In this document: positions 1-64,000 of the stretch, piece after piece | Layout: each line of letters starts with the position of its first letter | Position numbering within the stretch: the stretch's first letter is position 1 | Source: Pseudoalteromonas gelatinilytica | Lineage (GTDB): Bacteria > Pseudomonadota > Gammaproteobacteria > Enterobacterales > Alteromonadaceae | Assembly: GCF_001641615.1 (NCBI RefSeq) | Contig: NZ_LRRU01000007.1 | Location: 62,001-126,000, forward strand | Direction: 5' to 3' | Length of the DNA: 64,000 nt | Program-made: the position numbers and the translations under genes | The notes under the pieces: model-generated | The model's input: the letters and a program-made list of their open reading frames with translations, nothing else | Told to the model about the DNA's origin: nothing | The model's database searches: none

Positions 1-47
1 CGGGGATGGATTGCATCATGGTGAAAGACGGCAAAATCCAACTTTAG
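1..47 (+). CDS. 3' end of an unidentified gene (partial)
   Basis: The frame starting at base 3 reads G-M-D-C-I-M-V-K-D-G-K-I-Q-L and stops at TAG 45-47. It is the last 14 residues of a gene whose body lies outside the window. The tail is too short to assign to a family. It lies 71 bases before the exported mutarotase, so it may belong to the sugar-catabolism locus, for example a further step of arabinose oxidation. That is a guess from position only. Confidence 0.55.
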   Translation, partial: GMDCIMVKDGKIQL

Positions 48-74
48 CGATTAAATTTGCAATGACACCTGTAT

Positions 75-99
75 TTGTATTATAAAACTATAAATACAA
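75..99. promoter_or_regulatory. Inverted repeat TTGTATT-N11-AATACAA before the mutarotase gene
   Basis: A perfect 7-base inverted repeat (75-81 and 93-99) sits 19 bases before the ATG at 119. Its TTGTATTA half resembles the AT-rich sites found before the other transcription units of the arabinan locus (10730, 11001, 19695), so it is a candidate operator for the GntR-type regulator at 22702. The sequence is visible; the binding protein is inferred. Confidence 0.4.
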
Positions 100-118
100 T
101 TACAAAAAGGTTATTCAT

Positions 119-1330
119 ATGTCATTGCAATGTGTTTTCCAAGGTTTAAAAACAACTCATCAAACAGCCAGTTCGAACACGAAAAAGTCGCGCGGGCTTT
201 ATGCATTGTTGGTGACATGTGGGATTGCCCTTACACCAGCGTGTGCTCATCAAGGAGACAATATGACGACTTCCCCTTCAGCATCAATGACGGCCTATGG
301 CGTACTTGCTGATCAAACGCCAGTTAATCAAGTAACGCTGACTAACAGCAATGGTATTAGCGTTGATGTGATCAACTACGGCGGCATTATCACGCGTATT
401 GAAACGCCAGATGCAAAAGGCGAAATGGGTAATATTGTACTGGGTTTAGATAACCTAGAAGCGTACACAAAAGCGACAACTTACTACGGTGCAATCATCG
501 GTCGTTTTGGTAACCGTATCGCAAACGGTAAATTCACCTTAAATGGCACTGAATACCAATTAGCGACTAACGATGGTGACAACCATTTACATGGTGGTGT
601 GCAAGGTTTCGACAAAAAAGTGTGGAACATGACACCGTTCACGACGCAAAACAGCGCAGGTGTAACCTTAAGTTTAGTGAGCCCTGATGGTGACCAAGGT
701 TACCCGGGTGAAGTGACGACAGAAGTGACTTACACGCTAACGAACAACAACACGCTAGATATGCAGTTTATTGCTACAACAAGCAAGCCGACCATAATCA
801 ATATGACGCAACACAGCTACTTTAACCTAGCGGGTAAAGGCGACATTCTTGATCACCAAATGCAAATTAACGCAAAAGCAATTACGCCTGTGGATGGCGG
901 CTTGATCCCAACTGGTGAGTTGATGGATGTGGCTGGCACACCGTTTGACTTCCGTACTGCTAAAGCAATCGGTCAAGATATCAAAGCAAGCAATGAACAA
1001 CTGAAACTTGGTAAAGGTTATGACCATAACTTTGTGCTTAAAGACACGCCAAGCAATGAACTTGTTGAAGCGGCGACGGTTTACGAAGCAAACTCAGGCC
1101 GTACGTTAACAGTTTACACAGAAGAGCCTGCAGTACAGTTTTATTCAGGTAACTTCTTAGACGGTAGTACTCAGCAAGCGTCTGGCTTAGTGCATAATTT
1201 TAGAAGTGGTTTTTGTTTAGAGCCACAGCATTTCCCTGATGCACCTAATCAGCCAACGTTCCCAAGCACAACATTACTGCCAGGTGACGTGTATTCAACA
1301 CGCATCGTGTACGAATTTGGTACAAAATAA
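119..1330 (+). CDS. galM: Exported aldose 1-epimerase (mutarotase)
   Basis: Interconverts alpha and beta anomers of free aldoses, here probably arabinose released in the periplasm. The GalM family features are present: NHLHGG at about residues 155-160, the catalytic His in QHSYFNL (H232) and the catalytic Glu in GFCLEPQ (about E368). Unlike cytosolic GalM, the protein has about 45 extra N-terminal residues with a hydrophobic stretch (26-42) ending in ACA-H, which looks like a signal peptide with a long basic leader. The ATG at 119 has only a weak AAAGG site. The next in-frame ATG (codon 49) follows AAGGAGAC and could give a cytosolic form, but that would discard the signal sequence. The gene lies 12 bases before a GH43 gene, so the two are probably co-transcribed. 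Confidence 0.87.
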   Translation: MSLQCVFQGLKTTHQTASSNTKKSRGLYALLVTCGIALTPACAHQGDNMTTSPSASMTAYGVLADQTPVNQVTLTNSNGISVDVINYGGIITRIETPDAKGEMGNIVLGLDNLEAYTKATTYYGAIIGRFGNRIANGKFTLNGTEYQLATNDGDNHLHGGVQGFDKKVWNMTPFTTQNSAGVTLSLVSPDGDQGYPGEVTTEVTYTLTNNNTLDMQFIATTSKPTIINMTQHSYFNLAGKGDILDHQMQINAKAITPVDGGLIPTGELMDVAGTPFDFRTAKAIGQDIKASNEQLKLGKGYDHNFVLKDTPSNELVEAATVYEANSGRTLTVYTEEPAVQFYSGNFLDGSTQQASGLVHNFRSGFCLEPQHFPDAPNQPTFPSTTLLPGDVYSTRIVYEFGTK

Positions 1331-1342
1331 AGGAACACAAAC

Positions 1343-3289
1343 GTGAAAACAACAAAGCTTAAAAGCGCAATGCAAAAGGCTGGCTTAGCTAGCCTATTTG
1401 CCTTGTCGTTTGGCGCTCTGACGGGCTGTCAGACTACGGCTGGAGACAACACAGCCAAAGCAGATGTCGCAGCCACAGCAAAAGCGCCAATTCAAGATGA
1501 TGGTATTTTTACTAATCCTCTTTTCCCAAATGGCGCCGATCCATGGCTTGAGTATTGGGATGGTAACTATTACCTAACTACAACAACGTGGACTTCTGAG
1601 TTAGTGATGCGTAAATCACCAACATTAGCGGGCCTTGCTGATGCAACACCTATCAATGTTTGGTCTGATTCGAACCCTGAGCGTTGCTGTAACTTCTGGG
1701 CGTTTGAATTCCATCGTCTAAAAGGGCCAAACGGCTACCGTTGGTACATGATGTACACAGCCGGTACTGATGGCACTTTAGATAACCAACACTTAAACGT
1801 ATTAGAAAGTGCCGGTGACGATCCTATGGGTCCATACGAATACAAGGGCGCATTAATGCCTAACGTATGGAACATCGACGGTAACTACCTAACATACAAA
1901 GACAAGCTATATGTAATTTACTCTCAATGGCAGGGCGATCAGCAATTAAACATTATTGCTGAAATGGAAAACCCATGGACTCTGAAGAAGAACTCACCGC
2001 ATACGGTGATCACGCGTCCTGAGCTAGATTGGGAAATCAGTGGTCGTAAAGTAACTGAAGGCGCTGAAATTTTACAGCACAATGGCCGTACGTTTATGAC
2101 GTACTCAGCAAGCTTCTGTAATACTCCTGATTACAAACTAGGTATGCTTGAGCTTGTTGGTGACGATCCGCTTAAAGCGAGCAGCTGGAAAAAATACGAA
2201 AAGCCAGTATTTGAGCGTACAGAAGAAGTGTTTGGCCCAGGTCACAACGGCTTTTTCACATCGCCAGACGGCACAGAAGATTGGTTAGTTTATCACGGTA
2301 ATGATTCGGTAGAGCACGGTTGTAGTGCGACGCGTTCATTACGTGCGCAAAAATTCACTTGGAACGACGATGGCACACCAAGCTTTGGTAAACCATTAAC
2401 ACCAGGCGTTGAAGTAGCTCCGCCATCAGGTGAATACGGCCCACTGGTAACGCGAGTGCAAGGTCAACGTTACCAATTAGTGAATGCAACAAGCGGCTTA
2501 TGTTTAGACATTGCAGCTGATCCACAAGATGCACGTGCAGTTCAACGTCAGTGTGCAAGCACCAATGGTCAATGGGTTATTGATGCAACAACAGATGGTT
2601 TTGTTCGTTTAGCTAACCGTGAAGACAGCAAGTTCTTAGAGCTTGAAAGCTGTAATGACGCAGATAACGCTAAAGTACAATCTGCAGCATGGCGCAATAA
2701 CTTCTGTCAGCAATGGAAAGTAGCACCAAGTACAGATGGTAATGTCTCTATTACTAACCGTTACACAGGCAAGCCATTAGCGGTTGCTGGTTGTTCTGCC
2801 GCACAAAACCAAGCGGTTTTACAGCAAAGCGACGCAACAGCGTGTGGCGACTGGCAATTACGCCCTATGGGCAGTGTTGTCGTATTAAGCCAACAAAGTG
2901 GTAAAGCACTTAGCGTGGCTGGTACGGTTAAAGCGGGTACCAATGTTGAGCAACAAGCTTTTACGCATAAAGATGCACAGCAATGGTTCTTCACACCAAC
3001 AGATACAGGCTATGTAAGCCTTAAACAAAGCGCTGATAGCGAGTTCTGTGCTGCGGTAGCTGATAACGCCTTAGTACCAGGTGCCAACGTAGAAATGGCG
3101 TCTTGTGCAGCGAAAACAGCACAGTGGCGTATTGCTCCGGTAGAAGGCGGTGGTGTTATGCTGATCAACCGCTACACAAAACAAGCGCTTGGTTTAAGTA
3201 ACTGTGGTTTAGCTGAAAACACTAACTTCGCACAACAACCTGATTTAGGTAACAAGTGCCAAGTGTTCCATCTGCGTGAACCAAATTAA
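1343..3289 (+). CDS. GH43 arabinofuranosidase-type lipoprotein with six-repeat ricin-like C-terminus
   Basis: The start is GTG with AAAGGA upstream. An LTGC lipobox puts the lipidated cysteine at C29, so the enzyme is probably surface or outer-membrane anchored. Residues about 55-365 form a five-bladed-propeller GH43 domain with expected acidic residues at D66 (GADPW), D180 (NID) and E240 (VTEGAE). This pattern and the ADPW opening match the exo-alpha-L-arabinofuranosidase branch and are shared with the single-domain enzyme at 19741. Residues about 370-648 contain six QxW-like units (QWVI, QWKV, DWQL, QWFF, QWRI, FHL), consistent with two beta-trefoil ricin B-type lectin domains that bind arabinan side chains. 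Substrate is inferred from context. It follows the mutarotase and ends at a strong terminator. Confidence 0.88.
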   Translation: MKTTKLKSAMQKAGLASLFALSFGALTGCQTTAGDNTAKADVAATAKAPIQDDGIFTNPLFPNGADPWLEYWDGNYYLTTTTWTSELVMRKSPTLAGLADATPINVWSDSNPERCCNFWAFEFHRLKGPNGYRWYMMYTAGTDGTLDNQHLNVLESAGDDPMGPYEYKGALMPNVWNIDGNYLTYKDKLYVIYSQWQGDQQLNIIAEMENPWTLKKNSPHTVITRPELDWEISGRKVTEGAEILQHNGRTFMTYSASFCNTPDYKLGMLELVGDDPLKASSWKKYEKPVFERTEEVFGPGHNGFFTSPDGTEDWLVYHGNDSVEHGCSATRSLRAQKFTWNDDGTPSFGKPLTPGVEVAPPSGEYGPLVTRVQGQRYQLVNATSGLCLDIAADPQDARAVQRQCASTNGQWVIDATTDGFVRLANREDSKFLELESCNDADNAKVQSAAWRNNFCQQWKVAPSTDGNVSITNRYTGKPLAVAGCSAAQNQAVLQQSDATACGDWQLRPMGSVVVLSQQSGKALSVAGTVKAGTNVEQQAFTHKDAQQWFFTPTDTGYVSLKQSADSEFCAAVADNALVPGANVEMASCAAKTAQWRIAPVEGGGVMLINRYTKQALGLSNCGLAENTNFAQQPDLGNKCQVFHLREPN

Positions 3290-3315
3290 GTTATAAGTAA
3301 AAAATCGACTCAACC

Positions 3316-3346
3316 AAAGCCACTTCATTTATGAGTGGCTTTTTTT
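3316..3346 (+). terminator. Intrinsic terminator after the mutarotase/GH43 operon
   Basis: Stem AAAGCCACT / AGTGGCTTT (3316-3324, 3334-3342) with a 9-base loop, followed by a T run, 26 bases after the GH43 stop codon. Confidence 0.9.
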
Positions 3347-3493
3347 ATAGCCTTCAGCCTTCAGCTGTCAGTTTTTAGCTGAGCGGTGGAGGATGTTGGT
3401 GATATGTCTGTCTGATCGTAGGGTGTTGATTTCATGACGCGCCAAGCAAGCGTGACACCTACCGCATTACTTACCTGTTCATTCTTCGGGTAG

Positions 3494-3520
3494 GTTGGTT
3501 TGAGCGAAGCGAAAGCCAAC
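3494..3520. repeat. REP-like palindromic intergenic element
   Basis: GTTGG at 3494 and CCAAC at 3516 flank the core GCGAAGC to form an imperfect palindrome. This resembles the widely dispersed proteobacterial intergenic palindrome with a GCGAAGC core. The surrounding 3350-3545 stretch has no gene I can support. Confidence 0.5.
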
Positions 3521-3641
3521 ATAATCCATCTACACCTTTTCATGCCCTACATTGCATATAAAACCCCACGTAGGAGGTACTTTAGTGCCGAATTTTGTCC
3601 ATCACATAATCTTCACGACTAAAGCCGTTCTACAATGCACT

Positions 3642-3753
3642 CCTAGAACCTAGAACCTAGAACCTAGAGCCTAGAACCTAGAGCCTAGAACCTAGAACCT
3701 AGAACCTAGAACCTAGAACCTAGAACCTAAAACCTAAAACCTAAAACCTAAAT
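3642..3753. repeat. Tandem heptamer array CCTAGAA, 16 units
   Basis: Sixteen consecutive 7-base units: ten CCTAGAA, two CCTAGAG, then three CCTAAAA and one CCTAAAT at the right end. The array abuts the 3' end of the DUF4019 gene at 3761. The 7-base period without spacers excludes CRISPR. It is likely a slippage-prone microsatellite. Confidence 0.95.
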
Positions 3754-3760
3754 ATAACCC

Positions 3761-4156
3761 CTAATTAATAAAATAACCGATAGGTTGCCATTGGCCACTA
3801 CGTTTGCTGAGGCTAACTGTTTCAACAGCATGATCTTTATTCATAAATTGGCTTTGAAACTGAATGATTACGTATTCGCCATCAGGTGTTCCGGGCAAAG
3901 AGTCGTAATTCATCAGGCTTAAATTCTTACGTAAAACCACCTTGCCAAGCGGTACCCGAACTTGTTTTAACGCTTTACTCCAGTTGCTTTGTGGCATTGT
4001 TTGTTTAAATAATGAGTCTGCTTGCTGCCAACTTTGCTGATACTGACCGTTGTCGATTAACGCAAGCCAGCTTTTAGCGCGATGAATAACTTCGAGCTCC
4101 TCAGCATGTGCACAAAAGCAGCTTAAAAAAATGATTAGTAAGAGCGTTTTTCTCAT
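3761..4156 (-). CDS. DUF4019 family secreted protein
   Basis: A 131-residue protein with a signal peptide (MRKTLLLIIFLSCFCAHA, cleavage after AHA). The rest matches the DUF4019 pattern I recall: a helical AKSWLALIDNGQYQQSW start, W-x-x-A-L-x-x-V-R-x-P-L-G in the middle, then LPGTPDGEYVIIQFQ and a final GYFI. Family members are small periplasmic proteins of unknown function. A paralogue follows at 4331-4765 on the same strand, with the same length and motifs, so this is a tandem duplication. Its 3' end abuts the heptamer array. Confidence 0.85.
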   Translation of the reverse strand: MRKTLLLIIFLSCFCAHAEELEVIHRAKSWLALIDNGQYQQSWQQADSLFKQTMPQSNWSKALKQVRVPLGKVVLRKNLSLMNYDSLPGTPDGEYVIIQFQSQFMNKDHAVETVSLSKRSGQWQPIGYFIN

Positions 4157-4330
4157 AGCAATTCCATTTACTTGTTGTTTATTTAGTACGTCTTGAAGTG
4201 TTTTTATGTTACGACGACGAACAATAAATACTATTCATCAATTGTGCGGTTTATTTTCCCGCAGATACGTATTTTGACTGCCGATAACTCTTACAGCACA
4301 AAGCCTAAGGGCGCTTTGCGCTGCTCTATA

Positions 4331-4765
4331 CTAATCGATCAGATAGCCTAATGGGTGCCAGCCATCGGCGGCTTTGCTAAGGCTGAGTGTTTCAACAACT
4401 GCCTCTTTATTCATAAACTCGGTTTGAAACTTGACTACTAAATACTCACCATTTGGCAGGCCGGGTAATGAGCTATACTCTGCTGTGCCAAAATAGGTGC
4501 GAGACATAACTCGGCCTAAAGGAACGCGTATTTGATCTAAGGCTGTTTGCCAGCGAGCTTTGGGCGTGTTGTTTTGAAAAACCTGATCAGCTTGCTGCCA
4601 GCTCTCGTGGTATTCTCCAGAATCAACCAAGGTTAACCATGCTCTTGCTGTTGAGATAGGGCTTGTTTCTTCAGCTGAGGTGAAAAAGCACACCAATAAC
4701 GATGCCAGTAAAAACAGTTTTTGTAGCGTAAATCCATTTACAGAAAGTAATAAAATTTGACGCAT
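4331..4765 (-). CDS. DUF4019 family secreted protein, paralogue
   Basis: A 144-residue protein with a longer N-terminus, a hydrophobic segment (about 15-30) ending in TSAEE, and a mature part that aligns end to end with the neighbour at 3761. Shared blocks include A-R-A-W-L-T-L-V-D-S-G-E-Y, IRVPLGRV, SLPGLPNGEYLVVKFQTEFMNKE and the final GYLID. The function of DUF4019 is unknown to me. It is upstream of its paralogue on the minus strand with a 174-base gap, so the two may be read separately. Confidence 0.85.
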   Translation of the reverse strand: MRQILLLSVNGFTLQKLFLLASLLVCFFTSAEETSPISTARAWLTLVDSGEYHESWQQADQVFQNNTPKARWQTALDQIRVPLGRVMSRTYFGTAEYSSLPGLPNGEYLVVKFQTEFMNKEAVVETLSLSKAADGWHPLGYLID

Positions 4766-5114
4766 AAGACGCCCTCACTTCGTTCATAGGGTGAATTCAT
4801 AATACGAATGAGTTGGTTAATTTCTATACTAAAAAAGTGCTAGGAAAGGCTTTTTAGTGGGATTTAAGTGTTGTTTTTTATTTGAACGGTCTTTGTCATT
4901 GAGTTCGTAAAGTGGCTATGTAGGTTAGGTCGTTAATTTTATGCTGTTGATTTATTGAACAAAACAAGTTGTTTTAACAGCTACTAAATGTAACGACAAT
5001 GACCCTAAATAACACCTATTTTTACTGCTAAGGAAGTTTCGTATTTGCGTGCTCGATATTTCAGAGCCCGCATACTCACTGGGTTTTGACCCTTTTTTGG
5101 GTTTTTTGAGAAAA

Positions 5115-5236
5115 GTTAGCGAGGGTAAAGTTGCAAGAGTAAAGTGAGCATGAGAGGGAGTTAGCGAGGGTAAAGTTGCAAGAGTAAAGTGAGCATGAAA
5201 GGGAGTTAGCGAGATGAAAGCGACAAGAGTAAAGCT
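5115..5236. repeat. 45-base tandem repeat, about 2.7 units
   Basis: Units begin at 5115, 5160 and 5205 with GTTAGCGAG. The first two are nearly identical over 45 bases; the third is partial and diverged. They sit in the 517-base gap between the second DUF4019 gene and the coiled-coil gene, where I see no coding sequence. Confidence 0.9.
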
Positions 5237-5279
5237 TGAGACTTAAAGCTTATAGCTCAAAACTTACAGCTTAAAGCTT
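5231..5279. repeat. Degenerate AAGCTT/AGCTT-rich tract
   Basis: Repeated, imperfect AGCTT-containing words (AAAGCTTGAG, TTAAAGCTTATAGCTC, CAGCTTAAAGCTTC) continue directly from the 45-base repeats up to the stop of the next gene. It is probably a decayed short-unit repeat. Confidence 0.6.
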
Positions 5280-5282
5280 CTA

Positions 5283-5702
5283 TCACACCAGCACGCTCAT
5301 TAGCACTCCAGGGTCGCTAATACCTGCTTCTTTTAGCGCATCGCTAATTGATTGGCTAAGAGACATTATTTGCGTTTGGATTTCCATCACCATCTTGGTC
5401 TGTGTTTCAACTTGCACTTTTACAGCTTCATCTTCTTGGTTTTTGAGCGCTTGCAGTTTGGCTAATTGCTCTTTGGCGAGTTCGAGTTGTTCTTTGAGCT
5501 TTTCAAGTTGCTCAACCATTTTGCGAATATGCGCGGGGAGTTCGCTAGATACTTCTTCTTTTTGAGCGGGCTCTACTTCACGACCAGAGAGTTTATTCAT
5601 CTCTTGGCTGCTAAGTTTGTAGCCTACTTTTGAGTGGGTATGACTGCTTGCTGTGCTTGCGTTTGAGATAGTTAGCGCACTTGCTAATGAGTTAATAGCC
5701 AT
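5283..5702 (-). CDS. Hypothetical small coiled-coil protein (FlxA-like)
   Basis: From the ATG at 5702 it encodes about 139 residues: a short serine-rich N-terminus, then a long lysine/glutamate heptad helix (VEQLEKLKEQLELAKEQLAKLQA) and a second amphipathic helix with several Met and Gln. Composition and length recall FlxA-type proteins, but I cannot identify it firmly. The frame extends upstream to a GTG at 5780, but that start lies inside the terminator hairpin at 5762-5789, so I prefer 5702. No strong ribosome site is seen. It is downstream of the large GH43 gene, separated by that terminator. Confidence 0.6.
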   Translation of the reverse strand: MAINSLASALTISNASTASSHTHSKVGYKLSSQEMNKLSGREVEPAQKEEVSSELPAHIRKMVEQLEKLKEQLELAKEQLAKLQALKNQEDEAVKVQVETQTKMVMEIQTQIMSLSQSISDALKEAGISDPGVLMSVLV

Positions 5703-5761
5703 AATAAGAGCGATGAAAGTGAATGATATGTATGTATCGGCAAAAGGTACTAAAGCTTTAG

Positions 5762-5789
5762 AAAAAAGCCGGGTTTTCACCCGGCTTTT
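5762..5789 (-). terminator. Intrinsic terminator after the large GH43 gene
   Basis: Perfect 10-base arms AAAAGCCGGG / CCCGGCTTTT with a 6-base loop. On the minus strand a T run follows. It is located 44 bases past the stop of the gene at 5833-9252. Confidence 0.92.
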
Positions 5790-5832
5790 CCAGACAACAA
5801 ATAGTTGAGGTGAGGCAGCTCACCTCACTTTG

Positions 5833-8800
5833 TTACTCTTGTGCAGCAGCTGCATCAAAGAGTGCTTTTATTTCTTCAGCGCTAATCGCACCGTTGAAAA
5901 TTTTCAGTTCATCGATAGCACCGTGGTATGGCGTATCCCAGTAGTTAACACCTAGAGCAAACTCATTTGTTTCACCAGGAACCGTGAATACACGTGGGAA
6001 GCCATCGGTTTCTAGCTGTAGTTCACCGTTAACGTACATCTTCAGCACATCACCGTTTGTACCATCAACAGTGAAAGCAACATGTGTCCACTCTTTTGCA
6101 GGAATACGGCTATCTAGTTCTGCATTATCGAAGAAGGCACCGTTATTTGCCCATAAACGCGTTAGCGCTGAGCCTGCCATCGATGGTACATAACTTAACC
6201 ATGCGTTTGCACTTGCACCGGCAAAGAACGTTGTTGTGTAATCTGTGAAGCTTTCTGGTTTAAGCCACATAGATACAGAGTAGTCATTAGTCGTGATTAG
6301 GTTATCCGGTAAACGAACACCTGAACCTTCTAGGAATACTGCTTGACCAATTACACCGTCAACATAGCTTACGCTACCGCCAGTATTATTGATGAAACCA
6401 CCCGTTGATTTACCCGCCGCGTATGCGCCGTTTAATGCAGTTAGGTCACCTTCAAAGCTGTATTCAGCAGGTGCAAGTGATTTTAAGGTTACATCGAATG
6501 ACTTAGTATCAGTAAAGTCTTTGTACTTAATGGTTGCAGTTAATGTTACAACTTGGTCGCCAGCAGACGCACTTGGTTGTGTCACAACAGCCGTGCCGTT
6601 AACTGGTTTTAAGTACTCTTCGTTGTTTGACGTCCAGCTAATACCAGATACAAATGGACCTACTCGTGGTAATTCAAAGCTATCACGTACTGCAGAAACA
6701 TCACCTAAATCAAGCGCATCTGTAATGAAGTCTTCGAATTTAGTCGGATCTGTCAGGTTATTGATAGCCGCACCATTGATATCTAAGCCGTTTAGCGCAT
6801 AGTCATAGACGATAAATTCATCAATTTGACCTTGGAAAGGTAAGTCCCAACCGTAGTTCACACCCAGCGCAAAGTTACCTGCTTGTGTGCTAAAGAAATC
6901 AGGACGTGGCATCGTACCTGAGCGTACACCATCACGATAAAGTGTCGCTGTGCCATTAGCATAAGTGATGGCAATATGATTCCAATCCATTACCGCTGGT
7001 GAGTCAGAGATGATTTGGTTCCACATATCTGTGCCATCATCAGCTAAGTAACGACTCCAAAGCATTGGTGTTGTTGTAAAGTGGGTACTACCTGGGATCA
7101 AGCTCATCCAACGTGCATCAGAGGTTGCCGCGAAGAATGTAGGCGTGAAGTTAGTCAGTACAGTTGGCTTAAACCAGTATGAAATAGTGTACTCATCGCC
7201 AGTAACAAGATCATCAGGTAAACGAACACCCGTTGCACCATCAAAGTTAAATGCTTTACCTGTTTGACCTTCAGCGTAGGCTGCTGTACCAGCACCCACA
7301 TTTAGCATGCTGTTGTCTGTTACACCCGCATCATCAAGGTTTCCTAAGCCATCACTGAGTGAATCTTCAAATGCATAGTGTGCAATCGCATTTTTAAACT
7401 CAGGGCGCGCTTCAATATTTACATTGAATGTTTTGGTTGTGCTTTCACCGTTTAATGAAATATTAGCCGTTAACGTAACTGCTTTATCACCGCGATCTGG
7501 CGTTGGAATAAATACCGAACCTTCACTGGTGATGTAGTACTCATCACTACTTTCCCAGTTAATTGCAGCACCGTCTTTACCTTTTGTTGGTAATGAGTAG
7601 CCTTCGTCTGCAATTGATAATTCAGTTTTAATATCTAGCGCTTCTTGAACAGTACCTAGTACGTTAGCTGTATCTGTGATTTCATCACGTTTACTTGCCC
7701 AAATGGTTGCACCTTCGCTTGATGTTGCAGATACAGTGACCGCCATCGCTTTAGTTGCATCATCCCATTGCCATTTAGCCACACCAAAGTACGTACCAGA
7801 ATCTAACTCAAGCTTAATATTTGAGTCATCAATCATGTACCAGATACCTGGATCATCACCGGTTACTGAGTGATCTTCGTTTAAAGCAATATGCATTGAA
7901 CGAATAGCATCTGTATTTACATCGTTACCATGGTTGATAAATTTGTAATAACCATAAAGTTCATCTGCCACAACCATGTTGTCGCCTTCAAGCGGCACAT
8001 AGCGCTGCGGTGAAGCCATAGGCCAACCTAATGAGTTAATGAACATTTCATGTACGCGAACTTGGTGCGCTTCTGAAATGGTTGGGAACTCAGTCGATGT
8101 TTGCGGGAAACGCGTATGCGTTACTAAAATATGGCGACCTGTCGCTTCATCGTAGTAAGCAGAGTTATGACCTGGTGATTGGTAGCCCCATGCTGGTGCT
8201 GTTTCGCCAAGCTCTTGTGTATACTCAAAGCCGCCCATTAGTTTTTCACCAACTTCTAAGCCACCTAATGTTGAAATATCGTTACCTGCGTTATCTAGGT
8301 AAGGACCATCTGGTGTTTTAGAACGAGCAACACGAATGTTGTAACCATCATTTAGCGCAAAACCAGCTACTGAGTAGAATAAGTAGTAGTATTCACTTTC
8401 TGGGCTGTACATAACAAATGCACCTTCCATTGCACGGAAGTCGCCGCCTACTAGCTTTTTACCATAGCCTTGACCAGCTTCAGGCATACCCGTTTCTTCG
8501 TCCATTGCTAGTACGAAAATACCGCCAGAGTATGAACCGTAAACCATCCAAAGTTTACCGTCAGCATCATAGAATGCCGCTGGATCGATTACGTTAGGAT
8601 CAACGGCACCATTCCATGTCGTTTGGCCGTTATCAAGTGGGTAAGCTGTAAATTCAGCTTCTGAGCGATAACCACTGCGTAAGAAAATACCTTTGTTTTT
8701 GTATGGGCCTTCAATATTGTCAGCTTCAGCTAAACCAAGGTAAGAGCGGTTCCAGCACACTTCATCAACCACATCTGCGGTATCTGGGTTATCTTGTGCA

Positions 8801-9252
8801 CAGTGGTTATAGTAAAACCAAAATTTGCCATTTGGCGCTTTGATTACATCGGCCGCCCAGTTTCCTGTAAAACCATCTGTCCATTCAATACCTTCGGCAA
8901 TTTCACCTGTGTAGTTGTAATCGAATAATGGGCTTTCATTAACGGCTGCGTTAGCTGAAAGGCTCGAAATCATTTCCCAGTTCAAGAGATCAGTTGATTT
9001 AGCGGCAGCAAGGTGTGAACCAAAAATATAATAAGTGTCGTCAACTTTAACGACAGAAGGGTCGTGCACGCTTACATTGGTAACCATTACGCTACCAGAT
9101 TCAGTGTATTCAACACTGCTGCTTACTGTCGGTTTTGCACTTTGCGGGTCGGCAACCGCTGGTGCTGTGTCAAGCTTAGTACCATCTTCTTTGCCACAAC
9201 CTGTAACAGCCAAAGAGCAGGCTATGACCATGGCTAATTTATTTAATTTCAT
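5833..9252 (-). CDS. GH43 endo-alpha-1,5-arabinanase-type lipoprotein with two LamG domains
   Basis: Start chosen at the ATG at 9252 (AAGAGGACAC upstream, then a clean signal peptide); an upstream ATG at 9282 would add 10 residues. The VTGC lipobox gives C19, so it is probably a cell-surface lipoprotein. Residues about 55-440 are GH43 with D64 (VHDPS), D223 (VIDPAAF) and E276 (MEGAF). About 440-530 is the C-terminal beta domain of large bacterial arabinanases (GYYKFINHG to VSATSSEG). Then come an Ig-like domain (about 530-620), a LamG/concanavalin-like domain (about 620-830), a second Ig-like domain and a second LamG domain to the end (AHYAFEDS and AEYSFEGD openings). At 1139 residues it is much longer than a bare arabinanase. 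It likely makes the first cuts in arabinan outside the cell. Confidence 0.9.
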   Translation of the reverse strand: MKLNKLAMVIACSLAVTGCGKEDGTKLDTAPAVADPQSAKPTVSSSVEYTESGSVMVTNVSVHDPSVVKVDDTYYIFGSHLAAAKSTDLLNWEMISSLSANAAVNESPLFDYNYTGEIAEGIEWTDGFTGNWAADVIKAPNGKFWFYYNHCAQDNPDTADVVDEVCWNRSYLGLAEADNIEGPYKNKGIFLRSGYRSEAEFTAYPLDNGQTTWNGAVDPNVIDPAAFYDADGKLWMVYGSYSGGIFVLAMDEETGMPEAGQGYGKKLVGGDFRAMEGAFVMYSPESEYYYLFYSVAGFALNDGYNIRVARSKTPDGPYLDNAGNDISTLGGLEVGEKLMGGFEYTQELGETAPAWGYQSPGHNSAYYDEATGRHILVTHTRFPQTSTEFPTISEAHQVRVHEMFINSLGWPMASPQRYVPLEGDNMVVADELYGYYKFINHGNDVNTDAIRSMHIALNEDHSVTGDDPGIWYMIDDSNIKLELDSGTYFGVAKWQWDDATKAMAVTVSATSSEGATIWASKRDEITDTANVLGTVQEALDIKTELSIADEGYSLPTKGKDGAAINWESSDEYYITSEGSVFIPTPDRGDKAVTLTANISLNGESTTKTFNVNIEARPEFKNAIAHYAFEDSLSDGLGNLDDAGVTDNSMLNVGAGTAAYAEGQTGKAFNFDGATGVRLPDDLVTGDEYTISYWFKPTVLTNFTPTFFAATSDARWMSLIPGSTHFTTTPMLWSRYLADDGTDMWNQIISDSPAVMDWNHIAITYANGTATLYRDGVRSGTMPRPDFFSTQAGNFALGVNYGWDLPFQGQIDEFIVYDYALNGLDINGAAINNLTDPTKFEDFITDALDLGDVSAVRDSFELPRVGPFVSGISWTSNNEEYLKPVNGTAVVTQPSASAGDQVVTLTATIKYKDFTDTKSFDVTLKSLAPAEYSFEGDLTALNGAYAAGKSTGGFINNTGGSVSYVDGVIGQAVFLEGSGVRLPDNLITTNDYSVSMWLKPESFTDYTTTFFAGASANAWLSYVPSMAGSALTRLWANNGAFFDNAELDSRIPAKEWTHVAFTVDGTNGDVLKMYVNGELQLETDGFPRVFTVPGETNEFALGVNYWDTPYHGAIDELKIFNGAISAEEIKALFDAAAAQE

Positions 9253-9575
9253 TTTATGTGTCCTCTTGAAACTGGGATTCATTTTTTTATTCGATTGTTG
9301 TCAATAAAATTGCCGCGTGCCTATATCAAACTAATAAGAACGTAGTATTGTAATTTTATAGTACGATTTAAAATGTGCAAATACTTTTGCAAAGGTAATT
9401 GATATGTAAACATGAAGTATCAGTGTTTACAATATGTACAGCGTGATTTTAATTTTTTCAAGTTGCCATTTTTGGCGTTTTTTTCGCTGTTTTTGCGCTA
9501 TTAGGGAAGTTTTTTACTTATCTTAAAGTGAGGATTTTCTGTTAAATTTGATTATTTGTATTACATTTGAGCATT
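9253..9575. promoter_or_regulatory. Control region of the large GH43 gene
   Basis: AT-rich leader with three visible elements: an AGTATTGTAATTT site at 9344-9356 like the locus-wide motif; a perfect TGCAAA-tact-TTTGCA palindrome at 9376-9391; and TGTAAACA (9405-9412) facing TGTTTACA (9424-9431), giving a 27-base inverted repeat. I do not see a convincing sigma-70 promoter. Confidence 0.5.
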
Positions 9576-9602
9576 AAAAAGGGCTCTTAAAGAGCCCTTT
9601 TT
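9576..9602 (-). terminator. Intrinsic terminator after the GH43 gene at 9607
   Basis: AAAAAGGGCTCTT / AGAGCCCTTTTT hairpin with T run on the minus strand, directly after the stop codon. Confidence 0.9.
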
Positions 9603-9606
9603 GATA

Positions 9607-10569
9607 TTACTTGTCTTGTTTACTTAGACCTTCAGTGGTCATGATAATACGTTTAAGTGTGCCATCTTCGTTGTAGTAAAGTGGCTCAATCGCCACTGAA
9701 CGACGAAAACGCCCGCCACTTGGTTTGCCATCAATCGGTGGTACAGCACCAGTATGGTAAATAAAGTAGTCTTTACCTTTGTATTCGATGATTGATTGGT
9801 GGTTGGTTTCGCTGTTACCTGCGATCTCATTCAAGATACCTTTATATTCCCACGGTCCGTGAATACTTTTACTCATGGCATAACAGATCTTCTCAGGGAA
9901 CTCACATGCGTACGAAACATAGTAGTTGTCGTTTTTCTTATGAACCCATAACGCTTCGGTAAAGTTAGGCAAGTCTAGCGTTTTAATTTCACCATCAAGA
10001 GACAGTAAGTCGTCGCTTAGCTTTACGTATTTTGGCATTAAGTTACCAAAGAACATGTAAGTATCGCCGTTTTCTTCAGTAAAAATTGCAGGGTCGATGT
10101 CGTCCCAATCATTTGGCGTGTGCTTGGTCATATCATCGGTAACCAATGCATGGCCAATCGCGTCTTTAAATGGACCTGTTGGTGATTTAGACGTCGCAAC
10201 ACCAATTGCAAAACCTGGTTTTGTGTCGTCGTGGCGAACGGTTGTAAAGAAATAGAAAGTGCCATCACGCTCAATCATGTGTGAAGCCCATGCTTCGCCT
10301 TTAGCCCATTTAAAGTCGGTTGCTTTCATGATTGGGCCGTGTTTTTTCCAGTTCACCATGTCTGTTGATGAAAAGACTAACCAGTCGTGCATTTCAAAAA
10401 ACACATCATTATTAGGTGCTTCATCATGACCTGTATAAAGGTATACGGTGTCATTGTGAACAAGTGCTGCTGGGTCTGCAGTAAATACATCGGTGAATAA
10501 TGGGTTTTGTGCAACGGCTAAGCTGCTCGAAAAAAGCAATGGCAGCGCTAACGCTTTTAATTTCTTCAT
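9607..10569 (-). CDS. GH43 family secreted glycosidase
   Basis: A 320-residue single-domain GH43 enzyme. The signal peptide (LLFSSSLAVA, cleavage before QNP) has no lipobox, so it is probably periplasmic. The three acidic positions are D32 (TADPAA), D159 (DIDPAIF) and E205 (FTEALW). The ADPA-LVHNDTVYLYTGHDEA opening is that of small arabinofuranosidase/xylosidase-like GH43 proteins. Arabino-oligosaccharide trimming is inferred from location. An AGAGGACACTC site precedes the ATG. It is divergent from the TonB receptor gene across a 600-base control region. Confidence 0.88.
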   Translation of the reverse strand: MKKLKALALPLLFSSSLAVAQNPLFTDVFTADPAALVHNDTVYLYTGHDEAPNNDVFFEMHDWLVFSSTDMVNWKKHGPIMKATDFKWAKGEAWASHMIERDGTFYFFTTVRHDDTKPGFAIGVATSKSPTGPFKDAIGHALVTDDMTKHTPNDWDDIDPAIFTEENGDTYMFFGNLMPKYVKLSDDLLSLDGEIKTLDLPNFTEALWVHKKNDNYYVSYACEFPEKICYAMSKSIHGPWEYKGILNEIAGNSETNHQSIIEYKGKDYFIYHTGAVPPIDGKPSGGRFRRSVAIEPLYYNEDGTLKRIIMTTEGLSKQDK

Positions 10570-10617
10570 GAGTGTCCTCTGTGACTAATAATTGTTGTTC
10601 AAACTGCAGCTTTTGTA

Positions 10618-10635
10618 TTTAGAGCTCGCTCTAAA
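10618..10635. promoter_or_regulatory. 18-base palindrome TTTAGAGC-TC-GCTCTAAA
   Basis: Perfect 8-base arms 49 bases before the start of the GH43 gene at 10569. It may be an operator or a leader hairpin; no protein can be assigned. Confidence 0.45.
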
Positions 10636-10682
10636 TGACCAGATAATACACAGTGTATGCCTGATTATACTGAGTAACTGAT

Positions 10683-10951
10683 TGTTTACATCGAAACAAA
10701 CCAGTAAAAGTGCAGCAAAAAATAACTCTATATTGTATTATTGTATTTTTATCATAGTAGCATCAAAATACGCCGGGTAAATAACTTGTTAGCCCTTTTT
10801 TGTCGCTCTGGATGAACTAAAGACAAATTAAACAAGCAAACAAATAAACGCTAAGTGACTGATAATAATGGGGCTACATAAATTCCCAAAATAAAAACGC
10901 AGCCCTTTTTGAGTTTGTAACGTGTTATAATTACAACGTTTTTTGTAAACA
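10683..10951. promoter_or_regulatory. Divergent control region: ATATTGTATTA site and two TGTTTACA/TGTAAACA boxes
   Basis: Between the divergent GH43 and TonB-receptor genes are TGTTTACA at 10683-10690, ATATTGTATTA at 10730-10740 and TGTAAACA at 10944-10951. The first and last repeat the 8-base word found twice before the large GH43 gene. The middle one is identical over 11 bases to part of the site at 19695-19708. Nothing coding is visible in 10570-11168. Confidence 0.45.
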
Positions 10952-10983
10952 TAATGGCACTAATTTTAATTTGGCTTTTTGAG

Positions 10984-11012
10984 TTGACTGTTAAATAATC
11001 ATACAATATTAT
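10984..11012 (+). promoter_or_regulatory. Sigma-70 promoter of the TonB receptor with overlapping operator-like site
   Basis: TTGACT (10984-10989), 17-base spacer, TATTAT (11007-11012). ATACAATATTA (11001-11011) overlaps the -10 box and is an 11-base match, in reverse orientation, to sites elsewhere in the locus. This placement fits repression by the local GntR-type protein. Confidence 0.6.
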
Positions 11013-11168
11013 TAAAGTTCAGGCAGCAATGTATTAACATAATAAAATGTAGATTCACTCGCGCACCGTTTTGACAACACACGATGCACAATGCAGTGGT
11101 CACTCTTCGGTAACTGAATGGGGAAAGTTCAGCGGACCGATAAAACTATAATTTGGAGAACACCGCTT

Positions 11169-13985
11169 ATGTTTAAAAGAACACACATAGCCAGTGCTGT
11201 AGTTATGGCATTTACCTGTCAATTTGCTTTTGCACAGGAGGAAGCACCAAAAACTCCTGAGAATAACGTCGATGAGATGGAGGTTATTCAAGTATCAGGT
11301 ATTCGCGGCAGTTTAAACAAAGCGCTAGATGAAAAACGTGCAAGCGTTCAAATCGTGGATGCAATTGTTGCTGAAGATATTGGTAAATTCCCTGATAACA
11401 ACGTAGTTGAAGCACTACAACGTGTGACAGGTGTACAAACAACAGGCCGTGGTGCTGGTGAAGTAAGTGCGGTTTCAATCCGTGGTCTTACTGATGTTAA
11501 TACCACAGTTAATGGCCGCGCTATCTTTACAGGTGCGGGTCGTGATGTGGCGCTGCAAGACATTCCTGCAAGTTTACTTTCAGGCGTAACAGTTTATAAA
11601 ACCCGTTCGGCGGATCAAATCGAACGTGGTATCGCAGGTGCGATTGATATTAAAACTCACCGTCCTTTCAACTTCGAAGGTGAAAAAGTTGTTTTAGCGG
11701 CACGTGCGATTTACTCAGATCAACCAGATGAAGTTGATCCAAATATCAGTGCGTTACTTTCTAACCGTTGGGAAATCGACGGTGCTGGTGAGTTTGGTGC
11801 ACTTTTCAATATTTCTTATGCTGAAACACATTACCGCGATGACACCATTACAGCGGGTGCAGCGTTCCCATTTTTTACTGATAAACCACAGTACAACTAC
11901 TCACCGTACTCACGTGTACCAAATGAATTTTGGACTCAAGGTACTGAGTTAGGTCTACCGACTGCGGCAGGTTCTACTTTAGACGTAAATGGTGAGCCAA
12001 CTGAATACCTACTTGCACGCGATGCTATTTTTGGTACTTCATTCACTGGTCTTCGTAAGCGTCCAGCTGCGTCTGTCTCTTTACAGTGGGCACCTAATGA
12101 AACACTCGAAATCACAGCTGAAGGTTTCTACACAGGTTACGAAAACGAATCGCAAAACGCGATGTGGTTCTCAAATACGTTTGAAAACGGTAACGGCTTC
12201 ATTGAAACACCAACGGTGTTTGATGGCACTAACGTTATTAAGGAAAAGCAAGCGATTGGCGCTGGCGGCTTCCAAAGTGGTGACTACTCATACGGTAAAA
12301 CAGATAGCTACTTATATGCATTAGGTGCAGAGTGGCAAGCAAGCGATTACCTAACCATTAATACAGAAGTTGTTTACCAAGACAGTGAGTACGAAACAGA
12401 TTTCTTCGCAATGCGATTTGACCGCACTGCATATGGTTTAGATGTAGACTTTAACGATAAAGACGGCGTACCAGGTATCGCGTTTTGGGATAACCCAAAT
12501 ACAGCGGTAAACGAAGCAGATATGGCTGCTATCGAAAACTGGAATGCAGGTACAATTTATGACAATGGCGGCGGTAACGCAGGTGACGCATTAACTTTCA
12601 CGTTTGATGCTGAATACCTAATTGGCGGAGCTATCTTCGATAAAGTGAAGTTTGGTGGTCGTTACGAAAAACGTACTGCGCAAGAATACACCCGTGGTCA
12701 AGATGCAGGTATTGCTAACACCTCTGTAGCAAGCTTAATTGAACAGCTAGCAGCGGCGGGTGCATCTGGCGATGGTACTGGCATTGTGTTCCAAGTTGAT
12801 GATTATTTCGATGGCCGTGCTGATGTATTCAACAGCTTTGTAACTGCAGACGGTGGTTACATGCTAGATAATGGCGATGCGGTTCGTAGCGTATACGGCA
12901 TTGAAGCTGAAGACGTTTACAAAACATTTGATATCGAAGAAAACTCATACGCGCTATATGCAACAACTAATTTCTTCTTAACAGAAGATATCAGCGGTGA
13001 GTTTGGTTTACGTTATGTAAGCTACGAGCAAGACATGGACTTTGTTGCTGAGTCTGGCGGCATGAACTCAAATGTATTTGAAGAAAGCTCAGCAAGTGCT
13101 GATAGCAGCGCATTACTTCCAAGTTTTGTGCTTAACTGGAATATCACTGATGATGTAGTGGGTCGTGTTGCGTACACAGAAACATTACGTATGCCTAACT
13201 TTGCTGACTTAAACGCACTGCAATACTGGTATGATCCTTTAACAGAAGGTGCTACCTACGGTACAGGTAATGGTGGTAACCCAGATCTTAAACCAACAGA
13301 ATCAAAGAACTACGACGTATCACTTGAATGGTATTTCGCAGATACAAGCTCACTTTACGCAGCTTACTTTAAGCGTGAAATTGAAGGCTTAGTTGTTGCG
13401 GGTCGTAAGCAAGTTGTGCGCGAAGGCGATGATGGCGTAACACGTCCATATGTATTAAGTGCACCTGTGAATGCTTCAAACGGTGAACTATCTGGTTTAG
13501 AAGTTGGTTTAGTTTACTTCCCAGAAAACTTACCAGAGTACTTAAACGGTTTTGGTGTGCAAGCAAGCTACACCATGCTTGATTCATCACAAGATACACC
13601 TGAATTCGATGAGACGGGTGAAATCTCTGGTTATGTTGATTCACAAATGGCCGGTGTTTCTGATGAATCATACAGTATCGTAGGTATCTACGAGCGTGAT
13701 TCATTCGACATGCGTTTATCTTATGTGTGGCGTTCTGAGTTCTACACAGGTAACGAAGCGGCAATCTTTGCTAACCCGATCCAATTCTGGAGTCGTCCTG
13801 AGCAAAGTTTAGATTTCCAATTTAGCTACAATGTGAATGATGACTTAGTGGTTACTTTTGATGCAACGAACATCCTAGATGACGTATATCAAAACTACTA
13901 TGGTGAAGGTAACGACAACCTATTTAACTTTGGTAACGGTATCTACTCACGCACATTCGCACTTGGTGCACGTTATTCTTTCTAA
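11169..13985 (+). CDS. TonB-dependent outer-membrane receptor (arabino-oligosaccharide uptake)
   Basis: Start chosen at ATG 11169, preceded by TTTGGAGAA and giving a clean signal peptide (ending AFA before QEE); 938 residues. A TonB-box-like EVIQVSG is followed by the plug domain with KFPDNNVVEALQRVTGVQ and VSIRGL, then a 22-strand-type barrel ending in GARYSF with terminal Phe. The plug sequence is that of the carbohydrate-linked receptors of marine and Xanthomonas-type bacteria (TIGR01782-like). It should import arabinan fragments made by the surface GH43 enzymes, using the TonB/ExbBD system encoded elsewhere. The substrate is inferred from neighbours. It is a single-gene unit with its own promoter and terminator. 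Confidence 0.9.
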   Translation: MFKRTHIASAVVMAFTCQFAFAQEEAPKTPENNVDEMEVIQVSGIRGSLNKALDEKRASVQIVDAIVAEDIGKFPDNNVVEALQRVTGVQTTGRGAGEVSAVSIRGLTDVNTTVNGRAIFTGAGRDVALQDIPASLLSGVTVYKTRSADQIERGIAGAIDIKTHRPFNFEGEKVVLAARAIYSDQPDEVDPNISALLSNRWEIDGAGEFGALFNISYAETHYRDDTITAGAAFPFFTDKPQYNYSPYSRVPNEFWTQGTELGLPTAAGSTLDVNGEPTEYLLARDAIFGTSFTGLRKRPAASVSLQWAPNETLEITAEGFYTGYENESQNAMWFSNTFENGNGFIETPTVFDGTNVIKEKQAIGAGGFQSGDYSYGKTDSYLYALGAEWQASDYLTINTEVVYQDSEYETDFFAMRFDRTAYGLDVDFNDKDGVPGIAFWDNPNTAVNEADMAAIENWNAGTIYDNGGGNAGDALTFTFDAEYLIGGAIFDKVKFGGRYEKRTAQEYTRGQDAGIANTSVASLIEQLAAAGASGDGTGIVFQVDDYFDGRADVFNSFVTADGGYMLDNGDAVRSVYGIEAEDVYKTFDIEENSYALYATTNFFLTEDISGEFGLRYVSYEQDMDFVAESGGMNSNVFEESSASADSSALLPSFVLNWNITDDVVGRVAYTETLRMPNFADLNALQYWYDPLTEGATYGTGNGGNPDLKPTESKNYDVSLEWYFADTSSLYAAYFKREIEGLVVAGRKQVVREGDDGVTRPYVLSAPVNASNGELSGLEVGLVYFPENLPEYLNGFGVQASYTMLDSSQDTPEFDETGEISGYVDSQMAGVSDESYSIVGIYERDSFDMRLSYVWRSEFYTGNEAAIFANPIQFWSRPEQSLDFQFSYNVNDDLVVTFDATNILDDVYQNYYGEGNDNLFNFGNGIYSRTFALGARYSF

Positions 13986-14002
13986 ATTTCTTGAATAGAC
14001 CC

Positions 14003-14030
14003 AAAAACCCCGGCTTTGCTGGGGTTTTTT
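14003..14030 (+). terminator. Intrinsic terminator after the TonB receptor
   Basis: AAAAACCCC ... GGGGTTTTTT hairpin with a GC-closed short loop, 18 bases after the stop. Confidence 0.92.
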
Positions 14031-14067
14031 ATTGCTGGCGCGATACTTTGCCATCGGTCGAAAAGAG

Positions 14068-14096
14068 TTGCGATTTAATAAGTATGATAATACTAT
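14068..14096 (+). promoter_or_regulatory. Promoter with palindrome before the GPH transporter
   Basis: TTGCGA (14068-14073), 17-base spacer, TACTAT (14091-14096). The palindrome AGTAT-gata-ATACT (14081-14094) overlaps the -10 and resembles the AT-rich operator candidates of the locus. Confidence 0.5.
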
Positions 14097-14257
14097 TAAT
14101 TAGATTAGCATTAAATTTACAAAAATAACGAACGCAATGGCCAAGCTGTGTAATATCTAGGGCTGTAAATTTATTTGATACGCAGTGTTGAAGGCTTTTC
14201 GACATTGCTTGAAATAGTGAGCGGCGGCTCATTATTGACCAATTAGGGTGTTGTTGT

Positions 14258-15595
14258 ATGGAATCTCAAAAGTTATCCGTTGTAGAAAAGGTCGGCTTTG
14301 GTGCCGGTGACATGGCAGTGAATGTCATGGTTGCAGCGTTATTCTATTTTATGTCTTTCTTTTACACCGATATCTACGGACTTGATCCGGTTGATATGGG
14401 TGTGTTGTTCTTAGTGGCGCGTTTTGTTGATGCCTTTACCGACCCTTTAATGGGGGTGATCACCGATAAAGTGAAAACCCGTTGGGGTCAGTTCCGTCAC
14501 TGGTTCTTATTTTTATCTGTACCGTATGGTTTGTCGGTCGTTCTGCTCTTTACCACGCCAGATTTCGACTACAACATGAAGTTAGCTTGGGCTTATGCGA
14601 CTTACCTATTCGCGACCTTGATGTTTACTGGTGTTGCTATTCCTTATATTTCTTATATCGGCGTATTAACTGCCGATCCTAAAGAGCGTTTGTCAGCTAA
14701 TGGCTACCGTATGTTCTTCGCTAAAATTGCCAATGTGGTGATTGTATTCTCGGTGCCGTTATTAGCATCTTACTGGGGTGGCGATAGTTTATCTTACGGT
14801 TATAAACTGGCGATGGCGCTGGTATCAGCCTGTGCCGTTGCGTTGTTCTTATTTTGCTTCTTAACGACTCGAGAGCGTATTACTCACGAGCCGCAAAAAG
14901 AAAGTGTTATTACGCAATTAAAAGTGCTTATTAAAAACGACCAATGGTTACTACTGTGTGCAGCATGTGTACTTGGTACGCTTGGCTATGCGATTCGTGG
15001 CAGTGTTGCTATGTATTACGCAACCTATTATTTAGGTGTGCCAGATTTAGCGGGTGCCTTTACCAGTGCAGGTATTGCAGCATCTATTGTCTCTATGGTG
15101 GCAAGTACGTGGATCACCCAGCGTTACTGTAAAATGAAGTTATTCCGTCAATCACAAATCGCCGTGCTATTCATCTCATTGCTAATGTACTTTGTGGTGC
15201 AACCGGGTGATGTAATGATGGCGTTTGTGCTTTATATCATCTTGTCATTTGTGGTTGATTTACATGCACCAGTATTCTGGTCTGCTATTGCTGAAGCTGT
15301 AGATTACGGTGAAATAAAAGACGGCGTTCGTGCCTCGGGTCTATCGTTTGGTGGCATTTCATTCTGCCAAAAAGCAGGGGGTGGCTTAGCTGGCTTAGCA
15401 GGTGGTTTATTACTGGCATTTTTTGAGTACAAGCCTAACGTTGAGCAAACCGAATTTACCCTAATGGGCTTAGCACTGATGCTAACCATCATTCCTGGTG
15501 TATTCCACGCCTTGCTAGGTCTGATCTTGAAAAAATACAAAATTACCGATGAGTACTATACGGATATGGTTATTCATAAACGCCTACCAAAATAA
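14258..15595 (+). CDS. GPH-family sugar:cation symporter
   Basis: A 445-residue inner-membrane permease of the MelB/XylP/AraP-type family, with about 12 hydrophobic segments. Family signatures visible are GFGAGDMAVN near the N-terminus, RFVDAFTDPLMG-VITDKVKTRWGQFRHW (about 50-85), and the ADPKERLSANGYR loop. It should move arabinose or short arabino-oligosaccharides from periplasm to cytoplasm with Na+ or H+. TAGGGTG lies 7 bases before the ATG. It is followed by the GH127 gene after a hairpin, and the two are probably one unit. A second transporter (SSS family) sits at 20812, so the two may differ in substrate size or affinity. Confidence 0.88.
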   Translation: MESQKLSVVEKVGFGAGDMAVNVMVAALFYFMSFFYTDIYGLDPVDMGVLFLVARFVDAFTDPLMGVITDKVKTRWGQFRHWFLFLSVPYGLSVVLLFTTPDFDYNMKLAWAYATYLFATLMFTGVAIPYISYIGVLTADPKERLSANGYRMFFAKIANVVIVFSVPLLASYWGGDSLSYGYKLAMALVSACAVALFLFCFLTTRERITHEPQKESVITQLKVLIKNDQWLLLCAACVLGTLGYAIRGSVAMYYATYYLGVPDLAGAFTSAGIAASIVSMVASTWITQRYCKMKLFRQSQIAVLFISLLMYFVVQPGDVMMAFVLYIILSFVVDLHAPVFWSAIAEAVDYGEIKDGVRASGLSFGGISFCQKAGGGLAGLAGGLLLAFFEYKPNVEQTEFTLMGLALMLTIIPGVFHALLGLILKKYKITDEYYTDMVIHKRLPK

Positions 15596-15605
15596 CCACT
15601 CTTTA

Positions 15606-15629
15606 CGCACACACTAAACAGTGTGTGCG
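15606..15629 (+). terminator. Hairpin between transporter and GH127 genes
   Basis: Perfect 10-base arms CGCACACACT / AGTGTGTGCG with a 4-base loop, but no clean T run. It may attenuate or protect the mRNA rather than fully terminate. Confidence 0.6.
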
Positions 15630-15669
15630 CTTTGCTCTTTAAAATAACAATTCGCTGGGAGACAACAGT

Positions 15670-18114
15670 ATGAACACATTCAAAGTTAGCTATTTGGCAA
15701 GCGTTTGCGCTGCAATATTAACTGTGACCGGTTGCAGTGAGCTGCCAACAGACAGTAAACAAGCCGCTTCTGTGGAGCATGCTGAACATACCAGCGAACA
15801 ACATTTATTTGCCCTCAATCAAGTAAGTTTAAGCGCCAGCCCGTTTTTACATGCACAGCAAACGAATGTGCGTTATTTATTAGCACTTCATCCTGATCAG
15901 CTGCTTGCTCCTTACCTGCGTGAAGCTGGCCTTGAACCAAAAGCGCCTAATTATGGCAACTGGGAAAGCACAGGACTTGATGGCCATATTGGTGGTCATT
16001 ATCTTTCTGCCTTGAGTCTTGCGTGGGCAGCTACGGGTGACGAAGAATTAAAGCAGCGTTTAGATTATATGCTGAGTGAGCTGGATCGCGCTCAACAAGC
16101 CACAGGTGGTTACTTAGGCGGTATCCCAAATAGCGATGAAATGTGGCAGCAGATTGAAAAGGGTGAAATCAAAGCCGATTTATTCAGCTTAAACGACCGC
16201 TGGGTGCCGCTGTATAACATAGATAAAATCTTCCATGGCTTGCGTGATGCATACGACGTAGCTGGTAGTGATAAAGCCAAACAAATGCTATTTAAGCTAG
16301 GAGAATGGTTCTTAGCGACCACTGCCAAGCTAACTGATGAACAAGTTCAACAAATGCTGTATTCAGAGCATGGTGGCTTAAATGATGTGTTTGCTGACAT
16401 GTACTTTATAAGTGATGATGAGCGCTACTTAAAACTAGCCCGCCAGTTCTCTCATAACATCATCATTGAACCCTTATTACACAAAGAAGATAAGTTAACG
16501 GGCCTGCATGCCAATACGCAAATTCCAAAAATTATTGGCATGTTGAAAGTTGCAAATGCCAGCGATGACAAAGCATGGCAGCAAGGTGCTGACTTTTTCT
16601 GGAAAACCGTCAGCCAAGAGCGCTCAGTATCAATTGGCGGTAACTCAGTACGTGAGCATTTTCATGATAAAAGTGACTTCACGCCTATGGTTGAAGATGT
16701 TGAAGGCCCAGAAACCTGCAACACTTACAACATGATGAAACTGAGTAAGTTATTGTTCTTAAAAACCGGTGATACGCGCTATTTAGACTATTATGAGCGC
16801 GCCACATATAACCATATTTTATCGTCACAACACCCAGAGCATGGTGGCCTTGTTTACTTTACCTCAATGCGTCCTGGTCATTACCGTATGTATTCGTCAG
16901 TGCAAGATTCAATGTGGTGTTGCGTAGGCTCAGGTATTGAAAATCACAGTAAATATGGTGAGCTGATTTATAGCAATACAGGTCAAGAGCTATGGGTAAA
17001 CTTGTTTATTCCAAGCACGTTAAACTGGCAACAGCAGGGCTTACAGATCACGCAAGAAAGCCAATTCCCAGATGATAACAAGGTCTCACTGACCGTAAAT
17101 CGTTTGTCTGAGGGGCAAAGTGCTGAGTCGGTAATTCATATTCGTAAACCGTCTTGGCAACAAGGTGAGTTGAGCTTTACTCTAAATGGACAAGCTGTAA
17201 GCGCAACCGAAAAAGACGGTTACTACAGCATCAGCCATGCATGGCAAAGCGGTGACAAACTTGCCTTTGAACTTAGTCCTAAGCTTTATACTGAGCAGCT
17301 ACCTGATGGTCAGCATTATTACTCTGTGATGTATGGGCCTGTTGTAATGGCCACTAAAGTACAAGCATTTGCAAATGAACAGCTTAACTTTGTTGCTGAT
17401 AATAGCCGCATGGGCCACATCGCCGCAGGGCCGACCTGTCCGCCAGAAGCTCTGCCAATAATGCTGAGTGAACCAGAAAAATTTATTGCCGATCTCACTC
17501 GTAAACCGGGCCAAGAGCTCGCATTTATCGCCGATAAAAATGTGGCAATTGCCAAGCAAGGTATTGATAACACTAAGAGCACAGAGCTAATTCCGTTCTT
17601 CCGCTTACACGATAGTCGCTATCAAGTGTATTGGCCGCAGCAAAGCGAAGCTGAGTTCACGCAATTTGTTGCCGATGCAAAAGCGGCTGAGCAAGCGAAA
17701 GAGCAGCTTCGTTTATTAACCGTGGATCAAATTACGCCGGGTGAGCAACAACCAGAAGTTGAGCATGGCTTTAAAGGTGAAGGAACCCGCGCAGGTGTTA
17801 ATAATGGCCACCATTGGCGCGATGCAACAGGTTGGTTTGAGTATCAGCTTAGCAACCCAGAACAAAAAGCGGTTGCTTTGCGTGTTCGCTATTTTATTGG
17901 CGATGTAGATCGTCATTTCTCAATTAATTTAAATAGTGAGCAATTAGCTGCGGTTAGTTTGCCTGTAGGCAAGCCGACTGATGAGTTCTACACCATTGAT
18001 TACCCATTAACAGAGGCAATGAAAAAGTCGAAAACACTTACCTTACGTTTTGCTGCCGACAAAGATTCTGTTGCCGGTGGTATCTATGGTATTCGTTTAA
18101 TCAACGCACAATAA
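15670..18114 (+). CDS. GH127/GH146-type beta-L-arabinofuranosidase lipoprotein
   Basis: An 814-residue DUF1680-type enzyme. The VTGC lipobox places the lipidated cysteine at C22. The zinc and catalytic residues known from HypBA1-type enzymes can be aligned: E329 (VREHF), E348 and C350 (GPETC), and C417-C418 (MWCCVGSG), with a cysteine as the expected nucleophile. The (alpha/alpha) barrel covers about 45-430, then beta-rich domains. Residues from about 690 form an extra C-terminal beta domain (GVNNGHHWRDATGW to YGIRLINA) of the kind seen on many secreted members. The family removes beta-L-arabinofuranose, a linkage GH43 enzymes do not cut. It is preceded by the GPH transporter and followed after 10 bases by an FKBP-like gene. 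Confidence 0.9.
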   Translation: MNTFKVSYLASVCAAILTVTGCSELPTDSKQAASVEHAEHTSEQHLFALNQVSLSASPFLHAQQTNVRYLLALHPDQLLAPYLREAGLEPKAPNYGNWESTGLDGHIGGHYLSALSLAWAATGDEELKQRLDYMLSELDRAQQATGGYLGGIPNSDEMWQQIEKGEIKADLFSLNDRWVPLYNIDKIFHGLRDAYDVAGSDKAKQMLFKLGEWFLATTAKLTDEQVQQMLYSEHGGLNDVFADMYFISDDERYLKLARQFSHNIIIEPLLHKEDKLTGLHANTQIPKIIGMLKVANASDDKAWQQGADFFWKTVSQERSVSIGGNSVREHFHDKSDFTPMVEDVEGPETCNTYNMMKLSKLLFLKTGDTRYLDYYERATYNHILSSQHPEHGGLVYFTSMRPGHYRMYSSVQDSMWCCVGSGIENHSKYGELIYSNTGQELWVNLFIPSTLNWQQQGLQITQESQFPDDNKVSLTVNRLSEGQSAESVIHIRKPSWQQGELSFTLNGQAVSATEKDGYYSISHAWQSGDKLAFELSPKLYTEQLPDGQHYYSVMYGPVVMATKVQAFANEQLNFVADNSRMGHIAAGPTCPPEALPIMLSEPEKFIADLTRKPGQELAFIADKNVAIAKQGIDNTKSTELIPFFRLHDSRYQVYWPQQSEAEFTQFVADAKAAEQAKEQLRLLTVDQITPGEQQPEVEHGFKGEGTRAGVNNGHHWRDATGWFEYQLSNPEQKAVALRVRYFIGDVDRHFSINLNSEQLAAVSLPVGKPTDEFYTIDYPLTEAMKKSKTLTLRFAADKDSVAGGIYGIRLINAQ

Positions 18115-18124
18115 AGAGTTGGCT

Positions 18125-18550
18125 ATGTTAAGCAACAATGTATTTGCGACGACTAAAGAGCATGTTTTACCGTCGCTTTTAGATAACAGCGCTGAGCAAC
18201 ACAGTTTTTACCAAACGCCGACAGGGCTTGGTTATAGAGTGATTGAGCAAGGTCAGGGGGATAAACCTAGTTGGGATGCCACAGTGACTGTACATCAACG
18301 GGTTACCCTTAAAAATGGTCGGGTGTTGTTCGACACTCGCAAGCAAGGCGCTGCTGTAGAGTACGAAATTGCAGAGGCGATAGTGGGCTTGCAAGAAGCA
18401 TTGCAATTAATGAATAAAGGCAGTCGCTTTGAGGTGCTAATACCTGCGCATTTGGCACGCGATGTGTACAGCGTATTTATTGAAGAAAAGCATCAACAAG
18501 GCTGCCAAAGCCCCATGCTCGTTGATATTACCTTGGTTGATTTTCGTTAA
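18125..18550 (+). CDS. FKBP-type peptidyl-prolyl isomerase-like protein
   Basis: Start at ATG 18125 (AAAGAG upstream), 10 bases after the GH127 stop, so translation is probably coupled. The 141-residue protein carries an FKBP fold over about 40-140: GYRVIEQGQGD, VTVHQRVTLKNGRVLFDT, IVGLQEALQLMNKGSRFEVLIPAHLA. The usual HYTG strand reads HQRV and the floor Trp of the active site is replaced by Gln, so isomerase activity may be weak. No signal peptide is visible, which is odd beside exported enzymes. A chaperone role for the neighbouring lipoprotein or a purely binding role are both possible. Confidence 0.75.
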   Translation: MLSNNVFATTKEHVLPSLLDNSAEQHSFYQTPTGLGYRVIEQGQGDKPSWDATVTVHQRVTLKNGRVLFDTRKQGAAVEYEIAEAIVGLQEALQLMNKGSRFEVLIPAHLARDVYSVFIEEKHQQGCQSPMLVDITLVDFR

Positions 18551-18592
18551 TAATACCAACTTGCTATCTCAAAATAGATCACTTAAGTAAAT

Positions 18593-18621
18593 AAAAAACC
18601 TGCAATTTTGCAGGTTTTTTT
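18593..18621. terminator. Bidirectional terminator
   Basis: AAAAAACCTGCAA / TTGCAGGTTTTTT with a 2-base loop, between convergent genes (FKBP-like on plus, GH43 on minus). A run of A on one side and T on the other makes it usable in both directions. Confidence 0.92.
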
Positions 18622-18632
18622 GGTTTGGATGA

Positions 18633-19607
18633 TTACTTCTTAAGCTTGGTTTTGAGCTTAGTTAGGTCGGCGGGGTTAACAACCGGCCAATCGTTTTTCC
18701 AACTCATAGGTAAAATACGTAGCTTTTGCACGCCGTTATCGGCTGTTTCGTAGGCGTGTAATACTAAATAGTCTTTGCCATCAAAGGTGTATGCAGCATT
18801 ATGGCCAAGGGCTGCCCAATCTTTGTTACCTTCAATAACTAAACTACCACCGCCATCAACCATAGAGCGACCTTGCTGATCTAAGTATGGGCCTTCGATG
18901 TTTTTACTGCGGCCTACGCGCACGTTGTAAGTACTCTCAACGCCACGGCAGCATTTATCAAACGAAACAAACAAGTAGTAATAGCCGTTCTTTTTAAAGA
19001 TATAAGGTGCTTCAATCGGGCCATGTTCCGTATTTGGACGACTCGCAATGTGATGCCATTTTTCAGGTTTTGCTAAGCGCACCATGTCATCATCAAGTTG
19101 TACTAGTTTAAGACCACCCCAGAACGAACCAAAGCTCATCCACGGTGTACCATTGTCATCTTCGATAATGGCTGGGTCGATAGCGTTCCAATCGTCACGC
19201 TCAGGCACTGATTCAACCACTATGCCGTAGTCAATCCACTTGTAATCAGGTGATGATGGGTCAAGGGTTTCGTTAACCGTTACACCAATTGCTGAGGTAT
19301 TTTTGCCAAATGCTGAGACTGAGTAATAAAGGTAAAACTTACCATTTTTCTCGTACACATCGGGTGCCCATAAGTGGCCATCAAAACTTGGTGAAATACG
19401 CTTTGCCCAACTTGGCTCATCTTTAAAAACGCGCCCGGTAAGTTTCCAGTTGGTTAAATCTTTCGATTCATAATAGGTAATGCCCGGGCCTGTGCTAAAG
19501 ACATAGTACGTGTCGCCTTCTTTGGTCATTACCGGATCGTGTACTTCAACTTGTTTTGCAGATACGGCTGCGGCAGAAAAAAGTAGCCCTGTTGAAAGCC
19601 ACTTCAT
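18633..19607 (-). CDS. GH43 endo-alpha-1,5-L-arabinanase, secreted
   Basis: The start at 19607 (AAGGTGACACACGCA before ATG) gives a normal signal peptide ending in VSA before KQV; an upstream ATG at 19637 would add 10 residues. The 324-residue single-domain enzyme aligns in layout with Cellvibrio Arb43A-type arabinanases: D24 (VHDPV), D144 (AIDPAI) and E199 (IEAPYI), plus SPSFDGHLWAPDV and the FDKCCRGVESTYNVRVGRS block typical of endo-arabinanases. It should cut linear arabinan or arabino-oligosaccharides in the periplasm. It is divergent from the next GH43 gene, with a shared control region. Confidence 0.9.
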   Translation of the reverse strand: MKWLSTGLLFSAAAVSAKQVEVHDPVMTKEGDTYYVFSTGPGITYYESKDLTNWKLTGRVFKDEPSWAKRISPSFDGHLWAPDVYEKNGKFYLYYSVSAFGKNTSAIGVTVNETLDPSSPDYKWIDYGIVVESVPERDDWNAIDPAIIEDDNGTPWMSFGSFWGGLKLVQLDDDMVRLAKPEKWHHIASRPNTEHGPIEAPYIFKKNGYYYLFVSFDKCCRGVESTYNVRVGRSKNIEGPYLDQQGRSMVDGGGSLVIEGNKDWAALGHNAAYTFDGKDYLVLHAYETADNGVQKLRILPMSWKNDWPVVNPADLTKLKTKLKK

Positions 19608-19688
19608 TGCGTGTGTCACCTTACTTACGGGTCTCATGCTTGAATACCTTTTGTTGTTTTAACTCTTGTGTTCATTCAGCTACTATAT

Positions 19689-19708
19689 AATATGTAATAC
19701 AATATTAA
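19689..19708. promoter_or_regulatory. Operator-like site between divergent GH43 genes
   Basis: AATATGTAATACAATATTAA contains the odd palindrome TGTAATACA, which fits the GntR/FadR-type layout (T-n-GT-n3-AC) in all but the last base. It also shares 11-base words with 10730-10740 and 11001-11011. It lies 33 bases before the ATG at 19741 and 82 bases before the one at 19607. Confidence 0.5.
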
Positions 19709-19740
19709 CAATAAAATCGAGACGAATTACAGGACACATT

Positions 19741-20769
19741 ATGCTCAAAAAATTATCTCGGCTAACGCTTCTTAGTGCGTTAAGCGCCTCGTCATTGTCA
19801 GCCCTCGCTGATGCTAATAGTAGCAAGACTCTTGCACCTATTGATAATCCCATCGTACTTAAGCGTGCTGATCCTTGGTTAGTTCGTGATGAAAAAAGTG
19901 GCTGTTACACGTTCATTGGTAGTTCGCCGAAATTTGATGAAATTGAGCTGCGCCAAGCTTGTCGCTTAAACGATTTAAAATTAGCTGAGCCAAAGGTTAT
20001 TTGGCAAAAGCGAGATAAAGGCCCAATGAGTGTCAATATTTGGGCTCCAGAGCTGCATCAGATTGATGGCAGTTGGTATATCTACTTTGCCGCAGGTGAT
20101 ATCGAAAAACCGTTCAGTATTCGTATGTATGCGCTTAAAAACGACAGTGCTGATCCGATGCAAGGTGAGTGGCAAGAAATGGGTCAAGTAACTAGCCACC
20201 TGGATAGTTTTTCGCTTGATGCCACAAGTTTTACGCATAAGGGTAAGCGTTACATGATTTGGGCGCAGCAGAACCAGCCTGCAACTTATAACTCAGCTTT
20301 ATGGTTAGCTGAAATGGACTCACCAACATCAATTAAAGAACCCATTATCGCGATTACTGAGCCAACTCTTGATTGGGAAGTACAAGGTTACAAGGTAAAC
20401 GAAGGTGCTGCTGTTATCACTCATGGCGATAAAATATTTGTCACTTATTCAGCCAGCGCTACCGATCATCGATATGCAATGGGCTTACTATGGGCAGATG
20501 TGAATGCTGATTTACTTAATCCTGCTAGCTGGCATAAAAAGGCAGAGCCGGTGTTTACTACCAATGCTGAGTTGGGTCGTTTTGGACCTGGACACAACAG
20601 TTTTGTGAAAGCTGAAGATGGGGTAACCGATTTAATGATTTATCACAGCCGTGATTATAAAGAGCTGAAAGGAACACCACTGACAGATCCAAATCGCCAT
20701 GCGCGAGCACGCATTATTACGTGGGATAAAAACGGCTTTCCAGTGTTCTCACCTGAACGAGCAGACTAA
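19741..20769 (+). CDS. GH43 exo-arabinofuranosidase-type enzyme, secreted
   Basis: Start at ATG 19741, preceded by ACAGGACACATT; longer frames upstream lack a leader. 342 residues with a signal peptide ending ALA before DAN. The GH43 residues are D44 (RADPW), D160 (SLDATSF) and E221 (VNEGAAV). The block order RADPW, IELRQA, SVNIWAPEL, GPGHNSF matches the exo-alpha-1,5-L-arabinofuranosidase branch and the catalytic domain of the lipoprotein at 1343, so the two are probably related by duplication. It likely removes single arabinose units in the periplasm. It is transcribed towards the SSS symporter gene, which is convergent. Confidence 0.88.
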   Translation: MLKKLSRLTLLSALSASSLSALADANSSKTLAPIDNPIVLKRADPWLVRDEKSGCYTFIGSSPKFDEIELRQACRLNDLKLAEPKVIWQKRDKGPMSVNIWAPELHQIDGSWYIYFAAGDIEKPFSIRMYALKNDSADPMQGEWQEMGQVTSHLDSFSLDATSFTHKGKRYMIWAQQNQPATYNSALWLAEMDSPTSIKEPIIAITEPTLDWEVQGYKVNEGAAVITHGDKIFVTYSASATDHRYAMGLLWADVNADLLNPASWHKKAEPVFTTNAELGRFGPGHNSFVKAEDGVTDLMIYHSRDYKELKGTPLTDPNRHARARIITWDKNGFPVFSPERAD

Positions 20770-20791
20770 AAAAGGGCGCCAATTGGCGCCC
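20768..20791 (-). terminator. Terminator of the SSS symporter gene
   Basis: GGGCGCC-AATT-GGCGCCC hairpin; the T run (six) follows only on the minus strand, so it serves mainly the symporter gene ending at 20812. Confidence 0.88.
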
Positions 20792-20811
20792 TACAACTTG
20801 GGAACGAACGA

Positions 20812-22440
20812 TTACCAGAAGCGGTAGTAAATAAAGGCAGTAATACCAATAATACCCGCAGTATGAATGTAGTCCCACTTATCTAAGCCGGCAGCCACTT
20901 CTTTCATGGTTGCTTTATCTAGACTTGAGAAAGTAAGACCTTTCAATTGTTCTTCGTCTGCTTGCTTGGTGAAAATACTCACCACAATCATAATGGCGAC
21001 CACGATGACAAATAGCAGAATACAGTAATACAACCAGTTCATAGTGGTGATCCACGCAAATGATGAACCTGTTAAATCATCTTTAAATGGCAGCAAGACT
21101 AAGCGGATCATACCCAGTACAAAACCAGATACTAAGCCCACAAAACCCGCTGTTGGAGTGATGCGTTTACTACATAAACCGAGTAAGAATACCGCAGCAA
21201 TACCCGGTGCAATAAGAGACTGCACACTTTGCAGATATTCATAAAGCACATCGGCAATTAAGCTCATGACGGGTATCCATAAAAGGCCTAATACAACAAT
21301 CACGATAGTGGCAATTCGACCTACCTTAAGAAGGTGTTTCTCAGATGATTCAGGTTTGAATTTCTTATAAAAATCAATAGTGAATAAGGTTGCTGATGAG
21401 TTAAATAATGATGCTAAAGAACTCATTAGTGCTGCAACTAAACCACCGATTACAATCCCCTTAACGCCTGCTGGCAATAGCTCAGCAACTAAAGTTGGGA
21501 AGGCTTGGTCAGCACTTTCATAGCTAATAATACCTTTAACATTCAATGCGTATGCAATCATGCCTGGTACTAAGAAGATAAATACAGGAAGTAATTTTAA
21601 GTAACCAGCAAACATGGTACCGCGACGCGCTTCTTTAATGCCTTTTGCGGATAAAACACGTTGTACGATGTATTGGTCTGTACACCAATACCAAAAACCA
21701 ATAATGAATGAGCCAAAAATAATGCCTGGCCATGGGAATTCAGCATCTGAAGCACTACGAATAAGGTGCATATTGGCCGCATTAATACGCTCAACTTCTT
21801 CCCAGCCACCTACTTTATCTAAACCAACAACTAATATGACTAAGGAGCCAATAATGAGCACCGGAGTTTGCAACACGGAGGTCCACATAATGGCTTTCAT
21901 ACCACCAAGTACCGTATAAATACCGGTGATCACCACAAGGCCAATCGCTGAAATCCAGAAGAAGTCGATACCCCAAATGCTCTCAATACCCAAGATTGTT
22001 TTAAATGCGATACCGCCGGCATAAACCGTTACCGCAACCTTGGTTAATACATAACTAATCAATGAGATAACAGACAAGAAGGTACGTGATTTAGAGTTAA
22101 AGCGGCGCTCTAGGAACTCTGGCATGGTGTAGACTTTACTACTCCAATAGAAAGGCACGAAAATCCAACCGAGTAGTAGAATGATCCACGATTGCATTTC
22201 CCAGTGAGCCAGTGCCATACCCGATTGTGCACCTGAACCTGAAAGGCCCACCAAATGTTCCGAGCCAATGTTTGATGCGAAAATAGAGGCACCAATCACT
22301 AACCAACTTGCATTACGACCCGCTAAAAAGTAATCAGCGGTGTCTTCTTCTTTTTGTCGCATAGACATCACGACAACGCCTAGTAACAGGACAAAAAATC
22401 CTGCTAGCACTGCCCAGTCTAAGGTACTTAGTTCGACCAT
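20812..22440 (-). CDS. Sodium/solute symporter (SSS family), probable arabinose uptake
   Basis: Start chosen at ATG 22440 with TAGGTGG 8 bases upstream; a GTG four codons earlier overlaps that ribosome site. 542 residues with about 14 hydrophobic segments. Typical SGLT-branch features are DYFLAGRNASWLVIGASIFASNIGSEHLVGLSGSGA near the N-terminus, and WYWCTDQYIVQRVLSAK, which corresponds to the vSGLT sugar-binding helix region. It should bring monosaccharide in with Na+. It is divergent from the GntR-type regulator, with AT-rich operator-like sites before both genes. Confidence 0.88.
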   Translation of the reverse strand: MVELSTLDWAVLAGFFVLLLGVVVMSMRQKEEDTADYFLAGRNASWLVIGASIFASNIGSEHLVGLSGSGAQSGMALAHWEMQSWIILLLGWIFVPFYWSSKVYTMPEFLERRFNSKSRTFLSVISLISYVLTKVAVTVYAGGIAFKTILGIESIWGIDFFWISAIGLVVITGIYTVLGGMKAIMWTSVLQTPVLIIGSLVILVVGLDKVGGWEEVERINAANMHLIRSASDAEFPWPGIIFGSFIIGFWYWCTDQYIVQRVLSAKGIKEARRGTMFAGYLKLLPVFIFLVPGMIAYALNVKGIISYESADQAFPTLVAELLPAGVKGIVIGGLVAALMSSLASLFNSSATLFTIDFYKKFKPESSEKHLLKVGRIATIVIVVLGLLWIPVMSLIADVLYEYLQSVQSLIAPGIAAVFLLGLCSKRITPTAGFVGLVSGFVLGMIRLVLLPFKDDLTGSSFAWITTMNWLYYCILLFVIVVAIMIVVSIFTKQADEEQLKGLTFSSLDKATMKEVAAGLDKWDYIHTAGIIGITAFIYYRFW

Positions 22441-22495
22441 CGTGTGTTCCACCTAATTTTGAAAGAGAATTTTGCTTTTTTAGTTGTTGAATAAA

Positions 22496-22679
22496 AATAT
22501 TATATTATAAATAAGGTAAGTGAAAGAGATTTGTTAAAATAAGGTGACAGTCTGTAGGTAAAGTGGTGACTGTATTGTTTGAAATATAGACACTTGTATT
22601 AGGCTGTTTTTTGCTTGTTGTTGATTTTAATCAATTATTTCCAGGATGACGGAATAGCTTTATAGATGTATCATATTAC
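22496..22679. promoter_or_regulatory. Divergent control region with AT-rich operator-like sites
   Basis: AATATTATATTATAA (22496-22510) lies 56 bases before the symporter start, and ATGTATCATATTAC (22666-22679) lies 23 bases before the regulator ATG. Both resemble the 19689 site, the first more closely. If bound by the adjacent regulator, this would be an autoregulated switch. No clear -35/-10 pair is seen. Confidence 0.4.
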
Positions 22680-22701
22680 TCAGATCTTTTGAGGAACACA
22701 C

Positions 22702-23424
22702 ATGGCGCGTTTAGAAAATTTAAACCTATCACAACAAGTTACCAATGAGCTTGGTAAAGCAATTATTGTTGGTGATTATAACACTGAAACGGGGCTACCA
22801 ACCGAAGCACAACTTTGTGAAGTGTATGGTATTAGCCGCACAGCTGTTCGTGAAGCAGTGAAAATGCTTGCTGCAAAAGGACTGATTTCTTCTCGTCCAC
22901 GACAAGGTATTCGTGTTGAGTCGGCGGATAACTGGAATTTATACGATACAAGCGTATTAAAATGGTTGTTAGAAAGCAGCCCATCGCTTTACGTACTTAA
23001 AGAATTCTTACAAGTGCGCTTGGCGATTGAGCCGCAAGCAGCAGCACTTGCAGCAAGAAAAGGCGACCAAGCAGCCATTGCAGAAATTAAAATGGCACTC
23101 GATAAAATGCAAGCGGCAGCAGAAGAGCCAGAAGGCGTAATGCATGAGCCAGACCTTGCCTTCCACACGGCAATTTTACATGCCAGTGGTAACCGTTTTT
23201 TCTATCAATTACGTGATTTTATTCGCACCGCATTACACGTAAGTATTCAACATACTACACCTGCTAAGGGTAATAAAAAGGCTATCGCTGAAGAGCACTT
23301 TAAAGTGTATAACGCGATTGCGAGCGGCGATCCTGAACGTGCTAAAAACATGATGACGTACATGATTGATGAAGCAATGGCGTTTATTGAAAAAGAAATC
23401 GCTGATAAAGAAGCGGCTCAATAA
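22702..23424 (+). CDS. FadR-type GntR regulator of the arabinan/arabinose locus
   Basis: A 240-residue protein. Residues about 5-75 form a winged helix (GLPTEAQLCEVYGISRTAVREAVKMLAAKGLI) and about 95-235 an FCD ligand-binding domain with DLAFHTAILHASGN and a later EEHFKVYNAI, the usual metal-ligand histidines. FCD proteins sense small organic acids or sugar-acid intermediates, so arabinonate or a later product is a reasonable effector. GAGGAACACAC precedes the ATG. It is 45 bases upstream of the dehydrogenase gene and divergent from the SSS symporter. It is the only specific regulator seen in the first 25 kb. Confidence 0.88.
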   Translation: MARLENLNLSQQVTNELGKAIIVGDYNTETGLPTEAQLCEVYGISRTAVREAVKMLAAKGLISSRPRQGIRVESADNWNLYDTSVLKWLLESSPSLYVLKEFLQVRLAIEPQAAALAARKGDQAAIAEIKMALDKMQAAAEEPEGVMHEPDLAFHTAILHASGNRFFYQLRDFIRTALHVSIQHTTPAKGNKKAIAEEHFKVYNAIASGDPERAKNMMTYMIDEAMAFIEKEIADKEAAQ

Positions 23425-23469
23425 GTATCGCTTCTTGACGTTGTAATTACTTTAAAACAAAAGGTTATC

Positions 23470-24249
23470 ATGCCAAATTCAAACAAGCTAAAAACAGTTT
23501 ACCCAAGCCTTGCTGGTAAGAGTGTGTTTATTACTGGCGGTGCATCGGGAATTGGTGAAGTAATGGTAACGCGGTTCTGCGAGCAGGGCGCGAAAGTCAC
23601 CTTTGTTGATATTGCAACCGAGCAAAGCGATGCGTTATGCGCAAAATTAGCGGGTAAATATGAGTTTGACCCACAATTTATCCATTGTGATATTCGTGAT
23701 GTTGAAGCCTTAAAAGCGGCCATAGAGCAAACGCGTCAGCAACAGGGTGACATTGGTGTGTTAATTAATAATGCAGCCGATGACACCCGCCATGCCGCTG
23801 AAAATATGGATGTGAAATATTGGGAAGACAAGTTTGCAGTTAACTTGCGCCCGTGTTTTTTCTCATCGCAAGCTGTGGTTGAACACATGCAGCGTTTAGG
23901 CGGTGGTAGCATTATCAATATGGGGTCGGTAAGCTGGCGTATTAAGCAAACAGGCATGCCAGCCTACACAACAGCGAAAGCGGGGATTGAAGGTTTAACC
24001 CGTTCATTAGCTGCTTCATATGGTAAAGACAATATTCGTGTAAATTCACTGGTTCCGGGGTGGGTGATGACAGAGCGCCAAATTACTCATTGGCTAACCC
24101 CAGAAATGATTGAAGATGTGCGTTTAAGTCAGTGTATTAACGAAACAATTCAACCTGACCATGTGGTAAACGCGGCATTGTTTTTGGCCGCAGATGATAG
24201 CTGCATGATGACTGCACAATCACTGATCGTGGATGCCGGTTGGACATAA
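23470..24249 (+). CDS. SDR sugar 1-dehydrogenase (L-arabinose / D-xylose type)
   Basis: A 259-residue short-chain dehydrogenase. It has the nucleotide site TGGASGIG (22-29), NNA (100-102) and a catalytic triad S153, Y166, K170 (MGSVSW, AYTTAK). The sequence pattern YPSLAGKSVFITGG, INMGSVSW and AKAGIEGLTRSLA follows Caulobacter XylB-type xylose dehydrogenase closely from memory. In this setting it should oxidise L-arabinose to the 1,4-lactone with NAD(P)+. It works with the SMP-30 lactonase at 25113. No isomerase or kinase (AraA/AraB) is visible in the window. Confidence 0.85.
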   Translation: MPNSNKLKTVYPSLAGKSVFITGGASGIGEVMVTRFCEQGAKVTFVDIATEQSDALCAKLAGKYEFDPQFIHCDIRDVEALKAAIEQTRQQQGDIGVLINNAADDTRHAAENMDVKYWEDKFAVNLRPCFFSSQAVVEHMQRLGGGSIINMGSVSWRIKQTGMPAYTTAKAGIEGLTRSLAASYGKDNIRVNSLVPGWVMTERQITHWLTPEMIEDVRLSQCINETIQPDHVVNAALFLAADDSCMMTAQSLIVDAGWT

Positions 24250-24307
24250 TTTTGCGAAACGATTGCAAAATGACTAACTTGCGATAAAATTTTTTACATA
24301 ATTCAAA

Positions 24308-24323
24308 TGATACTATAATAATA
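24308..24323. promoter_or_regulatory. Possible operator before the TauE/SafE gene
   Basis: TGATACTATAATAATA resembles, on the opposite strand, the palindromic region at 14081-14096. It is a weak match to the locus motif. Confidence 0.25.
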
Positions 24324-24377
24324 AAATATGGGTTATATCATCAACAGATCCCATACTTAGGAAGGTGGTAAGAAAGT

Positions 24378-25085
24378 TTGACCGACTTTGTACTTGTTTA
24401 TTTAATTCTGATTATTGGCGCTTGCCTGCAAAGTGTTATTGGCTTTGGTTTAGGTATGTTATGCGTGCCTGTACTTTACTGGCTAATGCCAGAGCTGGTG
24501 CCTGGGCCAATGATTTTGAATGCGCTGTTTTTAACGTCGGTGTTAATGATTAAACACCGTGGCGCGATAGACATGAAACAGACTGGCATTTCCATTATTG
24601 GTGGGGCCGTAGGGGTTATCCTTGCCGCTATGGTGATGTGGTATGTCAATGCTAAGCAGTATCAACTCTTGCTAGGTGTGAGTATTTTGGTAGTGGTGGC
24701 ATTATCCATCATAGGTATGAAACCGAAAATCTCCACCATTACTAGCTTACTCGCGTCAATGTCGTCGGGTTTTTTAGGCACCACTACTTCTGCTGGTGGC
24801 GCGCCAATGGGGCTACTCTATCAAGCTGAAAATAAAGACAAAATTAAAGCAAACCTGAGTGCCTTTTTTGTATTTATAAACCTGTTTGGCATTATTGTAT
24901 TGATGCTGACAGGCTCTGCCGATATGGCTGATGTGAAGTTGTTCTTTTTCTGCTTACCCGCAATTTTAATTGGCTGGGGCTTGTCGTTTGTGATCAACAA
25001 TAACCTCAACGAAAAGGCCATTCGCGGCATCATCTTACTGGTTGCTGGTTTATCTGGCCTAGCACTTATTTTCATACACAGATAG
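24378..25085 (+). CDS. TauE/SafE-family membrane permease
   Basis: Starts with TTG (GGAAGGTGG 9 bases upstream). 235 residues with about eight transmembrane segments. Features are SVIGFGLGMLCVPVLYWL near the N-terminus and GFLGTTTSAGGAPMGLLYQ in the middle, which is the repeated glycine-rich half motif of this family. Members export sulfite, sulfoacetate or other organic anions. Between a sugar dehydrogenase and a lactonase gene, the cargo may be an aldonate or lactone, which is inference. It is 128 bases after the SDR gene and 27 bases before the lactonase. Confidence 0.82.
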   Translation: MTDFVLVYLILIIGACLQSVIGFGLGMLCVPVLYWLMPELVPGPMILNALFLTSVLMIKHRGAIDMKQTGISIIGGAVGVILAAMVMWYVNAKQYQLLLGVSILVVVALSIIGMKPKISTITSLLASMSSGFLGTTTSAGGAPMGLLYQAENKDKIKANLSAFFVFINLFGIIVLMLTGSADMADVKLFFFCLPAILIGWGLSFVINNNLNEKAIRGIILLVAGLSGLALIFIHR

Positions 25086-25112
25086 AATGAGGATAGTTCA
25101 GCTGTTTGTGTA

Positions 25113-25997
25113 ATGAAGCCTATGCTCGATGACACCATTAAAGTAATCATTTCTAGTCAATGCCAATTAGGTGAAGGTGCCTATTTTGCAAAGGCGCATA
25201 ACTGTTTATTTTGGGTCGATATTTTAGGGCAGCGTTTGTTTCGTTTGCATTGCCAATCAATGCGCGTTAGCCAGTTTACCATGCCAGAACCAATTTGTTG
25301 GGTGATGGAAACCGAGCAAGCAGAGTTAGTCGCAGGTTTTGCCAAAGGCGTTTATAAGCTAAATAGCGAAGACTTTAGTCGCGAACTACTTTATGCAATT
25401 GATCACGAACCCTCACAAAACCGCTTAAACGATGGCAAAACGTCTCGCCAAGGCTTTGGCTTTTTCGGCTCAATGGACTCTCAAGAGCAAACCAATAGTG
25501 GCAAGTTATACCGTTTTGGTCATGGTCAGGCTCCAACAGCAGTTGATCATGACTACACGATTAGCAATGGCCCCGCGGTAAGTAAAAATGGCCAGTTTCT
25601 ATATTCTACAGACTCAGATAAACAAACAATCTACCGCTTTACTCTGAATGAACATGGCGAGCTTGCTGATAAGCACGAGTTTATTCGCTTTACTGATAAT
25701 ATGGGTTTTCCTGATGGCATGACCGTTGATAGCGAAGATCATCTTTGGGTTGCTGCATGGAATGGTTATGGCGTGTATCGTTTTGCTCCAAACGGTGAGC
25801 AGGTGCAGTTTATTCGCTTACCCGCTCCACGTGTTACGAGTGTCGCATTTGTTGGTGAAGAGCTCACGCATCTCGCGGTGACTACAGCGGCAGTAGGGCT
25901 AGAAGACTCAGTACTCGCTGATTACCCGCACAGTGGTGGCGTGTTTATTCTTGAGCCGGGCGTTAAAGGTATTGCTGAAACGCCCTTGAAGCTATAG
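25113..25997 (+). CDS. SMP-30/gluconolactonase family sugar lactonase
   Basis: A 294-residue six-bladed propeller enzyme. The metal ligands of the family are visible as E21 (LGEG), N152 (ISNGPA) and D201 (FPDGMTVD). NRLNDGK (103-109) supplies substrate contacts and WVDI follows the first strand. It should hydrolyse arabinono-1,4-lactone from the SDR enzyme to arabinonate in the cytoplasm. The start is uncertain: the ATG at 25113 lacks a close ribosome site (AGGA is 21 bases away), and an alternative ATG is at 25122. It overlaps the convergent LysR gene by 6 bases at CTATAG. Confidence 0.85.
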   Translation: MKPMLDDTIKVIISSQCQLGEGAYFAKAHNCLFWVDILGQRLFRLHCQSMRVSQFTMPEPICWVMETEQAELVAGFAKGVYKLNSEDFSRELLYAIDHEPSQNRLNDGKTSRQGFGFFGSMDSQEQTNSGKLYRFGHGQAPTAVDHDYTISNGPAVSKNGQFLYSTDSDKQTIYRFTLNEHGELADKHEFIRFTDNMGFPDGMTVDSEDHLWVAAWNGYGVYRFAPNGEQVQFIRLPAPRVTSVAFVGEELTHLAVTTAAVGLEDSVLADYPHSGGVFILEPGVKGIAETPLKL

Positions 25998-26879
25998 ATT
26001 TTCCATCACTTGATAACGCAACTCGCCAAGAAATGCGCGTGCTGCCGGGCCCAGTTTGTCACCGTCTTTAAAGAGCAAATGTAATTTAGCGCTGCGACTG
26101 CTGTTATGGGTTAAATTAAGAGCTTTCATTTGCCCAGTCGCAAGTTGTTTTTCTATCGCGACTTTTGGTAACCAGGCAAAGCCCAGTCCATTACTGATCA
26201 TATCAATCGACGTGCGCATATGAGTGACGGTCCAGCGCTGATCGGCACCTAACCAGCCACCATCTTGTTTGTGCTTATTCGCTGAATCGCGAACCACAAT
26301 TTGGCGATGTGATTTTAAATCTTCGAGGGTGATTTCACGCTCTATCGCATGCAAAGGGTGATCTGGATGGGCGACGGCAATAAACTCGATATCACATAAC
26401 TCTTCGTGAAAGTTTGCCGCAATTGGAAAGCCAGTAATGGCAATATCAACCTGATCGTTTTCAAGCAGTTCATTGCCCCCCATTAGTACAGACTCATGCA
26501 ACTCAATACGCAGTTGTGGGTATTGCGATGACGTGTCGTTAAGTACTTTATAAAGCAATTGTTGTGGGAAAATAGCATCAACAGCAATGCGTAACTTACT
26601 TTCGATACCTTCACCCAAGGTTTGCCCAATAGCCTCAACCTTAGCGGCTTCATCGAGTAAGTAATTGGCGCGGCGTAGCATCATTTCGCCGGCTTCAGTG
26701 AGCACGGTTTTGCGGCCTTGAATGCTGAATAATTTTACATTGAGTGCAGATTCAATTTTACCAACCGCATTATGAATACTCGATTGGCTTTTATGAATGC
26801 CTTGTGAGGCCTGGTTAAAGCCTCCAAATTCAACAACAGCACGAAACATGCGCCACTGTTCTAGCGTAATTCTTAGCAT
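25992..26879 (-). CDS. LysR-type transcriptional regulator
   Basis: A 295-residue LTTR. The N-terminal HTH (MFRAVVEFGGFNQASQGIHKSQSSIHNAVGKIESALNVKLF) covers about 10-65, followed by a two-lobed effector domain (about 90-290). It is last in a minus-strand set DoxX, pirin, LysR with gaps of 60 and 53 bases. Two ATTC-N9-GAAT boxes before the DoxX gene are candidate binding sites, giving an autoregulated operon. The effector is unknown; DoxX/pirin pairing suggests redox or aromatic/electrophile stress. Confidence 0.85.
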   Translation of the reverse strand: MLRITLEQWRMFRAVVEFGGFNQASQGIHKSQSSIHNAVGKIESALNVKLFSIQGRKTVLTEAGEMMLRRANYLLDEAAKVEAIGQTLGEGIESKLRIAVDAIFPQQLLYKVLNDTSSQYPQLRIELHESVLMGGNELLENDQVDIAITGFPIAANFHEELCDIEFIAVAHPDHPLHAIEREITLEDLKSHRQIVVRDSANKHKQDGGWLGADQRWTVTHMRTSIDMISNGLGFAWLPKVAIEKQLATGQMKALNLTHNSSRSAKLHLLFKDGDKLGPAARAFLGELRYQVMENL

Positions 26880-26933
26880 GATGTTCCTTTGCTTACTTAA
26901 CTACCTAATAGTACCCGTAAATGCTGAAAAAGT

Positions 26934-27800
26934 TTACTTTTTAGCAGTGGGCAACTCAATATACTCAAGCTCATCACCAGGAATGCTTGCAAAGCGCTGT
27001 GCTTGCCAATCTTGTTTTGCTTGCTCGATGCGCTCTTTGCTGTAAGCGACAAAATTCCAGTGTAAATACGGGACTTTATTAAATTTACTGCCACCAAGTA
27101 AAATAAAGCGGCTGTGCACCAGTGTCGTTATTTCGTGTTCGCTGTCATCAAGTAGCACAAAGTCGCCTTGGGTATAGCGAGTATCACCCACACTAATCTC
27201 ACCATAAATAACATACACGGCGGTTTCATGATGAGGATGCGGTTTAGTAATATGGCTACCTTGTTCGGCTACCGTATCTACATAAAACATCGGTGAGTAG
27301 TTTTTCACCGGGGAGCTTAAACCATAGGCATCACCGACAATGAGTCGCATCAGCACGCCCTTTTCGATTTTCTCAGGCAGCTGATGTTTTTTGATATGCT
27401 CAAAGCGTGGGGCTATTTCGGTCATGCTCTCAGGTAAAGCAACCCAGCATTGCAGACCATTAATGTCGTGCTCGCTCGCCCGTACTTCAAGGCTTTCTCT
27501 TTCTGAGTGCACTATCCCGCGACCTGCGGTCATCCAGTTTACATCGCCGGGCTCTATTTGCAGGCTATTACCTAGTGAATCGCGATGGTAAATACTGCCA
27601 GTAAATAAATAAGTGAGCGTTGACAGGCCAATATGAGGGTGGGGCCTCACATTTATGCCTTCACCGCGAGGAAAGTGATTCGGCCCCATGTGGTCAAAAA
27701 AGATAAATGGGCCAACCATTTTTTTGTCAAAATGCGGCAAGATGCGCTTTACATCGAGCCCACCAATATCGTGGCTGGTTGCTGTTAATAACGTTGCCAT
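26934..27800 (-). CDS. Pirin family protein
   Basis: A 288-residue bicupin of the YhhW/pirin type. The first cupin carries the metal-site residues HPHIGLSTLTYLF, HRDSLG and GRGIVHSE. The second cupin (HPHHETAVYVIYGEISVG) also keeps histidines. Pirins bind iron and some act as quercetin 2,3-dioxygenases or redox co-regulators. It lies between DoxX and LysR genes on the same strand. It is a full-length member. Confidence 0.87.
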   Translation of the reverse strand: MATLLTATSHDIGGLDVKRILPHFDKKMVGPFIFFDHMGPNHFPRGEGINVRPHPHIGLSTLTYLFTGSIYHRDSLGNSLQIEPGDVNWMTAGRGIVHSERESLEVRASEHDINGLQCWVALPESMTEIAPRFEHIKKHQLPEKIEKGVLMRLIVGDAYGLSSPVKNYSPMFYVDTVAEQGSHITKPHPHHETAVYVIYGEISVGDTRYTQGDFVLLDDSEHEITTLVHSRFILLGGSKFNKVPYLHWNFVAYSKERIEQAKQDWQAQRFASIPGDELEYIELPTAKK

Positions 27801-27860
27801 ATTTGCGCCCTCTTAAAAACAAATTCAGCCAACAACCTAGGTTATTGGCTGGGATAAATG

Positions 27861-28286
27861 TTATGCCTTACTACGTTTTAACACTAGTTGATCTAGGCTG
27901 ATTTTGCCTGCACCGACACTGGCTAATGCTAAAAAGCCGCCTGCCATTGCAATGTTTTTGTAGAACATCAAAAATTGCATTTGATCATCAAGTTGAAAGT
28001 GGAATAACAAAGCACTCACTAGGCTGAAACCAGCAAAGGCGACAGCGGTTAGTTGTGTTAAAAAGCCCAGTAAAATAAATAATCCGCCAACAATTTCAAA
28101 GGCAATCACAAACGGCAGTAAGAACTCTGGTAAACCTACTGACGCCATGTACTGTGCTGTTGCATCAAAGAATTCTATTTTGCTAAAGCCGGTTAGTAAA
28201 AAGATGGCCGATAAACCAATACGTGCCAATAAAGTGCTAATATTTTGTAAGTGTGGTTGAGCTGAGATTAAAGTAAAAAGTTTCAT
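27861..28286 (-). CDS. DoxX family membrane protein
   Basis: A 141-residue inner-membrane protein with four hydrophobic segments. DoxX signatures are LLARIGLSAIFLLTGFSKI and EIVGGLFILLGFLTQLTAVAFAGFSL. The family is linked to quinone or thiol redox processes, but the reaction is unclear. It is first in the DoxX-pirin-LysR operon. Confidence 0.86.
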   Translation of the reverse strand: MKLFTLISAQPHLQNISTLLARIGLSAIFLLTGFSKIEFFDATAQYMASVGLPEFLLPFVIAFEIVGGLFILLGFLTQLTAVAFAGFSLVSALLFHFQLDDQMQFLMFYKNIAMAGGFLALASVGAGKISLDQLVLKRSKA

Positions 28287-28337
28287 AGTAGGTATCCTGT
28301 TTAGTTAAGCAGTGTGTCTGCGATGGAGTAACTATAG

Positions 28338-28397
28338 ATTCACTTTAAAAGAATTAAAAATTGTGAAATTAGCGTTTATCATTCTTTAAAAAAGAAT
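28338..28397. promoter_or_regulatory. Two LysR-type boxes ATTC-N9-GAAT
   Basis: ATTC-N9-GAAT at 28338-28354 and again at 28381-28397, both 17 bases with a T-n11-A core, 43 bases apart. They lie before the DoxX operon (start 28286) and the divergent gene at 28415. They are candidate sites for the LysR protein at 25992. Confidence 0.55.
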
Positions 28398-28414
28398 TTA
28401 AAAGGAGGTTGAAT

Positions 28415-28951
28415 ATGAAGTTGTTGTTATTAATAGGGTTTTGTTTTTCGGTGGTTACGAGTAGCTTGGTGTTTGCCGAACAAAATTTACCAAATAGTCG
28501 TCATTATGCGTTGTTAGCATCAGATATTGCGGTGCAGCAAAGCTGGCAAGTTAAAGACACAATTAAAGGTTATGAGATGCTGGAATATCAAATTAACCTT
28601 AATAAAGGCGCTATCTTATCGGTTGATTTTACACCTTCAAACTCTAGCAACTACTTTAATATTTTACCGAAAGGCAACCCAACCGCTTTGTTTGTTGGCC
28701 CAGCAAAAGGTGATCATGCTGAGCTTACAATTCCTGATAATGGCGATTATGTGATTCGGGTATTTTTGATGCGCAATGCCGCGCGCCGTGATGAGCAAAG
28801 TGAATTTACTGCCGATATTAGCGTCGTAAAAAGTACATTAAAAGGCATGCACCCAAGCTGGGATGTCGATGGTGATGGGATTAATGATTGCGAGAAAGAC
28901 GGTAGCTGCGATCATACGGTTGACTACAGCCTTCCTCGAAAGTCGAATTAG
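28415..28951 (+). CDS. Secreted protein with C-terminal calcium-type loop
   Basis: Start at ATG 28415 with AGGAGG 6 bases upstream. 178 residues with a signal peptide ending VFA before EQN. The core (about 45-145) is beta-rich with NYFNILPKGNP and GDYVIRVFLMRNAARRDE, a pattern I have seen in small secreted bacterial proteins of unknown role. The tail has DVDGDGINDCEKDGSC, which looks like a thrombospondin-type-3/EF-like calcium loop closed by a disulfide. It is divergent from the DoxX operon. I do not assign a function. Confidence 0.7.
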   Translation: MKLLLLIGFCFSVVTSSLVFAEQNLPNSRHYALLASDIAVQQSWQVKDTIKGYEMLEYQINLNKGAILSVDFTPSNSSNYFNILPKGNPTALFVGPAKGDHAELTIPDNGDYVIRVFLMRNAARRDEQSEFTADISVVKSTLKGMHPSWDVDGDGINDCEKDGSCDHTVDYSLPRKSN

Positions 28952-28970
28952 GCCTTTGTTAAGGCCTAAT
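28947..28970. terminator. Hairpin between convergent genes
   Basis: Perfect 10-base arms ATTAGGCCTT / AAGGCCTAAT with a 4-base loop, overlapping the stop codon at 28949. No U tract is present in either direction, so termination strength is uncertain. Confidence 0.6.
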
Positions 28971-28977
28971 CAGCATT

Positions 28978-29820
28978 TTATTCAGGCGCTACTTCAAGTG
29001 TTGTGAATAATGAGTAGCGTACGTTATCGATATCGGCTTCTGTTGGTTTTTGATCAACAGATGCTTCAATCAGATACATATCGGCGTGAGCGAATGTCAC
29101 CGTAAAGAAGCCTTTTTTGTCGGTTGTTACTTTCACTTCATCACGTTCATTGCGGTAGCGTGCACTACCACGAACAATAGCAAGCTCAACGTCAGCAGCT
29201 GGTTTGCCATCCATTAATAATTGGAACTTAGCTTCTTCACCAGCAAATAGATCGTTCGGGTGAGTAGGGCCAGAAATTTCTAGGCCTTGACCAAGTAATG
29301 TTGGCTTAGAAGTACCATTACGGCTAACGAAGGTATCAACAGTTGCGATTGATTTTACAGTACGTACCTCAGTTGCACCTGCTGGTAGATCTGCTTCTTT
29401 TTTACCTGCGAACACACGACCGCGATTGCCGTCTTTATCTTTATAGAAAGTCATCAGCATTGGTTTTTGCTGCATAGCAATATGGTAAGTACCGTCTTGC
29501 GTTAAACTTACTGCCGCAGAATTTTTGCGTTTTAAGTAGTATGCACGAATTGTTTCTTCAACCGGTTTACCATCTGGAGCAAGAGCAATTAATAGGTTGT
29601 CGTCATACTCAGCGCCTTTTTCTTTCGGGCGGTATGCTTTATCTGGGCTAAACAACTCATTTGAAATACTGGCATCGATCATCACATAGTGAGTTTTCTC
29701 ACCTGATAAAGAAGTGTGAGATGGCATTAACCAACGAGCATGTGCTTGTGCATAGCCAGATGCAAGTGCGGTGAAGGTCACAGCGCCGATCAGCGCTGTT
29801 TTTAATAATTTTAATTTCAT
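28978..29820 (-). CDS. DUF4198 periplasmic protein
   Basis: A 280-residue exported protein (signal ending AQA before HARW). HARWLMPSHTSLSGEKTHYVMIDASISNELF is the typical DUF4198 opening, and the C-terminal half is an Ig-like beta domain. Members are annotated as cobalt/nickel-transport-associated or as partners of TonB receptors for metals. It ends a minus-strand set with DUF2271 and PepSY genes, so an iron or haem role is likely. It is 9 bases after the DUF2271 gene. Confidence 0.85.
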   Translation of the reverse strand: MKLKLLKTALIGAVTFTALASGYAQAHARWLMPSHTSLSGEKTHYVMIDASISNELFSPDKAYRPKEKGAEYDDNLLIALAPDGKPVEETIRAYYLKRKNSAAVSLTQDGTYHIAMQQKPMLMTFYKDKDGNRGRVFAGKKEADLPAGATEVRTVKSIATVDTFVSRNGTSKPTLLGQGLEISGPTHPNDLFAGEEAKFQLLMDGKPAADVELAIVRGSARYRNERDEVKVTTDKKGFFTVTFAHADMYLIEASVDQKPTEADIDNVRYSLFTTLEVAPE

Positions 29821-29829
29821 TGTTTGTCC

Positions 29830-30330
29830 TTAATGACTGGTAATGGTAACAAAGCTAGTCGCGAACTCTTTTTCGCCTTTAATAGTGACTTTGCCGTCTT
29901 TCGTTAAGTCGATTTCAACGCGGGTGTAATCTCGACCACCTTCTTCACGTACAACTTCAACATTAAGTAGGTAGCTGCCAGGTTTAACTGGGTTGCCTTT
30001 TAAATCTTTACCTTGCCACTCAATGGTGTAAGTACCAGGGCGTTTTGTTGCTCCTGTAACACCATCAAAGTTGTCGTTGCTACGACCGGCTTTTCGCCAC
30101 CACTGACGTAAGTCTTTAAACCACTCTGCTTTCTCAACCCAAAGTGCAATCGTAGTAACGTGTTCACGCTCAGGTGTTTCTAGCCATAGCGCCACATAAG
30201 GGCGATGATAAGGGGAAACATCTAGTTCAGGTAAAGTGAACTCAACAGTGAGGTTGGCGTCTTTTGCAAAGCTCAGAGGGCTGAATAAACAGCTAATTAG
30301 TAGAGCAACGAGTAAGTGGGCTTGTTTCAT
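29830..30330 (-). CDS. DUF2271 periplasmic protein
   Basis: A 166-residue protein with a signal peptide ending SFA before KDA. The DUF2271 pattern is present: PYVALWLETPEREHVTTIALWVEKAEWFKDLRQWWRK, then DGVTGATKRPGTYTIEWQGKDLKGNPV and YLLNVEVVREEGGRD. The function is unknown, but it commonly travels with PepSY and DUF4198 genes in iron-related sets. It overlaps the PepSY stop codon by one base, so translation is probably coupled. Confidence 0.86.
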   Translation of the reverse strand: MKQAHLLVALLISCLFSPLSFAKDANLTVEFTLPELDVSPYHRPYVALWLETPEREHVTTIALWVEKAEWFKDLRQWWRKAGRSNDNFDGVTGATKRPGTYTIEWQGKDLKGNPVKPGSYLLNVEVVREEGGRDYTRVEIDLTKDGKVTIKGEKEFATSFVTITSH

Positions 30331-30962
30331 TAAGATACTCCTTTAAGTTGAGGCACCCAAACTAGATAAATGACCAAAGGCGTGGCAACACCGAGGAGGG
30401 TTAACCAAAGACCTGCGGCACGTTTTTTACGGTTTTGAAAGAGAATAATTAATCCGGTGATGGCAAACAGAATCATCAAAACAGCTGAAATATCAATGAC
30501 CCAGCTCCATGCTTCTCCTGTATGACGGCCTTTGTGCAAGTCGCCAATCAGACTCATAAAGCCCCCTGTTTGATAATCAATATTCAGTTCACCGGTTTGA
30601 AAATCGATTTCGGCATAGGCAAAGCCTGCCGGAAGTGGGTAGTCGAGCATTACCAAGGCATCTTCTTTTTCCCACTCAATACTTTTCACATTACTGAGTG
30701 AAAATTGCTGCTGCATGTATTGCTCTATTTCAGGATAAAGGCTTGGTAACGTGTCGAGGTTTGCTTGTGCTTTTTCGAATAGCGCAGCAGAAACAAGCTG
30801 TTGGTTTTGACCATTATGTTTATCATTTTCGAGCCAACTAACGTGGTTAAGAATGATGCCGCTGATACAAAATAAAATAAGTAAAAAGAACAGGGCCGTT
30901 GAAAAATAAATGTGTAATGCACGGCTAACGCTGTAAAAGTTGCGCTTGTTAAATGAGAACAT
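30330..30962 (-). CDS. PepSY-domain membrane protein
   Basis: Start chosen at ATG 30962, which gives 211 residues beginning MFSFNKRNFYSVSRALHIYFS. A longer reading to 31106 would run through the Fur box and into the next gene. A transmembrane segment (about 17-40) is followed by a periplasmic PepSY region (about 60-130, with GDLHKGRHTGEAW) and two further membrane spans. Such proteins are linked to ferric-siderophore reduction or uptake. A Fur box (30994-31008) lies 31 bases upstream. Confidence 0.85.
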   Translation of the reverse strand: MFSFNKRNFYSVSRALHIYFSTALFFLLILFCISGIILNHVSWLENDKHNGQNQQLVSAALFEKAQANLDTLPSLYPEIEQYMQQQFSLSNVKSIEWEKEDALVMLDYPLPAGFAYAEIDFQTGELNIDYQTGGFMSLIGDLHKGRHTGEAWSWVIDISAVLMILFAITGLIILFQNRKKRAAGLWLTLLGVATPLVIYLVWVPQLKGVS

Positions 30963-30993
30963 AATGCGGTTTATTCCGTTAAAGATACAAATA

Positions 30994-31008
30994 TGATAAT
31001 GATTTGTA
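30994..31008. promoter_or_regulatory. Fur box before the PepSY operon
   Basis: TGATAATGATTTGTA matches the 7-1-7 Fur consensus at 11 of 14 positions. It is placed 31 bases before the PepSY start. Confidence 0.65.
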
Positions 31009-31051
31009 TTAACGATAACAAGCGAGTTTACGTTCTTTACATTTCTTTGTG

Positions 31052-31549
31052 CTAGAAATGAAAAGCGAGATACGCCATTACTGCGAGTTGTGAACTGACT
31101 AAACAAGCAAGCAACATTAAGCGCATCTGCGTGGTTAAATTAACTTGAATAAGGGTTGGTTTATTTGGTGCAGAAGGGCGATTAATTAAATACGCTAACA
31201 CGCTTAACTCAATCACTGCCACAAGATACATCACCCAAATTGGCGCGGCACTTTGCAGTAAAAAAACATACCCGATTGCCATCCCAAAACCCGCTAAGAA
31301 TTTGGCTCGGGTAGGTACAACCTTATGCTCTTGCCAGAACCTCAGAGGCTGGCCGTATCTAGGATGGTTGAGCAACCACGCAGACAGCTTGGGCGATGAG
31401 CGGGTGAAACAGGCCAATGCCAAGATAAAAAAGATAGTCGTCGGCATCACAGGCAGTGCAATGCCTATGATACCTAAACCCACCATCAATAACCCGAGTA
31501 ATTGATAGCAGCCATTTTTATAGGCGGTAAACGCCGCTCTCACATTCAT
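31052..31549 (-). CDS. DUF454 (YbaN-like) inner-membrane protein
   Basis: Starts at ATG 31549, overlapping the haem oxygenase stop (TGATG), so translation is coupled. 165 residues: GLLMVGLGIIGIALPVMPTTIFFILALACFTRSSP is the DUF454 signature, followed by GQPLRFWQEHKVVP and four or five membrane segments in all. The function is unknown; DUF454 proteins often sit beside haem or iron genes. The C-terminal extension past about residue 125 is longer than in E. coli YbaN. Confidence 0.86.
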   Translation of the reverse strand: MNVRAAFTAYKNGCYQLLGLLMVGLGIIGIALPVMPTTIFFILALACFTRSSPKLSAWLLNHPRYGQPLRFWQEHKVVPTRAKFLAGFGMAIGYVFLLQSAAPIWVMYLVAVIELSVLAYLINRPSAPNKPTLIQVNLTTQMRLMLLACLVSSQLAVMAYLAFHF

Positions 31550-32127
31550 CAATAAAATTGAGCCTGATAAAACTTAAATCGTTGTTGTGCTTGCTCAGCA
31601 CCCTCTATCAAGGTGGCCTGTTGCTCATCACTGAGTTCAAGGTTATCAATAAGATGGCTTAGTTGACAGCCCTTATTACATTCACTGGCTTTAGCTAGAT
31701 AACGAGCACCACGTTGGTTATTTAACTTTAGCTCAGCTTCAACTTGTTTGCCTAATGTTGTCGCTGAAAATTGCGACCCTTCAATAACATATAGCCAGCC
31801 AAGTGCATAGGCAAAGTCGGTGTGTTGAAAACAGCGTGGTTGCAGTGTGCGATTTGGCAGAGGGTGTTTTAAATCGTTTAAGTCCTGCTCGATGAAGGGG
31901 AGTCGTGTACGATCAAATAAATTATCAACATATTTATGTAAATCAACGTGTTGATAAAGGTTCTCTACCTCGACTTGATAACTGTACTGTAAGGTTAGAA
32001 ATTTTTTATAGTTATCTAAATCAGTAGTGGGTGATAGCGCTATTAAATGATGATCAATCTCTTTTGAGATGTTTACTATCGCTTGTTTTAGCTTTTCAGC
32101 TCGAGAAAGTAGCTCGAGTATTGGCAT
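31549..32127 (-). CDS. Biliverdin-producing haem oxygenase
   Basis: Start chosen at ATG 32127 (GAGGA 8 bases upstream); an earlier in-frame start adds six residues without a ribosome site. 192 residues, all helical. EIDHHL near residue 25 carries the likely proximal His region, and GWLYVIEGSQFSATTLGKQVE (about 110-130) is the distal-helix signature of bacterial HemO/BphO-type enzymes. It opens haem to biliverdin, CO and Fe2+, releasing iron. A Fur box lies upstream at 32274. No phytochrome is present nearby, so iron acquisition is the likelier role. Confidence 0.85.
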   Translation of the reverse strand: MPILELLSRAEKLKQAIVNISKEIDHHLIALSPTTDLDNYKKFLTLQYSYQVEVENLYQHVDLHKYVDNLFDRTRLPFIEQDLNDLKHPLPNRTLQPRCFQHTDFAYALGWLYVIEGSQFSATTLGKQVEAELKLNNQRGARYLAKASECNKGCQLSHLIDNLELSDEQQATLIEGAEQAQQRFKFYQAQFY

Positions 32128-32273
32128 GAATAGGGTCCTCAGCAACGTCTATAAAGTAAATGCACGGGGTAGTTGATGTTGTCATAGGGTGAATACCCAT
32201 ACTTTCTAAGTGATAGTTTGATAAAGCTGCTGTGCAGTTTTTATCAACAAACTCGGCTCAGAATGGGAGTGTA

Positions 32274-32288
32274 TAATAATGATTTTCA
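32274..32288. promoter_or_regulatory. Fur box before haem oxygenase
   Basis: TAATAATGATTTTCA matches the 7-1-7 Fur consensus at 12 of 14 positions, about 150 bases before the haem oxygenase ATG. The rest of the 337-base gap 32128-32464 shows only the porin terminator. Confidence 0.7.
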
Positions 32289-32426
32289 TTTCTATTGCCA
32301 GAAAATGTTTTCACTAAAGGTACAGGTTGGACCTGCTCGTTAGTATTGAGGGCTGTTAGGGAGTGATGAATGAAATCAACAAGAATAAAGTAAGGTGTGA
32401 GATTGTTGTGAGTTTTCGAGTAAAGA

Positions 32427-32452
32427 AAAGCAAGGAGCCAACTCCTTGCTTT
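32427..32452 (-). terminator. Terminator after the porin gene
   Basis: AAAGCAAGGAG-CCAA-CTCCTTGCTTT hairpin, 12 bases past the stop on the minus strand, with a short T tract. Confidence 0.8.
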
Positions 32453-32464
32453 AAAAAAAGTGTA

Positions 32465-33784
32465 TTAGAAATAATACCCTATGTTGATATTGAAGCGGGT
32501 CTCGGTGTCGTCACTGTCGCCAGCAACTGAACCCCCAACAAATGGTTGGTTTTTCGCTTGTACAAAATCAAAGTAAGTGAATAAACCGCCTGCAGCAACC
32601 GATACACCGGTTACATTCATCCAAGTATCAGCACTATCATCTGACTTGTCATAAATAATGCCGTAGTCATTGTAAAATTGCAGGGTAGTTACCGGGCCCC
32701 ACTCTACAGGGAGGCTGTAAGCAATATTGGCATTAGTCATGGTCGCTTCTGCGGCAATACTGTCGTAAAACGCATAAGCACCTACAGCCATACGATCAAC
32801 GTTGTCGATATCGTAGTTATACTCGCCGTGCTGTAGTTGGAAATTCCATGCACCTATTGTGCTATTTAAGTGCACAGCCCAGGCGTAGTAATCGCCAGCT
32901 TTATCTTCGCCATCATGCAAGCCACCTGATAACGCAGATACACCGAGTTCGGTGGTACCGCCGTCATGTTCAAAGTGATAGCCATAACGACCAGAGAAGG
33001 TGTTGTATTCTCCAATGGCATTAGTTGGTTCGGCATAAATGCCCTCATCAGCTGAGCGGAAACCTACAACGTCATAAGAATAGCGGTCGCTTCTGTCATC
33101 CACATAACCATCTACGCCACCGAGCTCATCGTTTTTGAAAAAGCCAAGGTCAAGTTGCCAGTTATCGGCAATTTTTCGTTTAAATAGCACACCTAGATCA
33201 TGATCATCTTCAAGGCCAACATAGTAAGTGGTGCCAAAGAAGTAGTTGTGCGAATTATATGGCCAGTTACCAAAAGGCACTTTGGTAATACCTGCCTGTA
33301 CTTGCCAGTCTTCGGCAAAATCATAGGCGGCATAAGCATATTTAACTGCAGTCATGTAATCGAAAAAACGAATTTCAGCGTTGAGCTGCACATCACCAAC
33401 ATCGCCCGCAAAATTTAACCTAAAGATGTCAAAATCGAAGTCACCACCGCGATTTTTATTATCATCGTCATAGGATGTATAACTGTAATTAGTACGGACA
33501 GCACCTCCGATTTTAATTCCGGACTCTTTCTTGGGTGCTTCAACAGCTGCAGTTTGTTGCTCAAGTTGCTTTTGTTGCTTAGCAACTTGGGCATCAATTT
33601 GCGCTTGTTTCTCGGCTTGTTGCTGAGATTTTTTCTCTGCAGCATCAAGTTTGGTTTGCAGTTGCTGCATTTGCTGTTTCAGTAATTGCAGCTGCTTTTG
33701 AAGGTCATCAATTTCAGATGCCTGACTAAGACTTGAAGTTGTGCCCAAGGCTATTGCGAGGGCTAACTTTGATAGTTTAAGCAT
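32465..33784 (-). CDS. Outer-membrane porin with N-terminal coiled coil
   Basis: A 439-residue protein. The signal peptide ends SQA before SEI. Then comes a Gln/Lys-rich coiled coil (about 25-85, DDLQKQLQLLKQQMQQLQ) that probably trimerises in the periplasm, and a beta barrel from about 90 to the terminal Phe (NINIGYYF). The layout recalls carbohydrate- or phosphate-type porins (OprO/P-like). The substrate cannot be told. It is a single gene between the haem oxygenase and MarR genes. Confidence 0.82.
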   Translation of the reverse strand: MLKLSKLALAIALGTTSSLSQASEIDDLQKQLQLLKQQMQQLQTKLDAAEKKSQQQAEKQAQIDAQVAKQQKQLEQQTAAVEAPKKESGIKIGGAVRTNYSYTSYDDDNKNRGGDFDFDIFRLNFAGDVGDVQLNAEIRFFDYMTAVKYAYAAYDFAEDWQVQAGITKVPFGNWPYNSHNYFFGTTYYVGLEDDHDLGVLFKRKIADNWQLDLGFFKNDELGGVDGYVDDRSDRYSYDVVGFRSADEGIYAEPTNAIGEYNTFSGRYGYHFEHDGGTTELGVSALSGGLHDGEDKAGDYYAWAVHLNSTIGAWNFQLQHGEYNYDIDNVDRMAVGAYAFYDSIAAEATMTNANIAYSLPVEWGPVTTLQFYNDYGIIYDKSDDSADTWMNVTGVSVAAGGLFTYFDFVQAKNQPFVGGSVAGDSDDTETRFNINIGYYF

Positions 33785-33891
33785 GAATTATCGCTAGTTT
33801 GGAATGGGTACTAACTAGCATAGATGATATTCATGGTGAACCCAAGGGTAGTCAAAGAAATTTAATATTAATCAATCAGTTTTAATTTTTT

Positions 33892-34374
33892 CTATGGTTC
33901 AAAGGTCTTGGTGATTGCACCGACTTCAAGTAACGGTGACGCATCAAGTTGATCTGCGTCCATCATGGCAGCAATTCGTTGCATAGAGGACAGCAGTAAA
34001 CTTTGCTCCCATTCTTCAAGTGCAGAGAACTTTTCAATGAAGTGCTCTTGTAGCGGTTGAGGTGCCTGTTCGAGTAATTGTTTACCCCGCTCAGTGAGGT
34101 GCAAACTAACGCGACGCTTATCAAGCTGGCTACGCACTCTAGTCACAAGTTCGCGGCTTTCGATTCGATCTAAGATATTGGTCACCGTCGCAGGACTTAA
34201 GTTTACATTTTGTGCAATGCGACTGGCGGTAATGCCATCGGTTTGTGCAACTTCATTCATAATGAGCAGTTGTGGACCTGTTAAGCCCGAGGTTTTGTTG
34301 AGCTGTTTTGAATGAAGGTCGATAGCTCTGATCACTTTGCGCAGCGATACTAATAGCTCGTCATACTTTTGCAT
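33892..34374 (-). CDS. MarR-family transcriptional regulator
   Basis: A 160-residue winged-helix protein. The recognition region ITASRIAQNVNLSPATVTNILDRIESRELVTRVRSQLDKRRVSLHLTERGKQLL (about 48-102) is typical of MarR. Helices at both ends should form the dimer. It lies next to the porin gene (107 bases upstream of it on the minus strand). TTGA-gt-TCAA at 34441 may be its own operator. The ligand is unknown. Confidence 0.88.
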   Translation of the reverse strand: MQKYDELLVSLRKVIRAIDLHSKQLNKTSGLTGPQLLIMNEVAQTDGITASRIAQNVNLSPATVTNILDRIESRELVTRVRSQLDKRRVSLHLTERGKQLLEQAPQPLQEHFIEKFSALEEWEQSLLLSSMQRIAAMMDADQLDASPLLEVGAITKTFEP

Positions 34375-34703
34375 GTTGATGTCTCTTAAAAAAGGCGGTG
34401 TGGAACAACCGCAATCGCAAAATATTACACATCTAATAAATTGAGTTCAAATAAATAATAACTATGTGGCTTATAATTTCCGGCCATAGTGGGTGTTGTT
34501 CTGTTCTTTAGTTAGTTAGAGTAGAAATTAAAAGCTAAAATTTAAAAATTAGATGGAGTAATTGTTGTTAACACTTAAAATGCTACTACGAGGTGACACC
34601 ATCACTTTGTAGTAAAACAATTAATACAAATAACTAAATATTATTTACTAAAAGCCACTGCATTGGGTAAGGTGGATTTTTCTTTCATTAAATGGGACGA
34701 ATT
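34375..34703. promoter_or_regulatory. Control region with MarR-type palindrome
   Basis: A 329-base gap between divergent genes. The only element I can point to is TTGAGTTCAA (34441-34450), a perfect TTGA-n2-TCAA palindrome 66 bases before the MarR start. The rest is AT-rich without clear structure. Confidence 0.4.
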
Positions 34704-35555
34704 ATGAAGTTATCGCCATCTGTTACGATTGAGCAAAGTGAAACCGGGCTTGAATTTATTAAAGTTGCCAGTGAGTTTTGTAGCGCAACTATTTTTCTGC
34801 AAGGTGCGCAGATCACTGAGTTCACGCCAACCGATAAAAAGCCATTATTATGGGTCTCAGAATTAGAAGATTACCAAGAAGGCAAAGGTGTGCGAGGTGG
34901 TATTCCGATTTGTTGGCCATGGTTCGGGGTAAGTCAACATGAAGGCTGGCCAGCTCATGGTGTTGCTCGCACAAGTTTATGGCGCGCAGAAGAAGTGAAA
35001 GAACAAGACGATTCGATTTATATCAGCTTGTCATTGCCGATGACGCAAGTTGATGAAAAATATTGGCCTTATAAAACTAAGCTGTTAGCAGAATTCATTT
35101 TAACCTCTGGTTTAGAACTACGTTTAACAACCACAAACTTAGATAGCCAAACTGTACAGTTCACTCAAGCACTGCACACCTATTTCCCAACGCCAGCCAT
35201 TGAAGAAACAAAAGTAGATGGCCTGCAAGGCGCGAAATACATTGAATTTGCTGAAGGTCCTTTTGAGCAAAATGAGTTAGTGTCGTTCGCACGTGAAACA
35301 GACATGGTTTACACCGAAGCAAAAGACACTCAACGTATCATTACACCTGATGGCATTATTGAAGTAGGCCGTGAAAATTCAACTTCGTGTGTTCTTTGGA
35401 ATCCATGGATTGATAAGTCAAAACGCCTTTCTAATTTTGCTGATGACGAATACCACGTCATGCTGTGTTTAGAAGCGGCTAATGTCCTTGATGATAGTGT
35501 TGAACTTGCACCTGGAGCAAGCCATACACTTGCAACAAAGTTACGCTGGGTATAA
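34704..35555 (+). CDS. yeaD: D-hexose-6-phosphate mutarotase (YeaD type)
   Basis: Start chosen at ATG 34704; an ATG at 34692 would add four residues. 283 residues of the YeaD branch of the aldose-1-epimerase fold. It has GVRGGIPICWPWFG, PAHGVART (His), QALHTYFP (His), SCVLWNPW and CLEAANV (Glu). It equilibrates anomers of glucose-6-phosphate or similar in the cytoplasm. It is unrelated in role to the exported mutarotase at 119. Confidence 0.87.
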   Translation: MKLSPSVTIEQSETGLEFIKVASEFCSATIFLQGAQITEFTPTDKKPLLWVSELEDYQEGKGVRGGIPICWPWFGVSQHEGWPAHGVARTSLWRAEEVKEQDDSIYISLSLPMTQVDEKYWPYKTKLLAEFILTSGLELRLTTTNLDSQTVQFTQALHTYFPTPAIEETKVDGLQGAKYIEFAEGPFEQNELVSFARETDMVYTEAKDTQRIITPDGIIEVGRENSTSCVLWNPWIDKSKRLSNFADDEYHVMLCLEAANVLDDSVELAPGASHTLATKLRWV

Positions 35556-35616
35556 TTTATAACGACTTAGTGTTAGCACGTAAGGCCGGCACCGCTGGCC
35601 TTTACAAGGAATTACC

Positions 35617-36150
35617 GTGTTTAGTAATCAACAAATAGAAACCCTTCCAAAGCATCAAACGATTCAATTCCAACCACTTGCAGATAATGCGATATGGCAT
35701 GTACAACTAAATTGGTTGTTGTTTTATGTACCTCTAATGGCCGTGATTATTGCTGTTCGGCACTTTAATCCTGCCGTTAGCCAAGCTATTGCCACACCTT
35801 GGCTGCTGGTTTTGCCGTTGTTGGTAATACTGTCGATGATCTACAACCTCTACAGTGTACGTGCCAAAGGCTTTGCAGTGAGAGAGCATGATATTGCGTT
35901 TAAGCGGGGTTTAATTTGGCAACAAACCACCTTATTGCCTATTTCTCGCGTGCAACACACCGAAATTCATCGCGGTCCAATTGAGCGAAAGTTAGGACTT
36001 GCGACACTCAGACTTTACAGTGCGGGTGGCATGAGTGCAGATCTACATATCAGCGGCTTAACTGACGAGCAATGCAATGATGTCCGCCAGTTCGTGCAAA
36101 GTTATGGTGATAATGCACTCATTCCAGAAAATGAGCTTGCCGATGAGTGA
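35617..36150 (+). CDS. Bacterial-PH-domain membrane protein (YdbS-like)
   Basis: Starts with GTG (AAGGAATTACC upstream). 177 residues: two transmembrane segments (about 30-75), then a bPH2 domain beginning GFAVREHDIAFKRGLIWQQTTLLPISRVQHTEIHRGPIERKLGLATLRLYSAGG. It pairs with the larger YdbT-like protein that starts inside its 3' end. These pairs are thought to act in membrane homeostasis; the mechanism is unclear. Confidence 0.86.
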   Translation: MFSNQQIETLPKHQTIQFQPLADNAIWHVQLNWLLFYVPLMAVIIAVRHFNPAVSQAIATPWLLVLPLLVILSMIYNLYSVRAKGFAVREHDIAFKRGLIWQQTTLLPISRVQHTEIHRGPIERKLGLATLRLYSAGGMSADLHISGLTDEQCNDVRQFVQSYGDNALIPENELADE

Positions 36151-37675
36151 TCAACAATGGCAACGGGTATCGCCATGGGCGCTACTGTATTTTATTGTGC
36201 ACTTTGCACTGCGCTTTATAAAAGATGGGCTGCTTAATTTACTGCCAATTTTGGTGTTATTCGTCACGCAAGTGGAGCAAAAGCTGTTTTGGGGGCAAAT
36301 AGCCGCTGCTGTAGCCTCGTTAGTTTTAGTGCTGTACGCCTTTGCTTATTATCGTAATTTTAAATACTGCATAACAGATGGTCACGAAATACTGCTCAAT
36401 AAAGGGGTATTCAAAAAAGAGCGGCTAACCCTTAAATTTGCTCGAGTACAGAACGTCAACATAGCCGAACCTTTTTATTTTCAGCCGGTTAATTTGGTTA
36501 ATTGTATTTTCGATGCCGCCGGTAGTAGTGCTCAAGAAGCGGTGATCCCAGGTGTAAAGCTTAGTTATGCCGAGCAAGTGCGCGAACAAGTTATGGCGTT
36601 TAAGGCTCAGTTACAACAGCAAGAGCAGCCGTCTATTGAGCAAAGCGAAGCAACAGACACGCTGCAAACCTTAACGATCAGCAATGCTGAAATTGCTAAA
36701 TTTGGCTTGATGTCGAACATGGCAATATTGGCATTGGCCGCGCTTGCCCCATTTATGAATATGATTTTTGAGTACCTCGAAAAAACCATCATAAACCGCC
36801 TAGAGGCAATGCTGATTGAGCAAGCCGCGTTCGTTGGTAGTGCCGCTGCAATCGCTGTTTTAATCATGGTTGTTGCTATTGTTTTATGTGCCATTTTACT
36901 TTCAGTTGTTATGGCTTTGGTGCGCTTTTTTAACTTTCAACTGTATTTTCAAGACGATAAGTTTAAGCGTGTGGCAGGTTTATTTGAGCGCCAGCAATTA
37001 TCGATAAGTGTGTCGAAAATTCAAAGTGTGCAAATCAAACAAAATATTATTGCTCGGCTCCTTAATCGCTATACCTTAATTTGCCCGCAAGTGAGCAGTG
37101 GCGGTGTGGCTGCTGGGGTTGCGGCTCATAAAAATAAACAAACGTTAGTGATGCCAGTAATCACTAAAGAGCAAGTACAAGCCGTGTGTGGCTGGTTATT
37201 TCCATGGTTTGTTGATTTAACAGAGCTTAACTTTATTAAGCCTGAGCGAGCTTTACTTTATAAAAATACGTTTTTATATGTAATCCTACCTACTGTATTT
37301 TCTGCTTTAATTTTCAATGCCTTATTTGATGCAGCTACGATGCTGTGGAGCATTGTCGTGGGCTTAGTTTTGATGATCGGTGTGTTTTTGAATTATCAAA
37401 AAACGGGTGTAGCTTTGTATCAACATGACGGCCGTTTTTTTGCCGTATTTAAGACTGGCATGCTGGGTGTGCAGTATCGTGTTTTTGAAATCTATAAAGC
37501 GCAAAGTGTCACCACAATAAGCACTTATTTAATGCGTCGTTCACAGCTTAAAAGCTTGTATATACAACTAGCTTCTGGCTCTGTATCAATGCCTTACTTA
37601 AAAGCGGAACTGGCTGAGCAGCTTGCTGATTTCGCCCTATATGAAATAGAAGGCGTTGAGCGGAATTGGTTTTAA
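36143..37675 (+). CDS. Bacterial-PH-domain membrane protein (YdbT-like)
   Basis: Start at ATG 36143, overlapping the upstream gene by 8 bases, so coupled translation is likely; longer readings are less plausible. 510 residues with pairs of membrane helices separating bPH2 domains, each marked by a G-V/L-F-x-(K/R)-(E/Q)-x-L-x-(L/I)-x-x-x-(R/K)-(V/I)-Q pattern (KGVFKKERLTLKFARVQNV and GLFERQQLSISVSKIQSVQ). A third, weaker domain is near the C-terminus. Confidence 0.86.
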   Translation: MSDQQWQRVSPWALLYFIVHFALRFIKDGLLNLLPILVLFVTQVEQKLFWGQIAAAVASLVLVLYAFAYYRNFKYCITDGHEILLNKGVFKKERLTLKFARVQNVNIAEPFYFQPVNLVNCIFDAAGSSAQEAVIPGVKLSYAEQVREQVMAFKAQLQQQEQPSIEQSEATDTLQTLTISNAEIAKFGLMSNMAILALAALAPFMNMIFEYLEKTIINRLEAMLIEQAAFVGSAAAIAVLIMVVAIVLCAILLSVVMALVRFFNFQLYFQDDKFKRVAGLFERQQLSISVSKIQSVQIKQNIIARLLNRYTLICPQVSSGGVAAGVAAHKNKQTLVMPVITKEQVQAVCGWLFPWFVDLTELNFIKPERALLYKNTFLYVILPTVFSALIFNALFDAATMLWSIVVGLVLMIGVFLNYQKTGVALYQHDGRFFAVFKTGMLGVQYRVFEIYKAQSVTTISTYLMRRSQLKSLYIQLASGSVSMPYLKAELAEQLADFALYEIEGVERNWF

Positions 37676-37676
37676 A

Positions 37677-37725
37677 TGAAAATAATTCTCAATATCATTG
37701 ATTCGTTTTAATATTGAGGTATACT
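37677..37725 (+). promoter_or_regulatory. Fur box and promoter before a small membrane protein
   Basis: TGAAAATAATTCTCA (37677-37691) fits the 7-1-7 Fur consensus at 12 or more of 14 positions and is identical over 15 bases to boxes at 58747 and 59062. TTGATT (37698-37703), 16-base spacer and TATACT (37720-37725) form a promoter just downstream. Confidence 0.65.
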
Positions 37726-37754
37726 AGCGCAACGTCAATAACCACGGGTGCGCA

Positions 37755-37997
37755 ATGATTTATTTACTACCTATTTTAGCTATTTCGGGTGTCGTTGCCT
37801 TATTGTGTTATGCACGTTCGCAGCAGGAGTGTAAGGGCTTGTGTGTGAGTGTCGCTGTGACTGCAATCGCGTTACTCGTAACCGCAGCTTTAGTCATCGC
37901 GGGACTCGGTGCATTAAGAAGCAGCCTAATGTTTGCTGTGACTATTTTTATTATTTATCAATTACTCGGTCTAGTACGACCGATCAGACTGGAGTAA
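37755..37997 (+). CDS. Small hypothetical membrane protein, probably iron-regulated
   Basis: 80 residues with three hydrophobic segments (about 2-18, 29-52, 57-75), a cysteine pair around residues 18-30 and an arginine-rich end (LVRPIRLE). I recognise no family. A good promoter and a Fur box lie 30-78 bases upstream, so production is expected when iron is low. The ribosome site is poor. Confidence 0.6.
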   Translation: MIYLLPILAISGVVALLCYARSQQECKGLCVSVAVTAIALLVTAALVIAGLGALRSSLMFAVTIFIIYQLLGLVRPIRLE

Positions 37998-38082
37998 TTT
38001 CTTACACTTTTTAACTTCAGGCTTTTAAAAAAGCATCGCATACTAATTCTTAAATTAAGCAACATGCTAATCAAGGATTGTG

Positions 38083-40905
38083 ATGAAAAAAGCCCTGTTA
38101 ACTGCGGCACTACTTGCCGCTGGTCACGCTTCAAGCCAAGAGACTTGGCAAACTATTCATACCGAACACTTTAATGTGCATTTTAGTACTGAGAATCAGC
38201 AATGGGCCCGCTCAGCGGCAACAGAGCTTGAAATTGTTCGCGATAAGGTACTAAAACAGCAAAACCGTGCTCTTGATGAAGTGGTCGATGTTCTGGTTTT
38301 CGACCCATTTAACGCCTCCAATGGCTTTGCTTTGCCGGTGACTAACAAGCCTCTAATGGCTTTGTTTACCACGCCTCCACAATCCGACACGGTGATTTCT
38401 AACACCGATGGTTGGCAGCAGTTATTAATTTTGCACGAATATATTCATTTGGTGCATCTTGCTCAGCCTACTCGAAGCGACGTGCGTCAGGCTATTCGCA
38501 ATAGTTGGGATATTTATGATTTAGTTGATGGCGAGATGCCGCGCTGGGCTGCCGAAGGGTATGCAACGCTGCTTGAGTCGAAAATGACAGGGCGGGGTCG
38601 TTTATACGATAATCTTTCAGAGGCAATATTGGTTGAATTTGCACAGCAAGGTGCATTGCCACGATATAGCCAATTGAGTAGTACAGAAGGGGGCTTTTTA
38701 GCTGGCTCAATGGCGTACTTAATGGGTTCTCGCTTTCTAGCATGGTTAGAAGAGAACTATTCCGCGCAAACTCTTGATGCAGTTTGGACACGTATGCAAG
38801 CGGTTAAAGCACGTGATTTTGATGAGGCCTTTAGCGGGGTATTTGGCGACTCACCTGAGCGACTCTATCGTCGTTTTATTGCCGAATATACCTATAAAGC
38901 AATGGCTAAAGAGGTAAGTGAGCAAGCACTCACAAGTAAGCTTTGGTTAGAACTTGATTTATACGCCTCGAACCCTGTTTTAAGTTTAGATAACAGTAAA
39001 CTTGCTATTGTTGAGCGCAACAAAGATGATGAAACCCGTTTAGTCATTTATAGCACGGATGATAATCAACAGGCTGCCGATGATTTTGCAAAGCAGCAAC
39101 AAGCGTTACTTGATGATGATCCCGTCGATATTGTTGATAAAGCCCCAAGTGTTTTTAAACGTAAGCAAAAACATGTGCTTCAGCAAATTAATAGGCAAGG
39201 TATAAAAAACCCGCAGTGGTTAGACGAAAATACACTGTTTTTCACCGCCACCACAACCGTTGCTAAAGGCTCCATTCAAGGTATTTCAGATCTATATCGC
39301 TATGATATTGATACAGGTGAAGTGAGTGCTTTGACGCATCATGCAGGGCTGCGCCGCTTTAGTATCACTGATAACGGGCAAACTGTTTATGCTGAGCAAA
39401 CTAAGCATGGCTTCTCTGAGTTGGTACGTCTTGACCTCAATACGGGTGTCGCTACGTCTTTGTTTGAGAAAAGCCTAGAAACGGTTTATGACTATCCATT
39501 ACTAAGCCCTAATAAAGCTCAACTTGCTTATTTAAAAGCGACATTGAATGCCAATTGGCAGTTGTATATACAAGATGTGAATTCTCAGCAATCAATAGCT
39601 GTGCCTATGCCTGAGGGCTATCAGTATGTGTCACAACCTAATTGGCAAGCAGATGGCAAAGGGCTATATTTTGTCGCGGGTAAAAATAAAGCTCTCGATT
39701 TATATCATTATGATCTACAAAGCAATTCACTCCGCCAATTAACGCAAGGCCAAGAAGCTATTGCACACCCAATGGCAATGAATAATGGTGAACTTTTGTA
39801 TTTATCGATCACTGCTGAAGGGCCGAATATCAAGCATTTTGCTGAGCAACCACAAGGGTTAGAGGTTGTTGAATTTGCTAAAAGTGCAGCGCCACCACGA
39901 GGGCAAGTAACGAGCGAAGTATTACCTGAGGCGAAAATCTACCCGCAAAGCCCAACTGAGCCAGCTGATTATGATATTTGGCAGCAAAAACCCACCTTTT
40001 CGCTGGCATCTCAGTATTATTCGGCATCATCTTCGCTGCTTACCCTTGGAGTAAAAAGTAACGACTTTTTAAAGCAGCTCGATTTACAAGCAGGCTACAG
40101 TGCTGATTTACATGACAAAGCATTGGAGGGGGTGTTCGCGGCCGCTAAGTACTCAGCGTTTGATTTAAAATTTAAAGCGCTGTTATTTGATTACGACCTT
40201 GAATCGGCAAAACAGTACCATTCACAAATACCGGTGAACATAAGTAACACGGGGGCGCATCTAGCCATGAGCTACCCGTTGCAGTTTCAGCAGCTTAGTA
40301 TTACACCGAGTTTGAGCTATAACTACAGTGATTTTAGTAAGGGGGATGATCAATGGTTAACCCTTGGACTTGAACAAAAATGGCAACATGATAGACAGCG
40401 ATACGGTTTTGCTCAGTCTGTGAGTGCTCAGTGGCTATCCGGTGATGCCAACTCGAATAATTGGCAGGGCTATAACTTTGCCACCGTATTGAGCGGTTAT
40501 GCTTTTGATATTCCTGTTTATGTTAATTTTGCACAGCAATATCGCGATGACAGTACCCTTGCGCTTGGCGGTTATGAGTCAAACTTAATTAATAATGACA
40601 CGCAAAGTGGCTTTGTTGTTGCTCCTGAGCTGCCGTTTATTAGTCAAGCAGGTAACCGCTATAAAGGGTATGGCGGGGGCATTAGTTACAAAGATTCATT
40701 ACCTTGGCTTTATTACCAGCAACATCAAGTTGATAACCGAGTCTATGCACAAAGTTATGGTCTCAAGTGGCAAGGTGACTTTAGCTTTGGTATGGGGCCC
40801 GCTGGTTTGAACGATGTAAATATTGATTTTGGCGTCGCCCGGGTAGAAGGCGACGACTTCGAAAATGATTTACGGGCTTGGCTAAGCTTCTATTACTCGT
40901 TATAG
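38083..40905 (+). CDS. MA-type peptidase with beta-propeller and C-terminal beta-rich domain
   Basis: ATG 38083 chosen (GTG at 38080 is adjacent; AAGGATTGTG upstream). 940 residues with a signal peptide ending ASS before QET. Residues about 20-270 are a peptidase-MA-like zinc protease with HEYIH at 118-122 and a downstream Glu in RWAAEGYATLLESK (E158). Residues about 290-620 hold TolB/WD40-like propeller repeats (SLDNSKLAIVERNKD, SPNKAQLAYLKA, DGKGLYFVAGKN). Residues about 640-940 alternate aromatic beta strands (LDLQAGYSADL to RAWLSFYYSL) like an outer-membrane barrel. The three-part build suggests a surface-anchored protease. It is convergent with the TPR lipoprotein, with one base between stop codons. 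Confidence 0.78.
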   Translation: MKKALLTAALLAAGHASSQETWQTIHTEHFNVHFSTENQQWARSAATELEIVRDKVLKQQNRALDEVVDVLVFDPFNASNGFALPVTNKPLMALFTTPPQSDTVISNTDGWQQLLILHEYIHLVHLAQPTRSDVRQAIRNSWDIYDLVDGEMPRWAAEGYATLLESKMTGRGRLYDNLSEAILVEFAQQGALPRYSQLSSTEGGFLAGSMAYLMGSRFLAWLEENYSAQTLDAVWTRMQAVKARDFDEAFSGVFGDSPERLYRRFIAEYTYKAMAKEVSEQALTSKLWLELDLYASNPVLSLDNSKLAIVERNKDDETRLVIYSTDDNQQAADDFAKQQQALLDDDPVDIVDKAPSVFKRKQKHVLQQINRQGIKNPQWLDENTLFFTATTTVAKGSIQGISDLYRYDIDTGEVSALTHHAGLRRFSITDNGQTVYAEQTKHGFSELVRLDLNTGVATSLFEKSLETVYDYPLLSPNKAQLAYLKATLNANWQLYIQDVNSQQSIAVPMPEGYQYVSQPNWQADGKGLYFVAGKNKALDLYHYDLQSNSLRQLTQGQEAIAHPMAMNNGELLYLSITAEGPNIKHFAEQPQGLEVVEFAKSAAPPRGQVTSEVLPEAKIYPQSPTEPADYDIWQQKPTFSLASQYYSASSSLLTLGVKSNDFLKQLDLQAGYSADLHDKALEGVFAAAKYSAFDLKFKALLFDYDLESAKQYHSQIPVNISNTGAHLAMSYPLQFQQLSITPSLSYNYSDFSKGDDQWLTLGLEQKWQHDRQRYGFAQSVSAQWLSGDANSNNWQGYNFATVLSGYAFDIPVYVNFAQQYRDDSTLALGGYESNLINNDTQSGFVVAPELPFISQAGNRYKGYGGGISYKDSLPWLYYQQHQVDNRVYAQSYGLKWQGDFSFGMGPAGLNDVNIDFGVARVEGDDFENDLRAWLSFYYSL

Positions 40906-40906
40906 C

Positions 40907-42046
40907 CTAGTGTTGATCAGTTAAGGCGAAAAGCTTGGCGTGATACAGCGCCAGTTTTTCGTCTTTATTTTCTATCTCAATGGCTTTTTCTAGCCACTCC
41001 TTAGTGCTTTTTTCATTTCCTTGCTGATAACTAATAATCGCTAATTCGATATAGGGTTCAGATAAATAAGGGGCTAATGCAATGGCATCTTCGAGCTGTT
41101 GTTTCGCCTTGTAAAGTTGGCCATTGTTACGGGCGTTAATTGCCGTTGCCAGTAACTCGAACGGATCTTGCTCAAGCATCGCCAATTCTGAATTGAGCTG
41201 CTCTGCCAAAACCTGATCATTCAGTTGCTCGGCCAATACTGCGTAATTATGTAGTAAATTAGTATCTTTAAAGCCATGCTGCATTGCTGTTTGATAAATA
41301 TGTTTTGCCCCTGCTAAATCACCCGCTTGGCGATGTAATACGGCGGCTAAATTATAAAGTGATGCCGCATTTGGGGTGTATTCATTGGCTTTTAAGATAT
41401 AGCTGTAGCTTAAATCGAATTCTTTCAAGGCCAGCGCTTTTGCGGCCAAGTTACTATAATAACGGCTGATCAAGTCTTTTAGTTCAGCTCGACCAGAGTA
41501 AAAACTGCCACGTGCTGGAAAGTAATCGATGACTGTACCTGGTGGAACCAAGTAATTACCGTCCTCATTTAAAGGCGCGTAGACTTTGGTGCGAAAATGG
41601 CCTGACACATACACGATGTTACTTTGTTTACTGTAAACCGGTTCACTCGACACTGCTTGAAAGCTGGTTTTAAGTCCTGCTAGTTGGGCATAGGCATGGG
41701 TTAAGATTGCTAAACTGATACAGTTACCCTGATGACCTTGAAGAGTCTGCTGGGCATTGAGCGTAGCGCTAAAGTAATTAAAATTAGTGAGTTTACTTTC
41801 TAAGTAGCTATACAGGATTTGGTCGTCTCTTAAATCACCCCCTTGACGCGCGGTAAAATAATCAAGAAAACGCTGTTGCTCATCTGCAGGGAGTGTAAAG
41901 AGTTCAGGGTCGCTAAGTTCAACGTGTTTAAAATGTGTGGTGTTGAGTAAGCTGGCTACACTCGGTGGTGGCGTTGGTTGTTGTTTTGTACTTTTACATC
42001 CAACTAAAAAAGCACTCAAAACAAGCGCATATAAAATCGACTTCAT
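40907..42046 (-). CDS. TPR lipoprotein with transglutaminase-like region
   Basis: 379 residues. An LVGC lipobox puts the lipid on C17. Residues about 85-200 resemble a transglutaminase-like fold: QGHQGNCISLAILTHAYAQLAGL carries the Cys, with a later His (VYVSGHFRTKVYAP) and Asp (GTVIDYFPA). Residues about 215-370 hold four or five TPR units (AASLYNLAAVLHRQAGDLAGAKHIYQTAM and similar). It may be a protein-binding lipoprotein with or without catalysis. The relation to the convergent peptidase gene is unclear. Confidence 0.78.
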   Translation of the reverse strand: MKSILYALVLSAFLVGCKSTKQQPTPPPSVASLLNTTHFKHVELSDPELFTLPADEQQRFLDYFTARQGGDLRDDQILYSYLESKLTNFNYFSATLNAQQTLQGHQGNCISLAILTHAYAQLAGLKTSFQAVSSEPVYSKQSNIVYVSGHFRTKVYAPLNEDGNYLVPPGTVIDYFPARGSFYSGRAELKDLISRYYSNLAAKALALKEFDLSYSYILKANEYTPNAASLYNLAAVLHRQAGDLAGAKHIYQTAMQHGFKDTNLLHNYAVLAEQLNDQVLAEQLNSELAMLEQDPFELLATAINARNNGQLYKAKQQLEDAIALAPYLSEPYIELAIISYQQGNEKSTKEWLEKAIEIENKDEKLALYHAKLFALTDQH

Positions 42047-42317
42047 AGCATTACCCTCCTGAACACTAATTACTCAATGTACCCAGATCGCAGAGACTAT
42101 TCAAGCAGCTAATGAGTGTCATGGATTGTAAACACCCTGTATGGTTATTTTGCCAATAGACTGTTGTTTGTTTTTTATTCTTTATTGCATTCTAAAACGC
42201 TCTCATTACAATGCCGCGCTCCTTTAAATCGCTTAAAAAACATGGGTTTACTCTAGTTTTATAGGCGGTTTATAAACTGCTAACTTATTAACTAAATTGT
42301 AACGAGAGAGGTCTGTT

Positions 42318-42932
42318 TTGGCGCACTTTTTGCCGATTATTTCATGCTTTATTTTAGCGTTTAGCTTTTATCCGCTTTTAAATAAGATCCGTAAAAATCG
42401 CAGTGTGTCGGGCGTGTCGCTGTTAATGATGAGCTTTGGGGTCGCGCAAAGTGTGTATTTCATCACCTATAACTTGTTCTTTCAGCGCTTTTACATGGTT
42501 TTGCCGTTCGTTGTTACTGGCATGCTAAGTGGTGTGATCCTTTATTACTTTGTTCGTTACAATGCTGAGCGAAAGCAACGTATGCAACTAGCCGGGTTAT
42601 TAGCCATGTCATTCGTGCCTTTTAGTTTGTTGCTGAACCCTTATTATGAAACGGCAACAGTGCTTAATTGGTTAACCTATGTGGGGTTAGTCATGAGCTC
42701 TATTCGTGTTATGCCGCAGACTTATAAAACCATTAAAAGTGGTGATATTAGTAATTTAAGTGCGCGCTACTTTAGCCTACAGTTTGTTGCTGGAAGCTGC
42801 GGCCTCGCTGCCGAGCTTGCTATGACTACACCGAGTGTGTCTCACATACTAACCTTTGTGATGATATTACTGACTAATGCAGCGCAATTAGGATGTATTC
42901 AGTATTATAAATCACGCCCAGCAATGGCTTAA
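42318..42932 (+). CDS. PQ-loop-like seven-helix membrane protein
   Basis: Starts with TTG (GAGAGG upstream). 204 residues with about seven hydrophobic segments in two similar halves. Each half holds a loop of PQ-loop type: YPLLNKIRKNRSVSGVSLLM in the first and the full PQTYKTIKSGDISNLS in the second. This is the layout of PQ-loop/SWEET-like transporters. The substrate is unknown and no neighbour helps. Confidence 0.72.
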   Translation: MAHFLPIISCFILAFSFYPLLNKIRKNRSVSGVSLLMMSFGVAQSVYFITYNLFFQRFYMVLPFVVTGMLSGVILYYFVRYNAERKQRMQLAGLLAMSFVPFSLLLNPYYETATVLNWLTYVGLVMSSIRVMPQTYKTIKSGDISNLSARYFSLQFVAGSCGLAAELAMTTPSVSHILTFVMILLTNAAQLGCIQYYKSRPAMA

Positions 42933-43007
42933 ATGCCTAAGTAATATTCCGTTTATTAACTCGTTGCTTTATGGCACATTATCTTATCGCTATCGAAAGG
43001 ATAAGAT

Positions 43008-43829
43008 ATGAATTGGAATCAATTAGGCTATTTATGTCGATTATTATCGCCAATAAGTGGCCTAAATAAAGCACAGCAAGAAGCGCTTAGTGCCCCGCAA
43101 CACTTAGAAATTTATAATGATGGACAAAAAAATAGTCCATTAGCCACTAAGCTTGCAAATGACCTTAAAGAAGCTGAAGGTGAACAGCAGCAAAGGTTAG
43201 CGTTAAGTTATGCAGCGTTATCATCAACACTAAAAGAGCACTCTTTCGACTATAAAACCAAGTTGCTTTATCTGGGTGTACTTTTCTCAGTTTTCATCCT
43301 CGTTAACTTTATTTATCAGCAATTTGTTATTCCTTCATTCTCAAATGTGTTTAGCCAATTTGATGTGCAAGTTACAGAGCACATGGCTAATTTAGCTAGG
43401 TTCTGGCTGGTAGCAAGTATTGCGCTCGGCTTGTTCTTGATGGTTATTATATTTACTGTAAATGCACTTCGACAGTTTGCAAATCTGACTTTACTGAATG
43501 CTTCATCAGCCCAATTAGGGCTAATAATCCCCAAACAAATTAGGCACAATTATGACGCTTTAGTCGCTCTAATTGAGTTTCCATTGTATGGAACACTACA
43601 GAACGATACTCGTGAGTTATCTCATTTAAAAACATGTCAAAGTAATGGCTTGGATATTGCCGAAGAGCTAGAGCTCCTTGTAGTCAATAAGCTTGAAAGC
43701 TTACGCGGCGATATCACCGCGCATACCAACAGACTCATCACTATATTTAGTATTTTATTGGTGATATTAATTGCCCATTTCTTAATGGGAGCATATGAGC
43801 CTCTATTCTTAATGGGAGAGATAGTATGA
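43008..43829 (+). CDS. Short GspF/PilC-like inner-membrane protein
   Basis: 273 residues. Residues about 88-112 and 130-155 are membrane helices, with [22 protein letters not shown] between them, which is the GspF-type motif before the second helix. A last helix near the C-terminus ends [11 protein letters not shown], like GspF tails. Normal GspF has two F domains and about 400 residues, so this is a one-and-a-bit-domain version. It overlaps the pilin gene by 4 bases (ATGA), so the two are a translationally coupled pair. Confidence 0.68.
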
Positions 43830-44308
43830 AAAATAAAGGATTTACGCTGATTGAGTTAATGGTTGTAGTCGCCATCATCGGCATTTTAGCTTCTGTTGCA
43901 TTACCACAATACAGTCAATATATTCAGCGCAGTGAACTAGCGGATCCCTTAGCTATGGCGTCAACCATTCGAGAAGACGTTACAACCTTTTATTTGGAGC
44001 ACGGCCGCTTTCCAAAAAACAATGAGCAAGCAGGTGTCCCTGCAAGTAAGTTTTTAATTGGTAATCGGGTTACGGGGATCACTGTTGAAGACGGAGCGAT
44101 TCATATTAGTTTGGGTAATAAGGTATCGATGCCTTTGCAAAATACAGTATTAACTTTTCGCCCTGCGGTTGTTGTCGGAAGCCCTACAAGCCCTATCGCT
44201 TGGCTTTGTGGGTTTGATAAACCTGTAACGGGTATGCAAGCGGTTGGTGAGAATAAAACGACTGTGCCAAAAGACATATTACCTTCGTCGTGTATTGATA
44301 GACGTTAA
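43826..44308 (+). CDS. Type IV pilin-like protein
   Basis: 160 residues beginning [27 protein letters not shown], the type III leader with the prepilin peptidase site after G5 and Glu at mature position 5. The C-terminal part has two Cys (WLCGFDK and SSCIDRR) for a pilin D-loop. It overlaps the GspF-like gene. No ATPase (PilB) or peptidase (PilD) is in the window, so it must use those from another system. Confidence 0.9.
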
Positions 44309-44318
44309 CTTTAAAAAC

Positions 44319-44346
44319 AAAAGGCTACTAAGTGGCAGCCTTTTTT
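44319..44346. terminator. Bidirectional terminator after the pilin gene
   Basis: AAAAGGCT ... AGCCTTTT hairpin with A run and T run, between the convergent pilin and metzincin genes. Confidence 0.88.
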
Positions 44347-44358
44347 GTGTTGCTAAGC

Positions 44359-46869
44359 TTAAGCTTCGAGGGCTTTACTAATTAAGCGATCGATATATTG
44401 CTTATGCGCTTTAGCTGCGGTGTCTGCGCCCCAAGGCACGCTCATATCAGCAATTTGATTTAACTGATAAAGCGCAGCTGCTTTGGCTAGGTTGTCGTGC
44501 TTACTCGGTTTGCCTAAACCAGCAATCGCGATTAGCTGATTCACATATTCAATTTGTAGGTTGTGACTTAAGGTATTTGCTTTTTTGCTGTCTACAAAAA
44601 TGCTTGCTGTTAAGTCATTCATAAATTGGTTAAGTGAATACTCATTACCATACATTGCGCTGTCTGAAATACGCAGCATGACAGCCGGGTGTAATAACTG
44701 GGCAAGTACCAGCTTTTGCATGCCTAAAATCATGCCATGTGGTTTAGGGTCTTCGTTCTTACCGTAATGATTAAAACCACGACGTTGCTGTAGCAGGTAG
44801 TTATAAAGTGGCTGCATACTAGCAAGCACATTTGGCGAGAATACTTTGTCGGCTAACACTTGCATTGCATGTTGTTGGCGCTCAAGTGGCACTGGTGTAA
44901 GTGGCGTGCCATTTTTATCATCGCCTACAACATTACGCTCTACATAAACACCACCGATTTGACGTGACACTACGCCGGCTTGTGTTCTGTAGCTACCAAA
45001 TAGAATGTTTGCTGAGGTAACAAGTTGTTGGTATGACTCGCCATTCACGGTGGCTTTGTCTTTAAGTTCAGTAAATAACTTATTGATAAGTGCCATACGA
45101 TCATCAGCATATGCGGCAGGATTCGATGACATATCGCCAATCATCACGCGAGGGTCGATATGACGACCAGGGGCGCGCATGTCATCAGCATCATTACCAA
45201 ACGCTAAACCGTGCTCTGATGAGCGAGCGAGAATTTTCTCAAGGCGTTGTTGCTCAGCCGCTTTATCAGCTAATGCTTGGCTGTAGCCGTATTCAATCGC
45301 CCAATCATCGTAAGGGCCAGGTTTGGTTTGGAAAATATCACCTTGCTGCATGCCAATAGGGGCAATGTTTGCTGGTGCATAATCCATCACCGAGCCAGTT
45401 ACGATACCTTGTGTTTTACTCTTATCGTGAACTTCTTTTTCATCCCACAAAATAGACGACTTCATATTGTGGTTAAGACCAAGGGTATGACCTACTTCGT
45501 GTAACACCAGCTGAGTTAAACCTTGGCGTAAAATCTCTTTGTCTTCAATGCTCGCACCTGTGCCTAAGCCTTTAGCAAGTAACATGTTTTCTTGAATACT
45601 GTGACCCAGTGAACAATGCAGTTCTGAGGTGCTTGGGCTGCTTTGAAGTGTTGCTGCACCTTGCGTGTATAAGGTGTCGTACATCCAACGGTTTTTCATG
45701 AAAACATACTCTAACATGATGTCAGAGCCTAAGATCTCACCAGTCAACGGGTTAGCAAGGGCTGGGCCGTAACCACCAAATGGTGGGCGTGGTGATGCAG
45801 TCCAACGTAATACGTTGTAGTTAATATCGCCCGCATCCCAATTTGCGTCATCAGGTTGTACTTTTACTTCGATGGCATTTTTAAAGCCCGCTTTTTCAAA
45901 TGAGCTATTCCATGCCAGCACGGCATCACGAATGGTGTCTCGCCACTCAACAGGCGTGGTATTTTCAATCCACCAAGTGATCGGTTTAACTGGCTCAGAA
46001 AGTGCAGCTGATGGGTCTTTCTTTTGCAAGTCCCAGCGTTTGATGACATCTTCATAAGGTGCCCAGTCTGCTGATGTCATATTGTCGAATTCGTTAGTAA
46101 AATAACCAATACGCGCGTCATCTTGGCGAGCTTGATAATCATTTTTTGGTAACGCAACGAATGAATGTTGGACTTTAATTGAAACATTACGAGGGTCGCT
46201 TACGGCACCAGAGCCTCGTACAGTTGGGTTGGCATTATTGAATACATAATCAACCACAACATCTAGGTTATTTGGGTAAGGGCGCTGTTTAATGATACGC
46301 GACTTTTTGTCGTCTAATTTACCAAGTTTAAAGCGTTTGCTGGCATCTTTATCTTTTGGGTTCGCCCAAGGTGAGACTTTATGCAGTGCTTCACTTAAAA
46401 ATAGCTTATCAACATTAAAGGCTATTTTGCCGCCTTCTTCTTTTTCGATTTTGATACTCGCAAGGACAGCTTCGCTAATGTTGGCATCGGCAGAGCGTGC
46501 TAAGGCTGAGTTTTCATCAAATTTATAGCGCGGCGTTTTGCTAATAATATCAATGCGGTCAAAATATTTACGGAATTCAATTAGCTTTGTCTCGCGGTAT
46601 GCTCCTCTGAAGTGACCTGCATCAGTAACACCATCAACGGTGTGAGCAAAATACACAAACGGCGTATCGAGTTGAGATTGGTCGATCACCATTAAGTTGT
46701 CGCCCGTTTTCGCATCTTGGTAAATGCTGAAAACACCGGCAAACTCGCTTTTATCTTTGATCATTTCAGCCAGAGTTTTTGGCTTCTTTTCTTCTTTTTT
46801 CGCTTCGGCGGCGTGGCCATTCATGGCAAACGCTAGGCTTAGTGCCAGCGCAATGTTTGTTATTTTCAT
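44359..46869 (-). CDS. DUF5117/DUF4953-type zinc metalloprotease (metzincin)
   Basis: 836 residues with a signal peptide ending GHA before AEAK. Residues about 70-300 form the DUF5117 region. HEVGHTLGLNH at 457-467 is the metzincin zinc site, with the Met-turn likely in VMDYAPANI after it. The C-terminal part is helical. Relatives are large periplasmic or outer-membrane-associated proteases of unknown substrate, common in Alteromonadales and Bacteroidetes. It is a single gene with a terminator. Confidence 0.88.
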   Translation of the reverse strand: MKITNIALALSLAFAMNGHAAEAKKEEKKPKTLAEMIKDKSEFAGVFSIYQDAKTGDNLMVIDQSQLDTPFVYFAHTVDGVTDAGHFRGAYRETKLIEFRKYFDRIDIISKTPRYKFDENSALARSADANISEAVLASIKIEKEEGGKIAFNVDKLFLSEALHKVSPWANPKDKDASKRFKLGKLDDKKSRIIKQRPYPNNLDVVVDYVFNNANPTVRGSGAVSDPRNVSIKVQHSFVALPKNDYQARQDDARIGYFTNEFDNMTSADWAPYEDVIKRWDLQKKDPSAALSEPVKPITWWIENTTPVEWRDTIRDAVLAWNSSFEKAGFKNAIEVKVQPDDANWDAGDINYNVLRWTASPRPPFGGYGPALANPLTGEILGSDIMLEYVFMKNRWMYDTLYTQGAATLQSSPSTSELHCSLGHSIQENMLLAKGLGTGASIEDKEILRQGLTQLVLHEVGHTLGLNHNMKSSILWDEKEVHDKSKTQGIVTGSVMDYAPANIAPIGMQQGDIFQTKPGPYDDWAIEYGYSQALADKAAEQQRLEKILARSSEHGLAFGNDADDMRAPGRHIDPRVMIGDMSSNPAAYADDRMALINKLFTELKDKATVNGESYQQLVTSANILFGSYRTQAGVVSRQIGGVYVERNVVGDDKNGTPLTPVPLERQQHAMQVLADKVFSPNVLASMQPLYNYLLQQRRGFNHYGKNEDPKPHGMILGMQKLVLAQLLHPAVMLRISDSAMYGNEYSLNQFMNDLTASIFVDSKKANTLSHNLQIEYVNQLIAIAGLGKPSKHDNLAKAAALYQLNQIADMSVPWGADTAAKAHKQYIDRLISKALEA

Positions 46870-47134
46870 TGTTAACTCGTTCCTTTAATTATTTCTCAAT
46901 CAAGTTTAATGAATTAACCCTTTGATAAAAGAGTGTTTGTTAACAAGTGTGAAAGTGAATGTGTAAGCTTTTGATATTAGGTATTTTTTGTTTGTAACAA
47001 ATTGTTCTTAGGTGGAATTTTTGCTTTGTATTGCCAATTTAACTGTTTTTGTAACAGTTCCTTACAAATGTCACATTAATGTTTCTGTCAGCTTTGGTAT
47101 GATAGGGCCAGTGAAAATATTATAGGTGTAAGTT

Positions 47135-48307
47135 ATGCGCACAAGTTTATTAAAATGGATCTTACCATTTGTTGCATTAATCGTTGGTATTGCTGGTTTT
47201 ATGGCAATCAACGCTATTGCTCAAGAGCCTAAAGACAAGGATGTAGTTGATGTGCGTCCTTTGGTACAGGTTGAGCCGGTAGCAAGCGATGATCATCAAG
47301 TGATTATTAACAGTTACGGTGAAGTTAAACCGCTAGAAAGTACTTTGATTGCCTCACAAGTGGCTGGTGAAGTAACGAGCTGGCATCCAAACTTTGTTGC
47401 GGGTGGCATCGTAGCTCGTGGCGAAGTGTTATTTACCATCGAAAAAGATAACTACGAAGCGGCTGTACTACAAGCTGAAGCGTCGCTTGCAAGTGCACAA
47501 GCGGCACTGATTGAAGAGCAAGCCCAAGCTAAAGTGGCACAGGATGAAGCAAGACGCTACCCAGAGCGTGAACGCACTGACTTATTCCTACGTAAACCTC
47601 AAGTTTTAAGCGCGCAAGCGGCTGTTAAATCAGCGCAGGCTGCATTAAAACGTGCCGAGCGTGACCTTGCTCGTTGTGAAGTCAGAGCGCCTTATGATGC
47701 ACTGGTGATCAGCCGTGAAATTGGTGTCGGTCAATACATCAATGTGGGTAGCCAAGTTGCTGAAATTAACAATATTGAAAGTGCTGAGATCATCGTGCCA
47801 ATCGCTGGCTTTGACAGTGTATTTTTACCAAAACGCTTAAAAGGCGTTAAAGCAACCATTATTAATAAAGGCTTAAATAGCTTTACTCGTGAAGCTGAAA
47901 TTGACCGTGACCTAGGCGTTGTTGATAACGCAACGCGTATGAGCAACTTAGTGGTTCGTGTTGATGACCCATACGGCTTAAAGCACGACGTACAGCCAAT
48001 TAAATTTGGTGCTTATGTACAAGTCAACTTTGCAGGTGCGACATTACAAAACATCTATCGCTTACCGCAGTCTTTAGTGAATAACCAAACAGTATGGATT
48101 GTGAATGGCGAAAATAAACTTGAGCCACGTAAAGTAACTGTTGTGCGTGAAGAAGGCGAATTCTTCTATGTAAGTGATGGCCTTGAAGTGAATGACCAGC
48201 TAGTACTTACCTTACCTGAGTACCCGCAAGAGGGCATGGAAGTGAAGATTGCTGGTATGAAAGAAATGACAAGCGATGCAGAAACTGCAGCGGTTGATAA
48301 GCTGTAA
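47135..48307 (+). CDS. RND efflux membrane-fusion protein
   Basis: 390 residues: an N-terminal anchor helix (about 8-30), a lipoyl half (VKPLESTLIASQVAGEVTSWHPNFVAGGIVARGEVLFTI), a hairpin of Ala/Gln-rich helices (about 110-180), the second lipoyl half (CEVRAPYDALVISREIGVGQYINVGSQVAEI), then the beta-barrel and membrane-proximal domains. It links the RND pump at 48317 (9 bases after it) to an outer-membrane channel that is not encoded here. Confidence 0.9.
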   Translation: MRTSLLKWILPFVALIVGIAGFMAINAIAQEPKDKDVVDVRPLVQVEPVASDDHQVIINSYGEVKPLESTLIASQVAGEVTSWHPNFVAGGIVARGEVLFTIEKDNYEAAVLQAEASLASAQAALIEEQAQAKVAQDEARRYPERERTDLFLRKPQVLSAQAAVKSAQAALKRAERDLARCEVRAPYDALVISREIGVGQYINVGSQVAEINNIESAEIIVPIAGFDSVFLPKRLKGVKATIINKGLNSFTREAEIDRDLGVVDNATRMSNLVVRVDDPYGLKHDVQPIKFGAYVQVNFAGATLQNIYRLPQSLVNNQTVWIVNGENKLEPRKVTVVREEGEFFYVSDGLEVNDQLVLTLPEYPQEGMEVKIAGMKEMTSDAETAAVDKL

Positions 48308-48316
48308 GGTAACTTT

Positions 48317-51300
48317 ATGACAGACGCAAATACAGAAAAACAGTCTGGCCTTATTGCCTATTTTGCCAATAACTCGGTCGCTGCTAACTTAATGATGGTG
48401 TTTATCATCATCATGGGGATTATTAGTTATTTCACTATTCAACGCCAAATGTTCCCGAATATTGAAATTAACTACATCGAGATACAAGCCAATTACCCGG
48501 GTGCCTCGCCACAGGAAATTGAAGAAAGTATTCTGATCAAAATTGAAGAATCGCTCAAAGATGTCACTGAAATTAAACGTGGTGTATATCGTGCGTTTCG
48601 AAATAATGGTCGTGCAAGCTTAGAGATCAATACAGACGCAGAGCTCACGGATGTGCTTGATAAAGTGAAGCTACGTGTAGACAGTATTGCGACGTTCCCA
48701 GCAGGCATGGAGCCTGTGACAATTAGTCAGGTTGAGTTTCGCCAAGACGTGATTGGCATGAGCTTAGTCGGTGATATTCCACTGACTGAGCTAAAGCCAG
48801 TTGCGAACCAAATCGAAAATGAGTTACTGCAACTATCTAATGTGTCATTGGTGCAAAACGATGTACCACTTGATGAGATTGCGATTGAAATCGATCCAGA
48901 TTCACTGCGTCAATACAATCTGACTCTGAGTGATGTGGCCAGTGCGGTACGTCGTTACTCTGCGAATATTTCAGCAGGCCAATTACGTACTGACGCAGGT
49001 ATTATCTCGGTACGTGTTGAAAACCAGTATTACAACGGTGATGAGTTCCGCCAGATCCCTGTAAAAATTGGCGCGAATGGCGCGAAAGTGCTGCTGAACG
49101 ATATCGCGGTGATCAAAGACCAATTCACAGAAGGTGAACGTTACTTTAAATTTAATGGTGAAAATGCCGTTTATTTATCTGTAAAAGCAACTAAAGAGCA
49201 AAACATGATCCCGGTTGCAGACTCAGTTAAAGCGTTTATTGAATTAAAGAATAAAGAATTACCTGCCGGTATTCGTCTTGTGCCACTAATGGACATGACT
49301 TACTACCTCAATGCCCGTTTAGACATGATGAAAACCAACCTTTTTCAAGGGGCTATCTTGGTTGCCATTATGTTGTCTATCTTCTTGCGCTTTAAGCTAG
49401 CACTTTGGGTAATGATTGGTTTACCTGTGTGTTTCTTAGGTGCAATGATGATGATGCCATTATTTGGTATCAGTATTAATATTGTGTCGTTATTTGCCTT
49501 TATTATGGTACTGGGGATCGTGGTCGACGATGCCATAGTCATAGGGGAGAGCGCCTACACCGAAATTGAGAAAAAAGGCGGTGGTGTTGTTAACGTAGTC
49601 AATGGCGCAAAACGCGTTGCTACCCCGGCAACATTTGGTGTTTTAACTACGATTGCTGTATTTGCACCGTTTACGTTATCAAGTGGACCAGAGAGCGCAT
49701 TCTTCTTTGGTATCGCTGTGGTGGTAATTCTGTGTTTGGTATTCAGTTTGATTGAATCGAAACTTATTTTACCAGCGCACATTGCCCATACTAAGTTCCC
49801 GCCAATTAATCCTAATAGCTGGCGAGCGCGCTTTAACAAGCGTTTCTTTAACTTTGTAAATGGTCCGTATAAACGCTTTATTGTGCGTTGTGTTGAATGG
49901 CGCTGGTTTGTGTTGTTTGCGTTTGTTGGCTTGTTAATTATGACCTTTGGTCTGATTGCTTCAAACCAAGTGCGTGTTGTACCAACACCTAAAGTACCTC
50001 ATGATTTTCCGCAAATTCGTTTAGAGATGAATGAAAATGCCTCGGATATGCAAACAATTAATGCGATCCGTGAAATCGAAGCCATGGTACACAAAGTCGA
50101 CCAAGAGACAGAGCGTGAGTTTGGCCAAAAGCTGATTCGCGATATCTTAGTGTTTAACCAAGGCCGTACTGAAGCACAGCTACTGGCTCCGCTGGTCGAT
50201 GAAGAGTTACGTCCGTATAACGCATTTGAATTATCTCGCCGTTGGCGTGAACAAATGCCAAGTATCCCGGGTGTGAAATCACTGCAAATTTACGATGACG
50301 TGAATGGCGGTGGTATGGATGGTGAGTTTGGTTACTTACTTTACGGCCCAGATATCGATACCTTAAATGATGCAGGTCGTCGTTTCATCCAACTATTACA
50401 ACAGCAAAAAGGCTTGTTTGATATTAGTTCGACCATCGATCCGGCGAGCAAAGAAGTACAATTAAGCTTAAAACCTGTGGCATATGATCTAGGTTTAGAC
50501 CTTGCCAATATTGCTAATCAAGTAGGCGCAAGTTTCTACGGTGGTGAAGCTCAACGTGTTATTCGCCGTGGTGAAGAAGTGCGCGTCATGGTTCGTTATC
50601 CGAAACTAACACGTGAAGCGTTTGCCTCATTAAAGCATGCCGTTATTACAACACCTGCTGGTAAAGAGGTCATGCTAGGTGATGTTGTCGAGCTGAATGA
50701 AACGCCAGGTATTAGTTATATTCGCCGTGAAGGTGGCTATCGTACTGTGTATATCTACGGCAGTATCGATGAAGAAGCGATTGAACCGGGCGAAGTTGTT
50801 AAGCAAGTTAAAGAGACTCTGTTACCGCAACTTAAAGAAGAATACCCATCAGTTAAAACTGAGTTAGGTGGTTCTATTGAAGAGCAACAAGCGCAAGCTA
50901 ATGAGCAAATCATGTTCTTCATCGGCGGTATGATTTTAGTGTATATCTTGCTCGCAGTACCGCTTAAGAGCTATTCACAGCCTCTTATTGTTATGTCGGT
51001 TATTCCATTTAGCTTAACCGGTGCAATTTGGGGTCACTTCTGGTTTGGTTTAGACATTAGTTTGATGTCGGGCTTTGGTTTGATTGCGGCAGCGGGTGTG
51101 GTAATTAACGACTCGTTAGTTATGACTGACTTTGTAAACCAAGCGCGCCGTGAAGGTATTTCAACTCGCGAAGCAGTTATCGAAGCAGGTTGTGCACGCT
51201 TTAGAGCAATTACCCTGACTTCAATTACAACCTTTGCTGGTGTACTACCGATTATGTTCGAAACCAGCTTACAAGCTAAATTTGTCATTCCAATGGCAGT

Positions 51301-51454
51301 AGCCCTTGGTTTTGCGGTTATGTTTGCAACCCTAATCACGCTAGTACTTGTACCTTGTTTGTACATCATCATGAGTGATGTGGGTAATATCTTCTTGAAA
51401 GTATTCCGTGCGGGGCACCGAGTAACGACCAGAAGAAAACTAGCAAGGGATTAA
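48317..51454 (+). CDS. RND efflux pump, inner-membrane permease
   Basis: 1045 residues with 12 membrane helices and two large periplasmic loops. The proton relay aspartates are in VLGIVVDDAIVIGE (helix 4), and GLIAAAGVVINDSLVMTDF is the matching region in the second half. It belongs to the HAE1/AcrB-like superfamily but to a branch with unspecified substrates, probably drugs, lipids or solvents. It forms an operon with the fusion protein and ends at a strong terminator. Confidence 0.92.
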   Translation: MTDANTEKQSGLIAYFANNSVAANLMMVFIIIMGIISYFTIQRQMFPNIEINYIEIQANYPGASPQEIEESILIKIEESLKDVTEIKRGVYRAFRNNGRASLEINTDAELTDVLDKVKLRVDSIATFPAGMEPVTISQVEFRQDVIGMSLVGDIPLTELKPVANQIENELLQLSNVSLVQNDVPLDEIAIEIDPDSLRQYNLTLSDVASAVRRYSANISAGQLRTDAGIISVRVENQYYNGDEFRQIPVKIGANGAKVLLNDIAVIKDQFTEGERYFKFNGENAVYLSVKATKEQNMIPVADSVKAFIELKNKELPAGIRLVPLMDMTYYLNARLDMMKTNLFQGAILVAIMLSIFLRFKLALWVMIGLPVCFLGAMMMMPLFGISINIVSLFAFIMVLGIVVDDAIVIGESAYTEIEKKGGGVVNVVNGAKRVATPATFGVLTTIAVFAPFTLSSGPESAFFFGIAVVVILCLVFSLIESKLILPAHIAHTKFPPINPNSWRARFNKRFFNFVNGPYKRFIVRCVEWRWFVLFAFVGLLIMTFGLIASNQVRVVPTPKVPHDFPQIRLEMNENASDMQTINAIREIEAMVHKVDQETEREFGQKLIRDILVFNQGRTEAQLLAPLVDEELRPYNAFELSRRWREQMPSIPGVKSLQIYDDVNGGGMDGEFGYLLYGPDIDTLNDAGRRFIQLLQQQKGLFDISSTIDPASKEVQLSLKPVAYDLGLDLANIANQVGASFYGGEAQRVIRRGEEVRVMVRYPKLTREAFASLKHAVITTPAGKEVMLGDVVELNETPGISYIRREGGYRTVYIYGSIDEEAIEPGEVVKQVKETLLPQLKEEYPSVKTELGGSIEEQQAQANEQIMFFIGGMILVYILLAVPLKSYSQPLIVMSVIPFSLTGAIWGHFWFGLDISLMSGFGLIAAAGVVINDSLVMTDFVNQARREGISTREAVIEAGCARFRAITLTSITTFAGVLPIMFETSLQAKFVIPMAVALGFAVMFATLITLVLVPCLYIIMSDVGNIFLKVFRAGHRVTTRRKLARD

Positions 51455-51468
51455 TACCCCCTCAGTTT

Positions 51469-51496
51469 AAAAGCCAACCTAAAGGTTGGCTTTTTT
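51469..51496 (+). terminator. Intrinsic terminator after the RND operon
   Basis: AAAAGCCAACCT / AGGTTGGCTTTTTT hairpin, about 15 bases after the stop. Confidence 0.93.
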
Positions 51497-51589
51497 GTAT
51501 CATTCGTTTTTGCTAGTAACTATTTGCTATATAAGACGTTTGGTTACATTCTTTTGTTTGATTTGTGATTCGGTCACGATTATACTCAG

Positions 51590-51693
51590 TCTTGTTTTTG
51601 GCAAACTAACTGAAAGGTTAGGACGCAAAGTTTCCGGTCTAAGGTTTTAAACTATGATAGCGGGGCCGCTGATAAGCACATAATCTAGTGCTT
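51590..51693 (+). ncRNA. c-di-GMP-I riboswitch (GEMM-I)
   Basis: The conserved core is readable: GGCAAAC (51600), a CTAACT-GAAA-GGTTAG tetraloop hairpin, GGACGCAAAG (51620), TTTCCGG and TAGCGGGGCCGC (51658). This is the order and wording of Vc2-type GEMM-I riboswitches. AAGCAC ... GTGCTT at 51674-51693 may be the expression platform. It lies about 90 bases before a chitin-binding gene, a known GEMM-I target class (gbpA in Vibrio). Confidence 0.88.
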
Positions 51694-51780
51694 TGGATCT
51701 CTTGCCTCAAACTAAAAGTATTTATTTTGTTCGGTTGTTAGATAATGCCTATTAGTTGTTCTTAGGGTGATATTTTGTTT

Positions 51781-52350
51781 ATGCATACGTCAATGGCCTC
51801 CGGGAAGTGGTTGCCGATTGGTTGCTTAAATCATCATACCCAACTGTTTGTTGGTGATAGGGTGATTGTGACCTTTTATGACATGCAAGGAGAGCTAGTC
51901 GATTTATCATTCGAATACCCGATCAGCAGTTCTGATCAGGGTGAGCCTCATAATTGGCCACGTTCTGTTGCCGAGCATATTAACGTGCATATTCCGCTGG
52001 TTAAAGCGGGCAAAATGACCGAACAAGGTTTAGTGGTTGCGTACCGTTCAAACCAAATTTATGGCCTAGAAGGGTCGGGCATTACGCAGGTAAAAGTGGC
52101 GTTTAATTGCATCGCAAAATGTAAAGAGCGAGTGCAAGATAGTCTGCAAGATTATGACTATGTCTACCCACAAGCATGCAGCGATTACAGTGCGGGTGTT
52201 AAAGTACTACAGCCAAAAACGGGTCATATTTATATGTGTAAACCGTGGCCATTTAGCGAGTTTTGTCGTGTTAAAGATTCACACAACCCGCTGTTTGAGC
52301 CAGGTGTAGGAAAAAGCTGGGCTATGGCTTGGCAGCAAGTATCGCATTAA
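51781..52350 (+). CDS. GbpA-like chitin-binding protein lacking LPMO domain and signal peptide
   Basis: 190 residues from ATG 51781; a TTG at 51775, two codons earlier, also fits the AGGGTGA site. Residues about 10-125 match GbpA domain 2 (FVGDRVIVTFYDMQGELVDL, SSSDQGEPHNWPRSVAEHIN, YRSNQIYGLEGSGITQVKV). Residues about 135-190 match the C-terminal chitin-binding module (CSDYSAGVKVLQPKTGHIYMCKPWPFS, then PGVGKSWAMAWQQV). Full GbpA has a signal peptide and an AA10 lytic monooxygenase in front, and both are absent. No hidden frame for them lies between it and the riboswitch. It is either a 5'-deleted relic or a shortened adhesin exported in an unusual way. Confidence 0.8.
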   Translation: MHTSMASGKWLPIGCLNHHTQLFVGDRVIVTFYDMQGELVDLSFEYPISSSDQGEPHNWPRSVAEHINVHIPLVKAGKMTEQGLVVAYRSNQIYGLEGSGITQVKVAFNCIAKCKERVQDSLQDYDYVYPQACSDYSAGVKVLQPKTGHIYMCKPWPFSEFCRVKDSHNPLFEPGVGKSWAMAWQQVSH

Positions 52351-52384
52351 CAGTTTCCCCCTAAATGCTATTTTAGCATTGCTT

Positions 52385-52412
52385 AGCCCACTCAATTTGA
52401 GTGGGCTTTTTT
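52385..52412 (+). terminator. Intrinsic terminator after the GbpA-like gene
   Basis: AGCCCACTC-AATTT-GAGTGGGCT followed by a T run. Confidence 0.93.
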
Positions 52413-52577
52413 AATACCAACCCGCAATAATACTTAATCATTTTGAGGGATTAAACCTGTCGCTAACTGCGTTATAAATTTCTCATTTAGAACAACTAAA
52501 TAACGAAATTTTTGCCTTGTTATCAACGAGGTTTCATTGCCTCAAAATAGACTACTTAATTAAGCTGATTGGTATAA
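52411..52577. repeat. MITE-like element with TTAATACCAA / TTGGTATAA ends
   Basis: About 167 bases bounded by imperfect inverted ends (TTAATACCAACCCGC on the left; on the right, in reverse complement, TTATACCAATCAGC). The inside is non-coding. The left end and a CTCAAAATAGA-n3-ACTTAA block also occur at 18550-18590, so it is dispersed. There is no transposase, so it is a non-autonomous element or a decayed end pair. Confidence 0.6.
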
Positions 52578-52625
52578 TTCTGTGATAAACTGCTAGCAAT
52601 TCGTTTTTTATTTTGGTTTTTCCCT

Positions 52626-54704
52626 GTGTCATCAAAATCGTATTCTTTGTCTTTACTCGCGCATCCTCCTGTTGCCAAAAAACACCCTCATCCATTAACG
52701 ACTCACCAACAGACTCGCACCGATCACTATTATTGGATGCGTGATGATGAGCGTGAAAATGAGGATGTATTAGCGCACTTAAATGCCGAAAACGATTATT
52801 GTGATAAGCAACTAGCCGATATAAAACCACTGCGCGAACAACTATTTAATGAGCTAAAAGACCGTATTGTTAAAGACGACAACACGGTACCAGTAAAAGA
52901 TGGCCAGTATTGGTATCACTCAGAAGTACGTGGCGACGATGAATATGCACGCCATTATCGCAGCAGCTCAATAGAAGCGCACGACAAGCACCTGTTGTTA
53001 GATGTAAACCAATTAGCTGGCGACTACGAATTTTATGAATTAGGCGAAGTTGCAATTAGCCCTGACGAGCAGCTACTTGCTTACTCTGAAGACACCGAAG
53101 GGCGCCGTATTTACACTGTGCGTTTTAAAAATATTGCCAGCGGTGAGATGTTTAGCGATGTGCTGGAAAACACCGAAGGCCAAGTAGTGTGGGCTAATGA
53201 CAGTAAAACCGTTTTTTATGTAAAAAAAGACCTACAAACCTTATTGGGTTTTCAGGTTTACCGCCATGTTTTAGGCACCTCGCAAGCTGATGATATACTG
53301 GTTTATGAAGAGCAAGATAAAAGCTTTTTTATGGGGCTTGGCAAAAGCCGCGATGAAAGCCTTATCATTATTGACCTTGCTACCACAGAAACAAACGATA
53401 CTTGGGTGCTGGATGCCAATAACCCAGAAGGTGAGTTTAGTGCCTTAATGCCACGCGAAGAAGGCCATGAATTCGATGTCGATAAGCTAGGTGATACCTT
53501 TTACATTGTGACTAACTGGCAAGCAAAAAACTTTCGCTTAATGACGGCGACGCAAAGCACCATTGCCGATAAAAGTCTTTGGCAGGAGCATACACCGCAT
53601 CGCGAAAACGTATTGTTAGAAGGAGTCGAGATTTTTGATGACTACCTTATCCTCACAGAGCGAGAACTTGGCCAAACACGTTTTGTTGTAGTTAATCAGC
53701 AAGCTGAGCGTCTTACTTTAGAGTTTGATGATCCTTGTTATTATGCTGCAATTGCCATGAACCCCGAGCCGAATGTGAGCACTGCGCGTATTTACTATTC
53801 AAGCTTAACGACGCCAGGTTCTTTGTATGATGTTGATTTAAAAACAGGTAACAAAACCTTATTAAAACAACAGCAAGTGCTAGGGGATTTTAACCCAGAA
53901 CATTATCGCTCAGAGCGTTTAATGGTTACTGCAAGAGATGGCGAGAAAGTACCCGTTTCTTTGGTTTATCGTATTGATAAATTTACTAAAGATGGCACTA
54001 ACCCAGTACTGCAATACGGCTATGGCGCGTACGGCATTACCATCGATCCTAGCTTTTCAAGCAGTTCATTAAGTTTGCTAGACCGCGGTTTTGTTTATGC
54101 GATTGCACATATTCGCGGTGGCGAAATGCTAGGACGTCACTGGTATGAGCAAGGTAAAAAGCAATATAAGCAAAATAGCTTTAGCGATTTTATTGATGTT
54201 ACGCATGCGCTTACTGAGCAAGGCTATGCACACCCAGAAAAAGTATTTGCGTCTGGTGGCAGTGCTGGTGGTTTATTAATGGGCGCCGTGGTTAACCAAG
54301 CCCCTGAGCTTTATTTAGGTATTGGTTGCCATGTGCCATTTTTAGATGTGCTAACCACGATGCTCGATGAGAGTATCCCCCTGACGACCAATGAATATGA
54401 CGAATGGGGTAACCCAAATGATCCTGCATTTTATGATGTAATTCAGGCTTACTCGCCGTACGATAATATTAAGCCGCAGTCTTACCCTAATATTCTCGTT
54501 ACTACCGGATTCCATGATTCTCAAGTGCAATACTGGGAACCAATGAAGTGGGTTGCAAAGCTGCGAGAGTTTAAAACCGATGACAACATTTTGGTATTTA
54601 AAACCGACATGGATGCAGGCCATGGTGGCGCATCGGGTCGCTTTAAAAGCCTTGAGGAAAAGGCATTAGAAATGGCCTTTTTTATTGCTTTATTACCAAA
54701 TTAA
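52626..54704 (+). CDS. ptrB: Oligopeptidase B (S9 serine peptidase)
   Basis: Starts with GTG at 52626; the first in-frame ATG lies inside the conserved HYYWMRDDER block. 692 residues: an N-terminal seven-bladed propeller (about 75-410) and a C-terminal alpha/beta hydrolase. The nucleophile is S546 in SGGSAGGLL, with Asp in TTGFHDSQV and His in MDAGHGG. LDESIPLT carries the acidic residues that give preference for Lys/Arg at P1. It cleaves small peptides, usually in the cytoplasm; no signal peptide is seen. The upstream ribosome site is weak. Confidence 0.9.
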   Translation: MSSKSYSLSLLAHPPVAKKHPHPLTTHQQTRTDHYYWMRDDERENEDVLAHLNAENDYCDKQLADIKPLREQLFNELKDRIVKDDNTVPVKDGQYWYHSEVRGDDEYARHYRSSSIEAHDKHLLLDVNQLAGDYEFYELGEVAISPDEQLLAYSEDTEGRRIYTVRFKNIASGEMFSDVLENTEGQVVWANDSKTVFYVKKDLQTLLGFQVYRHVLGTSQADDILVYEEQDKSFFMGLGKSRDESLIIIDLATTETNDTWVLDANNPEGEFSALMPREEGHEFDVDKLGDTFYIVTNWQAKNFRLMTATQSTIADKSLWQEHTPHRENVLLEGVEIFDDYLILTERELGQTRFVVVNQQAERLTLEFDDPCYYAAIAMNPEPNVSTARIYYSSLTTPGSLYDVDLKTGNKTLLKQQQVLGDFNPEHYRSERLMVTARDGEKVPVSLVYRIDKFTKDGTNPVLQYGYGAYGITIDPSFSSSSLSLLDRGFVYAIAHIRGGEMLGRHWYEQGKKQYKQNSFSDFIDVTHALTEQGYAHPEKVFASGGSAGGLLMGAVVNQAPELYLGIGCHVPFLDVLTTMLDESIPLTTNEYDEWGNPNDPAFYDVIQAYSPYDNIKPQSYPNILVTTGFHDSQVQYWEPMKWVAKLREFKTDDNILVFKTDMDAGHGGASGRFKSLEEKALEMAFFIALLPN

Positions 54705-54770
54705 GGCTTAGATAAATAAGTAAATAAATTTTATAAGCGTAAACTTAAGTTGTATTTCAAAGGGGTAAGC

Positions 54771-55172
54771 ATGTTTAAAGCCCATGGTGATTGGCGCTAT
54801 TTTGTAGAGCCGCCAGTGATTTATGTGGAAATTAGTGGCAGCTTTAATAAAGAAGCCGTTGCTTCATTTAGTATTGAAATCGCTCAAGAAATTATGAAGT
54901 ATCCAGAGCATTCCATTCAGTATGCTGTGGTCAATTTAGAGCAATTTGAATTAGCAACTGCCGATAGTATTGAGATTGCAAAGGTTTACTTTCAGGCCGT
55001 TAAAGCGCGGGGCTACAAACGCGTTGACTATATTAAAGCGAATATCATTGCTCGCAATTTATTAGAAACAGTTTGGTCGGGCGTCGAAATGGATATTAAC
55101 TTTCACCCAGATGCTGAAAGCTTTTTTCAAGCAAGACCTGAGTACGATAATCTAAGAAAGTGGTTAAAGTAG
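54771..55172 (+). CDS. Hypothetical protein, STAS/SpoIIAA-like fold
   Basis: Start at ATG 54771 (AAAGGGGTAAGC upstream). 133 residues with alternating strands and helices: PPVIYVEISGSFNKEAVASFSIEIAQEIMKYP, then YAVVNLEQFELATADSI. This resembles STAS-like or SpoIIAA-like small cytoplasmic proteins, but no binding motif confirms it. It is a single gene between oligopeptidase B and Dps, with its own terminator. Confidence 0.65.
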   Translation: MFKAHGDWRYFVEPPVIYVEISGSFNKEAVASFSIEIAQEIMKYPEHSIQYAVVNLEQFELATADSIEIAKVYFQAVKARGYKRVDYIKANIIARNLLETVWSGVEMDINFHPDAESFFQARPEYDNLRKWLK

Positions 55173-55177
55173 AATAT

Positions 55178-55205
55178 AAAAAAGCCCTCATATGAGGGCT
55201 TTTTC
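55178..55205. terminator. Bidirectional terminator
   Basis: AAAAAGCCCTCATATGAGGGCTTTTT palindrome (written 55178-55205), between the convergent STAS-like and Dps genes. Confidence 0.92.
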
Positions 55206-55221
55206 GTATCTGTTGTAAATG

Positions 55222-55695
55222 TTAACCAAGGTAGGCTTTTAACATCCAAACAAGTTTCTCTTGTTCTTTGATGTAGTCGCCCATAAGTGATGCTGTACCT
55301 TCGTCATCTGCATCACCTGCTTGTGCGAGGATTTCACGCTGCATCTGAATAAGCGTGCTGTAACCTGCTAATAGGTTTTCTACTGCCGCTGTGCCTTCAG
55401 TGATATTTTTAGCTTCACTAATTTTGCTTGCTTCAATGTACTCAGAGAATGCGTGCACAGGTGTACCACCTAACGTTAAAATACGCTCTGCAATCTCATC
55501 TACTTTCTCAAGCAGTAGGTTATAAATTTCTTCAAATTTAAGGTGTAATTCAAAAAAGTTACGACCTTTGATGTTCCAATGAAAGCCGCGTGCGTTCATG
55601 TATTGAATTTGGTAGCAGCTTAATAAAGAGTTAAGTGATTTTACGATATCTTCACTTTTTGCGCTGTTTAAACCAATTGCATTTACCTGTGACAT
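55222..55695 (-). CDS. dps: Dps-family ferritin-like DNA-protecting protein
   Basis: 157 residues, a four-helix bundle. The ferroxidase residues are in FHWNIKGRNFFELHLKFEEIYNLLLEKVDEIAERI (His, His, Asp, Glu). LGGTPVHAFSEYIEASKI is the usual loop. It stores iron and removes peroxide as a dodecamer. The short N-terminus lacks a lysine-rich DNA tail. AAGGAGCAAATCT precedes the ATG. Confidence 0.92.
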   Translation of the reverse strand: MSQVNAIGLNSAKSEDIVKSLNSLLSCYQIQYMNARGFHWNIKGRNFFELHLKFEEIYNLLLEKVDEIAERILTLGGTPVHAFSEYIEASKISEAKNITEGTAAVENLLAGYSTLIQMQREILAQAGDADDEGTASLMGDYIKEQEKLVWMLKAYLG

Positions 55696-56061
55696 AGATT
55701 TGCTCCTTAAAAAAACCGTTATTTGTTTACTTGCTAGTGCTTGGTGTTAAGTATTAGCCATCTTGGTTAATCTGTAAAATGGTTTAATTCGAACGCTGTG
55801 ATAGGTTTTAGCTATCAAAGGTTGGTTTTGTCCATTTGTGCACTATCAACATAACATTAAATTACTTTTATATAGACTTGGGGCAACTGAGCAAAAAATC
55901 TACCTTATTTTACGAATATTTTAAAATTAGGCAGAAAGTATGATCTAAAACAAGGTTTGCACTCGCTGCTAACAACGCCGATTTAGAACTTGATTTAGGT
56001 CAAAAAAGCAACGAACTAGAAGCGCATAATGACTTTACCGCATTTAACCAGGAGAAGAAAA
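55696..56061. other. Intergenic region between dps and a small membrane gene
   Basis: 366 bases containing promoters for the divergent genes. I see no clear Fur or OxyR site, no hairpin and no small gene. Confidence 0.5.
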
Positions 56062-56271
56062 ATGGACGGTAAAACAGTTAAAGAAAATAAAGCAGAATTA
56101 GTTGTTGTAGTGATTGCGTTACTTACATTTGTTATTGGTTTAGTTGGGCATTTAGCAGGTGCTAGCTTCGCAAACTTTGACACCTTTGGCTATATTGCTG
56201 CACCCGTACCACTGATTCTAGGGATCATTGTTTTAATCTCATATAAAGTGGCTGCAAGTGCTGAAGATTAA
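56062..56271 (+). CDS. Small two-helix membrane protein, hypothetical
   Basis: Start at ATG 56062, preceded by CCAGGAGAAGAAAA. 69 residues with two hydrophobic helices (about 12-32 and 41-62) joined by a short glycine-containing loop. It has a charged N-terminus (MDGKTVKENK) and an acidic end. I recognise no family. The strong ribosome site supports that it is translated. Confidence 0.7.
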   Translation: MDGKTVKENKAELVVVVIALLTFVIGLVGHLAGASFANFDTFGYIAAPVPLILGIIVLISYKVAASAED

Positions 56272-56275
56272 AGTT

Positions 56276-56881
56276 TCACTCACTTTGATTTATAAGCTTA
56301 ATAATGTAATCCATCACTTGGCGTGAGTAGATCATACTGGTGTGACTCAAATGAAACACCTTATGTTCTGCCATGCCATTGAGTTTGGTTTCATCAATCA
56401 AAACTGTTCCATCAGAGACACTGCCTTTAGCAATCAGAGGCATTAGCCCAATTGGTAAATCACCGGCAATACTATAAAGCTTGGCATTAAATGGCCAATC
56501 ACCATTCTCAGGCAATAAAAACTCTACGCTGTTTTTTAACAGCATATCAAAGCCTTTTTGCTGCATTTGCTTAGCAATATGACTGCCTTTATGCGGGGTG
56601 CCTAAGGTGATCACCTTTTCGACATGGCGACTTTGTAAGGAATTGGCCTCTAAGTAAGCGCGAGCCACTAAGCCGCCCATAGAGTGGCAAACTAAGGCGG
56701 TAGGTTTACCACCGATAAAGCGATCAATCTTATCGAAAATCGCCGCTCTATCGGGAGAGAGCGTGTTATAGGTCAAATTGAGTATTTTTAGACCTGACTT
56801 TTCAAGGCGTGAACACAGCGGGCGCATCACAAAGCCCGACATATAAAGTCCATGTAATACTACAACTTGCCTAATTGCCAT
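56276..56881 (-). CDS. Alpha/beta hydrolase, lipase/esterase-like
   Basis: 201 residues. VVVLHGLYMSG supplies the oxyanion loop, LVCHSMGGLVAR the nucleophile Ser, SDGTVLIDE the Asp and HLSHTSMIYS the His. GTPHKGSHIA is typical of triacylglycerol-lipase-like proteins. No signal peptide. It is 8 bases downstream of yaeQ on the same strand, so co-transcribed. Confidence 0.86.
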   Translation of the reverse strand: MAIRQVVVLHGLYMSGFVMRPLCSRLEKSGLKILNLTYNTLSPDRAAIFDKIDRFIGGKPTALVCHSMGGLVARAYLEANSLQSRHVEKVITLGTPHKGSHIAKQMQQKGFDMLLKNSVEFLLPENGDWPFNAKLYSIAGDLPIGLMPLIAKGSVSDGTVLIDETKLNGMAEHKVFHLSHTSMIYSRQVMDYIIKLINQSE

Positions 56882-56889
56882 CGCATTCC

Positions 56890-57426
56890 TTACATTAACT
56901 GTTGCGGTTTAATTTCGATATTTGCTGTGTCTGAGCTAACCCATACTTCACCATCTTGAATGGTAATCGTGAGTTTGATATTGCGATCAGCTAAGTCGGC
57001 TAAAGCCTGAGTCGCGGCATAATCGAGACTAAAAATACTCAAGTTTTTAAAATCATACAACTTAGGTTGATGTTTTTGCCACCAAATCGCTTGGTTATTT
57101 TCGCCGTAGGTATATAAAACAACTTGCTTCGACTTATTGCAGGCTTTTTTCAGACGTTTTTCGTCTGGTAGCCCAAGCTCAACCCATAATTCAATTTCTT
57201 CGCTATAGTTAATGTGCCAAAGCTCAGGCTCATCATCTGCGCATAAACCCTTTGTAAACTCTAAGCCTTCACGAGCATTTAGTGCAAAAGCCAACAAGCG
57301 GATCATTAAACGTTGCTCGGTTTCTGATGGGTGTTGTGCCAGTGTTAAATTGAAATCTTGATAAATGTGGCGGTCCATATCGCTTAACGATAATTGCGCT
57401 TTAATAATGGTTGATTTAAGAGCCAT
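56890..57426 (-). CDS. yaeQ: YaeQ family protein
   Basis: 178 residues matching YaeQ throughout: MALKSTIIKAQLSLSDMDRHIYQDFNLTLAQHPSETEQRLMIRLLAFAL, ELWHINYSEEIELWVELGLPDEKRLKKAC, and the C-terminal beta part. The fold is a PD-(D/E)XK nuclease-like one with no proven activity. It is upstream of the hydrolase gene in a two-gene unit and divergent from ylqF. Confidence 0.93.
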   Translation of the reverse strand: MALKSTIIKAQLSLSDMDRHIYQDFNLTLAQHPSETEQRLMIRLLAFALNAREGLEFTKGLCADDEPELWHINYSEEIELWVELGLPDEKRLKKACNKSKQVVLYTYGENNQAIWWQKHQPKLYDFKNLSIFSLDYAATQALADLADRNIKLTITIQDGEVWVSSDTANIEIKPQQLM

Positions 57427-57517
57427 AACTGCTTACTTGAAAAAATTTGCGTCATTATAGCGCAATTCGTTGCCGAGCCAGTTAAAATACCGTGAAATTA
57501 TCTTGTAGGAGTTAAAA

Positions 57518-58462
57518 ATGGCCATCCAGTGGTTCCCGGGTCACATGAACAAAGCCCGAAACGAAATTAAAGAAATCATGCCACAGATGGATGTGATCAT
57601 TGAGGTACTTGATGCCCGTATTCCTTACAGTAGTGAAAACCCAATGGTTACTGCGCTGCGTGGCGATAAGCCGGTGATCAAAATCATGAATAAGGCGGAC
57701 TTGGCAGATCCTAAGTTAACGCAAGCTTGGAAAGACTACTTTGAACAGCAAAGTGGCGTAAAAGCGATTGATTTTGGTAATGATAAAGCAGGTGAAGTGC
57801 ACCGTATTAATGAGCTTTGTAAAAAATTAGTGCCGCATAAAGTAGGCGCTGATAAGCAAATTAAAGCCATGATCATGGGTATTCCAAATGTTGGTAAATC
57901 AACGCTTATTAATACTTTAGCCGGCCGTATTGTGGCAAAAACAGGTAATGAACCTGCAGTAACAAAAGCACAGCAACGTATTAAGCTTGACGATGGCATT
58001 ATGCTTTACGACACGCCGGGTATGTTATGGCCTAAAGTAGAGAACGAAAACTCTGGTTATCGTTTAGGGGCAACCGGCGCAATTCGTGATACCGCTATCG
58101 ACTACGAAGAGGTGGCAAGTTACACCGCTGAATATTTACTGCATGCATATCCAGAACTTTTAAAAAGTCGCTATAAAATTGATGAGCTACCAGAGTCTGA
58201 CTGGGAGTTTGTTGAAATGGCAGGTAAAAAGCGTGGTTGTATCCGCGGTGGTAATCAAATTGATACTTACAAAATGTCTGAAATTCTTATCAACGAATTA
58301 CGCGATGGCATTATTGGTCGTATTACCATGGAAACACCGGTTATGCGTGAAGAAGAAGAGCAAATGGTTGCTGAGCTTCGCGCTGCTGCAGAGGCGAAAA
58401 AAGCCGCTAAAGAAGAAGAGAAAAAACAACGCCGTGCACGTGCACGTAAGAACCGTCGATAA
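57518..58462 (+). CDS. ylqF: Ribosome-biogenesis GTPase YlqF/RbgA
   Basis: 314 residues of a circularly permuted GTPase: WFPGHMNKA at the start, G4 NKAD (about 57), G1 GIPNVGKST (about 121), G3 DTPG (about 166), then a helical C-terminal domain and a Lys/Arg-rich tail. The family assists assembly of the large ribosomal subunit. TAGGAG lies 7 bases before the ATG. It is convergent with the small RNA gene at 58488. Confidence 0.93.
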   Translation: MAIQWFPGHMNKARNEIKEIMPQMDVIIEVLDARIPYSSENPMVTALRGDKPVIKIMNKADLADPKLTQAWKDYFEQQSGVKAIDFGNDKAGEVHRINELCKKLVPHKVGADKQIKAMIMGIPNVGKSTLINTLAGRIVAKTGNEPAVTKAQQRIKLDDGIMLYDTPGMLWPKVENENSGYRLGATGAIRDTAIDYEEVASYTAEYLLHAYPELLKSRYKIDELPESDWEFVEMAGKKRGCIRGGNQIDTYKMSEILINELRDGIIGRITMETPVMREEEEQMVAELRAAAEAKKAAKEEEKKQRRARARKNRR

Positions 58463-58487
58463 AGTTAATGCATTAATTTTTAGACAT

Positions 58488-58703
58488 AAAAAAAGCCCTG
58501 CAAGGGCTTTTTTAGTTTCATATCTACCGTCACCGATATGAGCAATGTAGCAAGTAAAATAAGTAGGGTCGCTTATATGTTGCCAATATCAAGGGGCGTT
58601 GCGATTAGTAACATATAAGCTAAAGCTTTAACGTGGCGACACGCGTTTCTGGGGAGAAACAAATTCAATCTGAACAAGTCATCATACTTTGCTTGGCTTG
58701 TTG
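58488..58703 (-). ncRNA. RyhB-like iron-responsive small RNA, copy 1
   Basis: About 216 nt on the minus strand, with no coding frame. From 5' to 3': a GUUUC/GAAAC hairpin with C-rich loop, a small CGUG/CACG hairpin, a long hairpin with perfect 11-base arms (58571-58581, 58610-58620) showing a loop with CCCCUU, the single-stranded core ACATTGCTCA (58539-58548), an AUAUC/GAUAU hairpin, and a terminator AAAAGCCCTTGCAGGGCTTTTTTT ending at about 58488. The 10-base core is identical to E. coli RyhB. A near copy lies directly upstream. Promoter and Fur boxes are at 58710-58761. The transcript start is estimated from the -10 box. Confidence 0.82.
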
Positions 58704-58709
58704 AGATTA

Positions 58710-58761
58710 ATTATCAATTAGGTTTGCGGTACTGTCAATATGTTTTTGAAAATAATTCTCA
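58710..58761 (-). promoter_or_regulatory. Fur-controlled promoter of small RNA copy 1
   Basis: On the minus strand: TTGACA (58733-58738), 17-base spacer, GATAAT (58710-58715). A Fur box TGATAATTAATCTCA overlaps the -10 (12 of 14 positions), and a second box (TGAAAATAATTCTCA on the plus strand, 58747-58761) lies just upstream of the -35. Confidence 0.82.
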
Positions 58762-58799
58762 TTTAGTTTGGTTGCAGGTTTGGTGCGAATTTTAGACAT

Positions 58800-59018
58800 A
58801 AAAAAAGCCCTGTAAGGGCTTTTTGAGTTTCATATCTACCGTCACCGATATGAGCAATGTAGCAAGTAAAATAGTAGGGCGATCACCTGTTGCCAATATC
58901 AAGGGGCGTTGCGATTAGCAACAGGCGATCTTAGCTTTATCGTGGGCCACACGTGTTTCAGGGTCGAGAAACAAATCAGTTTATTCCGAACAAGTCATAA
59001 CACTTTATTGTCTTGTTG
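58800..59018 (-). ncRNA. RyhB-like iron-responsive small RNA, copy 2
   Basis: About 219 nt on the minus strand, the upstream partner of copy 1, with the same order of elements. The core ACATTGCTCA is at 58851-58860. The long hairpin arms (58881-58892, 58919-58930) differ from copy 1 at five pairs, four of them double compensatory changes and one A-U to G-U. The apical region including CCCCUU is identical. The G-U pair forms only in the minus-strand RNA (it would be an A-C mismatch on the other strand), which supports the direction. The terminator AAAAGCCCTTACAGGGCTTTTTTT ends at about 58800. Confidence 0.82.
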
Positions 59019-59024
59019 ATAGTG

Positions 59025-59076
59025 ATTATCAATTAGATCTGCATATCTGTCAATACTCAATTGAAAATAATTCTCA
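59025..59076 (-). promoter_or_regulatory. Fur-controlled promoter of small RNA copy 2
   Basis: On the minus strand: TTGACA (59048-59053), 17-base spacer, GATAAT (59025-59030). TGATAATCACTATCA overlapping the -10 fits the Fur consensus at 13 of 14 positions. A second Fur box (plus-strand TGAAAATAATTCTCA, 59062-59076) lies upstream of the -35, the same layout as copy 1. Confidence 0.85.
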
Positions 59077-59195
59077 TTTCTTTATGTTTGTTTTTTAAAC
59101 TTCCCTAATACAATGCATTAGCACTAAAGTTAGGCTGTAAATTACGTGCAATAAAAACTATGCTGGGGCTATAACAATTAAAATAATCACATGCG

Positions 59196-62100
59196 ATGTT
59201 CTCAATTTGGTCAATAAGCCTTCTTGCAATTGTATATCTGGCAATTTTATTTGCGGTTGCAGGCTGGGCTGATAAAAGAAAAGTATTGCCTTTTAAAGGC
59301 TTAACCTATGGTTTATCACTTGGGGTGTATTGCACCTCTTGGGCGTTTTTTGGTACCACAGCACAAGCTGCATACAACGGCTGGTGGTTGGCTCCGACCT
59401 ATGCTGGCACTATTTTGCTATTCATTTTTGGCTGGCAAGTCTATTGCCGCATAGCGCATATTTGTCGGCAGCAAAAAATAACCTCAATGGCAGATTTTAT
59501 TGCGACCCGATATGGTCAATCGTCGAGTTTGTCTGGGCTCATTTCATTGATTTCAGTGATTGCCATTGTGCCCTATATCTCTTTACAGCTAAGTGCAACT
59601 GCACAAAGTATCAACTTACTTACCGACCGCGCTGCCACACAAAGCCATGAAGTATGGGCCGATAGTACTTTTTACATCACGATTGTATTGGCACTGTTTG
59701 CTATTTTATTCGGCGCGAGGCGGTTAAAGCCCAGCGAACATAATCCAGGTTTGATTGCCAGTATTGCCTTTGAATCTGTGGTTAAATTATTGGCGTTTTT
59801 AGCGGTGGGTTTGTATGTGTGCTTTGCTCTATTCGACAGCCCAGTGGCTCTGTTTGAAAAAGCGCATGACCTAAATATTGATCAGCAAGTGGCGGCCACA
59901 CAAAGTCCAACCTATGTGTATGTTGCTCATACTTTGCTTGGTATTTTGGCGACCTTATGTTTGCCAAGACAATTCCACATGAGCTTTATCGAAAAAAATA
60001 ACGATAAAGAGCTGGCCTCGGCGCGTTGGCTATTTCCGATTTACCTCTTACTTATTAACCTGTTTATTCTACCGATTGCATACGCCGGATTAATTTACTT
60101 TCAAGGTCAAGAAGTCGGCTACGACACCTTTGTATTGGCTTTACCCATGGCGGCTGATGATGCTTTTGTGGCGTTATTAGCCTTTTTAGGTGGCTTTTCA
60201 GCGGCAACCAGTATGGTGATTGTGTCATCAATTGTGCTTTCAGTGATGATCACTAATGACTTTATTAACCAATTTATTTTACGCCGCTCGCAACTTACAT
60301 CGAGTAGTCGCGGGCTTGATAAAAATAACCTATTACATGCGCGTAAAATCGTTATCGTATTGATTCTATTGCTTAGTTACTTCACTCACCGAGTGCTGGG
60401 CGAAAGTACAACCCTTGCCAATGTGGGGTTGATGTCGTTTACCTTAGTCGCGCAATTTTCGCCTGCCATGATCATAGGTTTATGGTGGCGACAAGCATCG
60501 TGTCGCGGTGCGCAATTGGGGATTTTAAGCGGCTTTATTATTTGGGGATACACACTTTTACTACCGAATATCGCCGGAGGTTTAGGAAGCGATAGCTTAT
60601 GGCTTGTGAATGGACCGTGGGGAATAAGCTGGTTAGCGCCAACCGACTTATTCTCATTAGGCATGGAAAGCATTAGCCAAGCTTTATTGCTATCGCTAGG
60701 TGCGAACTGTTTAGTGTATTTCTTAGTACCGTTATTTAGTCGAGCAACCTTAGCTGAACGCTTGCAGAGCAATAAGTTTGTGTCGCAGCTTAGTGATTCT
60801 CGAGTGAGTAATCATCTACAGCCTTTGAGTTACCATGACCTAGGTGCGCTAATGCAGCGATTTGCCGAAAAAGAAGCGGCGCAGTCGTTGGTAAATCATT
60901 ACTTTCCGGATGATAAAAGTAAGTGGAAACGTCCTGCCAATGTTGAGTTAGAACTATTAGTTGAGCGCGAGATGTCTGCGGTGATCGGCGGCGCATCGGC
61001 ACGGCTTATTTTAGATGTGGCTAAAAATGAGCAGCGCCAGCCTCTAGAGCAGGTTGCCGAGTTTGTTGATGAAGCAAGCCAAGTACTTAAATTTAATCGT
61101 GATTTACTGCAATCAACAATCGAAAACATTCAACAAGGGATCAGTGTAGTTGATAGTGAGCTGCGCTTGGTAGCTTGGAACCAAGGCTACAAAAACATGT
61201 TCGCCTACCCAGATGATGCGCTTTACATAGGCCGCCCGGTTGCCGACATTATTCGTTTTAATGCCGAGCGTGGCTTATTTAGCGGCGAGAGCATGACCAG
61301 CGAAGTTGAAAAACGCTTAGCCTATTTACGCCAAGGCAGCGCTTATAAATACCAGCGCTCGCACAATGATGGCCGGGTGTTTGAAATGCAAGGTAACCCA
61401 CTGCCCGGTGGTGGCTTTGTAACAACCTATACCGACATCACCGAGTTCGTAAAACAACAAAAAGCGTTAACCGAAGCAAATGTTAGCCTTGAAGAAAAAG
61501 TCGCAGCCCGCACCTTGGCATTGACTCAAGCAAACCAAGAGTTGTCGATGGCAAAGCAAGTGGCGGAACAAGCAACGGTCAGTAAAACGCGCTTTTTTGC
61601 CGCTGCCAGCCATGATTTACTGCAACCTTTCAATGCTGCGAGTTTGTTTTGTTCTTTAATGAATGAAAAAGCCCAAGACACCGAACTTAAAGAGCTGGCG
61701 ATGAATATTAAGAATTCATTAGGCAGCGCCGAAGAGTTGTTATCGAGTATTTTAGAGTTAACCAAGCTCGATTCAGGCTCGTTTAAAGTACAAATGAGCG
61801 AGTTTGCTGCCAGCTCGTTGGTTGAGCCACTGCGTAATGACTACGAAGCCCTTGCCCGTGAAAAAGGCTTAAAGTTTATTATTGAAACCTGTGATGTGCG
61901 CTTGCATACCGACAAAGCGCTGTTACGCCGAGTACTACGTAACCTTTTGAGTAATGCGATTCGTTATACCGAGCAAGGTGAAGTACGCTTGAAAATGCAG
62001 TACGACGATGACCATGTATCCTTTATTGTTGAAGACACTGGGATTGGTATTGCATCGAGCGATCAACAAACTATTTTCCAAGAGTTTAAACAGCTTGGTG

Positions 62101-62645
62101 CAAAACCAAGCGCCGAGGGGTTAGGCTTAGGGTTGGCAATCACTAAACGTATATGTGACTTACTTAAAATTCCGCTAGTGATGGGGTCTGAACTTGGTAA
62201 AGGCACGCAATTTACCCTAACTCTACCTTGTAGAGTGAGTACTGCGCCAGCGCAAGCGAAAGGCGCTGAGGCATCACAAGAAACCGAGCTGGGGCAATTG
62301 CGTATTTGGTTGCTTGATAACGACCGCAACGTGTTAGAGGCATTAAAGCAGCTACTCGAAAATTGGGGCTGCGAAATCTCAACGGCCACGAACTTAGTGG
62401 AACTTGAGCAGTTAAAGGCAAGCCAAGCCCTGCCGCAATTGTTGATTATTGATTATCAGCTTGATGATGGGGTAACGGGACTTGAAGTGATTGAGCAAGC
62501 GGCACTAACACGCTTACCAGCCATCGTTAATACTGCGAATCATGATGAAGGCATACGCGAGTTAGTGCTCGATGCGGGCTATCCATTACTTTATAAGCCT
62601 CTGAAAGCGCCCGCCTTAAAACGGATGATTAAGCGACTGACTTAA
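59196..62645 (+). CDS. Hybrid sensor kinase with N-terminal SSS transporter domain (CrbS-like)
   Basis: 1149 residues. Residues about 1-520 form a sodium/solute-symporter-like domain with about 13 helices (FKGLTYGLSLGVYCTSWAFFGTTAQAAYNGWW, MADFIATRYGQS). Next come a PAS domain (about 635-750, LQSTIENIQQGISVVDSELRLVAWNQGY), a coiled linker, a HisKA domain with the phospho-His in AAASHDLLQPFNAASLF (about 805), an HATPase domain (NAIRYT, DTGIGI, GLGLGLAI) and a receiver (about 1030-1149, Asp in LLIIDYQ). This order matches CrbS, the acetate-switch sensor of Vibrio, rather than CbrA, which lacks the receiver. The partner regulator is not in the window. The stop codon overlaps the next gene on the other strand. 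Confidence 0.85.
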   Translation: MFSIWSISLLAIVYLAILFAVAGWADKRKVLPFKGLTYGLSLGVYCTSWAFFGTTAQAAYNGWWLAPTYAGTILLFIFGWQVYCRIAHICRQQKITSMADFIATRYGQSSSLSGLISLISVIAIVPYISLQLSATAQSINLLTDRAATQSHEVWADSTFYITIVLALFAILFGARRLKPSEHNPGLIASIAFESVVKLLAFLAVGLYVCFALFDSPVALFEKAHDLNIDQQVAATQSPTYVYVAHTLLGILATLCLPRQFHMSFIEKNNDKELASARWLFPIYLLLINLFILPIAYAGLIYFQGQEVGYDTFVLALPMAADDAFVALLAFLGGFSAATSMVIVSSIVLSVMITNDFINQFILRRSQLTSSSRGLDKNNLLHARKIVIVLILLLSYFTHRVLGESTTLANVGLMSFTLVAQFSPAMIIGLWWRQASCRGAQLGILSGFIIWGYTLLLPNIAGGLGSDSLWLVNGPWGISWLAPTDLFSLGMESISQALLLSLGANCLVYFLVPLFSRATLAERLQSNKFVSQLSDSRVSNHLQPLSYHDLGALMQRFAEKEAAQSLVNHYFPDDKSKWKRPANVELELLVEREMSAVIGGASARLILDVAKNEQRQPLEQVAEFVDEASQVLKFNRDLLQSTIENIQQGISVVDSELRLVAWNQGYKNMFAYPDDALYIGRPVADIIRFNAERGLFSGESMTSEVEKRLAYLRQGSAYKYQRSHNDGRVFEMQGNPLPGGGFVTTYTDITEFVKQQKALTEANVSLEEKVAARTLALTQANQELSMAKQVAEQATVSKTRFFAAASHDLLQPFNAASLFCSLMNEKAQDTELKELAMNIKNSLGSAEELLSSILELTKLDSGSFKVQMSEFAASSLVEPLRNDYEALAREKGLKFIIETCDVRLHTDKALLRRVLRNLLSNAIRYTEQGEVRLKMQYDDDHVSFIVEDTGIGIASSDQQTIFQEFKQLGAKPSAEGLGLGLAITKRICDLLKIPLVMGSELGKGTQFTLTLPCRVSTAPAQAKGAEASQETELGQLRIWLLDNDRNVLEALKQLLENWGCEISTATNLVELEQLKASQALPQLLIIDYQLDDGVTGLEVIEQAALTRLPAIVNTANHDEGIRELVLDAGYPLLYKPLKAPALKRMIKRLT

Positions 62646-64000
62646 TCTGCGTTTTGCTCAGTTGCTGGGGTATTGGCTTTAATTAAGCGCTCTACCTCAG
62701 CGACAAACTTCTTATCTAAGTCATCTTCATGGCTCAGAAATAACATCATTTCATCACCATTGTGGTCAATGACCGTGAGCGTGGTGGTGAGTAGGGCGCT
62801 TTTAGCATAATCAACGTTGAGCTCTTTAATGTCACTAAAGCGGCGCTGATCTTTTTCGAGCACACCTTGCTCATTTTTCCAGTAACTAAAAATAGTGTTT
62901 TCTGTGATGCCGTTTCCATCAGTTTTAAAATCGATAAATGCGTCACTATAAAAATAATGTACACTCTCGTTGGCAGGAATAATTTCTTTTCTTTTTAAAA
63001 AGTTAACTTGATAAGACCAAAGCTTGTCACCGGTTACTATGGTTGAACTTGGCAGTAAATATAGCTCATAAATTAAGCCATAAAATAGCCAAGGCAGCAT
63101 GAATATCGACATGATAACCTGCCTCGCTCGCCATTGAGAGTGGTACTCAAGAGCCTGTTCGGGTTGCTTGAGGTTTTGAATGTAATTAACCAGTGGCAAC
63201 CATAGAATAGGTGTAACTAAAAACAGCCAAGTACCATATTCCCAGTTATAGCTTACGACTCCAGAAATGATAATCGCCAGCCATAACACGAACCCAACCG
63301 CAACAGGCATGATCTTATTTTTGCCAAAGGTTTGCTCGCTGTGCTTGCAAAGCTCAAGTAACAACGGAATAAAAAACAGCGGTGCAAATATCCCTCGAGC
63401 AATCGGCATAATATGGCTTTGTTGTTGCTCTTTTATCGCTTTCCAGTTGCGATAGCTCCAGTAGTTAATGAATATTCCTAAGCTTAATAAGCTGTAAATA
63501 ACAAACTTACTGTTACTGACAGGGTAGAACTGTTGCTCAGCAAAAACTGGGCGGTTACTTGCTTCTATACGCCAAGCCGCGATGAAAAAGATGATTGCCG
63601 CCAAGTAACTTAAAATAAAAACGCTATACCAGTTGGTTTCGTCATCCGCTGGTGAGGTTGTGGCGCTATTTGTGCCGTATTTAATGATGCCGTAATGGGT
63701 CGCGTTATTGAGTTTTTTGCGCTCGCTTAGGTAAAGGTCTATTTGATCGGCTGGAATATGATCCTGCTTAGCACTGTAATCAAAGTATAAGGTCAACACC
63801 GAGTCTTTAAATGTCACGCGTTTTTCGAGATGAAAAAATGGGTTGTCGACTGTGACCTGCTCATCATTAAACTGCCAATTAGTATCCGTAAACGTAACCT
63901 TTATGGTTGTTTCGATATTATTTGGGTAACGAAACCACATTGGTGCATTGTTACGTTCTCGCTGTTCCGGCTTATAAACTGAGTTTTGAATTTCACTAGC
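62642..64000 (-). CDS. DUF3857/transglutaminase-type membrane protein, C-terminal part (5' end outside)
   Basis: The frame stays open to the right edge. The residues before the first Met at 63940 (EIQNSVYKPEQRERNNAPMW) read as conserved protein, so the start lies beyond the window. The visible 452 residues begin with the beta-sandwich end of a DUF3857-type protein (FRYPNNIETTIKVTF, VTFKDSVLTLYFDYSAKQDHIPADQI), followed by about six membrane helices and a PH-like C-terminus. The transglutaminase core itself would be upstream and is not seen. Assignment of the missing part is inference. Confidence 0.75.
   Translation of the reverse strand, partial: ASEIQNSVYKPEQRERNNAPMWFRYPNNIETTIKVTFTDTNWQFNDEQVTVDNPFFHLEKRVTFKDSVLTLYFDYSAKQDHIPADQIDLYLSERKKLNNATHYGIIKYGTNSATTSPADDETNWYSVFILSYLAAIIFFIAAWRIEASNRPVFAEQQFYPVSNSKFVIYSLLSLGIFINYWSYRNWKAIKEQQQSHIMPIARGIFAPLFFIPLLLELCKHSEQTFGKNKIMPVAVGFVLWLAIIISGVVSYNWEYGTWLFLVTPILWLPLVNYIQNLKQPEQALEYHSQWRARQVIMSIFMLPWLFYGLIYELYLLPSSTIVTGDKLWSYQVNFLKRKEIIPANESVHYFYSDAFIDFKTDGNGITENTIFSYWKNEQGVLEKDQRRFSDIKELNVDYAKSALLTTTLTVIDHNGDEMMLFLSHEDDLDKKFVAEVERLIKANTPATEQNAD

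Follow-up and report, generated by a model that had tools for sequence, protein, structure and literature searches.

The window, by which we mean the whole 64-kb stretch of DNA analysed and from which all bare coordinates are taken, carries on its minus strand two head-to-tail non-coding units of 215–218 nt, placed between ylqF and a gene for a hybrid sensor kinase (Table 1). The genome to which the window belongs (G000) is called the own genome below. An earlier note on this DNA had described two units of about 220 nt, each with a TTGACA-N17-GATAAT promoter, a Fur box on the −10 element, an identical second box upstream, the 10-base pairing core of RyhB and an intrinsic terminator. Each of these elements was recovered, the Fur boxes as four putative sites scoring at least 12/14, and the predicted transcripts of 218 and 215 nt are 86% identical. 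The terminator of unit 2 is followed by T-runs on both strands, so that it could end ylqF too. The matches of the sensor kinase, which the earlier note calls CrbS-like, to SSF and to the NahK/ErcS subfamily are both under their cut-offs.

Table 1. Features of the tandem array and its neighbours in the window (R1 is the covariance model described in the text)
Feature	Position	Strand	Details
ylqF, ribosome biogenesis GTPase	57518..58462	+	TIGR03596, 349.7 bits, cut-off 208.2; neighbour converging on the array, outside it
Terminator hairpin, unit 2	58489..58513	-	T-runs on both strands
Predicted sRNA, unit 2, about 215 nt	58489..58703	-	R1 190 bits
21-nt core, unit 2	58536..58556	-	with ACATTGCTCA at 58548-58539
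Covarying hairpin, unit 2	58571..58620	-	loop AACGCCCCTT at 58600-58591
Putative Fur box over −10, unit 2	58702..58716	-	12/14
Predicted promoter, unit 2, TTGACA-N17-GATAAT	58710..58738	-	motif search
Putative upstream Fur box, unit 2	58747..58761	-	12/14; same as upstream box of unit 1
Predicted sRNA, unit 1, about 218 nt	58801..59018	-	R1 219 bits; 5' end inferred from promoter
Intrinsic terminator, unit 1	58802..58824	-	
21-nt core TACTTGCTACATTGCTCATAT, unit 1	58848..58868	-	includes RyhB 10-mer ACATTGCTCA at 58860-58851
Covarying hairpin, unit 1	58881..58930	-	loop AACGCCCCTT at 58910-58901
Hairpin GTTTC/GAAAC, unit 1	58955..58972	-	loop TCGACCCT (C-rich loop 1)
Putative Fur box over −10, unit 1	59017..59031	-	13/14
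Predicted promoter, unit 1, TTGACA-N17-GATAAT	59025..59053	-	motif search
Putative upstream Fur box, unit 1	59062..59076	-	TGAGAATTATTTTCA on minus strand, 12/14
Hybrid sensor kinase, divergent neighbour	59196..62645	+	PAS, HisKA, HATPase, receiver

Six promoter-like matches were observed in the region 57800-59700, against a mean of 5.7 in shuffled sequences, and the two unit promoters, each 11/12, are the best two of the six. Fur boxes were scanned with a palindromic consensus of 15 bp, of which 14 positions are scored; six sites in the 64-kb window reach at least 12/14, and four of them fall at the array, two per unit, the two upstream boxes being identical (TGAAAATAATTCTCA).

The remaining two sites lie at 32274 and 37677. 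The former (12/14) stands just upstream of a minus-strand gene resembling heme oxygenase (Pfam PF01126, 29.2 bits, cut-off 23; gene and box together 31549-32288), which probably serves iron-regulated heme use; the latter (37677-37691) is identical to the upstream boxes of the units and lies in the gap before an ORF at 38080. Only one Rfam family exceeds its cut-off anywhere in the window, a c-di-GMP-I riboswitch at 51590-51673 on the plus strand (70.3 bits).

A blast search of the own genome returned both units and a third copy at G000:C11:27400-27481, which has its own promoter and a different 5' half; a fourth match (L004) was a bare terminator and was discarded. From the genus, 105 copies were parsed; for a 106th the search returned no terminator. 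The 96 copies that passed a length and promoter filter gave 34 representatives, and the covariance model R1 (216 positions) was built from 30 copies, omitting four representatives whose length or 5' half was aberrant (L003, one of L043 and two of L049). A promoter with at most one substitution precedes 102 of the 105 parsed copies; every one of these 102 carries a putative Fur box of at least 11/14 on the −10 element, a score to which the −10 hexamer itself contributes, and 93 have the upstream box in addition. The longest closed ORF per copy has a median of 22 and a maximum of 56 amino acids (105 copies), which argues against a protein product.

The units belong to a family found throughout the genus: 107 of 108 Pseudoalteromonas genomes match both by blast and by R1, with 290 R1 copies in total and 1–5 per carrying genome (one copy in 11 genomes, two in 38, three in 32, four in 23 and five in 3). 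The single genome without an R1 match, G096, is an assembly of 180 contigs, its best E value under laxer filters is 0.72, and the absence is possibly an assembly gap. The earlier note had staked its reading beforehand on conservation of the core and the Fur boxes in relatives, and such conservation is what the 107 genomes and the 93 of 102 copies with both putative boxes display. Its description of a pair held for the tandem, PrrF-like arrangement and has to be widened as to number, from two units to a genus-wide family with a third copy in the own genome.

Tandem arrangement was counted in the 59 genomes for which the array locus had been fetched. Exact cores stand in tandem in 43 of them (two in 27, three in 12 and four in 4), and 16 have one; G060, with copies about 1.3 kb apart, is counted as one, and G062 and G070, whose copies sit at the end of a contig or on different contigs, are omitted. 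The fetched stretches, whose flanks are short and unequal, include ylqF, beside the array, in 48 and the kinase gene in 17 of the 59 genomes. Copies within a genome can be nearly identical (100% and 96% in G080, 100% in G103), which indicates that some of the array duplications are recent.

Dispersed copies also occur: of the 16 Pseudoalteromonas genomes in the family sample, 10 have a copy on a different contig from the array. Four single copies (L003, L081, L082 and L083) are flanked by a Sel1-repeat gene and a DUF6279 gene, an assignment checked with Pfam for L003. They are without the CGCCCC loop and keep the core together with a CGACCC close before it, so that there may be two builds of the RNA. 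In the plasmid collection, eight records of 0.80–0.92 Mb match, all from Pseudoalteromonas, and the matches cover the 3' quarter of the unit, that is, core and terminator; we take one copy to sit on a presumed second replicon.

The specificity of R1 was assessed in the genus and in a sample of 295 genomes of the family. In this sample, all 16 genus genomes match and none of the 279 genomes of 51 other genera, a count obtained with strict filters and few candidates scored per genome, so that R1 may miss weak relatives. A search of 84,980 named species genomes gave 115 stretches with an exact copy of the 21-mer TACTTGCTACATTGCTCATAT, and the 80 of them among the matches listed are all from Pseudoalteromonas. 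A phage origin was dropped, as the 21-mer occurs in no viral contig. A loose pattern of core plus terminator matches 29 of the 279 other-genus genomes, against 8 of 295 for a reversed control; ACATTGCTCATAT is in none of these 29, and the 20 loose-pattern loci checked (9 of the 29 genomes lie outside this check) have no upstream Fur box of at least 12, the best being 11. We read the loose matches as chance.

Both transcripts fold better than dinucleotide shuffles (unit 1, z = −5.0, 0/200 as good; unit 2, z = −3.7, 1/200). On alignment A2, RNAalifold gave 35 pairs, 14 of them with compensatory changes. The named structure pairs in 88.6% of the cells, against 80.9% in shuffles and 39–51% when slid; cells changed on both sides number 117 against 43.2 (0/500 as high), and pairs with a double change 16 against 12.6 (4/500). 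Helix H2 is excluded from this covariation support, its brackets being off by one column, in R1 too. The signal is located in the long hairpin, where 12 of 13 pairs show double changes and the CGCCCC of the loop is invariant within A2; beyond A2 it varies somewhat more, with CGCCCC within 110 nt of the core in 113 of 123 array copies from the 59 genomes. The compensatory changes thus support the predicted hairpin around the C-rich loop. The core hairpin CATATC/GATATG is the same throughout A2, and covariation therefore speaks neither for nor against it. The core is not uniformly single-stranded, as the minimum-energy folds of both units pair part of it with the 5' half. In a divergent copy, L310 (G014:C29:43585-43727), TACTTGCTACAT and CGGTGACGGT are kept and the TGCTCA of the core is lost.

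Possible targets were assessed by duplex energies between three regions of the RNA and four gene starts, giving 12 tests against shuffled regions. The shuffles were mononucleotide, and up to 20 distinct sites were used per gene (sdhC 20, sodB 20, acnB 18, fumA 16). Pairing between the core and sdhC gave the strongest signal, −23.4 against −14.0 in shuffles (0/300) for the distinct sites; over all 30 loci the energies range from −19.4 to −27.5 kcal/mol, with a mean of −22.9 against −14.1 (sd 2.5) for shuffled cores, 3/400 of which were as low. The complement of the 5' half of the core, GGGCAAGTAAC, is kept in 30/30 sdhC loci. The site complementing its second half is kept in 26 and lost in L190, L192, L193 and L215, four of the 30 species thus being without the 5' half of the sdhC site. 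In the own genome the site spans −29 to −2 of the inferred GTG start. It should be noted that in 11 of the 30 loci the 70 nt upstream contain no in-frame stop, which makes an earlier start possible, and that the conserved block runs on into the coding sequence, so that its conservation by itself shows little. Own sdhC ranks second among 73 own-genome gene starts for pairing with the core; the top place is held by an unrelated gene at 20812-22440 on the minus strand (542-aa ORF, −24.1 kcal/mol, with a large bulge), which also has the strongest pairing among the 41 window ORFs tested.

Second is fumA, with −16.8 for the core against −12.2 in shuffles (7/300), and the C-rich loop gave a weak signal with acnB (−13.9 against −10.4, 10/300), for which the core gave none (181/300). 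Nine of the 12 tests, sodB included, were without signal. sodB is a classical RyhB target; a start-codon search for the core complement together with duplex energies gave no overall signal for it (mean −12.3 against −12.0 over 29 starts, 155/400; 132/300 for the 20 distinct sites), and it was rejected as a target of the family, with strong pairing in the single species L232 (−22.4) and L233 (−20.2). In an MnSOD control, the core pairing averages −12.5 (15 of 19 loci parsed). A Dps/ferritin-like gene at 55222-55695 on the minus strand, with a modelled core pairing of −17.4 kcal/mol at −47 to −30 upstream, is a candidate iron-related target.

A search of 11 genomes for a 15-mer complement of the core with at most two mismatches was dominated, among the matches listed, by a repeat of the octanucleotide AGCAAGTT. 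Arrays of 2 to 20 units, outside the ORFs listed, lie at G000:C9:191523-191681, at five further places in the own genome (L268–L273) and in G003 (L274–L276). Each unit is complementary to the ACTTGCT that directly precedes the RyhB 10-mer. The arrays could be a sponge or a coincidence; a role as a sponge was examined and set aside.

With RyhB (RF00057), the units share a putative Fur-box promoter, the 10-nt pairing core ACATTGCTCA, an intrinsic terminator and, as a prediction here, repression of sdh. The Rfam scan for RyhB and PrrF suggested in the earlier note was run and gave 26 matches up to E 10, none of them to either family; the gathering score of RyhB is 55 bits, and PrrF is represented in Rfam. 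Among 247 genomes of the order, 89 match Rfam RyhB at E ≤ 0.001, and 62 of these exceed the cut-off. The own family contributes no genome to the 89, 19 of its genomes are shown without a match, and the E. coli control was positive. Vibrio-like (f21) and Shewanella-like (f2) loci share the long core ACATTGCTCACATTGCTTCC, to which the core of the f16 genomes is near-identical, whereas the units here have TTTACTTGCTACATTGCTCATATCGGTGACGGT instead, an overlap of 10–13 nt only. The label RyhB-like is thus retained for the predicted Fur-box promoters and the core, but it extends neither to a match with the Rfam family nor to the long core.

The core may have been reached by descent or by convergence. 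Under descent, the units would be true Pseudoalteromonas orthologues of Vibrio and Shewanella RyhB, altered beyond recognition except in the core, to which we give somewhat less than an even chance. The identical 10-mer (12/13 positions when the next three are counted) speaks for it, as does the promoter layout of Vibrio-like loci, which by eye is alike, with a Fur box and then TTGAC with a second Fur box; the V. cholerae RyhB is 215 nt long according to PMC2964681. The Rfam result points the other way, although the same article reports that Rfam missed the RyhB of S. oneidensis as well, so that failure to match Rfam does not establish non-homology. Against descent also stand the absence of ACATTGCTCACATTGCTTCC from the R1 RNA and the lack of any intermediate among the 279 genomes of the other 51 genera of the family, under strict filters with few candidates scored. 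If instead an unrelated Fur-controlled RNA gained a pairing core favoured by its targets or by the sRNA machinery, for which we put the chances at about even, the difference of the surrounding sequence and of the predicted target profile (sdhC yes, sodB not overall, in contrast to RyhB, which pairs with sodB) would be expected; the resemblance in promoter layout would not, and by our own arithmetic the chance of a given 10-mer in about 220 nt is near 2 in 10,000. We lean slightly to convergence. Very improbable, in our view, is that the locus is an array of Fur-binding sites or terminators, titrating Fur or insulating ylqF from the kinase gene, with the RNA incidental: two putative Fur boxes per unit and up to four units in a row would suit it, but it leaves unexplained the covariation of the RNA, the constant core and the dispersed single copy, whose 5' half differs.

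Tandem ryhB as such is not new. The earlier note knew of no described tandem RyhB pair in this group, but one in Shewanella amazonensis is already reported in PMC2964681, and the presence of a Fur box and of tandem copies is thus common to Shewanella RyhB and the units here. Shewanella-like copies differ in that they have the long RyhB core and, judged by eye, a single Fur-box-like stretch near it. The title of the same article states that the TCA cycle of S. oneidensis is independent of RyhB. Rfam-matching RyhB genes stand in tandem in f2 (three in G546 and G452; two in G498, G387 and G484) and in f16 (G529 and G491), and the loci L109 and L116 (f2/g53, Shewanella-like) and L117 and L120 (f16/g67) are three- and two-copy arrays. 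Repeated tandem duplication of iron sRNAs is therefore wider than Pseudoalteromonas.

A similar arrangement is that of PrrF1 and PrrF2, which lie in tandem in P. aeruginosa (PMC4211561): as proposed here, they are Fur-controlled iron-sparing RNAs, each with its own promoter and terminator, and they number two in Pseudomonas against up to four in tandem here. C-rich hairpin loops and tandem arrays set the R1 RNA apart from the RyhB of Enterobacteria and Vibrio. Such loops are known from IsrR of staphylococci, an RNA repressed by iron whose C-rich regions, including two located in hairpin loops, are able to act on Shine-Dalgarno regions (PMC9410917); the sequence comparison with IsrR consists of the Rfam scan. 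Unlike in IsrR, the C-rich loops here accompany a RyhB-type core, and a function for them is a guess.

Taken together, we propose that the units are probably members of a family of Fur-repressed, RyhB-like, trans-acting sRNAs that spare iron and lie in dynamic tandem arrays, sdhC being the foremost of their predicted targets. Each unit would be a separate transcription unit. When iron is plentiful, Fur-Fe(II) would occupy the two boxes of each promoter, one upstream of the −35 element and one on the −10 element, and block transcription; when iron is short, the copies would be transcribed together, each stopping at its own terminator. The long hairpin, backed by covariation, would present the C-rich loop, and TTTACTTGCTACATTGCT, which follows it downstream, is predicted to stay mostly single-stranded; TTACTTGC and TTGCTCAT are the candidate pairing stretches. 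In this model the core would pair with the ribosome-binding sites of mRNAs, by prediction above all that of sdhC (succinate dehydrogenase) and next that of fumA (Fe-S fumarase), and the predicted drop in their translation would spare iron. Shine-Dalgarno regions, for example that of acnB (weak), may in addition pair with the C-rich loop as a second site. Tandem duplication would add copies and, most likely, raise the dose of the RNA. A more specific version, which we find possible but rather doubtful, is an iron-sparing RNA special to the genus that reached the RyhB core independently and combined it with IsrR-type seeds in C-rich loops. Expansion and contraction of the chromosomal array would tune the output of this RNA, and a differently built single copy, in some strains on a second replicon, would back it.

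Iron limits growth over large parts of the ocean. Marine bacteria of the genus Pseudoalteromonas are common and can be cultured. The literature that our search returned, as far as its text was available, describes no iron-responsive RNA for this genus. The array would offer a natural copy-number series, from one to four in tandem, for gauging the dosage of an sRNA, and the constant loop within a freely changing stem marks pairing sites that may be tested.
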